From Halichondria panicea (Eukaryota > Porifera > Demospongiae > Suberitida > Halichondriidae): a stretch of DNA of 64,000 bases. The position numbers and the translations under genes were made by a program. Of the stretch, positions 1-64,000 are shown in pieces. The stretch covers positions 636,001-700,000 of the forward strand of contig NC_087378.1 of NCBI RefSeq assembly GCF_963675165.1, given 5' to 3'. The notes beneath the pieces were generated by a model. It did not search any database. It saw nothing but the letters and a program-made list of their open reading frames with translations, and was not told the DNA's origin. Numbering within the stretch: the stretch's first letter is position 1; each line of letters begins with the position of its first letter.

Positions 1-1832
1 TTTGTCCCGTTGGATTGTTTTTGAGCAAGTTTAGCTGCCATCATACCTTCAGTATAGCCTGGATCGTCAAAGATATGTGTTGGATCAGCAATGTCCCTCA
101 AATGTACTTCAGGATCACTACTCACAGCTTTACTCACAATCACAATCGGAGTGTCATACAAAGCTTCCGTCTCCTCTTCCAATTGTGAAGAACTTTCCAA
201 ACTTGGGGGAGTATCGACCCCTTCGACATTTAACTGGGAATAAACAACAGCACCTTCGGGCTGACTTCTCTCTTGCAGGGACGGTGGTGTCAGGTGGGAG
301 TGATCTAGTCTGTCATACAGTTGTGTGTCTGTAGTGTTGCTCACAGCTACTTCCGAGTTCGCAGCTACAAAATTGTTTTGTTTGTATAGAGAAGAGAATG
401 AACATTATATGGAATCAATAACCATGCACCTGTATAATTATATTAAGCTCACCATGTTCTTCTGTATCCAAAATCTGACTGCTGTAAATAGAGATCTTAG
501 GTGCTTCCAATTCTCTCCCTTCGCTGAGCTCAGGGTCACAAAATGGTGGTACATTACTCCCGAGAAGTGACCCATCTTCATACGAAAATTGTTTCTCGGA
601 AGCCAGTCGAGAAATTCTATTGTCTGTTTGTGAAATCACTGTCAATTGATTGTTTGTGTTTTCATAGGAAACATTCGAACCCAAGATAGCAACCTCGTTA
701 CTGTGAACAGATTCAACGGAGGTTGAAATATCTAATATTGGATTCGGCTCAGCAGTGGGAACATCTGGTAGAGTGTCAAACATAGATCTTCTGTGTTGAG
801 CTGATCTTTGAAAGTTACTTGTGGTTTGTGCCCTCTGTCGTTGCTGTGCAGAATTCAAAGCAACGCCTGGCATGCTTCTAGTGCTCTCTCTCGTGCGTAC
901 CCCTCGCTGTACTTGTACAGTTGAATGCTTCTGCTCAGGCACTGATGAAGTTCTAGTAAACTGGTGGACACTTTTAGACCTTGTTCTGTCTTGACTCACA
1001 GTGTTAGGTAGTGGATGATGTGTGCTTATCGATCTTTCCCTCTCATGAGCTATTGCAGAGTCTGGTTCATCATACAGTACAAGAAGAGGATCAGTGGATG
1101 CGTTTTGTTCTTGATCTAACCTAGCCGTAAGGTTGTCCTCAGACATTGTGCGATTCGTGGTGGGAGTTTCAGCAAGCATGTCAACATACTCAAATGTGTT
1201 CTGGTAAATAGGTAACCTGCATGGCCACAAATAAGTATAGGTAGATTATGTAGGAGTTAACGGTTTTCTTACTGCATTGTCTGTTGATCTTGTGTCCGGA
1301 CAAGATAAGAGGTGCCATGAGAACTGCTCCTTGAACCTATACAATAATGAGTATAATTCAAGTAATTATTTTACGGTAGCTTACTTCTGGAAGCAGTGTT
1401 TCTGACGAATCTTTGCCTTCGCCTCTTGGATATAATTCTTGACATAACGCTTGAGAATTTTCTAATGAGTACAAAGCCTATAGCCACTAACAAAATACCA
1501 GCCAAAGCGAGAACAAAGACATACTCAATATCTAGTGATGTACATCCACTGCCAGTGAAATGTGTGAGGTTTGCACTAATATTATAGTTACACTGAGACA
1601 TGTCTATACTGATTAAGTATAAGTTTTCAGCCACTTGACCAATCGCTAGGTATATACGTCTAAAACTAATCACATGTTCATCTGATGGCATAACACGATC
1701 GTGTTTACATAAGGTTGGGCAACACTTTTGAAAATTACGAGAGGAATGTTTAGTTTCATTATCTAAATCAACACATCCACTGTAATGGGTATGATAACAA
1801 AAGCATACACTGCAAATATGCACAAAGTAGGG
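1..1832 (-). CDS. Single-pass receptor-like protein with tyrosine-motif tail (3' end beyond window)
   Basis: Read on the minus strand as exons at about 1832-1385, about 1343-1280 (small), 1216-453 and 364-1; phases agree at each junction. The first exon has a short Cys-rich, N-glycosylatable ectodomain, then one hydrophobic segment (VFVLALAGILLVAIGFVLI) and a basic stop-transfer stretch (KRRRQRF). The tail is disordered, Ser/Thr-rich, and rich in tyrosine motifs: FEYVDM, LYDEP, VSYEN, FSYEDG, QLYDRL, VVYSQL (fits the ITIM pattern) and ALYDTP. YDxP sites are known docking sites for Crk/Nck-type SH2 domains, so a phosphotyrosine signalling receptor is inferred. I find no signal-peptide exon: the TM exon opens at an acceptor in phase 0, and the only nearby ATG, at about 1912, sits directly against a possible donor. 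No stop codon is reached before base 1. The family is unknown to me. Confidence 0.6.
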
Positions 1833-1941
1833 CTACAAAAGCAATAAATACACTTTATATGTTTAGCAAACAGAAATAACTTTCAAGATAAACTGTAATG
1901 TATGTGCGTACCATGACTACTAATGATTCAAAGTTGACAAT

Positions 1942-4686
1942 CTATTTTACATTCGGTTTAGGTTTCACAGGGGGTTTTGAGGGGGGTGGACTTTTGTCCG
2001 CTAATTTTGACTGAGAGCTCTGCCTGGCAAAAAGTTCCTGCATCAAATTCTGAGGCATGCCGATTTGTCGTTTAGTAGCTTTCCTTGGCTTTGCGCGAGG
2101 TTTTGGAATGGGGAAACCCTCAACTGACTCTTGCTCACTATTAGCCATTGGTTCAGGCGTACCGTTGTCCGAGGAAAATTCTCCTTCCTTACCTTTATCA
2201 TTGGTAGGCTCAAAGGGAGGAGTAACACTCTTTTCCTGTTCGTTGGGTTTGGGCCCCGGCTTTGGAGATACTCGAGGCTTCAGGGCAGGCTTCTCAGAAA
2301 CCGTTAGCTTCTCTGTTGTGCTTGCCTTCGCAGAGTTCGGCTTTGAAGGAATTAACGGCTTATTGCTGCGGTCTGCTTGAATTTCCTCTTTGGAGGTATC
2401 TGTTGCATCAATGGAAGTTTTAACTGAGTCCAACTTCGGTAGTATCAGTGGTTTAGTACCGTCTGTTTCACTGTTTGCTCCTACGATTGATGGTTTTGGC
2501 TTTGGAGAAATCGATGGTTTGGCAACTTCTGCAACCTTAGTTCCGTCTGTTGGTTTAGGAAGAAGTGGTGGTGGTTTAACAGTAGCATTTTCACTCTTGA
2601 TCTCCAAATTATTTTGATTTGGTTGCAAATTTTCAAGTAATTTGGTAACCCCCTTTTCGACGCTCGTTTTGGACGACGTCTTGGGTATGTCATAAACACT
2701 ATCTCCTGCTTCAGCAATTTTCGATTGCGTTACAACAACTGCTGACATGGGTGGTTGTGTATTAGTCTCTTTTGTGCTTGGATGAGATTCTGCCACTAGT
2801 AATAGTTTCCTAGGTACATCGTAAATAGAAGGAGCGGCAGTGCTATTAACCGGTAATGCTTTCTCTGCCACTAGAGGCTTGGATTTCATCAATCGGGGGT
2901 TATCATAGATACTTTCTGTCATCTGTTTGGGAGCTAGTCGATCAACACCCACACTTGCCTTAGTTGCCACAGGTGGCTGTTGCAGAGCTGAGCTAACAAT
3001 TGAAGAATTCTCCTTTTTTGGAAGTGGTTCCATAGTCACATACTCTGCATTTGGCGATGAGTCAGCACTTTTCTTGTCCTTGTTGTGGGACGACTTTAAT
3101 GGCTTAAACGTACGAGGTGTATCGTACACTGGAGAATCCACTGGTGATGTATTCCGCTCTGGGGAAAACAGCACTTCGATATGAGCTGGTAATTTAGGCT
3201 GAGTGATTGGATCAGCGTCTTTGTTTATCTCTGAAGTTGATTTCGATAACTTCATTTGGCCACCAAACAATTCAGCATCTGTTGTAGTGCTCGTTGCTTC
3301 AGTTGTGAGTATTTTGTTCTTTTTTCGCGTTGGCAAGGTGCTTGAACGAGAAGCATACGTGTTGGATGTGGCGATTTCATCAGGTTTCACAGGATTGAGA
3401 AAAATGAGAGCAGGGAAATTTTCATCTGCATCATTTGGCAAATCAGGAAAAGTAAACTTCTGACCTCCAACATTAACCTCAACGGGTGATTTTATGCCGA
3501 ATGTGTCTGTGGTTGTAACTTCTTCAAATTTGGTCCGCCTTTTGACATAGGAAAATATAAGGATAAAAAATTTGATTACAGCACAGCTAATGCTTACGTT
3601 GCTCCATCCTTGAAGTCGCCGTATGTCTCCAATTGGTATTCTCGTGCCAAAGTAGTACCATCTGAGGATAAAAAATGGATATTAAAATGAGGAAAAGGAC
3701 AGAAAAGTTCACCTTTTCCAGCCGTTTTTAGCTCATATCTTCCTCTCTTTCGTATGCAGCAAACCAAGCAGATTACAAAAATAATACACACAACTATACA
3801 GAATCCACCACCCGCTGCTCCGGCAATGATAGCCACAGGTAGGGGTGGGGGTGCAGAGGTGGAGGGGGAGGGGGAGATGGAGGGTGGGGGTACAGAGGTG
3901 AAGGGAGAGGGGGAGATGGAGGGTGGGGGTACAGAGGTGGAGGGTGGGGGTACAGAGGTGGAGGTGGAGGTGGAGGTGGAGGGGGAGGGGGAGGGTGGGG
4001 GTACAGAGGTGGAGGTGGAGGGGGAGGGGGAGATGGAGGGTGAGAGCAATAATACAACAGTTGAATTGTTTAAGAAAGAGGGTGTAGCAGTGGATACTTG
4101 AGCAATTGACAACAATGATGATACACTGGAAGACGATGAAATGACTGGGGTGGAAATTACAGAAGTGGTTGCTTGTGGTGAACGAGAGGTTGTGAGAGAC
4201 AACGCAGGTGGTGATGGTGATGGTGATGGTGATGATGCAGTGGTGGTGTAGACAAACAAAGTAGTAAGTGGCATAAGCATAGCATTACTTGTAGTAGAAG
4301 TGCTATAGCTAGAGACAGAGAAACTATCAGTAGAGCTCAAAGCTATTGTAACTGACGGTACTGTTGAACTACTGTCTATACGGGATACCATAATAGAAAA
4401 CGTAGACGATACGACAGGAGGGGTTGAGCTAACTGCAGCAGCACTGATGCCCGTGAGAGAGCTAGCAGAAGCTCCAACTGTTGTAGAACCAGCTATTAGT
4501 GTTATTGAAAATGAGTCTTCATTGATAGTCATTCCACTTCCACTCCCTACAAATTATAAATATATCTAGTATCAAATCGATAGCAAAATGGATACAGTTC
4601 TACAGCTCACCTGTAGCATCACTTCCAGAAAACAAAACTAGCACAAATGGGACCAACACTGACATTAATTGCACAACACTCTTCAT
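1942..4686 (-). CDS. Mucin-like single-pass membrane protein with Cas-like YDxP tail
   Basis: Four exons (4686-4611, 4546-3713, 3661-3598, 3538-1942) join in phase into 856 codons. The protein starts with a signal peptide (MKSVVQLMSVLVPFVLVLF), then a Ser/Thr/Pro-rich ectodomain of about 240 residues with no Cys-rich folds, including a repetitive SPSP/PPPS block. One TM segment lies near residues 263-288 (GGGFCIVVCIIFVICLVCC), followed by a basic RKRGR. The roughly 565-residue tail carries PVYDTPR, SIYDNPR, SIYDVPR, SVYDIPK and EYVTMEP, plus many PKPKP/PPLLPKP SH3-type proline motifs. The YDxP array resembles the substrate domain of p130Cas, which binds Crk SH2 domains once phosphorylated. 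A membrane-anchored docking scaffold or mechanosensor-like receptor is inferred; no named family is recognised. It lies just upstream of a second gene with similar tail motifs, so the two may be diverged duplicates. Confidence 0.75.
3838..4052 (-). repeat. Coding minisatellite (Ser/Pro/Thr repeat)
   Basis: A purine-rich plus-strand tract of imperfect GGTGGGGGTACAGAGGTG and GAGGGGGAGATG units lies inside exon 2 of the mucin-like receptor. Read on the minus strand it encodes variants of SISPSPSTSVPPP. The frame stays open throughout, so length changes probably come in multiples of three. The tract would give a stiff, O-glycosylated stalk next to the membrane. Confidence 0.85.
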
Positions 4687-5841
4687 GATGAATATAGTCT
4701 CAATCCTAAAGGTTTCTTGTCACAATAGCTTATTTTATCTTTAGATCTTTATCTACATATACAGTCAGTACATGCACGTATAGTGAGAATCAAATAAGCT
4801 CTAGAGCAATAGCACTCAGTTTACTTTTATGTCATATTTAAGCAATCTAAACATAAACCGGCAATGTGTTTGTTTTGCATTATAAGTTTGTTTTGCATTA
4901 TTGAAACGTTGCTGAGACAACCAGCTACATACGCACCTGTATGTAATACAGAGATGGCATTCATTGGGTACTCTCAAGGGTTTAGAGGGACCTTGGCGGT
5001 ACAAGAGTGGGTAGTAGTTAGTAAGAGCTGGGCGCGGGCATGGGTAAGGGATTGCATTGCATGAAGCCCCTCAATTGAATGGGAGAGTTGTAGTTAAACA
5101 TCTTTCAACAGCCATAACTTTCGTATCGCTGATCCAATGTAAAAAATTCAATGGATTTTCTGAAAGCTTAGAAAGAAACCTTTCAAATGATAGCTTTCAA
5201 TCCATAATTTATGCCGGGTCATAATTTGTCATTTTTCGGCCTTGACCATGGTATTGCCAAATTGGCAAAAACTTTTATCTCTCAAATTAAACTTTGATAA
5301 CACCATTTGAAAGGTCTTTTTCTAAGCTTTCAGAAACATTGGATCAACGGTACCTAAGTTATGGCTGTTGAAAGAGTCCCCGAACCATTGATTAAACGGA
5401 GGGGGGGGGGGGGAACATAATTATGATTTTCTGAATGGGTAGCTAATCTGATAAATGGGACAATTTAGGCTAACAATTGTCAGTGCTTTAATCACAAGTC
5501 TGTAGCTCACATGCCACTTGAGCAGATTGTATTCTATTACAGACTGTTATGCATGCTACTAGTCTACAGGCTGCTATAATGCCCAGAGACATGCTACGGC
5601 TAATAGCTTGAGGGTTTTATTGTAACCACACTCGTACCAAACACGTTAACAAACAACAACAGAATGACAAAGCTCATAATCAAGGCACAAGAACGTACAT
5701 TCAGAGGCAAAGAAAATGATCTATACCAAAACCCAGTAGAAGATGTGATAGTTGAGTGTACACAGCACAACAGTAAATTAATAGAGTCCGTTAAGATAAC
5801 ATATTTCACCGCACAGGGGGAGTGGGCGGAGTGGGTGGTAC
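4687..5841. other. Intergenic stretch without a recognised gene
   Basis: No convincing exon is seen on either strand. The stretch holds the promoter side of the mucin-like receptor, a fold-back element at 5101-5375, a G run at 5400-5412, and the 3' flank of PSMD14. Confidence 0.6.
5101..5375. repeat. Fold-back (MITE-like) inverted-repeat element
   Basis: The left end (TCTTTCAACAGCCATAACTT) is the reverse complement of the right end (AAGTTATGGCTGTTGAAAGA). Pairing continues inward through CCAATGT/ACATTGG and CTGAAAGCTTAG/CTAAGCTTTCAG, so nearly the whole 275 bp can fold on itself. No ORF is seen. No clear target duplication was identified. Confidence 0.8.
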
Positions 5842-8727
<2,886 letters not shown>

Positions 8728-8928
8728 TTTCTGATCTTCAAGTGTGTGGTGTTAGTTCTTTACAATCAGCATTTCTCATTAATGCTCATTTCCTGTGAGG
8801 CTAGATCTGTGGTGATAGTGGTCGCCTTGGCATCCTGTTTGAAGAAGATGGACTCTCAACTCTAAAGCTTGCTTTGCTTGCCACCCGTACCCCGGCCCCA
8901 GTGCAGTGTAGTATTAAACTACGACATT
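8728..8928. promoter_or_regulatory. Divergent promoter between PSMD14 and ERGIC2
   Basis: Only about 200 bp separate the two start codons, which point away from each other, so both 5' UTRs and core promoters must lie here or overlap. No TATA box is evident, as is usual for housekeeping promoters. Confidence 0.6.
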
Positions 8929-10038
8929 ATGAGAAGAAGGCGAGCAGACACTTTGAACATTGTGAGGCAACTCGATGCTTTCCCTAAAGTATCCCAAGAC
9001 TACCAGAAACCTACTGCCAGAGGAGGCACATTCTCTCTCATCTCTCTATCCCTTATCATCATCTTGGTCATCTCAGAGTTCATCTACTACACCAGCTCAC
9101 ATTATGTGTTCAGATACACTGTGGACACGGACATGGACTCTCAGCTACTCATTACTCTGGACTTGACCCTTGCCATGCCTTGTCAGTACCTTGGTGCAGA
9201 TATTGTGGATTTAGCCGGAGAAAGTCAATCGTTGGCTACTCACATGAAAATGGAACCAGCTCTGTTCGAGCTTTCTGACTATGGAAATATGATCTTCAAA
9301 GCAAAGCAAGAAATACTATCAAGATTTAGCAAGTCTCGATCTCTCAACGACTTCCTAGTGGTGGATAACTACAAGAGTCTAAAAATTCCGAATGAGCCCC
9401 CACCAAAAACTGAAGCAACAAGTTGTCGAATCCATGGCTCCATGTTTACCAAGAAAGTTGCGGGCAATCTTCATGTCACTATGGGACGCTCTGTACCACA
9501 TCCACAAGGACACGCTCATCTGAATGTCTTTGTTCCCCCTCATTTAGTAAATTTTTCACATCGAATCGACCATTTCTCGTTTGGACCTTTGGTTCCTGGT
9601 GCTATCAACCCTCTAGACGCCACTCTCAAGTCTACAGTAGACAAAAACCATGTGTTCCAGTACTTTCTTCGTGTTGTTCCCACCAAGTTCAATACGTACC
9701 AGCACAGTATGAGTACAAGTCAGTACTCCGTTACCGAACACAATCGAACAATCAACCATGGTCAAGGAAGTCACGGAATGCCAGGTGTATTCTTTAAATT
9801 TGATATGAGCTCAATGATGGTTCTGATTAATGAAGAAAGGAAACCATTCTGGCAGTTTCTGGTTCGACTGAGTGGAATTATCGGAGGGATCTTTGCCACC
9901 AGTGGCATGCTACACACGCTATTCGGATCGTTCACGGATGGAGTTTTGTGTAAATTGTTGAGACAAGAAAAGAAAAAAGACTCTGGAACACTCAATGATA
10001 GCGTAGATGAAACTGTTTCCAATAGAAATGTTAGTTAA
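8929..10038 (+). CDS. ERGIC2: ERGIC2/Erv41-like ER-Golgi transport protein
   Basis: An uninterrupted reading frame of 369 residues. I place the start at MRRRRADTL because the family begins with a short basic stretch followed by LDAFPKV; the frame is open for 60 bases further upstream. ERGIC2 and ERGIC3 form a complex that cycles between ER and Golgi in COPI/COPII vesicles and acts as a cargo receptor. The family layout is present: an N-terminal cytosolic stretch, TM1 (SLISLSLIIILVISEFIYY), a large lumenal domain with CQYLGADIVDLA, CRIHG, PHPQGHAHLN, FSHRIDHFSFG and NHGQGSHGMPG, then TM2 near the C-terminus (FLVRLSGIIGGIFATSGML) and a short polar tail. The absence of introns is odd beside intron-rich neighbours. 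Assignment to ERGIC2 rather than ERGIC3 rests on these motifs. Confidence 0.93.
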   Translation: MRRRRADTLNIVRQLDAFPKVSQDYQKPTARGGTFSLISLSLIIILVISEFIYYTSSHYVFRYTVDTDMDSQLLITLDLTLAMPCQYLGADIVDLAGESQSLATHMKMEPALFELSDYGNMIFKAKQEILSRFSKSRSLNDFLVVDNYKSLKIPNEPPPKTEATSCRIHGSMFTKKVAGNLHVTMGRSVPHPQGHAHLNVFVPPHLVNFSHRIDHFSFGPLVPGAINPLDATLKSTVDKNHVFQYFLRVVPTKFNTYQHSMSTSQYSVTEHNRTINHGQGSHGMPGVFFKFDMSSMMVLINEERKPFWQFLVRLSGIIGGIFATSGMLHTLFGSFTDGVLCKLLRQEKKKDSGTLNDSVDETVSNRNVS

Positions 10039-10311
10039 TACCCTGTATGTATAATAGAGTTTTGAATTGAATTTCCAGTGTTAGGCCCTGATAAATTATG
10101 CTTTTTTTCACCCATTATTCTATTCATTTATTCTTGAAAAATGTGCCTATTATTCTCATAAAAAATATTAGTTTAGTTAGAGTCAGTGCCCTTGCGGCTA
10201 AGCCCCGAGACATAACCTTTGACCTAGCCGATTTGGTCTCGAGAATGTTTTTGTGAGCATGCGCATATCCACACACACGTGGATGAAAACCCATGTGGCT
10301 AATAACTGATT

Positions 10312-13300
10312 ATGTATGCTATCATGTCTTCTCCAAAGTATGGGAGACTGCTGAGGGACCATGCTCGTACACACAACGACACACTGGAGTACTCTGAGCC
10401 TCAGCTAGTGAATGGAGGAATGGCCCCCCCTCCTTGTAGAGGTCTCCCTGGAACCGTGTGCTACATGGTCATTGTCTCTGTCAATCATCTAGACTTCTTT
10501 GGATTTGGGCCTTCTGCTGCTCTGGCACAACATTACGCTGAGAAGGATGCATATACTTCTATCAGTGCAATGGAGACTAATGGTGTGCAGTTACCGGCCC
10601 TAGTGGATAGTGATGGAAGTCTGTGCGTATCGAATACTGATAGTGTAAATGGGAGTGTTTCCTCAGCCCTGAATAATGGAAGCGAATTGATAAACGGTGT
10701 TGAAGATGGCTACCCTGAATGTATGCCAGATGCTGTTTCTACTGGTGAAGCATATTGTGCCATACCTTACGAGTCTGCTAGTGAGCAACCAATTTCAAAG
10801 GATATATGTAAAGTCCCACATACAGTTGAAGAATTGAATGCTGTATTAGAAACGCCACCACCCTTTCGTCGAGCTCCTGATACAATCACCTGTGAATATA
10901 GAAACAAAAATATTGTAGACGCTCTTTTTGATGCTGCAAGGAAAAGAGGAATTTATGACATAAACTTCAGCTTCAAAGTCATTGGATCCAAGAATTCTAA
11001 GCAGGTAAGATCAGATTTCGGTAGTACTGTGCAGTGTTTACCTTAATTGTTTTCCAATGTAGGTGGTTGTTCGAGCGTTTGGTGGTGGTTTTTCCTTTGA
11101 AGGAAGACATTTCCAAGAATATTTGGCAAAATGTGAGGCGGCTGCAAAACTATTGGAGACTCTCAGCCAACTACCAGAATTGAACTGTTGTCCACCGCCA
11201 TCTTCTCACCTTGCAAGACCTCTAGACTTACCCATCTCTCAAGACCAAAATGGCGTGGAGGATTCGTTTGTCCAAAAAGAAGCAGCTAAGATTGTCACTC
11301 CAAATAGACCACTTCTACCTGTACCGCCAAGTCCAGTCACTTCAGTGACATCTTGTGCCAGTGATAAGCAGAACCTTCTGATAGTTTCGAACCCAATTGG
11401 ACAATTGAACGATCTGCTCGCTAAAGAGCGTTTGGCTGATGCTAAGTACACCTTCACATCTTGTCCTGTTGGGAAAAATTCTCATGAGTTTTCTTGCATA
11501 GTATCTGCCAGAGGATTGTCAAGTAAAGGTATGTGGTGTTGTGTGTTAATGTGTTAACATTGTCGTGTGCATTGTGATCATATTTTCATCCTCTGCCTTG
11601 ATTTAGTCCTGATTCACATTTAGTGTCAAATGTATACAGTGTGCCTAAATATTTAGCAGTAGTCATGGTATTAAATTTGTACTGTATTCCTCTATTAGGT
11701 GTTGGTCTCTCAAAGAAGCAGGCCAAGCGCTGTGCTGCTGAGAACCTCCTCTCTGAAATGAAGTCACAAGGAATGAACGTTGACCCCGACAAAAGTCCCA
11801 CATCTTCTGTGAGTTTAATTGCATGTATAATTATGCTAAGAAATTTGAACACCCCTACAGTTACAGTACGTTGATTCAATGAGACCCTCCCCCCCCCCCC
11901 CCATCAAATTACCAATTCCCACATAATTAGACTTGCCCAAGTGGTTGGTCAGGCCTGACAATACAAAGTCCATTTCCATACAATGTATCCAACACAATAA
12001 TAATCTTTACATACGCTACAATTATAGTTCTTCGTTAATTGTTCATTTTCATGGAATAAATTATCAGTAAATTTCAATGTTGAAGTATCGAAAATCGTAT
12101 TTTTCCATGGCATCTTCTCTTTTCACCACCAAGCTCAATTCTTTAGCCACATCAAGCTTAGAATGGAATCGACCACTGTTAAGAGAAGCCATTGTTGTCA
12201 GCTGCAGAGCATACCCCATATTGGTGGAACGGATCAAAATGGAGCTGATAGACACTGGCTTGTGCACTGTTGGCTGGAATACGCACATCATCTTGTGAAG
12301 CGGGGTATGGCTGACATGGCGTGTATGACGGAAAGTTGGCTGGATCTCTGAGGATAAAAAGATTGGAGTTAAACCCATCACTTATTCCGACATAAGGATC
12401 GCTGTCCACTTGAGATCCCCTTGGCTTAAGGGCAACAGTAATCTGTATTGTAGCGTGTGGCTTTATTTCTCCTAATGGGATCCTCAGTAATTCTTCTCCA
12501 GAAGATCCACTATTGAAGTGGATTAGGCGGCCATAATTAGTTATGCTTGCAGTGGAGTGAAAGAAGCTAGCATACTTTTGGATGTTGTCTGGAGTGATCA
12601 GAAGTCCAGTTGTTACACTGAGTGACTAAGAATTAATCAAATTGATTATAATTATTATTATACGGATGAGAGAGATTTGCATAACTTACACATGTGGAAA
12701 ACCCTGGTGTAGAGTATAGGACCACGGTTAGGAGAACTCCAATAGAGATGAAAATCATTTTTGTACTTTTACGGCTTAAAGCAACTACCGTATAGCGCGA
12801 AATTTTCGAGGGGCGAAATTTTCGTGGATTTCGTGGGTTAGCAATCCTACACGAAAATTAAGTCCACGAAAATCGTTCTTTACCTGCTATAACGTGCAAG
12901 ATTTAAAGGCGTGGCTTCCGGTAAGCAGTCATTCCGCGAACATTGTGCAACGAAATGGCTTTTAGAGGCCAATCCACGAAATATAAGTGCCTCGAAAATT
13001 TCGCGCTATACGGTATATGGTTTACCAGTTTCAGTCTACCTTTATAGTTTATCGGGAGTACATGAACTCCTACAATAGGTTGAGCTACAGTAACTTGTAG
13101 GACTATTGTACTTACCGTTACTCAAAAGTAACTACTGCAGCAGGTGGGATTCACATGTACTGTAACACATTTGTGGGAGTACATGAACTCCTGAGTTTAT
13201 ACAATAGGTTGAGCTACAGTAACTTGTAGGACTATTGTACTTACCGTTACTCAAAAGTTACTACCGCAGCAGGTGGGATTCACATGTACTGTAACACATT

Positions 13301-15239
13301 TGTCCAACACTGATCACATGCAAGCCTCTTAGCAACAAAGAATTGTAGTAGGAAACATGTATGGTCCTTGGTTATCAATATTTCTCTCCTCTACAGATGA
13401 AGAATAAGGCATCTCCTGGTGTCCCTCTAGCTGGTGGCCATCGCAATGAGCAGCCTAGTCGACATGTATCCTTGTTACAGCCGAGAGATCTCTATTTCAA
13501 CAAACCATCATTTCAATCGACACCACGTCCTCCACATTGTGAGTGTCTGGAAAGTCCATTGACTCTTTTATTTATGCAATGCGATCTTTTATCCACTCAC
13601 CCTCACATGCAACTCATTATTCCATACTTCTCTTTCCCACAGCTGCTCCACGTCCACCAAGAGACATACCACTACCGCCAGCGTTGCCCTTTGGACCCTT
13701 GCCGCCTCCGTTGCCCTTTGGACCCCCGCCGCCTCCGTTGCCCTTTGGACCCCCGCCTAGATATCTGAGATCACCCCGACGTCGTGACTTTCCGATTCCA
13801 CCTATTCTACCGCCGATGCAAGCTCACTTACGACCCCCACTTTTATCACACCATCACCCACTCCCTCCACAACTCTCACACCATCACTTACGTCCTACAA
13901 TCTCTCCACACACTCGTAGGGTCCCTCGGCAAAGAGGACACCAAATCTTTTCGAGCGACAGTGAAAGTGACTCCGACTGTGGACGAATCTCATCGGGGCT
14001 GAAAGAAATCATTCCAGCATCTTGTTCCAGCAATAACGAGAGCTCCCTTGTTCCCACAAATACGCTTGACAACAAATCTGAAGATGGGACCACCTCCTAT
14101 TGTAGGCCCGAGCAAATTGCATATAAGCATCAACGCATTCCCATGCCTGGTGTAAGAATTGGCACGCAGCATATAGAGTCTCATACCAATACAGAGGTCA
14201 TAAACTCCAGTAGACCTAAAGAAGAGTTTCGAATTGAACAATTGCATACTCCGGGAAGCTCATCAGATCCGCTGCAGTTTTATACGAGGCTACCCCAGAA
14301 GAGAGCAACTCCTTGGTCATCTGTTAACCGTCCTCTCGGCGGTAGTAAAGACAAGTTGGTTTTCACACGACTAAGACAGAAGGAGCTAAGATCAAACAAT
14401 ACATTCACGCCGAAGTGGCGTCCCCAGAGAAAAGCCGAACCGTGGGTACTTCCTGAGAGTGAGATGTGGGACGTGATTAGCCCAAGTACTGCCGAGGAGA
14501 CCGTCCAACCTACAGCTGTGTCAAAAACTGTGGTTGATTCGAGTAACGAACAAATGGCTGAAATTACCAATTGTAAGAAAGTTGAAGTGAACAGTAATCC
14601 AGTGTGCGAGAACAAATCCCACTCGACCAAAAATGAACATAAATTAGATAAAGTTCCTAAAAATATAACTCGTACTGCATGTGTCGAATCAGTGTCTACA
14701 GGAAGCCAAGAGGGTGGTGGTATCGCACACAAGAAGGTGAGCTCAAATTTGCATTGTAATATTCTTTGTGGCCTGTACTGAAGCCTGTTTCTGATAGAGA
14801 CACCTTCAGAAATTCCTGTGTTTAATTATATATTGCGATACCCTACACTGTAATAACTCATAACTGTATTGTATCCCCCCCCCCCCCCCCCCCTCAGGTT
14901 TTGGCCTCCCCTCAGGCTCCGCTGCCTGTCCACCCCCTCTTGGCATCCTATAGCATAACAAAGTCACCAAACTACACATCCTCTCGTAGCTACAACTCCA
15001 CACCTGTAACATCCACCACTAAAGATAGTAATAACAACTTAATCGGTCTATCCAGCCCTACTAGAAGTAGCCCCACTTCAATCAAGTCTCGCAATGAAGC
15101 ACGCAATAAAAGACAGACAGATAAGTCTCCTTGTTTGGATATGTTTAGTATCGTTGGCTCCCTGTCTGTGACCACTGACTCTAGTGTAATGCTACCTTCC
15201 GAAGGGTCTATTGAAAACATGGCAGTCTCTCTTTATTAA
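10312..15239 (+). CDS. Multi-dsRBD RNA-binding protein (Staufen/TARBP2-like)
   Basis: Six exons (10312-11004, 11063-11528, 11699-11808, 13397-13538, 13643-14736, 14898-15239) join in phase into 948 residues. Three double-stranded-RNA-binding-type folds are visible. The first (about residues 8-80, LLRDHARTHNDTLEYSEP to AEKDAYTSI) has a Pro-rich insertion in its loop. The second runs from NIVDALFDAARKRGI to CEAAAKLLETL. The third, the most canonical, runs from PIGQLNDLLAKERLADAKY to GLSKKQAKRCAAENLLSEM with the helix-2 KKQAK RNA-contact motif. The C-terminal half is disordered, with PLPFGPPPPP repeats. Staufen-like mRNA localisation or a Dicer/ADAR-partner role is possible; I cannot choose between them. 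The start is the first in-frame ATG, so an upstream exon could be missed. Intron 3 (about 1.6 kb) holds an antisense gene and two repeats. Confidence 0.75.
12179..12758 (-). CDS. Small secreted protein nested antisense in an intron
   Basis: Two exons (12758-12690 and 12625-12179) join in phase 0 into 171 residues. The first exon is exactly a signal peptide (MIFISIGVLLTVVLYSTPG, then FSTC), and the intron has a GTAAGT donor and a TTAG acceptor. The mature part is compact and polar, with DSDPYVGISDGFNSNLFIL, PSYTPCQPYPASQDDVRI and YGVCSAADNNGFS at the end. Three Cys are seen. No TM segment follows, so secretion is likely. I recognise no named domain; the alternating hydrophobic pattern suggests a beta-sandwich, which is inference. 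It lies wholly inside intron 3 of the dsRBD gene on the other strand. Confidence 0.7.
12786..13015. mobile_element. MITE with TACCGTATAGCG ends, copy 1
   Basis: The terminal inverted repeats are CCGTATAGCGCGAAATTTTC at the left and its complement GAAAATTTCGCGCTATACGG at the right. TA lies outside both ends as a likely target duplication. The interior holds more copies of CGAAATTTTCG and CACGAAAAT in both orientations and no ORF. A shorter relative lies at 50048-50219. Confidence 0.85.
13054..13303 (+). repeat. Tandem duplication, two ~125 bp units
   Basis: Units 13054-13174 and 13175-13303 both start GGGAGTACATGAACTCC and end GTACTGTAACACATTTGT. They differ mainly by an 8-base insertion (TGAGTTTA) in the second. 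Each unit also contains a small inverted repeat around CCTACAATAGG. The pair lies in intron 3 of the dsRBD gene. Confidence 0.9.
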
Positions 15240-15495
15240 CATAATATTAACTAAAATAGTATAAGTACCCAAATTTTAGTGTTGCTCTAGACTATTCAAT
15301 TGTATGAGCTTCTTTGGTTCGGCATATATAGCATATTTATTATGCCTGCATCTTTTCTAGCTTATCTTCTTGATTTGTGCTTACACCATAATTATGTCAT
15401 TGACTGACTGTTATGGCATTTGATACGAAAATGTACACTCATTGATTTAATTATTGACTGTCTATAATTACAGTATTGTACGTATAATTCGCTTT

Positions 15496-18400
15496 TCAAT
15501 GAAGACTTTCCAGTAACGGTTCTCGATAGAAATTAGTTGACATCTTTTTCATCTCAGTATGTGTGTTGATATTTGCTTCCGATACATTCCTTCGTTTGTA
15601 TGTTGCTAGGGCTACTCTAACTCTGATAATCACATGGTAGGCCACAATAGCTAGAAATTGTATAAAAACAATACCTATTGATATGTAGGTGGTCGCTATA
15701 TCAGCCGTTGTGTTGGACTCTATGTACAGTTTAAAGCTTGCCAGTAACGTAAGGTTTAGTATGAACGACATTTCAAGAAGGGACAACCATTTTGTTTTGT
15801 ATGGCATTTCTTGTATTGCACAATGAAGAAGCAATCCTACTCCCATGAGCGTTATAGCCAGTAGGTTTATTCTTGGCGTAGATGTAGACGTAATGGCAAA
15901 CAAGAGTAGCAAAATAACACGTACAATCAATAGCAGTCCAAACCAGTATTGAATCTTGTATTTAAATTGGCCGAGATAAGCATCGAAAAATGGTTTCCAT
16001 CTGTTAATCCAGTTTAGAGGCTTAAAGTGTGACTTTCTCTTCAGGCATTGATGTGTTAGTAGGAAGAGTGTAAACGGTAGCCATAGCAATAGCAGGATAG
16101 CTACAGCTGCGAGGAAAAGTATTATGTGTCGCCCGCTCAAGTAATTAATGTTACCGTCAGCGGTCCACACTATTTGAAAGTTTCGTGAAGACTCAATAAC
16201 TGAGTAGCTGAGACAGTTGAAAATGTTTCGGAGGAGCTTTGTATACGAGAGTAGGATCAGTGTTGATAATACTGGAACTGAATTGTGTCCAAATATTCGA
16301 CTAGCTCTAGTTGAGTATCTGGATGCAAGTATTATGGCCCCCGTGATGCACCATACATAGGCTGGGAATGTGAATTGTAGCCATGTTTTCCAATAAGCGT
16401 CGAGTCCATTGATAAAGCAAGTCTCTATTCCAAGGTCAAGGTTTAACCAAGCTACAAAAGTGTGCAATGTTTTTAAAGCTGGGTGTGTTGCTTTTGTTGA
16501 AAATAAAATGCTTTTGCTCCCCCATACAATATTTGCGTAGAATATCAATCCGTTAATAGTTCCTTTGGAAACAGTTGTATCCAACAGTTTGATGAATATT
16601 ACCAGTAGAGCTCCGACTAGAATACAGGCAATTACTAAAAATCCATATTCATTATTGCAAGGGAGACATCTCGATGATCCTAGAACAAGGCTCAGGTTTC
16701 CTAGGCAACCACCACAAAGAATTCCTGAGCGGTTAAAGTCACATTGTGTATTTGGTGACTCTAGATCAACTGATATATTCTCTGACTTACAGTAGTCGTT
16801 TGGGCAGTATTGATTGATAACAAAATCAGTTGTATTTTCAGTTTTGGTTTCAGTTAGGCTTACCCAAGTGGCTCCATTGCGATACACGTAACCGGTGTGG
16901 TTAGAAATAGTGCAGATTTTCACTCCCTTCTCCTCTAGTCTGGGATGGCAGGAACAGATGTACGGTGGTGTTTGTCGGAGCATAAAGCCAAGGGGGCACT
17001 CTTTTAGGGTTAGTCTGAGATACACCGTGTGATAGAGTAGTTTGTCTCTGATGATTCCGTCCCTATGGTATGTGCTTATGTATTCTTTATTTGGATGGCA
17101 TTCCTTCCTTGTTAGTCTCTGGTATGGTCTTGCACTGAGCGTAATGGCAGTTCTCATGCTGCCTACTGTTGGTGACTGCAATGCATACTGCAGTTGTGTA
17201 CAGTTGTATAGTGAACGGACTTCTTGGATTTCTTGAGTTTGGCTTAAAAATGTTTCTCCTTGCTCCTGTAGAACTTTAGAGTAGACAGTCCCTGCAGTGG
17301 TGCCAAAACTGCAACCCACAAGTACAGCTGGCACTGTGAATTTCTCACCGGGGAAAAGTGGTGAAATTTCCCTATCTATAAAGTCCATATCAGCACATTC
17401 GGGTAACCCCTGTTCGTTACATAGACAAACCCGAGTGGGACTGCATGTCACAGCCGTCGGTGATATCGTGTTGTTAGTGTGAAATTTGTAGCTCTCCTTA
17501 TTCAACATGTAGCATTGTGCGTACGTATGTTTCCAAAAGCGACATCTATTTTTCAAATACCCTCCGTATATATCATGCCCTCCGTTGCTAGCCCAGTTGT
17601 TGCTAAACCAAACGTTGACCTTGTGGTCTTTAGAATCAAACTGATTAGGATTTGAATTATTACGTGTGTAGAAACATGATGGTTCTGTGTTCGAGTTGAT
17701 GTTTTCCTCAATTTTGATGTACATAGCTCCTCCCACTTCCTTTGCCGTATTCCCATCAAAGTAGACCTGTGAGTTGTCGTGGAAAAAGAGCCGAGAGTTG
17801 TACAACGATAAAGCGCCTCCTTTTGAGCCTGTATTGTTCCGAAATAGTACTTCACCAGAAAAGGCAATGACACTGTTATAGGTCTCCATAGCTGTACATT
17901 CGTTGTTGATGAATTTGCAGTCTGTAACAATAAGTTTATTAACATTATTCAATTGTATTGCTGCTAAATTATATTTGTTGGCAATAAAACTTCGGACAAT
18001 TACTTCATACAATTGAATGAACAGAGACGAGGGATTGACATAGTCCCCGTAGTAATCGCTCTTCACTGCAACCAGGGCTTGGTTGCTGCCTGTAAGATCA
18101 GAATTTGTAATGGTAACGTTAATTTTGTCTCCAGATGTGAACGGTATGTTGATGTACACGCAGGTCCATTTGTTGCAGTCAAATTCCGTGTTTTCTATAA
18201 TAAACTGTACGTTGCTTGGAGAATGGTCAATTTTAGCGTATTTGATAATTAGTTGGATTAGATTTGGCTGCTGTTGAATGTTAAACTGTCGTATGGGAAT
18301 AAACCTAAATGTACAGTTTACAACATGAAATCTGAGGGTTTTGTGCATGTTAGCAACTTCTAAATTTATAGCCAATTTCCCACCGTAGCGAGTGTCCCTC

Positions 18401-19122
18401 AATTCTATAAATGTATACGTAACCCCGTTTCCCAATCCAGTTTCAATTCCAGGGAGATTAGCATGAGATGTGATATTGCAATGCACTAGCTTGAGGCTTG
18501 TGGAATTGCTATACTCACACATACCAAGCTTAAGCTGGCTGTCCACTGTCTCCGTATTATTCAGCACAGCAGTTTGAAAATGGTGCAAACTGCAGCTGCT
18601 TGCAAGAGTGGTCCCGATTAGCGAGCTGCTTTGTATCTCCAATTCTTCGCTATCAATTGTAGCGTAACAGGTTGAAAGTTGAACTCCTATAAGTAATGCA
18701 GTGGTTGTGCTGATCTCTATTTGTTGTTGCCATGCGATGTATGAATTTTGTACTATGTCATACTCTCCTATTATTTTTAGGCTTTCAATAGTGAAGAAGC
18801 TGATGTTGGTGGCCTGCAAAACTGAATCTCTTGATATGGAAAGTGTAGGGATTGTTTTCAAATAACCAATGAGATTCACAGTCGTAGAATTTGCAAGAAT
18901 GAGTGATGACTTGTTTTGAAGAAAATGTTCACCTTTCAAGAAGGCAAATGTTGTTCCATCAGCTCCATTTTCTGCTGACAAAATGAAAGAACTTGATGAA
19001 TAGTAGTCAATGGTGTGGCAGGGTTGAGGGCAGTGGTTGGGTGAGTTGAGTGGTGTCACATAAAATGTGACTGATTCACACTGACCCACTACCAAAACTG
19101 TCAGACTAAGTAGCAGCAACAT
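15496..19122 (-). CDS. Single-exon beta-helix ectodomain plus multi-pass membrane protein
   Basis: One uninterrupted 1208-residue frame. It opens with a signal peptide (MLLLLSLTVLVVGQ), followed by CHTIDYYSSSS and a long Asn/Thr-rich region whose spacing (NCTF, NTEFDC, NSRLFFHDNSQVYFDGNTA with GGAMYI) fits a right-handed parallel beta-helix. A Cys-rich neck ends in GILCGGCLGNLSLVLG and CLPC. About nine hydrophobic segments follow, beginning FLVIACILVGALLVIFI, with family motifs GTINGLIFYANIV, WLNLDLGIETCF, TWLQFTFPAYVW, LLSYTKLL and RYWFGLLL-like IQYWFGLLLIVRVI. I recall this membrane block from large uncharacterised sponge and cnidarian families; no function is established to my knowledge. 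A surface receptor or adhesion role is inference. Four multi-exon relatives lie downstream. The lack of introns suggests a retrocopy origin or a separate intronless lineage. Confidence 0.85.
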   Translation of the reverse strand: MLLLLSLTVLVVGQCESVTFYVTPLNSPNHCPQPCHTIDYYSSSSFILSAENGADGTTFAFLKGEHFLQNKSSLILANSTTVNLIGYLKTIPTLSISRDSVLQATNISFFTIESLKIIGEYDIVQNSYIAWQQQIEISTTTALLIGVQLSTCYATIDSEELEIQSSSLIGTTLASSCSLHHFQTAVLNNTETVDSQLKLGMCEYSNSTSLKLVHCNITSHANLPGIETGLGNGVTYTFIELRDTRYGGKLAINLEVANMHKTLRFHVVNCTFRFIPIRQFNIQQQPNLIQLIIKYAKIDHSPSNVQFIIENTEFDCNKWTCVYINIPFTSGDKINVTITNSDLTGSNQALVAVKSDYYGDYVNPSSLFIQLYEVIVRSFIANKYNLAAIQLNNVNKLIVTDCKFINNECTAMETYNSVIAFSGEVLFRNNTGSKGGALSLYNSRLFFHDNSQVYFDGNTAKEVGGAMYIKIEENINSNTEPSCFYTRNNSNPNQFDSKDHKVNVWFSNNWASNGGHDIYGGYLKNRCRFWKHTYAQCYMLNKESYKFHTNNTISPTAVTCSPTRVCLCNEQGLPECADMDFIDREISPLFPGEKFTVPAVLVGCSFGTTAGTVYSKVLQEQGETFLSQTQEIQEVRSLYNCTQLQYALQSPTVGSMRTAITLSARPYQRLTRKECHPNKEYISTYHRDGIIRDKLLYHTVYLRLTLKECPLGFMLRQTPPYICSCHPRLEEKGVKICTISNHTGYVYRNGATWVSLTETKTENTTDFVINQYCPNDYCKSENISVDLESPNTQCDFNRSGILCGGCLGNLSLVLGSSRCLPCNNEYGFLVIACILVGALLVIFIKLLDTTVSKGTINGLIFYANIVWGSKSILFSTKATHPALKTLHTFVAWLNLDLGIETCFINGLDAYWKTWLQFTFPAYVWCITGAIILASRYSTRASRIFGHNSVPVLSTLILLSYTKLLRNIFNCLSYSVIESSRNFQIVWTADGNINYLSGRHIILFLAAVAILLLLWLPFTLFLLTHQCLKRKSHFKPLNWINRWKPFFDAYLGQFKYKIQYWFGLLLIVRVILLLLFAITSTSTPRINLLAITLMGVGLLLHCAIQEMPYKTKWLSLLEMSFILNLTLLASFKLYIESNTTADIATTYISIGIVFIQFLAIVAYHVIIRVRVALATYKRRNVSEANINTHTEMKKMSTNFYREPLLESLH

Positions 19123-19776
19123 AATTACCAGTGCTTACCCGAAATTTTTAATTAGTTCTGTTCAACTCACAATATTCTATTCGGCAGGGTCTTACTAATC
19201 ACTAATAATAGCTCCAGTCCTTTAGAAGACTGATTGCAATCTTCCCAAATTCTTCTTTGTATTTTGTGAAACTAGATCTAGAGATTATCGTCTACAATTG
19301 CATGAAAACTCCCAATAGTTAGTGCTCGGGCCTTTTAGATTTCAGTTTAGAACGAGTTTTGTATCAGTTATGGTTTCTTCTTCACTATTTCCCAAGCTGC
19401 TCATCTCAATCCAACTCTGCATGAAGCTATAGTTACTAGACCTATACACAAAATAATAAAATGTTTGAAAAATGAAACAGAGTTTCACTGCATTATAGCT
19501 TTATAGTTCCACCCATCGCTTCACCCACCCACCCTATATACACCCACTCACCTAGTACCTAAGGTAGCTTAAGCTTACATGTATCCAATGGTATATGTTA
19601 AATTATTGCCCCTTGCATACACAACTCATGTCTGTCAGGTTTATTTCAAAACATAACGTCTTACAATATTGTTTAGTGTGTAGGCATCACAATACAAGTC
19701 TTACGCTTATACATTGTCTAAAGTGATCCTAAAATGTCCATATAATTATATATATGGTGAGGATCCTGCCCCCTGG
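19123..19776. other. Intergenic, no gene seen
   Basis: AT-rich sequence between the start of the beta-helix gene and the stop of silicatein 1, both on the minus strand. It must hold the promoter of the former and the 3' UTR of the latter. No exon, repeat or RNA gene was recognised. Confidence 0.5.
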
Positions 19777-21685
19777 TCAGAGGGAGGGGTAGGAGGCGTC
19801 TGTTGCTATACCACACTGGTTGTAGCGATTCCTGGACATCATGATGTAGCCATCTTCACCCCAAGCTGTGCCCCAGCTGTAGAAATAGACAATGGCCCTA
19901 GTCAATGCGAACAGATTGTGAAAATATTTGTATCAATGCATGTTTGTGAAAATATTTGTATCAATGCATGTTCGTTCAATGGGTATGTCATGTGGCTCCA
20001 TGAACCTTGACTTAATGTTGAATCAGTACATGCTTGACCTATTCATACTTTGCCTATATAGTTGGTATACTGTTGATGTGTATTTAGGGTAATCTGTATG
20101 CATGTGACGTACTCAGTAACATATGTTTTTTTGTCACTTTTCCAGCCAGTTATATATGACAGACCTTATTTTAAGATTTTAAAAAGGAAAAGCCTTACCT
20201 ATTTTTAACCCTCCAGTATTCTCTTCCATCCGATGATCTGCCATATCCTATCACTAGCATGGCGTGGTTGATGTCGTAGTTGGAGCACCGGTAATTGTCA
20301 AACACACCACTCGAGTAGAACTGTGGTTGTCAATATGTACACAGCAAGCATGCCGCATGCATGCACGACTATAATTATAGTACTGTGTACAAACTATTGA
20401 GGGGTAGAGTACCTACCCTAAATTCTGTGGAGCTTGCATCCACGGCAACTGTCACGGGACCAGCGAATGCCACAGCTGCTTGTAGGTCAGTCTCACTGCC
20501 TGCTCGTATTATGACTATCCCGGACATTGTTGCTCCTATTTCTTCGTAACTGAAGTTACAGGGCATTTGCTGCTAATAGTTAATACTTTAACTTTGTAAC
20601 CGTTTGTGGTTTTCAGTACAGTGTATACTCACCACTCCCTTGTAAGGGTAGTACTCTTCAGTGTTGACCCCGTCATTGAAAACAATATACATGAATGTAT
20701 TGTACATGTTTCCGCCATAGCATGCGTTGTTTCCTTCAGGCACTGTTTGTGTGTGAAATGTATGTTCCACTGTATAAAATTATGTCAATTATTGCGTAGC
20801 CAACAGGCACAATTCAAACCTCTTACGTGAGCAGTCGATGATGTTCTGCTCACTCAGTCCAGCACTTTTCCCGTACGCCAGAGAATAGAAACCTTCTAGG
20901 GCACCAATTGATGCAAATGCATAGCTAGCTCCACAGTCTTCCTGCATACATTTTTCACAGTTAGAGGGATTCACCGAGAATTACCCGCTATCATTTGTGC
21001 TTTTTAGGCTCAGTATTAGGTTGTGTTGTACTTGTTAGATATTCGGCCCCAGTTGGCACCTGATTTTTGACGTCCGAGATAGCCCCCTTCTGTCTCCAGT
21101 CAACAAACTCTGGCCAGGAGCTGAAAGTAGGCGGCACATAGATCTCTACCTTTGCATTGTGTTTACTGCTTTTGTCCCACGACTTATAGGTCAGGTACTG
21201 GGCAGCGTACTCAGAGTTTGTCTGCATGGACGGAAAGCAAGACGCGCATCAAAAGTGTTAATGTATTTCTTCATGTCAGCATGCACAGGAAATTATCGCT
21301 GTTACTCAAAGTCACCATATCAGCAAACTTGTTTAGTGCGAGTTTAAATCCTAGGACTCCAGCTCTGTAATTGACGTTATGCTGTTGTATGTACTCTCTG
21401 TTTGATAGCCACACTAGATGTCTCTCCAGCTCTTCTCTGTCCGAGTCATAATACTTAGTGTGCTTTGTCTTCCACAGCTGCCATTCCTCTATGAACTGAT
21501 ACTTTGGAGCCAGGCTTGCTGCTGATAGGACTAGTGTAACACTTAAAACTAGCAACAGCAGGGAAGCTGCAGTGCAAGAAACAAACGAGAGAAATCATCG
21601 TGCATGTTGCTAAAATAAACTAAGTGTGTATTATGTATGGCTATAAATGTAGTGTGTGTTGGGGCCTTTGCTTACCTTTGCTCAT
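19777..21685 (-). CDS. Silicatein 1 (Ser-substituted cathepsin L family)
   Basis: Eight exons (21685-21676, 21566-21316, 21221-21060, 20941-20827, 20742-20633, 20572-20417, 20320-20199, 19876-19777) join in phase into 341 residues. Silicateins are cathepsin L relatives that form the axial filament of demosponge spicules and promote silica condensation. Seen here: a signal peptide whose first three residues come from a 10-bp exon, an I29-type propeptide ([20 protein letters not shown]), then the mature domain. The active-site motif is DCGASYAF, so the papain-type Cys is Ser, as in silicateins. The His (INHAML) and Asn (KNSWGTAWG) are kept, and the C-terminus [15 protein letters not shown] is typical. 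It differs from the other two at [15 protein letters not shown]. The Ser-rich stretch before the His is poor here ([11 protein letters not shown]). It is head to head with silicatein 2. Confidence 0.93.
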
Positions 21686-22387
21686 CTTTTAGCCTCAATA
21701 TCAATATCTTTATATCTGTAGCTAGCTACAAAGGCCTACATCAAGGTTACTTTGGCAATGGTTTGCTATATAGCTATATTAATTTATTCATTTCCTCACT
21801 AATATCTGTATATATCTGTACCTAAACCAGCAGTTGATGGTCTAAAGTACCTACGACACTGAATAGCCCTTCCTAATTGCTAAACTAATTGCAGATCTTC
21901 TGAGCGATGTTCACACGCATCGAACTTCCATTAAAGTTGCATTGTTAAGAAAACGTGCCCTGTTGCATGCATGACTGAATTGTCTGTATGCTTTGACAAT
22001 ACATACTGAATGCAGTAGTTTGTACAGTATTCACTGGACAACAATTGATAGGAAAATGTCATCACGTCTTTCAGATGCCAGTACCAATCGCAAGGCTCAA
22101 TTGTAAACTTCTCATTATGCGAGTGTAGCTAATGGAGTCTATTCAGAGGCTATTAGCATAATAAAATGGACAAAGCAATTTACTACCGTCAGTTTTCTAT
22201 AAGTAGAGAGTTCTCATTTTAAACAGTATAGAGTCACATCAGAGCTAGAACAAAGATTGCCAGTGGAATCACCATTTCATCAAAAGTGAGTACCAAATTA
22301 ATGTTGGTACTTGGTTTTAAACTGTCTGATGATACTGCACGTGTGATAACCAGACTCTCTCTTCTTGTTTACCTGCAGATTCAAACT
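21686..22387. promoter_or_regulatory. Divergent intergenic region between silicatein 1 and 2
   Basis: About 700 bp separate the two start codons. On the plus side a TATA-like CTATAAG lies at 22197-22203. A likely 5' UTR intron follows: donor GTGAGT at about 22284, acceptor just before the ATG at about 22378. On the minus side TATAAAG (plus CTTTATA, 21708-21714) lies close to the 10-bp first coding exon. Shared control elements for spicule-cell expression are plausible but not shown. Confidence 0.5.
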
Positions 22388-24313
22388 ATGCTCGTGTCAG
22401 TAATAGCAGTACTGGGTCTCGTTGCAGTCTCCTCCGCCGTGGAGCCAAAGTATGAGTTTGTGGAGGAATGGCAAGTGTGGAAGTCTCGACACGAAAAAAT
22501 CTACGACACACATCTTGTAGAGCTAGAGAAACATCTTACCTGGTTGTCTAACAAGAAATACATCGAGCAACACAATGCCAACTCTCACATTTTCGGCTTT
22601 ACTCTTGCAATGAACAAGTTTGGAGACATGGTAAGAAATTCTCATGCATGGGAATTTCCTCTTCAATTTTTTTTGCTACAAGCTAAAGCTGTTGTGATTA
22701 CTGAGGATTTTTTCCTATAGACTGAGCTGGAATGGACAGACTACCTCTCAACGTACCAAGTTAGAGAACAGAACGAGAATGGAAACTACTCCAAGACCTT
22801 TCAGCCTGAATCCCAAGTCTACGATTATCCAGAGGCTGTAGATTGGAGAACAAAGGGAGCAGTGACTGCCGTGAAGGACCAGGTTTGTGCAAGGTTTTTT
22901 CACCTGTATGATTATATCGATGCTTAAATGCTTTTTGTTAGCTCATGCATGCATACATGGGATCCATTATGGTGCTATGAGATATTTCATCAATATTCCA
23001 TGATGTATAGGTGTGTTGCAAATCAATTAAATCATGCTCTTCTGTGTGTAAATAGGGAGACTGTGGAGCTAGCTATGCATTCAGTGCCATGGGTGCTCTT
23101 GAGGGAGCTTATGCTTTGGCTCACGGTGGGAACAGAGAGTCACTCAGCGAGCAAAACATCATCGACTGCTCAAGTTAGTTACCATGCACCTGCTGCCTCT
23201 TATTAGATTGCAACGTCGTGCATATGATATTCATACACCTGTTTGTATAGGCTTTATAAGACTTTCTATACTTATGTGAATATTATGTCGTCTTTTATTC
23301 TACCCCTTCAGTTCCCTATGGAAACCACGGTTGCCATGGTGGAAACATGTACGATGCTTTCCTATATGTGATAGCTAATGATGGAGTATCAAAAGAGAGC
23401 GCATATCCTTTCTTTGGAAAGGTAAGCATTATGATTTCCCGAGCCAGCTTTAGAGTTTTAACTTGGTATGGTATGTTCCTTGCAGTTTTCACTATAATTA
23501 TAATTGTTTTGCTATAAATTATAGCAATCATACTGCAACTACCAGAAGACGTACCGAGGCACCTCCATGTCTGGCAGTGTGTCTATTAAGAGTGGGAGTG
23601 AGGAGGACTTGCTAACAGCTGTGGCTAATGTGGGGCCAGTTTCTGTGGCCATTGATGGTGCTAACAGTGCCTTCAGGGTGAGCCTTTCAGTTAAGCATGC
23701 TACTTTAATAGCAGCATTGAGGCACGCTATTTGCACACTATTTGTCTTGCACATGATTTTTTTAGTGAGGTACAATGTTGTATATGGTGACTAGTGAAGC
23801 CTTTTGTTTCTGACATCTTAGCGAGAATGTACTTGCCTTTTTACAATTCGTTACCAAGCATGTCCAAATACATTAACACGTCATAATTATATCACCCCAC
23901 TCACACACACACTCAGTTCTACTACAGTGGAGTGTATGATTCTTCCCGATGCACCAGCTCTAGTCTCAACCACGCCATGGTCATCACTGGCTACGGTTCT
24001 TATTCTGGAAAGAAATACTGGCTAGCTAAGAACAGGTACGTATAAAGAATGGGTTAGAAACCCTTCACTTGGTTCAGCCAGAGATGCATATTTTGTTAAG
24101 TTTCTTTTTGCAACACATTGAACTCTGGAATGATCTTTTGCAATTCTCCTCTAGAAGAATGTTGCATTCTCTCTTGTGATATAACAATTATTCCCTCCTC
24201 TGTCTATCTGCAGCTGGGGGACCAACTGGGGACAGAGTGGATTTGTGATGATGGCCAGGGACAAGTACAACCAGTGTGGTATCGCCTCAGATGCATCCTA
24301 CCCTACACTCTAA
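22388..24313 (+). CDS. Silicatein 2 (alpha-like)
   Basis: Seven coding exons (22388-22630, 22721-22882, 23056-23173, 23312-23421, 23525-23677, 23917-24035, 24214-24313) join in phase into 334 residues. It has a signal peptide ([17 protein letters not shown]), a propeptide ([17 protein letters not shown]), then mature start [20 protein letters not shown]. The active-site motif is [17 protein letters not shown], so Ser replaces Cys. [19 protein letters not shown], the Ser-rich [13 protein letters not shown] with the catalytic His, and [12 protein letters not shown] with the Asn complete a Ser-His-Asn set. This is the most canonical silicatein of the three. Intron positions match the other copies, showing duplication of a common gene. 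A noncoding first exon ending near 22283 is likely. Confidence 0.95.
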
Positions 24314-24488
24314 CTTCAATGTCTCCACCATAGCTTAACTACATACACTCTATTAACATTAACATAAGACATTCTGTGATTTAACTATCTAGCTCTAATT
24401 GATTGTTCTCTAGTTACCCAATCTGTATAATTGTTTGTAGTCCATGTTGTAATTCTTATTTTGTAAAAGAAACATCCTTGACCTCACA

Positions 24489-24494
24489 AATAAA
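24489..24494 (+). terminator. Poly(A) signal AATAAA for silicatein 2
   Basis: A consensus AATAAA lies about 175 bp after the silicatein 2 stop and before receptor A starts. It is the clearest cleavage signal in this spacer. Confidence 0.5.
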
Positions 24495-24679
24495 CTACAA
24501 AGTACAAAGTGATTCTAGAAAGGGGGGTGGAGCTGGGCTGCACAAAATAATAACAAACACCATGTGACCGGATAAGTGGGTGTGTGCAAACCCAGGCCTG
24601 AGTAGTTATTGTAGTGTAGAGTACGTCTGTCCTAGAAGATCTCCCTTGTCCAATCAAGCTCACCCACTGTCAATCTACA

Positions 24680-27600
24680 ATGAGTGTATCTTTGTCTACC
24701 ACTCTCAGCTGGCACTTGCTGCTACAGACCTGCCTGGGGCTAGTACTGTCTGCAGCTGACACTCCTCCACACAGTTGTACCTACACATACACACTGAGGT
24801 CTGATGAATCTGGAGCCTGCATTCGAAGCAGCTTTGATCAGTACACAGCGTGCACAAATTTGTCCGTCTACCTTGAGTCTTTCAATTCCGGAACGTACTC
24901 CGGCTCGGATTGTGTTCAGTTCATTTGGAACCGGGCTTGTATGTACTGTCGGGGAAAACTTCATCTAGAATGAGATACAGTGTTGTCATGACCAGCACTT
25001 TGTTACAAAATGTTTCTATCAGATGTGTAGATCCCCACGTCCCATCAGGGAGAGACAAACTGGACGAGTACTTCGGACCGTTATTTTTCGACGGAGGTGG
25101 TACAGAAACGTCGTCTGTTGTATTGGACGGAATAAACTTTGAGGGCTGTAACCAACCACTACAGTTTGAAAACTTGCAATCAGTTGCTATTAGTAACTGC
25201 TCTTTTAGGTACGTATTAAGTCAATATTTTGTTAGTTCTATTATTATTATTCAATAATATTTGATGTTCTTTTCTACACAGGGGATACACTGCTTCTGCT
25301 GTGGATATGTCCAATATCAACACTATCGAGATTATGGATTGTTACTTTAACAATTGCTCAACAAATACGGAAAAGCCGCAATTCCATGGCAACTCTGGTG
25401 CAGTTTCAGTCTCTTACTTCCCTCAGAGTAATATAACAGTTTTATCCAATCAAACAAGACCATTTCTTTCGATTTCTAAAAGTATTTTCACAAACAATAG
25501 AGCAATTTTACCACCTGGAATTTCCCAGTCCCAACTGAACGAGGCCCTCAACAATAACATATATCACGGCCGTGGAGGTGCGGTCGGAATCTATGTCCAA
25601 GAGAATGTTCGCAACATCTCCGTGACAATTTGTGATTGCCTCTTTGATAATAACGATGCAGAGTCGTTCGGAGGTGGACTCTATTTGAATATTGATGGCC
25701 AAAATACAACGCATTCATTTAAAGTCGAAGGTACCAATTTCACAAACAACAGTGTCAAAGGAGAGGGAGGGTTCGGTGGGGCAGTTCAAATATCTTTTCT
25801 GAATCAGAATATAGACTATCCACCTACTGTGATGGAGTTTATACGATGCCACTTCGAGGGCAATACAGGATCGTACGGGGGAGGAGTGAGTTCGGTACAG
25901 GTGAGGTGGTTTGCATTGTTGTGAATGTTAACTTAATTTGATGTCTTTTATGTGAAGACTTTCAGTCAAGGTGCTGGTAATCTGGTGTCGATCTCCGAGT
26001 GCACCTTTGTGAATAACCGTGCCAACAATGTCGGGTCTGCTCTCATGTTCGCCTCTTTCCTATACGTTCAAAACCGTTTTGAATCTCATCACTATCGATG
26101 TCACAATAAGTAAGTACTCAGTACACACTTTAGACTTACTATTCATTAACGTTCTCTCTGTTTTGCAGTTTGTTCGCCAGAAACAGTGCACCTGGAGGCA
26201 CGTTCGGAGTCGCCTTCATCAACACAAACATGTCTGGCCACAATAGACTGGAGTTTAATGAAGGACCTGGTTTGCGGGTGATCACTAATAATGATTTATT
26301 ATGTTGAATCTGTATAATTATTAGCGCACACTTTTCTGTCTCCTTCACTTTCCTTCTTGTAAGAGAACGTATGACAGCTAATGTTTGAGAGTAGCCCATT
26401 CTATTTGCAAAAAAATGTTTTGGCGCCCATTATTTTCTATTTTTGGTGCTATATTTTTTTGAAGATGGTCCTTTCCCTGTAGGTGGTGGGTTCTCAAGTG
26501 GAGATTCTTCGCGGTGGACTGGTCAGTTTCATCGGCAACAACGCTGAGAGTAGAGAGGGCGGAGCTCTGTTCATGCAGGACTTTGGGCAGATCAAACTAC
26601 ATTCTAATACGTCAATGGAATTCATCAACAACACTGGAATGTAATGGTTGTCAAATTTCATTTCATTTTAAATTATTATCTGTCTTTACAGGATTGGTTC
26701 AGCCATTGTAGTGACAGTACAAAGAGCTTCCCCAGTGTTCTCTCAGCTTGTATACAACCCACAGTGCTTCCTCATCTACGAGAATACGTCACTGTCACCA
26801 GGGCAATGGGATGATGTGAGTTGAGCTACAAAATACCAACATTTCATAGCATTGCATGTGTGTGGCCTTGGTTGTCCATGTTCTCACTTGTGTGTGTTTG
26901 CTTTACTGTAACATATGCAGTGGCAAGTGATGTACTCATGTTCGTAATTCGTATCATTGCATGCATGTGGCCTTGGTTGTCCATGCTCTACAGCTACTCA
27001 CTTGCGTGTGTTTGCTATAACTGGCCCAATAGACACGAAATGCAGTGTCATGTGATGTGCTCGTGTTTGTATGCAGGTGTCCATAAGGTTCTCTGGTAAT
27101 CGTGCATCAGTGGGTCCAGCCGTGTACATATCTCACTTGGATCACTGCTCCTGGTTCTCTGCCGACAAAGTTGACAAGGGTACCAACGAAATAGATGTTA
27201 CCTTTGGAATTGAGCGGTTCCCAAACTGGAAAGTTTTTGAATTGTGAGTTCTACTGTTTGAGGGTGTAATGGCTGCATGTGATTGATATGGTTTTGCAGC
27301 AATGAAACCAACTATGCCACTTCTCTCAAAGACGACCCGACAGCTAGTACTTACTACTTTCAAACTGAGCCTGTCAATATCAGCTCAAGCAATGGCACAG
27401 CTCCAGTAAGTCCAGTATTGAAGGCTCCAGATGTGAGTGACATGTGTCCCCCCTGTGTGTGTGTGTGTGTGTGTGTAGCTTCCTATTCGTCCTGGAGAGA
27501 GGAGTCGTGTGAATTTTATGGGAGTGGATCAGTTTGGGAACCCAGCGTACGTTATCTTGAGACTGTCTGACTCGAGGACTGCCATCAGCAATGGAGCTTT

Positions 27601-30406
27601 CAGTCAAGCAGGAGACAGTCCTACTACTGACAGCATGGTGAGTGCTTGTACCTACACGTGTGACAATGCTAGAATCTGGAATATGCAGCTATTTGGTTTA
27701 TGTCAATAGTACTAGCCAGTAAACAATTTTAATTTCCCTACAGGATTCAAATCAAGTTCGCTTTGAACCCTCACTGCTCCCCATACAACCCAGTGATGAG
27801 TCAGTGACTGTGGTGTACGGATTCCCATCTCTCTCACCCGAAACGTTTCGTCAAAATCAAAATCAAGTGGTTCAGATACTTATTGACACACCTTACATCG
27901 TCAGAAGTGTAAGTAACTAACAATTCTTGATCTCCGTTATTTATTTACTTTTTTTAGGCTGAGAAGTTCTACTTCAATTTGTCTATAGTGCCCTGTCAAC
28001 CTGGCTATGAGCTCCGTCAACAGACTAATGGTGACAGACTCCTTTCTTGTCGCTGTGTCAGAGACAACTACAACATCTTAGACTGTGAAGAAAACGTGGT
28101 CATTATGAGGGATGGTTTCTGGGGAGTTGAAGAGGATGACCCCACCCCCCACCTTGACCTCACCCCCTGCCCTGCCTCCTATTGTCGCTGTCACACACGA
28201 GGGGGACAGACGTGTGAGGCTCTCTTCTTTCAACAAGACCCCACCCTCAATCTCCAGTGTCACCCTCTCAGAAATGGTGAGCATTGCAATAATTAGCTAT
28301 CTTGACAGTATGTTCACTGCTCCACTCCAGGCACACTGTGTGGTCAGTGCATCAATGGAACTGGTGTGGGGGTTCTGAGGACCAACTGTAGAGACTGTGA
28401 TCAAGACAACTACTACGCTATTGCACTCCTAGGTAAGTATTCAGGTGTCCTTAGTGTGTTGTTACCCTCCCTCCACTCATGCAGTTGTTGGTGATATCAT
28501 ACTGGTTGCACTGATCCTTGTCCTTGCTATCAAACTTCACGTGAGCTTCCCAGAGTCTATGAAGGGGCTCTTGTTTTACATACAGACTGCCTACTATACG
28601 ACTGAGTACTTCCCAATATCATTTTGGAACATCAGAAAATACGTGAGTAATACTCCCTCATGTAATACACTATATCTAGAGACTGTCTGTTTTCAGATGC
28701 TGTTTCTCTCGAGTGCCATTGGACTGTACTTTCCGTGGGATTTCTGTCTGTTTCCATCCATGTCTCCTCTTGTATCCTTTGCTCCAAAGTTCACTCCAGC
28801 TGCAATCGCAACTCTCGGCTCTACCATAGCGATTATCACCATCTATGTAACTAGGTATATAAGCTACAAACCATTATCATACCAGATTAGCACTGACTTC
28901 TTCCCCATGCACAAGGTCACGTGATGGTCGTGAGTATGTTTGGCATGGGGTGTGGAGTCTGGTGCTGCTACTCTATGCTCCTCTGGTCCACACTTGCTTG
29001 AATCTCCTCCAGTGTCAGTACACACCAAGTGCAGACGGAGAAGAGGAAGCTTTAGTGAGTCCATCACATGACGTTCTGTGTCGTGACTGTACGTATATGC
29101 ACCCCCCAGCACTGGTACTTGGACGGGACAGTGACATGCTTCCAGGATCCCAGTCACACTGCACTGGGTGTGATAGCCATCTTTGTTCTGCTGGCCTTAG
29201 TGTTGCTCATTCCAGCTGTGTTTGTATTCACAGTGATAGCAAGCTCCAAGCAAATACAGGTACCTTGGAATGTTTCTAGTATGTGGACAATGAATATAAG
29301 CACTTTGCATTAGGTATATGTAGGTTATATGTTTGATCTAGGTTGCTCATATTATCTTATTGTTGTCTGGTTTCTACAGAGCCAATCTCGTACAATTGAG
29401 TGGATGTACACTGCATTAACGGCTGGGTACAGGGACTCTTGGGAGGCAAAATGGTGGAGCTCTTTTGAGCTCCTCAGAAGGCTCCTCATTTTAGGCATTG
29501 CAGTGGTCCTACCTGGGAGATCAGTAAGTGTTCCCTACAGTGTGTGAAACACATCAATTGATGTCTTACTCCCTCACAGGTAGCCAATCTGTATGTACTG
29601 CTCAATGTGCTGGCCATTCATCTGTTCTTAAAACCCTACAAGAAGCTGTGGCAGAACATACTGGAAGCAGTGATACTGCTCAACTATGCACTGCTCATGA
29701 TGATCAGAGGTACCCCCTCTTTCCTGGATACGTACGCTATCTACTCAGGCATACAGGTACAATAACTAGAGGCCACATGCAGCAGTACAATATCACTGAG
29801 TGTGTATGCTACAGATCCCTGAGAACTGGAATGGAGACTTGACAACCACTGACAGTGTCACTTGGCTTCTATTCCCATTCTTCTACTTCCCTGTACTACT
29901 GGGTGTGGTCTTAATTGTCACTGTTGTCATCTACCATGTCGTAAGGTAAAGTTGACACCTTTTAGACTGTTTCGTGTGTGTGAATCATTCATATGCTAAT
30001 TTTATTGTCTCCATGACTATGTCGTACATGCTCACACCTTGTCTCGGTGATTAATTATAACTATCCAACCTATACTTATGGACTTAAAGGACGGTACTAG
30101 GATATATGAAAATGTTGCGTTTCAGGTTTTTTGCCTTTGTTATAGCTGATGCAAGTTATGTTCAATGCTGTTATCACTTTTACTGAATGAGACACTTGCT
30201 TGAGAAACTAAATACAACTGCATGTTGTGTCATGCACCATCAGTTTTGTCTCTTTCAGAAAACTAACACTTCGTAGCAATAATTGGAGCCTTCGTAGACC
30301 GCCTGCAGCCAGTGTATTGGATAACGACGATTTTTTGGAAGTCAAAGATGTCCATGCAAAAAGTGGTAACTATACAAGAACAACGTTTGGTTTAGATGAG
30401 CTATAA
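24680..30406 (+). CDS. Beta-helix multi-pass receptor A (apparent frameshift in exon 1)
   Basis: About 20 exons: 24680-25208, 25282-25900, 25958-26109, 26169-26277, 26483-26640, 26692-26815, 27076-27243, 27300-27405, 27479-27637, 27744-27908, 27958-28275, 28331-28432, 28485-28642, 28697-28854, 28916-29054, 29110-29259, 29380-29523, 29580-29755, 29815-29945, 30259-30406. Order: signal peptide, Cys-containing lead (SCTYTYTLRS), beta-helix repeats (CDCLFDNNDAESFGGGLYLNI), Cys-rich neck (PCPASYCRCHTRGG, LCGQCINGTGVG), then a multi-pass membrane block (VVGDIILVALILVLAI, WHGVWSLVLLLYAPL, WWSSFELLRRLLILGIA, LFLKPYKKLWQNILEAV) and a short tail ending TFGLDEL. In exon 1 the frame used from the ATG meets a stop at 24971. 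The homologous residues HLEPGLY continue in another frame from about 24919, as if one base were missing. Function unknown; possibly a pseudogene or an assembly error. Confidence 0.75.
27958..29945 (+). repeat. Inverted duplication, left high-identity arm
   Basis: This stretch, exons and introns included, is nearly identical to the reverse complement of about 33899-35890. For example, the intron-spanning translation at 28445-28924 is residue-for-residue the same as at 35408-34929. Identity drops sharply after the splice site at 29945 and more gradually upstream of about 27958. Confidence 0.9.
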
Positions 30407-30443
30407 TATACTATAGCAATTAAAACAGACTTTCTTTTTATGT

Positions 30444-30966
30444 CAGCATACATTTTTTTATTTTAGTCCGCTGTTAATTTTTGTGTTCAGTAGATGCAAT
30501 GTCGACAACTTCTTTCAAAACTAATTTGTGCTGTATGCATGGTGTGTATACGTATTGACAGGAGTGCACTCCTAGTGTTGAGCATTAAGTGCTTTGTGCA
30601 TGGTGTGTATACATATTGACAGGAGTGCACTCCTAGTGTTGAGCATTAAGTGCTTTGTGCATGAAACAATAGGTTGTAAAGAACACCAAAGCATAGGGGG
30701 ACGTACTATTACATGCTTCTTGTACTTTCTAGCGCGTCAGCATACATTTTTTTGTTTTAGTCTGGTGTTAATTTTTGTGTTCAGTAGATGCAATGTCGAC
30801 AACTTCTTTCAAAACCAATTTGTGCTGTATGCATGGTGTGTATACGTATTGACAGGAGTGCACTCCTAGTGTTGAGCATTAAGTGCTTTGTGCATGAAAC
30901 AATAGGTTGTAAAGAACACCATAGCATAGGGGGACGTACTATTACATGCTTCTTATACTTTCTAGC
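30444..30966 (+). repeat. Tandem duplication between receptor A and silicatein 3
   Basis: Two units, about 30444-30736 and 30737-30966, share GTCAGCATACATTTTTTT, AGTAGATGCAATGTCGACAA and GGGGGACGTACTATTACATG. Unit 1 has an extra internal 63-bp duplication (GGTGTGTATAC to GTGCTTTGTGCAT). Each unit contains the palindrome GGAGTGCACTCC. Short ORFs here are by-products of the repeat. Confidence 0.9.
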
Positions 30967-31089
30967 GCACTGTGTTTTCAATTGAAAGTCATTTTAAAAG
31001 ACAAATTTCTTATGTTGACACGTTTTCTGTTATTGGAAGTCATGTGTCTCTATAGCCTTTGACATGCAAATTCATGAATAAAACCTGGC

Positions 31090-31096
31090 TATAAAG
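31090..31096 (+). promoter_or_regulatory. TATA-like box of silicatein 3
   Basis: TATAAAG lies 74 bp upstream of the ATG, which would place transcription start near 31120 and give a 5' UTR of about 50 bases. Similar TATA-like sites lie upstream of the other silicateins. Confidence 0.5.
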
Positions 31097-31169
31097 AGAG
31101 ACTGATCTGTGGTAGACTCTACTCGGTGATCTAGCTTCAGTTGTATACAGTTGAGAGGAATATTCAAGA

Positions 31170-32861
31170 ATGAAGATCTTAATAGTCCTAACATTACTTG
31201 GCCTGGCTTGTGCTAGAGGAGTGCCAAAGTATGCATTTGTGGAGGAATGGCAACTGTGGAAGTCGTCTCATGAGAGGGACTACACTACCGACAGAGAGGA
31301 GCTTGAGAAGCATTTAGTGTGGCTGTCTAACCGAGAGTACATTCAACAACACAATGCCAACTCGGAAATCTTTGGCTTCACTCTCGCTATGAATCACTAT
31401 GGAGACATGGTAAATTGGTGAATTCTCACTTCACTCTTTTCAGAGAAATGCAGCCTACTTACTCAGGATTAGTGTGGTTATTTCTTTCACCGTTGTAATT
31501 CTTTTTTTCAGACTGACATGGAGTACATGGAGAAGTTTGCGACTTACAAGAGAACCAAGCATACAAACAGTAAAGAGTATAAGCCAGTTAAAGGCGATGA
31601 CACCAGTGGCTACCCAGTATCCATGGACTGGCGAACAAAGGGAGCTGTCACATCAGTCAAAAGCCAAGTAAGCATGCATGCATACTCCAATACTATAGCA
31701 TCTTAGACTAGCAGTCCTTCTATTTTCAGCCATAGCTTCAGGGTATGTGTATATACAAAAGGAAAGGCCTTAATTCTCATTTCCACAATCATATTTACCT
31801 TACTGGCTTAGTAGTTGTTTTCTATTTCATAGTCATTTATGAACTTCTGATACACAGGGAGATTGTGGTGCAAGTTACGCCTTCAGTACTATCGGTGCTG
31901 TTGAAGGAGCTTGGGCTCTGGCTCATGGAAAACAAGTGGCCCTCAGTGTACAAAACATTGTGGATTGCTCTGGTAAGGCCGAATCTAGTCACCACATATA
32001 CATGCAGCTAATTATGCTTATTTCCATCCCCCAGTTTCGTACGGGAACCATGGCTGTCAGGGTGGGAACATGTATGATACTTACATGTACATTCTGGCTA
32101 ACGAAGGCGTAGCCACACAGGACAAATATCCGTTCTATGGAAGAGTAAGCGAGACCCTATATAACTATAGAGAACTAACCGCTGTTACTATACGTGTGTT
32201 TTGCAGCAAGGGCAGTGCAAGTACGATTCATCCCTTTATGGAGCCAAGATCTCCGGTAGTGTGACCATCAGCAGTGGCAATGAAGCTAACCTCCAGGCTG
32301 CAGTGGCTAGTACTGGTCCCGTGGCAGTGGCAGTCGATGGAAGCAACAAAGCATTTAGAGTATGTGCATGCACAGGCACACCATAGTATAAGAGGAGTAT
32401 ATATTGATGGCAATAGATTTGAATGTGCTGCTAGCTATAAAGCTGCTCCTTTTTTGCCATCATGCAGTATTACAACAGTGGAGTGTACAATCTCCCTGGG
32501 TGCTCCAGTTACTCTCTAGACACTGCTCTACTGATTATTGGCTATGGAACGGTTAATGATGTTGACTACTGGCTCCTCAAGAACAGGTAAACATTAATTT
32601 TGTGTCTACATGTATAGATTAGCTAGCATAAGCTTCTACCTCAACTCAGAATGTAAAGCTAGGCATACCAAATTGTCTGATATCTGCATGTAACTATATA
32701 GTCTATTCTTTAAAAGGAAATTTGCATGCACCTGCTAAACAATTGTCTCGTTTCCCTGCAGCTGGGGCACTAACTGGGGAATGAGTGGCTACATCATGAT
32801 GTCCAGGAACAAATACAACCAGTGTGGTATAGCCACTGATGCCTCATTCCCAACTCTTTAG
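31170..32861 (+). CDS. Silicatein 3, lacking the catalytic His
   Basis: Seven exons (31170-31409, 31512-31667, 31858-31972, 32035-32144, 32207-32359, 32468-32586, 32762-32861) join in phase into 330 residues. It has a signal peptide ([15 protein letters not shown]), a propeptide ([20 protein letters not shown]) and mature start [18 protein letters not shown]. The active-site motif is [17 protein letters not shown] (Ser for Cys, as in silicateins), then [19 protein letters not shown]. Where silicatein 2 reads [12 protein letters not shown], this copy reads [12 protein letters not shown]: the catalytic His is Thr and the preceding Asn is Asp. The Asn of [12 protein letters not shown] remains. 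Splicing and reading frame are intact, so this is not simple decay. By the cathepsin mechanism it should be inactive as a hydrolase; a structural filament role is inferred. It sits between inverted receptors A and B. Confidence 0.94.
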
Positions 32862-33108
32862 ACAACTTTAACTCTATAGGCAGTAGATTTTGCATACACA
32901 CGTGTCCCTATTCGTTTAATTTGTGTGATTTAGTTCTATTTATGACTATACAATCTGTTCAATTGTTAGTGCAGTCTGTTTAATTGTGTGTCCACCTTGT
33001 ACGTCTGCATTCAGAGAATTCTTGTTCTTCATTACCTTCATGAATGTCTACATGTGTCATGTGCTAACAAATGCACTTAATTACATGACATGCACTTGCA
33101 ACATAATA

Positions 33109-33659
33109 GTCCTATTCGTTTAAGAGCCTGGAATTTTGATTGCTATTATCAACTGTCAGTGAGCTAGCTGGTCTTGAAGATACCTACTATACACACAGTA
33201 AGTGCAGTAGTAGTAGATCTAAGAGGTAGTCTAATGCTCAAGGATGATGGAACATCTTATATACATAGTAGGCATCTGCAGAATTGTGTAGAGGAGATGT
33301 TCCACCATCTTGGAGCATTAGTTTACCTCTTAGATCTACTACTACTGCACTATACTGCACTTACTGTGTATATAGTAGGTATCTTCAAGACCAGCTAGCT
33401 CACTGATAGTTGACAAACACTCTCTGGGACAAAAACCATTGTGTAGCTCTTACTTCAATATTTCACAAACTTCCATTGTTTAGAATAATAGTGCATGCAT
33501 TGCAGAATGCAGAGGCTGCAAAAACGCATTGATTTTACAATGACTTCAATGTAAAAGGGTGTGCCAGCTCAGCACAATTTTACTGCGGAAGCTATACAGG
33601 AAGTAGTTAGTGGGCGTTCAAATAGCAATCAAAATTCCAGGCTCTTAAACGAATAGGAC
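33109..33659. mobile_element. MITE with long terminal inverted repeats and nested fold-back
   Basis: The ends GTCCTATTCGTTTAAGAGCC and GGCTCTTAAACGAATAGGAC are perfect inverted repeats, extending through AATTTTGATTGCTATT. TA is duplicated just outside both ends. Inside, 33149-33413 forms a second inverted repeat (GAGCTAGCTGGTCTTGAAGA pairs with TCTTCAAGACCAGCTAGCTC), nearly palindromic over about 265 bp. No transposase ORF is present. Confidence 0.9.
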
Positions 33660-33722
33660 TATTGTGTATATTCAAACAAAATTAATGCTCAAACATGAAT
33701 GGGTTAAAAAAAATTCCTTTAA

Positions 33723-40715
<6,993 letters not shown>

Positions 40716-40904
40716 CGTCTAGGGATACAGTAGCTAGCTAGAGACAACTGCCCTCCAGGCTCATGAATACTCAGCCATGCCCATCTTTGAGGTAGATCTA
40801 TCACATGATAAACAATATTATTTTTAGAGCAGCCCCTCCCACTTACAAGCTCAGCTCAGCGGTCAACAAGCAGCCCTAGATCAGAGAATAGAGAAACCTC
40901 AAAG
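40716..40904. promoter_or_regulatory. Divergent promoter between receptors B and C
   Basis: Only 189 bp separate the two ATGs pointing outward, so both core promoters must be here. This makes co-expression of B and C likely. No clear TATA box was assigned. Confidence 0.5.
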
Positions 40905-42989
40905 ATGCTGTATGTTGGACTATTACTTGCGCTATCTCTAGTTGGAAATACCCATGGTGATGTGGAACCTTGTACTGAACTGAGTGATGATTTTACAACT
41001 CAAAAGCAAGACAAATTCTCTGACCTTGCTAGTCTAATTCCCCGGTATGTGCACGACTCAGGGAATGACACTGAGGCATGCTTGAACTACCAGAACACTA
41101 CCCAACCACCTCCATGCAATACCCTCTATTATGTACTAAATGGAGACAACAGTACCCGGCATAGCAATGATGACGTTGCCATTTATCTGGGACCTGGATT
41201 GCAAAGACTGACCAGTGCCACCGCAGTCATTAACAGTCGGAGGGTGGCTATCATTGGATCTGGAGAGGGTGTGACTTTCATGAATTGCGGAAGCTACCTC
41301 GAGACGGATAGAGTGTGTCAATTTACAAACTTTCAAGTACGGAACTCAACATTTGTGTTGATTACTGGGATAACGTTTACGCGTTGTGGACCAATAACTT
41401 CGAGTGTTTACATCGCATTCTCTAATCATCTCTATATAGAGAACTGCTCTTTCGTGTAAGTCAGTAAAGTGTGTGTAGATGTACACATACGTACCTTTAA
41501 ATGTTCCACTATCGAAATGATCTATGCTGGGCGATTTTTCCTTGGTTTGATAGTTAATAAAATAATGTTGAGTGCTCAAATTCACAAAATTGTGTTTCCT
41601 TTAAAGTCCTCATCTAATGTTGTGTTTAAATCAGTGATTGCTTTCAGATACATACCACACCTCCCCCCCCACACACACACACCCCACCTCCCCCCCCCAC
41701 ACACACACACCACACCTCCCCCCACACACACCTATTAGGCTATACACACACACACACACACACACACCCCACACACACACCACACACACACACACACACA
41801 CCCACCTCCCCCACACACACACACACACTAACAGAGACAACCTGTCCCCTCCTTTGCTCCTTCACAATACACCAACCGTTACCTTCAACAATGTCAACTT
41901 CACAAACAACCACCCTGAGAAGTTAGACAACGAAACGGCTATACATATCTGCTACTTTTCCGGTGGACAACGAGACGTGTTCTTTATCGACAATCGTACA
42001 ACTTCAGGAGCCATTTCATTCTACATTGAAGATTTGAGCACGAGATTTCTCATCATTAACTCCACTTTTTTCAATAACTCTGCGAGGCCTGATGATGACG
42101 TCACCATTCCAAGACTATCGAGTGCTTACGGCCACGGGGGAGCAGTGAATATTCGACTACTGAATAGTTACTCCAGTCGAGTCTGTATCGCTAACTCTAT
42201 CTTCAGTGAGAACTATGCAGATGCTCATGCAGGTGGGCTAGCCATCTCATTGGCTGGTGTATCCATTGCAAACGAGTTTTATATTGCGGACTCCATCTTT
42301 GACGGAAACTACTGCAAAATTGGGAAATGTACGGGAGGCGCTGTGGGGATTGATTTCTTTAGCAACACAAGAGTCAATACGATTTTGTTCAGTAAGACAA
42401 ATTTTACCAGAAACAAGGCTGAGTCGAGTGGAGCCATTTCTCTGTCCACGTTTGTGAGTGCCCAATACGAAGACGGTATGTCTGACAGTCTCAGACTGGA
42501 TGAGTGCATATTTGAAGAAAACGAAGCGTTTTTTGAGGGAACCGCATTTGGTGCTTTCTCCCTGACAAATGCAAACCAGATCGGAGTCCCTATAGAAGTT
42601 TATAACTGGTAAGGATTCTTTATTTCCTATAACACCAAGTAGCCCAATAGTGTATGTTGTGTAAACTTTCTTTGACTACAGCTTTGATTGTGTACATGCA
42701 TATTGCTGCTAATTCGTAAGTTGTATTTTATAAATCGATACTTTGTTTTGTTGCAGTCGTTTTGATAATAATATTGCAACTCGTGGAAGTACAGACACAA
42801 CTGCAGTCACAGCTTACAGGGTCTTGATAACTTTTAAAGGGACTAACTCGTTCAATAATAATGTTGGAGGTGGTCTCTCGCTATTGAGCTCTAGGATGGA
42901 CGTGCAGGGAGATCTCACATTTGATAACAACACTGCCGTGTTCGGAGGAGGCATTGCCATGTCTGGTAGAAGCTTGGTATGTTGTGTGT

Positions 42990-43020
<31 letters not shown>

Positions 43021-45058
43021 CGTGCGTGTACGAATGTGTTTAGTCCCTTGAGGATATACAATTACTGAAGTCCTTTAATTTGTTAGTTGTGTATATATAT
43101 ATTTTTTGTAGCTTACATTACGGTGGCTGTTGATTTAGCACAAAATTGCTAAAAAGCTGCAAAAGCTTTGCCAATCTTATTAAATTTCGTTATTTCAGAT
43201 TCTACTGTACGAGAACTCGTCACTGGATCTGTTCAACAATAAAGTGTCTGAGTTTGGCGCCGGTATCTATGTCGAGTTTGCATCGAGTGACTTCGTCCTC
43301 TCTGTACTCAATACTGGCTGCTTCATGAGATACTACAGCAACCAAGTTGGTATACCACCCACACAATGGGTAAGTATGAATAACAGTTGAAGATTTCATT
43401 TCTGATTAATTTACTGTTTTTAATTTCTTGTTAGCAAACTCAAGTGAGATTTATCAACAATACTGCTCGGTTAGCTGGTGCTGCGATCTACGCTAACGAC
43501 ATGAGCCGCTGCAAATGGATTGGTGGACTAAATTTCACCGATATTAACATTTTTCAAATCCCAGCGGAGGCGGGATCACCTTTCTATCTGGAGAACAACA
43601 CGATCAGTCGTGATGTTGCAGACTCCACCTTTGTGAGGAATCAAGCACTGGCCACTAATGCTGACAACCTCATCACCAACACCACTGTCAGTATAATAAT
43701 AATAATCACTTAATTCCGTAAACCTTTTCTGCTTCATAGGGCTCAGTTTATTTCCCTGTGTAGTTTATCGGATATTTACTGAAGCTGTATTGTTCTTTTC
43801 ATGTAGTGTTTTTGTTTCTTTGTCTGCAGTTTCGTTCTGACTCTGCTGTGAGTTATGGAGAAAGAGTGTCCGTCTCCCTCACTTCTCTGGATCAGTTGGG
43901 CAACTTCAGAGAGTCTGTCTGGTCTGTGAATGCTCCCCTAGAACCACAGGTTGGTTCGTACACACATACCCTCTCAGTTTAGTTTAGTACTGACTATAAT
44001 TATGCATCTCACCTAAAATTGGCAATATCAATAAATCTGGTGTACACGCAAGAAAATGTACACATAATGAAACATGTATGTGGGAAAGTTACTAAGGGAA
44101 AGTATATATACATGTATAGGTACACACAAGTTTAAACATTTACCTTTCAGTAGAGATCTGGGCATAATAATATAAAATCCTGAATATCCCCCCCCCCCTG
44201 TGCAGCCGCTGGGTTCCCTATCCAGCAATGACTCCACCTTTGTGTACGATGTCCCCAGCCAGCAGCTGCTCACAGAGAGTGGGGAGGTGACCTTCATCAA
44301 CAACTCGGCAAACATATCCGCTCAATTCACATTCCTCCAAAATCAGGTAAATCATGACAATACTACTTAAATGTATGTTATTTTTGTTAGTTCTGCTGTA
44401 CAGTGTAATATGCCTCGCTGGCATAGAATTTATCTTGGTAGAAAACTATACTCATGATATCTATTTCTGGTGTTTATTCTCACACAGCTTGTTACCTATC
44501 CTGTAAACCTGACTATATCTGGATGTCACCCTGGATACAAGCAAGATAACATATCATCAAAGTGCATGTGTGACGATCAAACTGGAGTCATTATCAGATG
44601 TGACACCGCTAGCAGATACTTTTATGTGCAAGTAAGAAGTCTGAAAAATGGGAACGGCTTTAGCAAGTCTTTAATTGAAGGTTTTGCCCTCGCAATATCA
44701 GGCAGTTAGCCGGGGTCTAAGTAAATAAATGCTCAGGATTATAGTTTTGCCTAGGATACAGTAGGTATAACTATATACACTGTGTATGAAAGGTGATTGC
44801 TTAGTACACATGTACATGTGTTGCAGTGTTAGTAGTGTTTCTCTCCGTGTAGGATGGACTCTGGATTGGTGTGAAGGAGGACAACACTCTCATCTCCTCC
44901 AACACTATTCCTGGATTCTTGAACTGCACTCGTCAAGGTTCACTGCAAGGCTGTCTCTTCAAGTATGATGAGCCTGAGAGACAATGTGCTGATGGGCGAA
45001 CTGGTTAGCACACACACACTCACACACACACACACACACACGCACGCACACACACACG

Positions 45059-45151
<93 letters not shown>

Positions 45152-45168
45152 ACACACGCACACACACA

Positions 45169-45214
<46 letters not shown>

Positions 45215-47467
45215 TCATTGCAGTAACAAATTCTGGTTTAAACAAAAACTAGTCTAGGCTTAACTTACAATGAAATGTATTTGAGAATACCTGTAATAAT
45301 GATTCCATTGTTTCCAGGGAAGCTGTGTGGTGAATGCTTGGAAGGCTATGGCCCAAGTTTTGACCTGAGGTTTTGCAGCAAAGGTTGTGTGCCGGGAGGT
45401 GTCATATTGTTCATCTTCATCTGCATTATAACAATGATTGGTTCACTCTTCATTCTCTACTTTGATTTCCCCATACCAAATGAGCTAAAAGGAGTCATTT
45501 TCTTTACACAAGTAAGAGATACATACTAATATTTCTATATCGAGAGGGCCTAGTGTTCGATTGCCATAACAACCCAACAAATAAGAGAGAGTTGGGCCAA
45601 GAATCCATTTTAAGTCTGATGCAGTAACTTTGGTTTTGTATGTATGAACACAACTTGTAATATCTGATGTCAATAGTGATGCTCTAACTCTACTGTGTGC
45701 TATCATTGTTTTATAGGTGATCGGAGTAATTTATCGGAATACACCTTATTATGTGAACATTTCGCCAAGTGTCATATTTTTTGACTTTCTCCTCAACTTT
45801 CTTGGCTATGCAATGCCTTTCCCAATCTGCCTCTGGCCTGATAATAAAATACCAGCGTACGGTATGGCCTTCCTTGGGTTTGTGCCTCCTGCTATTGCTC
45901 TCATCACAGCCACCGTTTATATTTGCTTGTAAGTGCTCCCCTCCCACCAAGTGTTACATTATTTAAACCACCTCTTTATTGTGTGCAGTGCAAAACGCTC
46001 GAGGCGCCTAAGTCAGAGAGACAACTATGGTTTCCATGGATTCTATTTCCTGTTTCTGTTTATCTACAAGTACATCCTGGATGCAAGTTTCAACTTCATC
46101 AGTTGCACACAGCTAGATGGGGAATATGTGCGTTCATTTTTACCTTTACCAAAATTTGATTCTTACGTACATGTATTCAATTTAGGTGTTTTCCTATCAA
46201 GGAACAGTGAGTTGTTTTGAGGCACCGTTTGTCGTGCTCTTCATCATTGGAATTGTCCTTGTGATTGGACTTGGTATAGTTTTACCAGCGTATGCTATCT
46301 ACATTATCTATCAACCAGAAGTGAGTTCTTTACTGTAAAAAATGTATGCATTTCAGTGAATGTACATCTCTATATTTTTTCGCAGAAAACGATTCAGATA
46401 TCGAATGCGCTCACCCATGGCCTCAAGCAAAGAAAGCGATATCTGTGGTATGGTGTGTGGGACATCTGGAGGAGACTGCTCTTCATAGTGGCCAATCTAT
46501 TCTTGTCTGTGAGTACATCTTCTACTGTTCTGGTAAGTCAATCGTAAATGTACATTCGATCATTGTTCAGGATAGAGTACATTGTAGCTTATACCATGTC
46601 AGTATCAACACAGATGTGACATTATTGTAATGGTACGATACATTTGTATAATCATGGGCCCCATAAATTTATTCATTGCGCTCTGTTCTACAGTTCATTG
46701 ATTGCATATTCATCATGGTGTGTCTGATTGTCATCTGCCTTGTCCAACCCTACAAGAAGTATCACATCAATTTCATGGAGTCTTTCATTATTCTTTGTCT
46801 GTTTGGAGCCACCCTCGCAATACTGGATAGTGAGGACATCTACGTTGGCCCCTTCACTTCGGTTGTATTCATTTCAATCCCGTTTCTGTATGCGATTGTG
46901 TTTATTGGATATCGGGGAATAAAAAAATTCGGTTCCATGGGATGGTAAGTCGTAGAATAAATTGTTTGATGTATGTGCATGTAGCTATACTTACGTCTAC
47001 CTACTGTACTAAGAGCGTTTATTTTTTTAGGTCTAGCTATAATATCCAACTTATGCTCTGGTTCGAACTGTTCTTACAGGAACAAAGCGAATGCAAAATG
47101 GAATCTACTCGAGAGAAACAATGTTAGGAAAATTATCGAATGCTATGAGTCAGTGAAGAAATATTTTAGTGAGAAGAAACAGAAGGTGACATCCGCATTC
47201 ACTTATCCTTCTTCACCAGAAGCAGACTCACAAAGTAAGACACATTACTGTAATGGAGTACCTAGCTAGCCTAGTGATGTGCTAATAGTGAATGTAATTG
47301 ATGTTAATAACTTCTTTGCTTGATGTACAGATCAACGTGACAGTGGTTATAACTCAAACACTAAAGACAGCATTCAGAGCAACTCGTCAGGCGGGTCTAA
47401 CGAGAAGCCAACCAGTCCGACCATATTCCAAGAGGCTTGTGACCTCAGAGAACCATTGCTTGATTAA
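40905..47467 (+). CDS. Beta-helix multi-pass receptor C
   Basis: Starts MLYVGLLLALSLVGNTHG (signal peptide); exon 1 is 40905-41457, and a second large exon runs from about 41835 to 42610, with further exons to the stop at 47467. The ectodomain has beta-helix repeats (FYIADSIFDGNYCKIGKC, TFDNNTAVFGGGIAMSG, VRFINNTARLAGAAIYAND), then a Cys-rich neck (GCHPGYKQDN, CMCDD, KLCGECLEGYGPSFDLRFC) and many TM segments (GGVILFIFICIITMIGSLFI, WRRLLFIVANLFLS, IICLVQPYKKYHINFMES-like). The tail is polar, rich in Ser/Asn, ending EACDLREPLLD. It is diverged from A/B and D throughout, so this is an older duplicate. Introns hold AC/TG and poly-C repeats. Internal exon limits between 42.6 and 47.3 kb are approximate. 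Confidence 0.8.
41660..41829. repeat. AC/poly-C microsatellite in receptor C intron 1
   Basis: Mixed CCCCCC and ACACAC tracts just before the acceptor of exon 2. They create a spurious open frame joined to the true exon. Confidence 0.9.
45008..45210. repeat. (CA)n microsatellite in receptor C
   Basis: About 200 bp of CA with scattered CG and CT interruptions, in an intron just after the exon that ends near GRTG and before the LCGECLEG exon. Confidence 0.95.
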
Positions 47468-47939
47468 TGCATGTACTTATAATTATGTATTGCTGGTTAT
47501 ATACAATTTGCTTGTCATTTATTTTTATTGTCCCCTTTTTTTATGGAAGATTACATTATATGTTCTCACTGCACATGCGCACACACACCAAGGCCTAAAA
47601 AGTATATTATTTTAGGAAAGTTACATGTAAATTTTGCATGGTTCAAATTTTGCATGTTCTTTTTAATTAATTAACAGCAAACTTACAGCATTACTATTAC
47701 AAAATAAAAAGCACCGCGGGTGCTGATGCCTCGGTGGAGGTACCAAAGCTACATTACCATAAAACTACTAATAGCTAGCTTTTATAAAAATATTTATATC
47801 ATGAACATTTTTAATTTTGCTGCATGCAATCACAGGGAAACTTAAATAGTGGGTAATGATCGACCATTATTGTTGTTAAAAAAACGATCGATACCAAAAG
47901 TTAATACTATCACATTCACTGCCCACTTTATACAAACCA

Positions 47940-48048
47940 CTTCCGGTGACCCAAAGTAGCGCTTGTGGTTATTCATGGGGCTCCGGAGCTGGTGGTGGGT
48001 GTCGGGAAACTGGCATCTGCCATCAGAGCGCTACTTTATCCGGAGTTC
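47940..48048. mobile_element. Small inverted-repeat element (MITE-like)
   Basis: ACTTCCGGTGACCCAAAGTA/GCGCT at the left pairs with AGCGCTACTTTATCCGGAGT at the right, with a small gap. The interior is GC-rich compared with its surroundings and has no ORF. Confidence 0.55.
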
Positions 48049-48086
48049 TGTAACTCTCAGTATGCACTGCTCGGTGTGGTGTACTT

Positions 48087-48186
48087 TATGCTGCCCTCGA
48101 AAGCAGTACTTATGCTACCTTAAAAAGTAGTACTTATGCTGCCCTCGAAAAGCAGTACTTATGCTACCCTAAAAAGTAGTACTTAT
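48087..48186 (+). repeat. Tandem repeat, two ~49 bp units
   Basis: The unit holds two related halves, TATGCTGCCCTCGAAAGCAG then TACTTATGCTACCTTAAAAA, repeated with few changes. Confidence 0.85.
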
Positions 48187-48421
48187 CCCCTAAGCAGTTT
48201 CTGGCCAGACCGCTTTTTTTTTTTACGTTGGCACTCAGTTAATTATAATCTGCTTGCCATTGTTTCGGCTTATATAATTGAGAGTGACAAAGTTAATGTG
48301 GCATTAATATGTATAATAATAAGCAATAGCTAGCTTCTTCAGCAGCTCTTTCTGACTCTCTTGTAACTAACAAAAAAGCTAGCGCTAAAGTGCAAGTTAA
48401 GGCTAACTCATAAGTTGAATG

Positions 48422-48503
48422 GAAAGTTTGTGCGAACAGATGATGCTATGAAGTCTGAAGTCTTCAGAATCTTTCATAGCATCATCTGTTCGCACAAACT
48501 TTC
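48422..48503. repeat. Perfect 31-bp inverted repeat, 20-nt loop
   Basis: Left arm 48422-48452 (GAAAGTTTGTGCGAACAGAT...) is the exact reverse complement of right arm 48473-48503. The loop itself can pair (CTGAAG/CTTCAG). The transcript would be one long hairpin of pre-miRNA size; it could equally be a MITE remnant. Confidence 0.8.
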
Positions 48504-48694
48504 TTCAGCGAAGAGACTGCAACAGCCTTCAATGTAAGTCAAACTAGCCACTAGCCATAACTCGAGAAAGAAGCTTTAGTTTGCTAATTCACGAATCAAG
48601 AAAGTGGCTAGAAGCCTATAGAATGGAGGGAACATGTTTGAAAAAACATTGGAACAGACACACACCATACTATCTAGCACACACACAGTCAGCT

Positions 48695-48722
48695 CCCTCG
48701 TGCGGCTACGCCTCGAGGCATA
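48695..48722 (+). repeat. 28-bp dispersed repeat, copy 2
   Basis: Identical to 39252-39279 and likewise preceded by a short CA run (48677-48688). Confidence 0.85.
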
Positions 48723-48868
48723 ACAACGATCTAGCAAAATAATTGACACATTAGCGTAGTGTGTGTAAGTTGTAACGATCTTTACCTTTGACCTGAAAGT
48801 AAAAATTAATCTACCATCATCTAGCTAGCCGGCGCGGCCTAGCCAGTTAGTTATCAAGTTGCCCCCCT

Positions 48869-51800
48869 ATGGCTTATCTGAGTGATTTCTCCAACTCTGC
48901 CCCAAGCTCTGGAAACTTCCCTTCGACTAGCTCTGGAAACTTCCCTTCGAGCAATTTCGCCTCTGGAGATTACCAGAGACATTTTGAAGATGTGGACCAG
49001 AGTCTGAGCTGTGCTGTTTGTCTGGTCCGGTTCACAGAGCCACGACTCTTGGCCTGCAACCACACATTCTGCAAGATATGCCTCGAGAAGATTCTAGAAA
49101 AGAAAGCAAAAGATGTCGACAGAGAAAAAGATCAATTCGGTACGCTTTCATTGAATATGAATGTATAATTTGGAGTTCTATTTGATATTAATTTGTACGT
49201 GAATGTTTACTCTTGTCGATAAAGTATATTGTGTGTCTCATAATTATATAGCCATAATTAGTGTAGATTTTACAACTGAGATAGTATTAAAATTTGTGTA
49301 CAGATGACTACGAAATAGAATGTCCTCGCTGTCGTAAGATCACTCGACTCGGGGATGGTGGGATAGAGACACTGCCCAAGAACTATGACCTGGATCAAGT
49401 GGTACAGGCCATGCCTCCCGAGCCAACACAGCCATTCGTCAGACAGATATCAAGTAGGTCACAAGACACTATAATGTGTGCAATTAGATACATTCTTACT
49501 GGAAAATGTAGTGTTTTCCCTTTGTCCGTACAAGGTTCTTGTGTTGTTGGTTTCGCGGGTGTATTGTAACTATATTGGGAAGTTTTTTGCTGTGACTATC
49601 TAATGCCTTAGGGAAAGCTTCCCCTTTCTCTGTGCAGTGTTGTGTTTATTAGTTGAACTGCTGAGGTAGTGTGGCAGTATTGTAGAGGGTATGGCCTCTG
49701 TTTAGTCCTCATGGATGGCGTGGCTTTTCTTGAAGAATGAGAAGTATGCACTTGCGTTGAGGGCTCTGTCACGTCTGAAACTGAATCCTTATGAGAATTA
49801 TGAAACAATGATAAAGTAATCAAGACCATGTTTAATTTATGGGTGCGTGTAAGTGTGTATGTTACATTACATTAACTTTTAATAAGGAATCAAGCTTATA
49901 CTAACTTCCTTGTGTGGCTTACCTTGCTTACATCTCTAGGAGTGCTGGTTTATACTAACAAGCTGTATAAATAGTCACAGTTCAAACCCTATGTTGTGCT
50001 ATATACATGCATGTTGTCCAGTGAGTGGGCGGATCAAAGCAATCCAGTACCGTATAGCGGGTAATTTTCGTGTGGTAAAATATTCGTTATTTTCGTGGGC
50101 AAGCTGACCTCCACGAAATTTGCAGGCAACGAGACTAAACGAAATTTTTACTCACGAAAACCACTGTTTCTCGAGTTGAACAAATTTTTTTACCCACAAA
50201 ATTTAACCGCTATACGGTACTCTGTACATGTTGTATATGGCATATTGCACTGGCACTGTGTGTAAATGCAGTAGATTTTGTGAAATCTGCTTTTAGGACT
50301 TGCACCAGCCAGTTGTGGGAAGAAAACATAAGAATTTACTATGGAATTCACTAAATTTTTATAGGGGAAAAACTTGACCTATCAGAAGAGTTTGGGCAAC
50401 AAGCAGGCGCCCTCGTGCAACATGCCATATATTACACTGGATGACATAATGCCCTCGTGCTGGGCAATAACTAACAAACACACACACACACACACACAGT
50501 CCCCATGTGCTCCTTCCATAGCAAGGAGCTTTGCTACTACTGCAGAACAGACAATACTTTGGTCTGTGCTGACTGCTTTGTCGAAAACCATCAGGGGCAC
50601 GATTTCCAACATGCTAATAAAGTTGGTGAGGAAGAAAAGGACAAATTTCGTGATAGCTACTTTGAAACACTTGAAAAGGAACGGCAAAAATATCTTTTAG
50701 CCGTTGACGAGGTGTCACATGTGATGAAAACACTCAGACAAAAAGGTGAAAAAACAAAAGGAGATATTCAGGAACATTTTCAGAGCGTACGCGATAGTTT
50801 GGAGAGTAGAGAAAACCAGTTAGTATTGGAGACACAGAAGATTGTCACTCAGAAGGTGGACAAACTGTTGGAGCAGGAGAAGCTGTTGAAGGAGATATTC
50901 GAGGGGCTGGACAAAGAGGTAGTTTTATAAGTACATGCACAGTGTAGCTCAAGGCACGATTTGTGTGTAGTAGGTACGTACAGTATAACAAACCTCAATT
51001 GATCCATTGTGCATCTATTCTTAATTGCAGTCTTAACAAGAGCATTTTACTTATAGTATGGAATGGTATAGAGTTTATGCATGTCATTACTACCGAGCCT
51101 GGACAGACAAATTATTCATGCACTTGACCAACGTAACTAACTCTTGTCTGTTTCTTCCTCCCCTGCAGTACGAACAGTGCAAGAGGCTCATGGATGCAAC
51201 GACTCTCAATTTTCTCAAGGACAAAGACAAACAAGCAATGAGTGTGAAGACGGTTATGAAGAAAGCCTACAATGTGGAGCGTACCCCAGTTGAGTCCCCC
51301 TCCCAAGGCCCCTACTGGCACCACCCCAGCACTTCTCTCACTGACGCCGAAACCAAAAGTGGAGTTTTTTGTGATTCAGTTTCCTCAATGCACACGGCTA
51401 CAGGCTCGGGGCTCACTAAGGCCTTTGTCGGTAAAGAAGCGACTTTCAGAATCGAAGCTCGAGACAAGTACGGCAATAAAAGCTTCTTAAAAGGAACGCC
51501 CCCTCAAGTAACAATATCCGGCCCCAAAATGAGGGAGGAAGTCCACCACACAATCGAGCAATTTGTTCCTGGGGAGTATGTCATCAGCTACACGCCAAGT
51601 TGCGTGGGTTGGCACACCATTTCCATCAGAGTGAATGGAGAAGCTATTAAAACACCCGATTGCAAAATGATTGTTTTAGGCAGCAAAGATTATCTGAAAA
51701 TGTCTAAACCGCTGGAGAGTGTTATGAAATCGAGACTGAACTTTGAACCACCTGTGTCCACTATGAGAGGTGTCTGCGTGCTACCAAATGGTTGGATAAT

Positions 51801-52545
51801 ATTCGTCGATTCGTCTTGCCTTCGTGTGATCGATGGTTACTCTGGTAGAACATGTCAGACTATTGGTAACTATGGAAACGCTCCCGGCCAGTTTACTGGT
51901 CCTTATGATGTCACTCTGACCCCACAAAATCACATCTTTGTTACAGATGTGTCGAATCATCGTGTGCAGCGTTTTGCTCCTGAAGGCAACAATCGCTATC
52001 GATACGTGGCTCTCTTTGGATCGCAAGGAAGTGGGAAACAGAATTTCAACAGCCCTGAGGGCATTGCTGCATGGGGTGACGAGCGAGTCTTCGTAGCAGA
52101 TAAAGGTAACAACAGAATACAAGTCTTTTCTCAGAAAGGCATGAAGCATTGTGCTACGTTTGGTAAGAGAGGTGAGAGACCGGGACAGTTTAACCAACCT
52201 CGAGATGTCGTCGTGGGCCCCGATTTTCTCCTCGTATCTGACACGGGAAACAAACGAATCCAAGCACTAACTTTCGATGGGAAGATTCTAAATACATTTG
52301 GAGGCTACAACTACTTAGTGTTCAAGCCGCGCACACCGTCATTCATTGCAATAGACTCTTATGGATTCATCTTGGTCACGTACAAAGAGTCGAACTTGAT
52401 CACCGTTCTAACACCCCAGGGAGAAGGAACAGTTGTGAACCAATTCGTAAGCAAGTTTCTCAAGTCCCCATTTGGTATCTGCGTTGACAGACAAGGGAAC
52501 GTTGTTGTCACTGACTCTGCTAGTTCTCAAATTGTATGTTTCTAA
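48869..52545 (+). CDS. TRIM-NHL protein (RING, B-box, coiled coil, filamin, NHL)
   Basis: Four exons (48869-49139, 49304-49453, 50500-50918, 51169-52545) join in phase into 738 residues. Order: a RING finger (CAVCLVRF, CNHTFCKICL, and ECPRC in the next exon), a B-box-type zinc finger (CSFHSKELCYYC, CADCFVENHQGH), a coiled coil to about residue 280, a filamin/ABP280 domain (SGLTKAFVGKEATFRIEARD to GWHTISIRVNG), then NHL repeats forming a beta-propeller (GQFTGPYDVTLTPQNHIFVT, VFVADKGNNRIQVF, GPDFLLVSDTGNKRIQAL). This is the TRIM2/TRIM3/TRIM71/Brat architecture: RING-type E3 ligase activity plus RNA or protein binding through the NHL propeller. A ubiquitin-ligase or translational-repressor role is inferred from the family; the exact orthologue is not assigned. 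The RING is split by an intron. Confidence 0.92.
50048..50219. mobile_element. MITE with TACCGTATAGCG ends, copy 2
   Basis: CCGTATAGCGGGTAATTTTC at the left pairs with the right end AAATTTAACCGCTATACGG, with TA flanking both ends. The interior is rich in ACGAAA/TTTCGT motifs like copy 1 (12786-13015), but this copy is shorter and diverged. It lies in intron 2 of the TRIM-NHL gene. Confidence 0.85.
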
Positions 52546-52775
52546 TGTATGTTTCTATTAATGTTCGTTTTTCTTCTGTGCTGAATTTTGTCTCCCTGAT
52601 TTTGTACATGACAGTGTTCTACTATTGTGTGGGTGTTAATTAACAATTAATGGATGCTGGGTTGCGTGGGTGTTGAAATGGGTGTGGTGCATCTTTACCA
52701 TAAAGCAAGCATGCTAGCTAGCTAGCAACAAGTTTTACAGCCAATACATCAGCTCAGCTAGCTATTATATAAACA

Positions 52776-55700
52776 ATGGTAGTATACAGAGCGCAGATGC
52801 TTGCACTATTGCTAGCCCTATCGCTATGCACCCTGAGGGTGAAGACCCAGCCTCCAAGCCCAAGCCCAAGATTCCCCCTCCTAACCAGTTGCCTAGCAAA
52901 CACCACATACAACAGGTTGAGCTGTATCTCCTGCGACACAAACATAACAGTGGACCCAGTGAATGGAGACAATTGTAGCCAGTTAAATGAAAACTTGAGT
53001 GGCCATACATGCACAGAGTTGGAAGATGTGATTCAAAGCCTTTCAATTAAAGACACCTTCCACACGCCCTCTGGGTGTATTGAGGTGACCGTACTGCCTA
53101 AGGCTGCTGGTGAAGCATACACTGTGTTTGATGATCCGAATCGATTGATTAGACAGAACGTTGTGTTTACTGGAGGCAGCTCACAACAGGTTTGTGCGTC
53201 TATCAGTGTAGTTAATTTATCCTCCAGGGCTGATTGTACTGATTAACGAGGAAGCTCTATGGTAGAAGTTTTGGCTGTTAACAAGATCAACAATTTTTAC
53301 TTTAACCACATGAACCCTAGGCTTAATCCCATGAGTAGTTGTGATCCCAATTTGGGCAAGCGTTCTTTCATTTCCATGTCTGCACACTCTTAGTTTCAAA
53401 CTAATAACAATCATCATAATGGCATAGTAACTTATAATAATCGTTTTTTTCTCAGCATGCCCGAGTGGTGTTCATTGACCAGGGAGGAGGGGCTATGGGA
53501 GGGGGAGGAGGGGCTATGGGAGGAGGAGGAGGGGGTGTGCCGTATGCCCTGAGGTTCAGTAACAGTGACCTGGTTGGTATCACTGGACTAGAGGTGATTG
53601 GAAATACTGGCAGGATCGGGGTGGAGGATGTCAATACAGTCGTCATAGAAAACAGTGTATTTCAGTAAGTTACACTAGTGAGTAGCACCATATCTCTTTG
53701 TTTGCTCTGAAATTAAAATTGTCATTGATCACAGGAATTTCTATATTGGAACTATAAGTGGGTCACATGGTATCTCATAACAACACATTACCAATATTCA
53801 TACACCCACCCTCATGCATGCAGGTACTTCAGTGAGGGTGCTCTGGACCTGTACAACTGTCCCACTGTGCTAGTGAGTGAGAGCCAGCTGCTCCACAACG
53901 GCCCCTTCACCTCAGGCAATCTGTTAGAGTACAGGGGAGACTCAGCTGGACTCTCAGTCGGTGTGTGTGCATGGTAGCCATTGGTGTGTGTGCATGGTAG
54001 CCATTGGGTGAATGATAGAGAGTTGCTTATACTAGGACAAAGTAGCTCTATGTACAGCTTCCGAAGCTCTGTGTTATAGTATCAATGGCATTGATAATTT
54101 TATAGTGATTTTCAGGCCCTAAATAAGGCCATACAACTTTGATACAATTTCAATGTGCTACATACATTTTATTTCTGCAGCTATCAACCCTACTACCCCC
54201 GGTCCTCCCCTTCAGCTATATATTTACAACTGCACGTTTCGTAACAACTCTGTGGGGGTGGGCTCAATAGCAACCAATGATGCGGCCGAATCGTCTGACC
54301 CCCTGGCCCCAATTGACAGTAATGGCACTAACAGCAACATGGGCGGTGGAGGTCCAAATCCTTCGAGAGGAGAGAAGTTTCAAGCTGTCGGTGGAGTGGT
54401 TATGGGTAACCTGTTTACGAGCAGAGGGGGTGGCCTAGCTGTGATAGTGAACGATGAAGAAGCAGCGGATGTGGTTGTGTTTGGGTGCGTGTTTCAGGAG
54501 AATGGAGCTCTTGCGTTCGGTGGAGGGATGTACGTTGGACTGGACGGGAAGTCTCAACACTCCGTGGTCATCAACCAGACTGAGTGAGTTATCTCTTTGC
54601 TCTGAAATACTTTAGACTACAGCGGATTGCGGTGCAACTTGCAACAGCTGCAAAACCACAATTAGATTTGAATAAGGCCACTTCTACAAAAAAAGAAACA
54701 GTACCTAATCTACCTAACAAGGGCAAGTTGGGTCGTCTGCCCCAACTTGATTATATACCTGAGAAGGAGTATGATGTATTCAAAATTTAGGGAAATTACT
54801 ACTGATTTGTATAAGAAAAGTCCCCAAAGAGGGAATCAAACCCACGCCTAATCTATCATCTAATCTACAAAGCCACCACCCTAACCACTAAGCCACACCT
54901 ATTCTGTCCCTAGTTATTACACCTCCTAGTCACACACACATTACAGACTGATACTTTTCACTATTAATCTGTACCTACTGAGTCATTCTCTCTGTTAAAT
55001 GTAGTCTAATACTGTTGTGAATGATATCGTTGTGGAATTCACATGTATATACTTAGAATTGTTCAAGCTAGCTCATGGATACATGGGTAGAATCCTTGCA
55101 TTGGCATTCTCGCCTACACACAGGTTTCGCAAAAACAGTAGTCCATCAACAGGGGGTGGTCTACACATGAGCTTCCTGCGAGAAGGGGAGCGAGACTTTG
55201 ATAACAGGGTCATCCTCGTTGACTCTCAGTTCCTCAACAACGAGGCTAACTACGGCGGCGGAGTCTATTTCCTCCCCATAGGTGAGGGCAACTAGCTGTC
55301 TGTGAATCAAGATCAGGGGGTAGTTCCTACTATGTACATTTCAACCCCCAAACAATTGAATTTGTACTACCGGCATAATTAGTCTTACTTTAATACTGCT
55401 TACTTTAGTTGTTGGTGTGTTAGTCTCTTATGATGTCATTTACTGGACCCTTCTTGTGCAGATATTGACCCCTCTACAGTACAAGGAGATGCTCAGATTG
55501 GTGTGTTTGTTCGATTTGAGAGGTGCTTATTTTTCGGCAACATTGCACAAGAAGTGGGAGGAGCTTTCGGTGGGGCCTTCCGTATCCTAGCCTTCAACAC
55601 TAAACCACTAGATTTCATTGACTGGTAAGAACATGTGTGATAATATACTACAACTTTATTTTTGAATCTAAGTATCGTATATGGAGGGTCTTTAGGCTCT

Positions 55701-58700
55701 ATGTTCTCACCTTGAAAGCTTCACCCCATACTGCCCCCCCCCTGGTCCCCTGTAGTACGTTTGAGAGTAACAAAGTGGGCGAGGCTGGTGTGGTCAGTAT
55801 CGCCTTCTATCCCATCAACTTCCACGGTGACAACAAGTTCCTCAACAACAGAGGAGCCAGCCTCAGCGTGAGTTTGCAACCTCACTTAAAAAATGCAAAC
55901 CTAATAATATTATTTGCATAGTATAAGTCAACCACTACTGTAACAGTTTACACAATGCATACACTACAGAGGAGTTCTGACCATGCGTGCATGAATCACT
56001 ACAAGTTCAGTGCATTGATGTCATTGCGGTCACGTGATAACGTCCAGGCCAAATGCACTAGCACTTGTAGTGATTCGTGCACGCATATCAAACCTCCTCT
56101 GATTCGTATCCTACACACATGAGGTCAATTAGTCTAAGTATTTCAACTTTGGTTTTCCTTTAAAATTTTTTTTCAATTGAGGTGAAAAGGTTGTACATTA
56201 ATTATCAATGTTTTGTCCATTGCTTTCACTAATTGCAACTCTTTTCTTTATGCCTACTAAAACTGCTTTTATTGTTATTGACTGTCTCGCTCTTACACTG
56301 ATGCAGGTGATTAGTTCGCGTGTGAGTGTGTACGGCTCCCTCCTATTCAAGGACAACAGTAATAGTGAGAGTAGCGTGCAGGACCACGGTGCCATGTACA
56401 TCACCTCACAGGGACAGGTGCAACTTAGCGCTGGAGCTACTCTCTCCTTTGTCAACAATTCTGGAATGTAAGTAATGAAATAGCCTACAACAATATCTTG
56501 GGAAATGTCTACTAAGAATCAACAAAGGAGTACTCACACAAATTAAAGTTCATTGACATAATTGCAACCCTGACTGTGTATAACATGCATTGTACTTGTT
56601 ACTAATAATTGTGTTTCACAAGTGTATTGTCTTGTTATTGCTCCTCCTGTGTGTGTCCAGCACTGGTGCAGCTCTACATGTGGAGGCCCCTCACGTACCA
56701 CGACTCTTCTCCAAGCTCAGGGGGAACCCTCTTTGTGTGTTCCTCTTTGAGCAGGGCAGGCTCTCTCCTAACCTCTGGCACCTGAGGAATGTCAGTCACT
56801 AACCTACTCTACACTTACAGCTATCTTGTTACTATACACAACATAGCTGTATAAAGGCTTTACAATTCTGTAATAGTATTGTATGTGTGTGTGTGTAGTT
56901 GTCTGTGGAGTTCACTGGCAACCAAGCGTCCGTGGCAGCTGCTGTGTACATCAATAATATGGACCTCTGCTCCTGGAGCTCTTCCAGTCCTCCATACTTC
57001 AACAGGGAGGGGGTCTTTCACTGGAACTTCATCAATCTCACGTGCGTTTGTAGTAACTTTAGTACTGCCTCTAACAATTCCAATAAGAAATGTAGCTGTC
57101 ATAAAATAAGAAACCATGGGAACATGGGCCTATAGGCATAAGTGTGCAATACTGACCCACTTTTATTCTTTTTAATACAGTGACAATGTCAACTATTTCC
57201 ACAACTACTCGACTGAATCGCAATGGGCTGTGCAGACTCCTGTAACCAGCCTGAACATCATGAGGAGGGAGGCAAGTGGAAAGAGAAATGCTATTTTTGC
57301 TGTTTTTTATGCAGAATGGTTTGTTTCTCAGGCGGAAGCGTTTCCTGGTGAAGTATTTAACTTTCCTTTGGCTGGTTTTGATGAATTAAACACGGTCACT
57401 TATGTTGGTGCAAGTATATCAGATAACTCAAATGAGGTACATGTACCTCTATTGTACATGTAATCAATCTATTCCCCCCCATCCCACTAGACTATTAGCT
57501 TGCTTACTCATGCACGATAACGGGCAGGCCCTGTATCATGAAGTGTACATATATGTAGCTTGCATTGTACCTAGACAGCATACTCAAGTACTACGAAGAC
57601 TTTTCAGTGCAGTTGTGATAGGAATTGTGTGGTTTTCTTGACTTCAGTGATCTCTAATTCCCCTCTATTTGCAGGACTCAAGGTTTCAGTTCAGTCCCTC
57701 GTCTGTGAGCCTAGACCAGGTGAACAGAACCGCCCGCATCTCCTACACTCTCCCCCAAGGTCTGACAGAGGGTCGAGTGATGAGGGACGTCCGTGCTCTG
57801 AATCTATTCAAACCAAACAGACGCTCAGTGGTGAAGGATTCCTTCACCGTCTCCACCAGACGATGTCCACCAGGTAACGTGGTGTGTGAAGTTGTCATGG
57901 TTTTCAAGCCCCTAGACTGTTATAAAATGTACGTTTTTTCTTCTGAGTGTATGTCACTATTGTCGTCTCGTACATACAGGTTTGATACTGATGGACATGT
58001 CGGGACTCTCTCGATGTGTTTGTGACGTAGAAAGGCCTGAGATTGTCACCTGTGAAGGAAGACTGATCACTCTAAACGTGAGTGCTAGCTCAAATTGTGA
58101 ATGTATTATAATTTTCACACATGCATGTAATCTGTACCCATAAGTTAGACTGCTTCTACACCATCAACAATTTATGCCTGAAAAAGCTCCCAATTAAATG
58201 ATAGACTATTTCCATTGGCTATTTCCTCCCATAGACCCACTTGTGGGGGAGTATTGACACTCGTCAGGCTCGAGACACGTCTGCCAACACCCTCCTGGCC
58301 CTCCCCTGTCCAGCCGGCTACTGTCAGTGTAGACTGGGGAGCAACTCAGGTCAGAGGGAGTGCACCTTTGTCTTGGATCCTGATGAACCAGACAGCCAGT
58401 GCAGCTGCAACAGAACTGGTGTGTTATTATTTTAACTATATCACCAGGTATTTTGTCAGTATAAAGACATTTCTCAACAAACTAACCCGAGGACAGTACT
58501 AACACTAACGTGTACATGACTGCATAGTAACCATGGATCCTTGTATGTACAGGTGTGCTGTGTGGTGAGTGCCCTGAGGGGACTGGTCTCAGCGTCCTCC
58601 TCAGTCGATGTGTGTCCTGTGATTCACTATTTGGCCTTCTCATCCTCGCTCTGGTTATTGTCGACATGGCCATTATAATATTACTACTCATCCTCATGAA

Positions 58701-60182
58701 GCCCATTCCACTGTGGTTCTACCCTGTCCTCTGTTACCTGCAGCTGCTCCCACACTTCACCGAGTACTTTCCCATCACCTTTGAACTTGTTCGTCCGTAC
58801 ATTATCTTTGTTGCGAGTGCCCTGGGTCTCTACTTTCCCTACGATTTCTGTCTCTCGTCTGAAAATAATGCAGTCGGTAATTATGCCCTTCGCTATCTAC
58901 CACCTCTGCTGGCTCTGGTTGTTAGCATTGTTGTCATTATAATAAGGTGAGTCAGAGCTATGGTGTGTGTTCATGTACTAGTGAGTGAGATGTTCATTTC
59001 TAAACCCTAGAGCTCCAATGGCTGTAAGTACGGTGCAATTAAGGCTCTGAATTTTTTACAAACACGTATTTAATTGGTACACTGTGTGTGTGTACACTGT
59101 TGGACTGTAATTGTTATGTGCTGTGGTTCACAGGTTTCTGTACTGACTGTGTTTTTAATTCTCTTTCTCATAGGTCCCGAGTTTGTCGTCCTTGCTCTTG
59201 GCACGGTGTCTGGTGGCTCGTGCTTCTCTTATACACTCCACTCTTGCACACGTCCATCTCCATCCTCAACTGTCCCATCATATCAGCACAAGACAACGAA
59301 AATCCACTACCTAGGTGGCAAGTCAATGGAAACATGAAATGCTTCAATGGAACTCACATACCAATTGCTATCTTGGCCATACTAGTTCTGATCTGTTGTG
59401 TTGCTCTGGTCCCCATCTGTATATTGATGTCCTTGAGTCAGATCAAACGTCCGAGATGGATTAGATTTCTAGAAGAGCCCTTAACGTGTGCATATAAAGA
59501 CAGTTACAAGTGGTGGTCAGGAATTGAGTTGGGAAAACGAATTGTTCTTGTCTTGTTCGCTATTGTCCTGCCCAACAATGACTATGCTGTGGTACTAACT
59601 TTGATGGTGATAATTGCTGTCGGCAGCTACTGTCAACCATATAAGCAGCTGTTTGTCAATGTATTGGACTTACTTCTAGCCTGTGATATTCTTGTTATGC
59701 TTATGCTCCGAAATACACCTTATTTGGAGGACCAATATCAAGTGTTCGAAGAAACAGAAGTTGGTACAACAATGGGTGATGAACTATGCAGTGAAAGATT
59801 TACCGAAATCACAAAGATGGTCCTTGTTCTTACTCCATTCTATTACGTACCTCTGGCAGTGGGCGTGGCTGTGTTGACGTGCTGGTTACTTTATCATACC
59901 TACAATTTATGTACACAATCAAATTGTGCTCAAAAAGCAAATTGTGTTCGAACAGAGGAGGAGGACACGCCTTACGAACGTAGATATTCAATGAAGGAAG
60001 TGAGAGCACGCACACAAACTATTGTTGACCTGAAGGATTTAGATCCTGAAACTCCAAATGACGAAACTGAAAGAAATTTTGAAATGCCAACACAAAACTC
60101 AACTGTGAAACTTATTTCTGCGGCCAACAAGAAACAAGAACAAACTAATGGAGCAAGTACAGTATCAGAAACTAATATTTAG
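52776..60182 (+). CDS. Beta-helix multi-pass receptor D
   Basis: A TATATAA at 52766-52772 lies against the first ATG (52776). The next in-frame ATG, at 52797, gives a cleaner signal peptide (MLALLLALSLCTLRVKTQ) and is the likelier start. Exons run to the stop at 60182; the last, large one starts near 59175. The ectodomain is beta-helix-like (VVFGCVFQENGALAFGGGMY, VILVDSQFLNNEANYGGGVY), with a Gly-rich GGGAMGGGGG loop encoded by exon 2. The Cys neck (LPCPAGYCQCRLGSNSGQ, LCGECPEGTGLS) precedes the multi-pass block (LLILALVIVDMAIIILLLIL, TEYFPITFELVRPYIIFVAS, WHGVWWLVLLLYTPLLHTSI, WWSGIELGKRIVLVLFAIVL, YCQPYKQLFVNVLDLL). The tail of about 100 residues is acidic and polar. It matches A/B block for block in the membrane half. 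Function unknown. Confidence 0.82.
54815..54905 (-). repeat. tRNA-like sequence, probable SINE head
   Basis: On the minus strand TGGCTTAGTGGTTAGGGTGG resembles a tRNA A box and GGGTTTGATTCC a B box, spaced as in a tRNA with a long variable region. The acceptor stem does not pair well, so a functional tRNA is unlikely. It lies in an intron of receptor D. Confidence 0.55.
55968..56100. repeat. 133-bp imperfect inverted repeat
   Basis: AGAGGAGTTCTGACCATGCG pairs, with a few mismatches, with the CGCATATCAAACCTCCTCT end, and GAATCACTACAAG pairs with CTTGTAGTGATTC. It lies in an intron of receptor D and has no ORF. Probably another small MITE. Confidence 0.8.
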
Positions 60183-60414
60183 AACAATTCTGCACATAAT
60201 TAAAATGTATAATTATATTAAATGTATATATGCATATTTATACCCACAATACAATTTCTAAAATTTAGTGTCCATTAAAATCAACAAACACACTAGTACT
60301 TACAATATAGCATGTATAAAATGTCTATAGAGTCTTCACTATTATAATTATTCTGACCAGCAAACAATATTATACTAGGCACTCTAACAGGGCAGTATAT
60401 ACATCGTCTTAAGG

Positions 60415-62567
60415 CTATGAGTAGACTTCGTTGAAGAACTCAATGAGGAAATCTTTTACAATAGCTTTGTCTGGGATGACGCCCACCATGCCGTACACGC
60501 CAGCAGAGCCTTTCTTTGCCAGAGATGGATCAGCCTGGATGCATAAAGAAGGCAAAGACGTATAATATAAAGAGACCACAGTACATAATTATAAGAGTGT
60601 CACAAATCACCTTGACAGTGAGGCAAGCTTCTTTGAGATCCTTCAAAAAGTCATTAGCAGACTCGAGAGTGTGCGAGGGGAGAACTGTGCAATGCAGGGT
60701 CTCTAGTTGTCGCTCAATTTTCCAACCTAGAGGAGAGAGAGAGAGACATATTATTTACACATGATAAACAATAATTATTACAAGTAAATGTAATATACCT
60801 TTTGTTTCCATGAGGTCAGCAAGAGCAAACACACCCAACTTTTTGTCGGAAGAAGCAAAGGAGAAAATAGTCATATGTGGAGTGCCGCACACATACAGTC
60901 CCTGCACATGCAAATCACACACTGAAATAATATGAAGGGGTCGGTCTACTCTCACTTCAATAGATTGAATCCCTTCTTTCATGTGAGTAGCAATCTCCAT
61001 GAGCCTCTTAGCAACTTCCGTGTACCCATCTTGCCCCATACACTGCAGGACAGCCCATGAAGAAGCTATGTTGCCACCTGTACAGCAATGTGATTTAGTT
61101 GTAAAGCACATTCAATACTACTACATAGCCGCTGACACTTATAATAGTTATAGCTATCGTGTTTAAAATCTTCACCCATGCACACACCTGGCCTTGTTCC
61201 TGCCATACTGGGAGAGGCAAACAGTCCTCCAGGCCACTCGGGGTAAGCAAATATCTGGTACTTGCGAATGCTGGCACTCCGATACACAATTACACTTGCT
61301 CCCTATGTACGTGTATGGAAGTAAATGGTACACAATTACACTTGTTCCCTACATGTACGTGTATGGAAGTAAATACATCACTGGTACACAATACACAATT
61401 ACACTTGCTCCCTACAAGTACATCTATATGGAAGGGTTTGCTGGAAAGTAGAGGCTATAATGTACACTACATTATGTGTTCTGCATAATTATAGTGGATT
61501 AGAAATACTATCTAAAACATACGTGGATGCAAATCTATAGTACATTGAGCCATATACCTTTGCTCCCAGTCCATACTTGTGTACATCAGCAGACATTGAC
61601 ATAACAGCTGGTAGTCTGAAGTCAAACACGGGTACCTTATAGCCAAGCTTCTCCACCCTACAGTTATATATTACATGCATTGTACGCTCAAATAGTATAT
61701 CTTTGTTCAGCAGCTCTCACCATGGTAACATGAATCCACCAATGCAGGAGTCTACATGAACTGGAAGTCCCTTGTCCATTGCAATCTGTGATACTTCCTC
61801 CACTGGATCTACCATCCCATAGCAATACTCTGTTGCCGAGGCTACCAGGAGAATTGTGTTGGGAGTTATTGCCTGCATAATATGAAGTAATGCAAGTATA
61901 ATTATGCATGCATGCCAGTATAATTACAAAATTACTTGTATACCTTCTTGTATTCAGTCATGTTCACTGTGAGGTTTGGGTTGAGAGGTACATGAACAAT
62001 TTTGACATCAAAGTACCCTGCTGCTTTTTCAAATGCTGGATGGACAGTTAGAGGAGCCACCTATAAAGAAAGAATTAATGAAGTGCATTGATGCAATATG
62101 CATGCACACAGTTTGTTTAATACTGTGACCTACTATTTCTGGATGCTTTATGCTTGGGAAAAGACTCCTAGCTCTGTCTCTATAAGTCTTGATAGCCATC
62201 AGTAGACTCTCTGTGCCACCGCTAGTGACCGTGCCCACACAGTTTCCATCACCATTCAGCATGTTTGCCACCATCGCCACGGTCTCCACTTCAAACTGCC
62301 TCAAGCTCGGGAAAACCAACGGATTCAAAGCATTCTCATGCATGAAGGCATGGAAGAACATCTTTACAATAGCTGACTTGGAATCCTGAGATGATTCTTC
62401 ATTGCTTGCGGAATCGGGCCACTGAAACAAGTCGAAAGCTTTTTCTACCGTATCGAATCTTGCATCCTTGGATGTGTAGACGTAGGCGAATATCTTTCCT
62501 GTATGAGGATCAATTTCTACTTTCTTGCGTCGCTTCAATTCATCAAGGAGCTTCTCTTGTGATAAGC
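60415..62567 (-). CDS. SGPL1: Sphingosine-1-phosphate lyase-like PLP enzyme (5' exon not found)
   Basis: Several exons between 62567 and 60415 give the catalytic part of a group II PLP decarboxylase fold. Landmarks in order are [27 protein letters not shown], the phosphate-binding [32 protein letters not shown], the PLP lysine region [34 protein letters not shown], and the C-terminal [15 protein letters not shown]. These match S1P lyase, which splits sphingosine-1-phosphate into hexadecenal and phosphoethanolamine at the ER membrane. The last exons are 60725-60611 (approximate) and 60534-60415. The first exon seen starts with an acceptor in phase 1, so the start codon and the usual N-terminal membrane anchor are missing. 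Under 300 bp remain before the 14-3-3 gene, and I find no fitting exon there. The protein may lack the anchor or use a short unseen exon. Confidence 0.82.
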
Positions 62568-62858
62568 CTGTAATAATAATCAATAATTATTATTTTTATT
62601 GTAGTAAAACTACAACGTAGCTCCTTCACAGACCAATTTTTTTCTAATAGAAGGGTGTGTCAAGTTCTATTAGAAATAAATCGGCCTGAGAACAAAATGT
62701 GTACACGCCCCCCTCATACTTTGGTACACATTCCACACGCCCCACTGCACTACAGCTACATCCTTCCTCGATCTAGATCACATCTCAGAGATCTTCTAGC
62801 CCCGCGAACCTACACTCTCCTGAATTCCATTCATTCGTTGAGTTAAACACACAAGACA
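62568..62858. promoter_or_regulatory. Divergent region between the S1P-lyase-like gene and 14-3-3
   Basis: Under 300 bp separates the first seen lyase exon from the 14-3-3 ATG. It must hold the 14-3-3 promoter and 5' UTR and probably the missing lyase start. A short inverted repeat (TTCTAATAGAA ... TTCTATTAGAA) lies at 62642-62674. Confidence 0.45.
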
Positions 62859-64000
62859 ATGGCAGATGTACTCGCAGAAAAAGCTAAGCTGGCTGAACAA
62901 GCTGAGAGATATGAAGATATGGCTAAGGTATGTAATGTCTAGCTAGCTAGCTACTAGAAAACTTGTTCAGACTGTATGAGACATTTTTAGTTAGTATCCC
63001 CCATTCACTGGGCTAGCTAAGATCTACCTTTATGTGTGTCGGAGGTCGGTAGACTAGAAAATTGGATGGCCATGCCCCAAGTATTTGTCTGGTAACAGGA
63101 ATAGTTCAATCCTAGCTATAGCGCTAAAGAATGTAGAGACATTCTTGACGGATGCTATTAGTGTTAGTGCTAATTGGCTGCGAAGCTTTAAACTACTCGT
63201 GTTGTCATACACTCGATTACCTATGCCAACTTTGCACGTGTAATTCATTATCTTCCTTTACAGTTTATGAAAGAGCTAGCTGAGAAAAAGCGTGAGTTCA
63301 ACACTGAGGAGCGTAACCTGCTGTCTGTAGCCTACAAGAACGTAGTGGGGGCAAAGAGAACCGCTTGGAGGGTGTTGTCTGCCATTGAAAGGAAGGAAGA
63401 AAACAGCACGGAGAAGACGGACCTGATCAAAGAGTACAGACAGAAGATTGAGAAAGAACTTGAAGACATTTGCGATGAGGTCGTGGTAAGTGATTTTACT
63501 GTGTGGAAATTCCATTCCATGATCACTCTAGCCATATATAGCGTGGGAGGTGTTGTCTTGGTATCTACCTGTAACATGTGGTATGCAATTAAGAGTGGGA
63601 GTCCTACCTGTGTACCGTAATACTGACATACTTGCATTTTCCTTCTCTACAGAGCCTACTAGAGACGTGCCTCATTGTTGGTGACCAAGAAACTGACGAA
63701 GTTGCGGTTATTGAGAACAAAGTGTTCTACTTGAAAATGAAGGCTGACTACTACCGCTATCTGTCCGAGATACGCACACCCAACGTAACGGGTATGTTGA
63801 AAACTAACCAGTGATAATCAATTCTTCTAACTCATACTAATTATTTCAGAACATATCAAAAAATCAGAGCAAGCCTATAAAGATGCTCAAACAGCAGCAG
63901 AGAAGTTAAAGCCAACTCACCCGATCAGACTTGGTCTTGCTCTTAATTTCTCTGTGTTCTACTACGAGATACAAGACGAACCTGACAAAGCTACAGCATT
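62859..64000 (+). CDS. 14-3-3 protein (cut by window end)
   Basis: Exons 62859-62927, 63264-63485, 63653-63791 and 63850 to the window end join in phase. 14-3-3 proteins are dimeric all-helical adaptors that bind phosphoserine/phosphothreonine motifs. The start [20 protein letters not shown] is the dimer-interface helix. The signature [20 protein letters not shown] contains the phosphate-binding Lys and Arg, and [15 protein letters not shown] supplies the next Arg-Tyr pair. [17 protein letters not shown] is the second family signature. The loop after [16 protein letters not shown] is longer than in mammalian isoforms. The zeta-type SLLE context looks nearer than epsilon, but isoform assignment is not attempted. 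The last part (about 60 residues) lies beyond the window. Confidence 0.95.

Follow-up and report, generated by a model that had tools for sequence, protein, structure and literature searches.

A Silicatein Gene with Thr in Place of the Triad His, Shaped by Purifying Selection

Results

Silicatein 3 Is an Intact Gene with Thr at the Triad His Position

Silicateins are sponge proteins that contribute to the making of glass spicules. Silicatein 3 (sil3) carries Thr where the other five silicateins modeled in the same genome carry the triad His. The gene is nevertheless shaped by purifying selection and is not visibly decaying, and it evolves at a rate equal to that of the His-bearing silicatein 2 (sil2). 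It is one of three silicatein genes (silicateins 1, 2, and 3) found in the stretch of 64 kb analyzed here (the window), which corresponds to positions 636001–700000 of contig C2. The genome searched comprises 131.5 Mb in 39 contigs. The features of the window to which we refer are as follows (window coordinates).

About 19780..21561, minus strand: silicatein 1 (sil1), Ser/His/Asn; start and stop ends not refined
22388..24313, plus strand: sil2, the silicatein alpha-like comparator, Ser/His/Asn
31090..31095, plus strand: TATAAA, possible promoter element 81 nt upstream of the sil3 ATG; consensus match only
31170..32861, plus strand: sil3 gene, seven exons, 330 amino acids, TAG stop included
31170..31409, plus strand: sil3 exon 1, encoding a signal peptide, as judged by eye, and the first part of the I29 propeptide
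31512..31667, plus strand: sil3 exon 2 (exon model)
31858..31972, plus strand: sil3 exon 3, bearing GDCGASYAF
31873..31875, plus strand: AGT, Ser at the nucleophile position, kept (counted by hand; alignment column)
31948..31950, plus strand: GTA, Val163, LSEQ changed to LSVQ (position counted by hand)
32035..32144, plus strand: sil3 exon 4 (exon model)
32207..32359, plus strand: sil3 exon 5 (exon model)
32468..32586, plus strand: sil3 exon 6, frame 1, holding the triad His position
32522..32524, plus strand: ACT, Thr277 replacing the triad His (codon read; alignment column)
32582..32584, plus strand: AAC, triad Asn, kept (counted by hand; alignment column N)
32762..32861, plus strand: sil3 exon 7 and stop (exon model)

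The first-pass annotation described a change from His to Thr in exon 6 with frame and splice sites intact, and both observations were confirmed. Each of the six introns in the exon model is bounded by GT...AG, and no stop interrupts the 330-residue frame. A spliced alignment with sil2 as the query gave identical internal exon boundaries and was trimmed at the two gene ends only. The codon at 32522–32524, in frame 1 of exon 6, is ACT, compared with CAC in sil2. Two substitutions separate ACT from CAT, and three separate it from CAC; the replacement of His by Thr thus cannot be put down to a single-base error. An alternative exon bearing His was rejected: the two His-like motifs from a six-frame motif scan of 30400–33700 lie on the minus strand, and neither resembles a silicatein. 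Pfam recognizes an I29 propeptide (PF08246) at residues 27–85 with 52.0 bits (46.5 in sil2) and a papain-like C1 domain (PF00112) with 243.2 bits. None of the eight polyadenylation-signal hexamers tried was found in the 539 nt past the sil3 stop; sil2, by contrast, has AATAAA 175 nt past its stop. A scan of the 64-kb window with Rfam gave no family at the gathering score.

Two copies of a multi-exon gene block (25964–29949 and 33894–39458) face in opposite directions, with arms that range from 76 to 99% complementary, the longest being 1299 nt at 98%. Because sil3 occupies the spacer between these arms, its segment could invert by recombination. Just 3′ of sil3 (33146–33416), a pair of inverted repeats, one nested in the other, has arms 64 nt (95% complementary) and 65 nt (88% complementary) long and resembles a hairpin-forming element. 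Between the flanking gene and sil3, at about 30440–30960, repeated blocks with AGTAGATGCAATGTCGACAACTTC followed by a TGTATAC...GACAGGAGTGCACTCC unit were noted by eye.

Among the Aligned Copies Only Silicatein 3 Lacks His, and the Rest of Its Triad Is Kept

The triad of sil3 is Ser, Thr, and Asn. In an alignment of 15 rows (six silicateins, eight cathepsin-type copies, and mature Tethya silicatein alpha), the His column contains H in 14 rows, including Tethya silicatein alpha, and T in sil3 alone. The word "also" in the first-pass annotation finds no support: silicateins 1 (DINHAML) and 2 (SLNHAMV) in the window and silicateins 4–6 elsewhere in the genome all retain it. A second site is affected in the same way. 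Glu is found at position 163 in 13/13 other aligned papain-family genome copies and is Val in sil3 (E163V); of the 49 columns that are identical in those 13 copies, sil3 differs at two, H277T and E163V. In papain, the Glu that matches E163 is probably part of a buried network of charges beside the cleft, in which case both losses unique to sil3 touch the active-site region.

In the alignment, the nucleophile Ser (AGT at 31873–31875, equivalent to Ser26 of Tethya silicatein alpha), the triad Asn, and the oxyanion Gln (Gln19) are all kept in sil3. The Ser-bearing SYAF motif is present in six of six silicateins, and Cys occupies that position in all eight aligned cathepsin-type copies. Six cysteine columns (C138, C173, C182, C215, C274, and C323), which would form three disulfides, are invariant in an eight-row alignment. 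Near the triad His position sil3 reads CSSYSLDT and sil2 reads CTSSSLNH; in the loop that precedes it, residues 266–269 (D266N, S267L, S268P, and R269G) are all derived in sil3. A cluster of serines near the triad His is described as a silicatein feature in PMC2755733. The change of Asn to Asp beside His is also real, but it does not qualify as a loss, since Asp is a common cathepsin L state. The adjoining residue is N, D, T, or S across the silicateins, and in the eight aligned cathepsin-type copies it is Asp in four (those nearest to cathepsin L) and Thr or Asn in the other four.

Silicateins and Cathepsins across the Genome

Searches made exon by exon matched 77 stretches of the genome with PF00112 and 104 with the sil3 protein. 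Gene models were derived from 18 fetched regions, one of which (L026) gave no model, and from eight automatic loci; long single-frame matches at C8:493–521 kb and C3:6878284 were left outside the modeling. Ser is present at the nucleophile site in six models, namely silicateins 1–3 and the following three.

C6:198.8–206.3 kb (L009): silicateins 4 and 5, Ser at the nucleophile site
C13:23.5–27.4 kb (L016): silicatein 6, Ser at the nucleophile site

The 15-row alignment omits the models from L006, L007, L008, L014, L015, L017, L018, L020, L021, L022, and L025. From L023, whose two genes are near-identical, and from L024, the second gene was likewise left out. In the L020 model a splice junction falls at His, and its state could not be scored.

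Several of the family members have unusual sites of their own. The cathepsin L-like L006 (C9:2570213–2570788) is an open frame of 206 amino acids in which both catalytic residues are lost, Cys being replaced by His (HCFSHWAF) and His by Arg (LDRSVLVVGYG). The cathepsin-like L007 (C17:4223896–4224480) has Thr at the nucleophile position (CGTTAAF) and keeps His; the matched stretch contains one TGA if introns are ignored. Silicatein 4 has an odd active-site loop (L009 1930–2230, C6:199.9–200.2 kb), in which DQ is followed by CGSS with two residues missing; the splice site is uncertain, and another acceptor would give DQMAYQCGSS. In silicatein 1 (20827–20941, minus strand) the motif NQEDCGAS has Glu directly after the oxyanion Gln, a position at which silicateins 2 and 3 have Gly. 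L023 (C6:4945500–4953000) contains two near-identical cathepsin L genes, each with one intron in the models, and adjoining fragments, one with a stop; the arrangement resembles a local duplication.

Two scans of viral contigs found no relatives. When genome contigs were scanned with a protein alignment, the best 80 of 468 relatives all had bacterial or archaeal titles, with identities of 38% or less. These were set aside, and the only outside silicatein compared is 6zq3 (Tethya silicatein alpha).

Silicatein 3 Appears to Be an Old Paralogue

Over the mature protein, identity to 6zq3 is 77.4% for sil2, 66.5% for silicatein 4, and 63.6% for sil3. Sil2 and Tethya silicatein alpha form a group with support of 96/92 in the 15-row protein tree and 96/97 in an 11-row tree. 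Sil3 joins them at 84/84 in the former, and its placement has no resolution in the latter. A moderately supported branch (78/88) has the silicateins, sil3 included, to one side. As sil3 falls outside the pairing of sil2 with Tethya silicatein alpha, the duplication that gave rise to sil3 seems older than the split of that pair, and, as judged against this single outside sequence, sil3 is apparently an older paralogue.

Silicatein 3 Evolves under Constraint

Of the 86 sites that do not vary among the remaining five silicateins, sil3 departs at four (L147V, E163V, H277T, and G289D); the equivalent figures for silicateins 1, 2, 4, 5, and 6 are 7/89, 6/88, 4/86, 7/89, and 21/103. A codon model of silicateins 1–4 (315 codons) gave omega = 0.080 on the sil3 branch against 0.123 on the remaining branches, which did not improve on a single ratio (2dlnL 0.50). 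A value of omega = 1 on the sil3 branch was rejected (2dlnL 7.56; 7.95 and 7.14 on the other two topologies). None of 200 simulations at omega = 1 reached 7.56, the largest value being 5.95, although in one of the 200 the estimate of omega was down at 0.08. Saturation of the synonymous sites (dS between sil2 and sil3 is 3.36, and dS exceeded 50 in two of five pairs tried) makes omega only rough. Relative-rate comparisons of sil3 with sil2 against three outgroups (36:32, 31:34, and 24:33) give no acceleration.

We also simulated neutral drift. When indels are left out, 3% of runs still have an intact frame and splice sites after 0.05 substitutions per site; after 0.01, the gene is intact in 51% of runs without indels and in 21% with them. 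The few departures in sil3, its low omega, the equal rates, and these simulations together argue that selection has maintained the gene through most of its past. Sil3 does not have the hallmarks of a pseudogene, as its frame and splicing are intact and omega = 1 is rejected branch-wide, a test that is blind to a very recent loss of constraint. Relaxation confined to exon 6 was considered and set aside: the exon has nine derived changes in sil3 and three in sil2, which is not significant (Fisher p 0.12), and the trend in exon 7 is the opposite (one in sil3, six in sil2).

Discussion

A Putative Pseudo-hydrolase in the Filament

On balance, though by a narrow measure, we favor a reading of these sequences in which sil3 would be a functional old paralogue turned pseudo-hydrolase, matured in trans and co-packing in the filament as a surface template. 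It would enter the silica deposition vesicle as a secreted proprotein. Lacking the His base, it would be poor at cutting its own propeptide, and it would putatively be matured in trans by other silicateins or by cathepsins. Once mature, it would putatively pack into the axial filament beside alpha-type subunits, where its surface, and not a Ser-His attack on silicon, would promote the deposition of silica. Thr cannot serve as the base that His supplies in such triads, so Ser-His hydrolysis and propeptide self-cleavage by sil3 should be lost or very weak, and this much is a fair inference. His may serve maturation or a soluble stage rather than the filament, which would fit a His-less subunit.

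The first-pass annotation expected sil3 to be a non-catalytic filament subunit or to have a new role. The term non-catalytic is apt for the expected loss of hydrolysis and self-processing; its extension to a loss of silica formation is unsupported, because assays of H165A proteins disagree. Nor does sil3 offer the clean separation of structure from chemistry that was claimed for it: Ser, Asn, Gln, and the propeptide persist, and a purely structural sil3 would not obviously need the three residues. We dropped hydroxyl-rich composition as support for templating, since the Ser+Thr+Tyr content of sil3 (24.9%) is not special; that of sil2 is 25.3%, and the cathepsin-type copies span the identical range (20.3–26.5%).

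The articles cited here are divided on what His contributes. H165A had 8.0% activity in the assay of Zhou et al. (1999), according to a table in PMC11733937, and a review gives a ten-fold reduction for mutations of Ser26 and His165 (PMC3820600). Povarova et al. found H165A of silicatein A1 slightly less active with TGS and H165A of a sponge cathepsin a bit more active; templating was proposed on the basis of the Ala mutants, with the authors' own caveat that spontaneous TGS hydrolysis could mask a lost hydrolytic step (PMC6233156). In ceria formation, Vigil et al. reported that H165A and the double mutant were not significantly different, and that S26A was lower (PMC11740617). Ser and His lie 3.6 Å apart in the native Tethya filament, and the site is termed inactive in the crystal (PMC7733841). 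The role of the Ser-His pair in silica condensation, which the first-pass annotation gave as central, is disputed: H165A keeps little activity in the 1999 assay and most of it in the two later ones.

Alternative Explanations

An unlikely alternative is that sil3 makes silica about as well as the other silicateins. His would never have been essential, the surface or the Ser hydroxyl would condense silica, and Thr would be near-neutral; the constraint on His elsewhere would reflect proteolytic maturation and not silica chemistry. The near-normal behavior of H165A proteins with TGS (PMC6233156) and in ceria formation (PMC11740617) points this way, as does the Ser kept in sil3. Against it stand the possible masking of a lost hydrolytic step by spontaneous TGS hydrolysis (PMC6233156) and the 8.0% figure of 1999 (quoted in PMC11733937). 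Moreover, 5/5 other modeled silicateins retain His, so the residue has some value. We regard as improbable a very recent loss of His from an active copy, in which the low omega would reflect earlier history and sil3 would be an incipient pseudogene or one null allele. A branch-wide omega cannot date the loss, and a gene that had drifted by only 0.01 neutral substitutions per site would be intact in 51% of simulations (21% with indels). The surplus of changes in exon 6 (p 0.12) and the missing polyadenylation-signal hexamer in the 539 nt past the stop are what such a history might leave. Yet the codon requires at least two base changes, the otherwise invariant E163 has changed too, and the trend reverses in exon 7; survival in just 3% of simulations at 0.05 substitutions per site, without indels, means that any neutral period was short.

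A new role as a decoy or regulator, comparable to that of other pseudoproteases, seems to us very improbable; in that role, the inhibitors, propeptides, or substrates bound by sil3 would be those of cathepsins and silicateins. Regulatory pseudoproteases are known (iRhom, for example), and the propeptide and the aligned active-site residues other than His are conserved in sil3, but no regulatory hint was seen at the locus, and the composition and charge of the mature protein are within the range of the other copies. Least credible of all is a sequencing or assembly error: although the gene was read in one assembly, an error would have had to make at least two changes in one codon and leave the frame intact, in a contig of 8.6 Mb.

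Significance

Passive scaffolding is one of three silicatein roles already discussed in PMC10282587, so the scaffold idea is not new here. What bears on it is the natural His-less copy. Among the matches listed in literature searches, titles and abstract openings report no natural silicatein without His; such a protein may already be known to specialists. Ser-His-Asn chemistry and templating have so far been argued from mutant proteins with conflicting results (1999, 2018, and 2025). Here selection has maintained a His-less copy, and a His-bearing one lies about 9 kb away in the same genome, which makes the question one that can be asked in the animal: what place sil3 has in the filament, how it is processed, and what effect it has on spicule form. 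We consider follow-up worthwhile because a disputed test-tube question becomes accessible in this way, with sil3 as a natural test of whether building glass needs triad chemistry. A bolder version of the pseudo-hydrolase reading, which we offer tentatively and hold to be rather doubtful, is that sil3 would be a dedicated filament subunit, conserved and lacking His, with no need of triad chemistry to shape glass, and that demosponges would use two forms of one family, a self-processing Ser-His-Asn form and a non-hydrolytic template.

Comparison with Known Silicateins

Sil3 shares with Tethya aurantium silicatein alpha (6zq3) and with sil2 the C1A domain, the GASYAF Ser, the Asn, the Gln, and the six cysteines. 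It differs from both in having Thr for His, LSVQ for LSEQ, and a remodeled serine cluster before the His position. The Tethya filament contains silicateins alpha, beta, and gamma at 12:6:1, beta and gamma being minor subunits (PMC7733841). Beta and gamma resemble sil3 in being paralogues of alpha within a set of several silicateins in one species; sil3 may be their counterpart and is possibly of the beta or gamma class. In Terpios hoshinota three silicatein genes bear the numbers THG008206, THG008208, and THG008209 (PMC12465263). Their near-consecutive numbers, with one skipped, recall the window, where one gene block separates sil2 and sil3; as this match in gene order is drawn from gene numbers alone, it is suggestive only. 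A further parallel comes from the laboratory H165A mutants, in which, as in sil3, His is removed and Ser and Asn are kept. Unlike those mutants, sil3 is natural, has Thr and not Ala at the site, carries accompanying changes, and has a history under selection.
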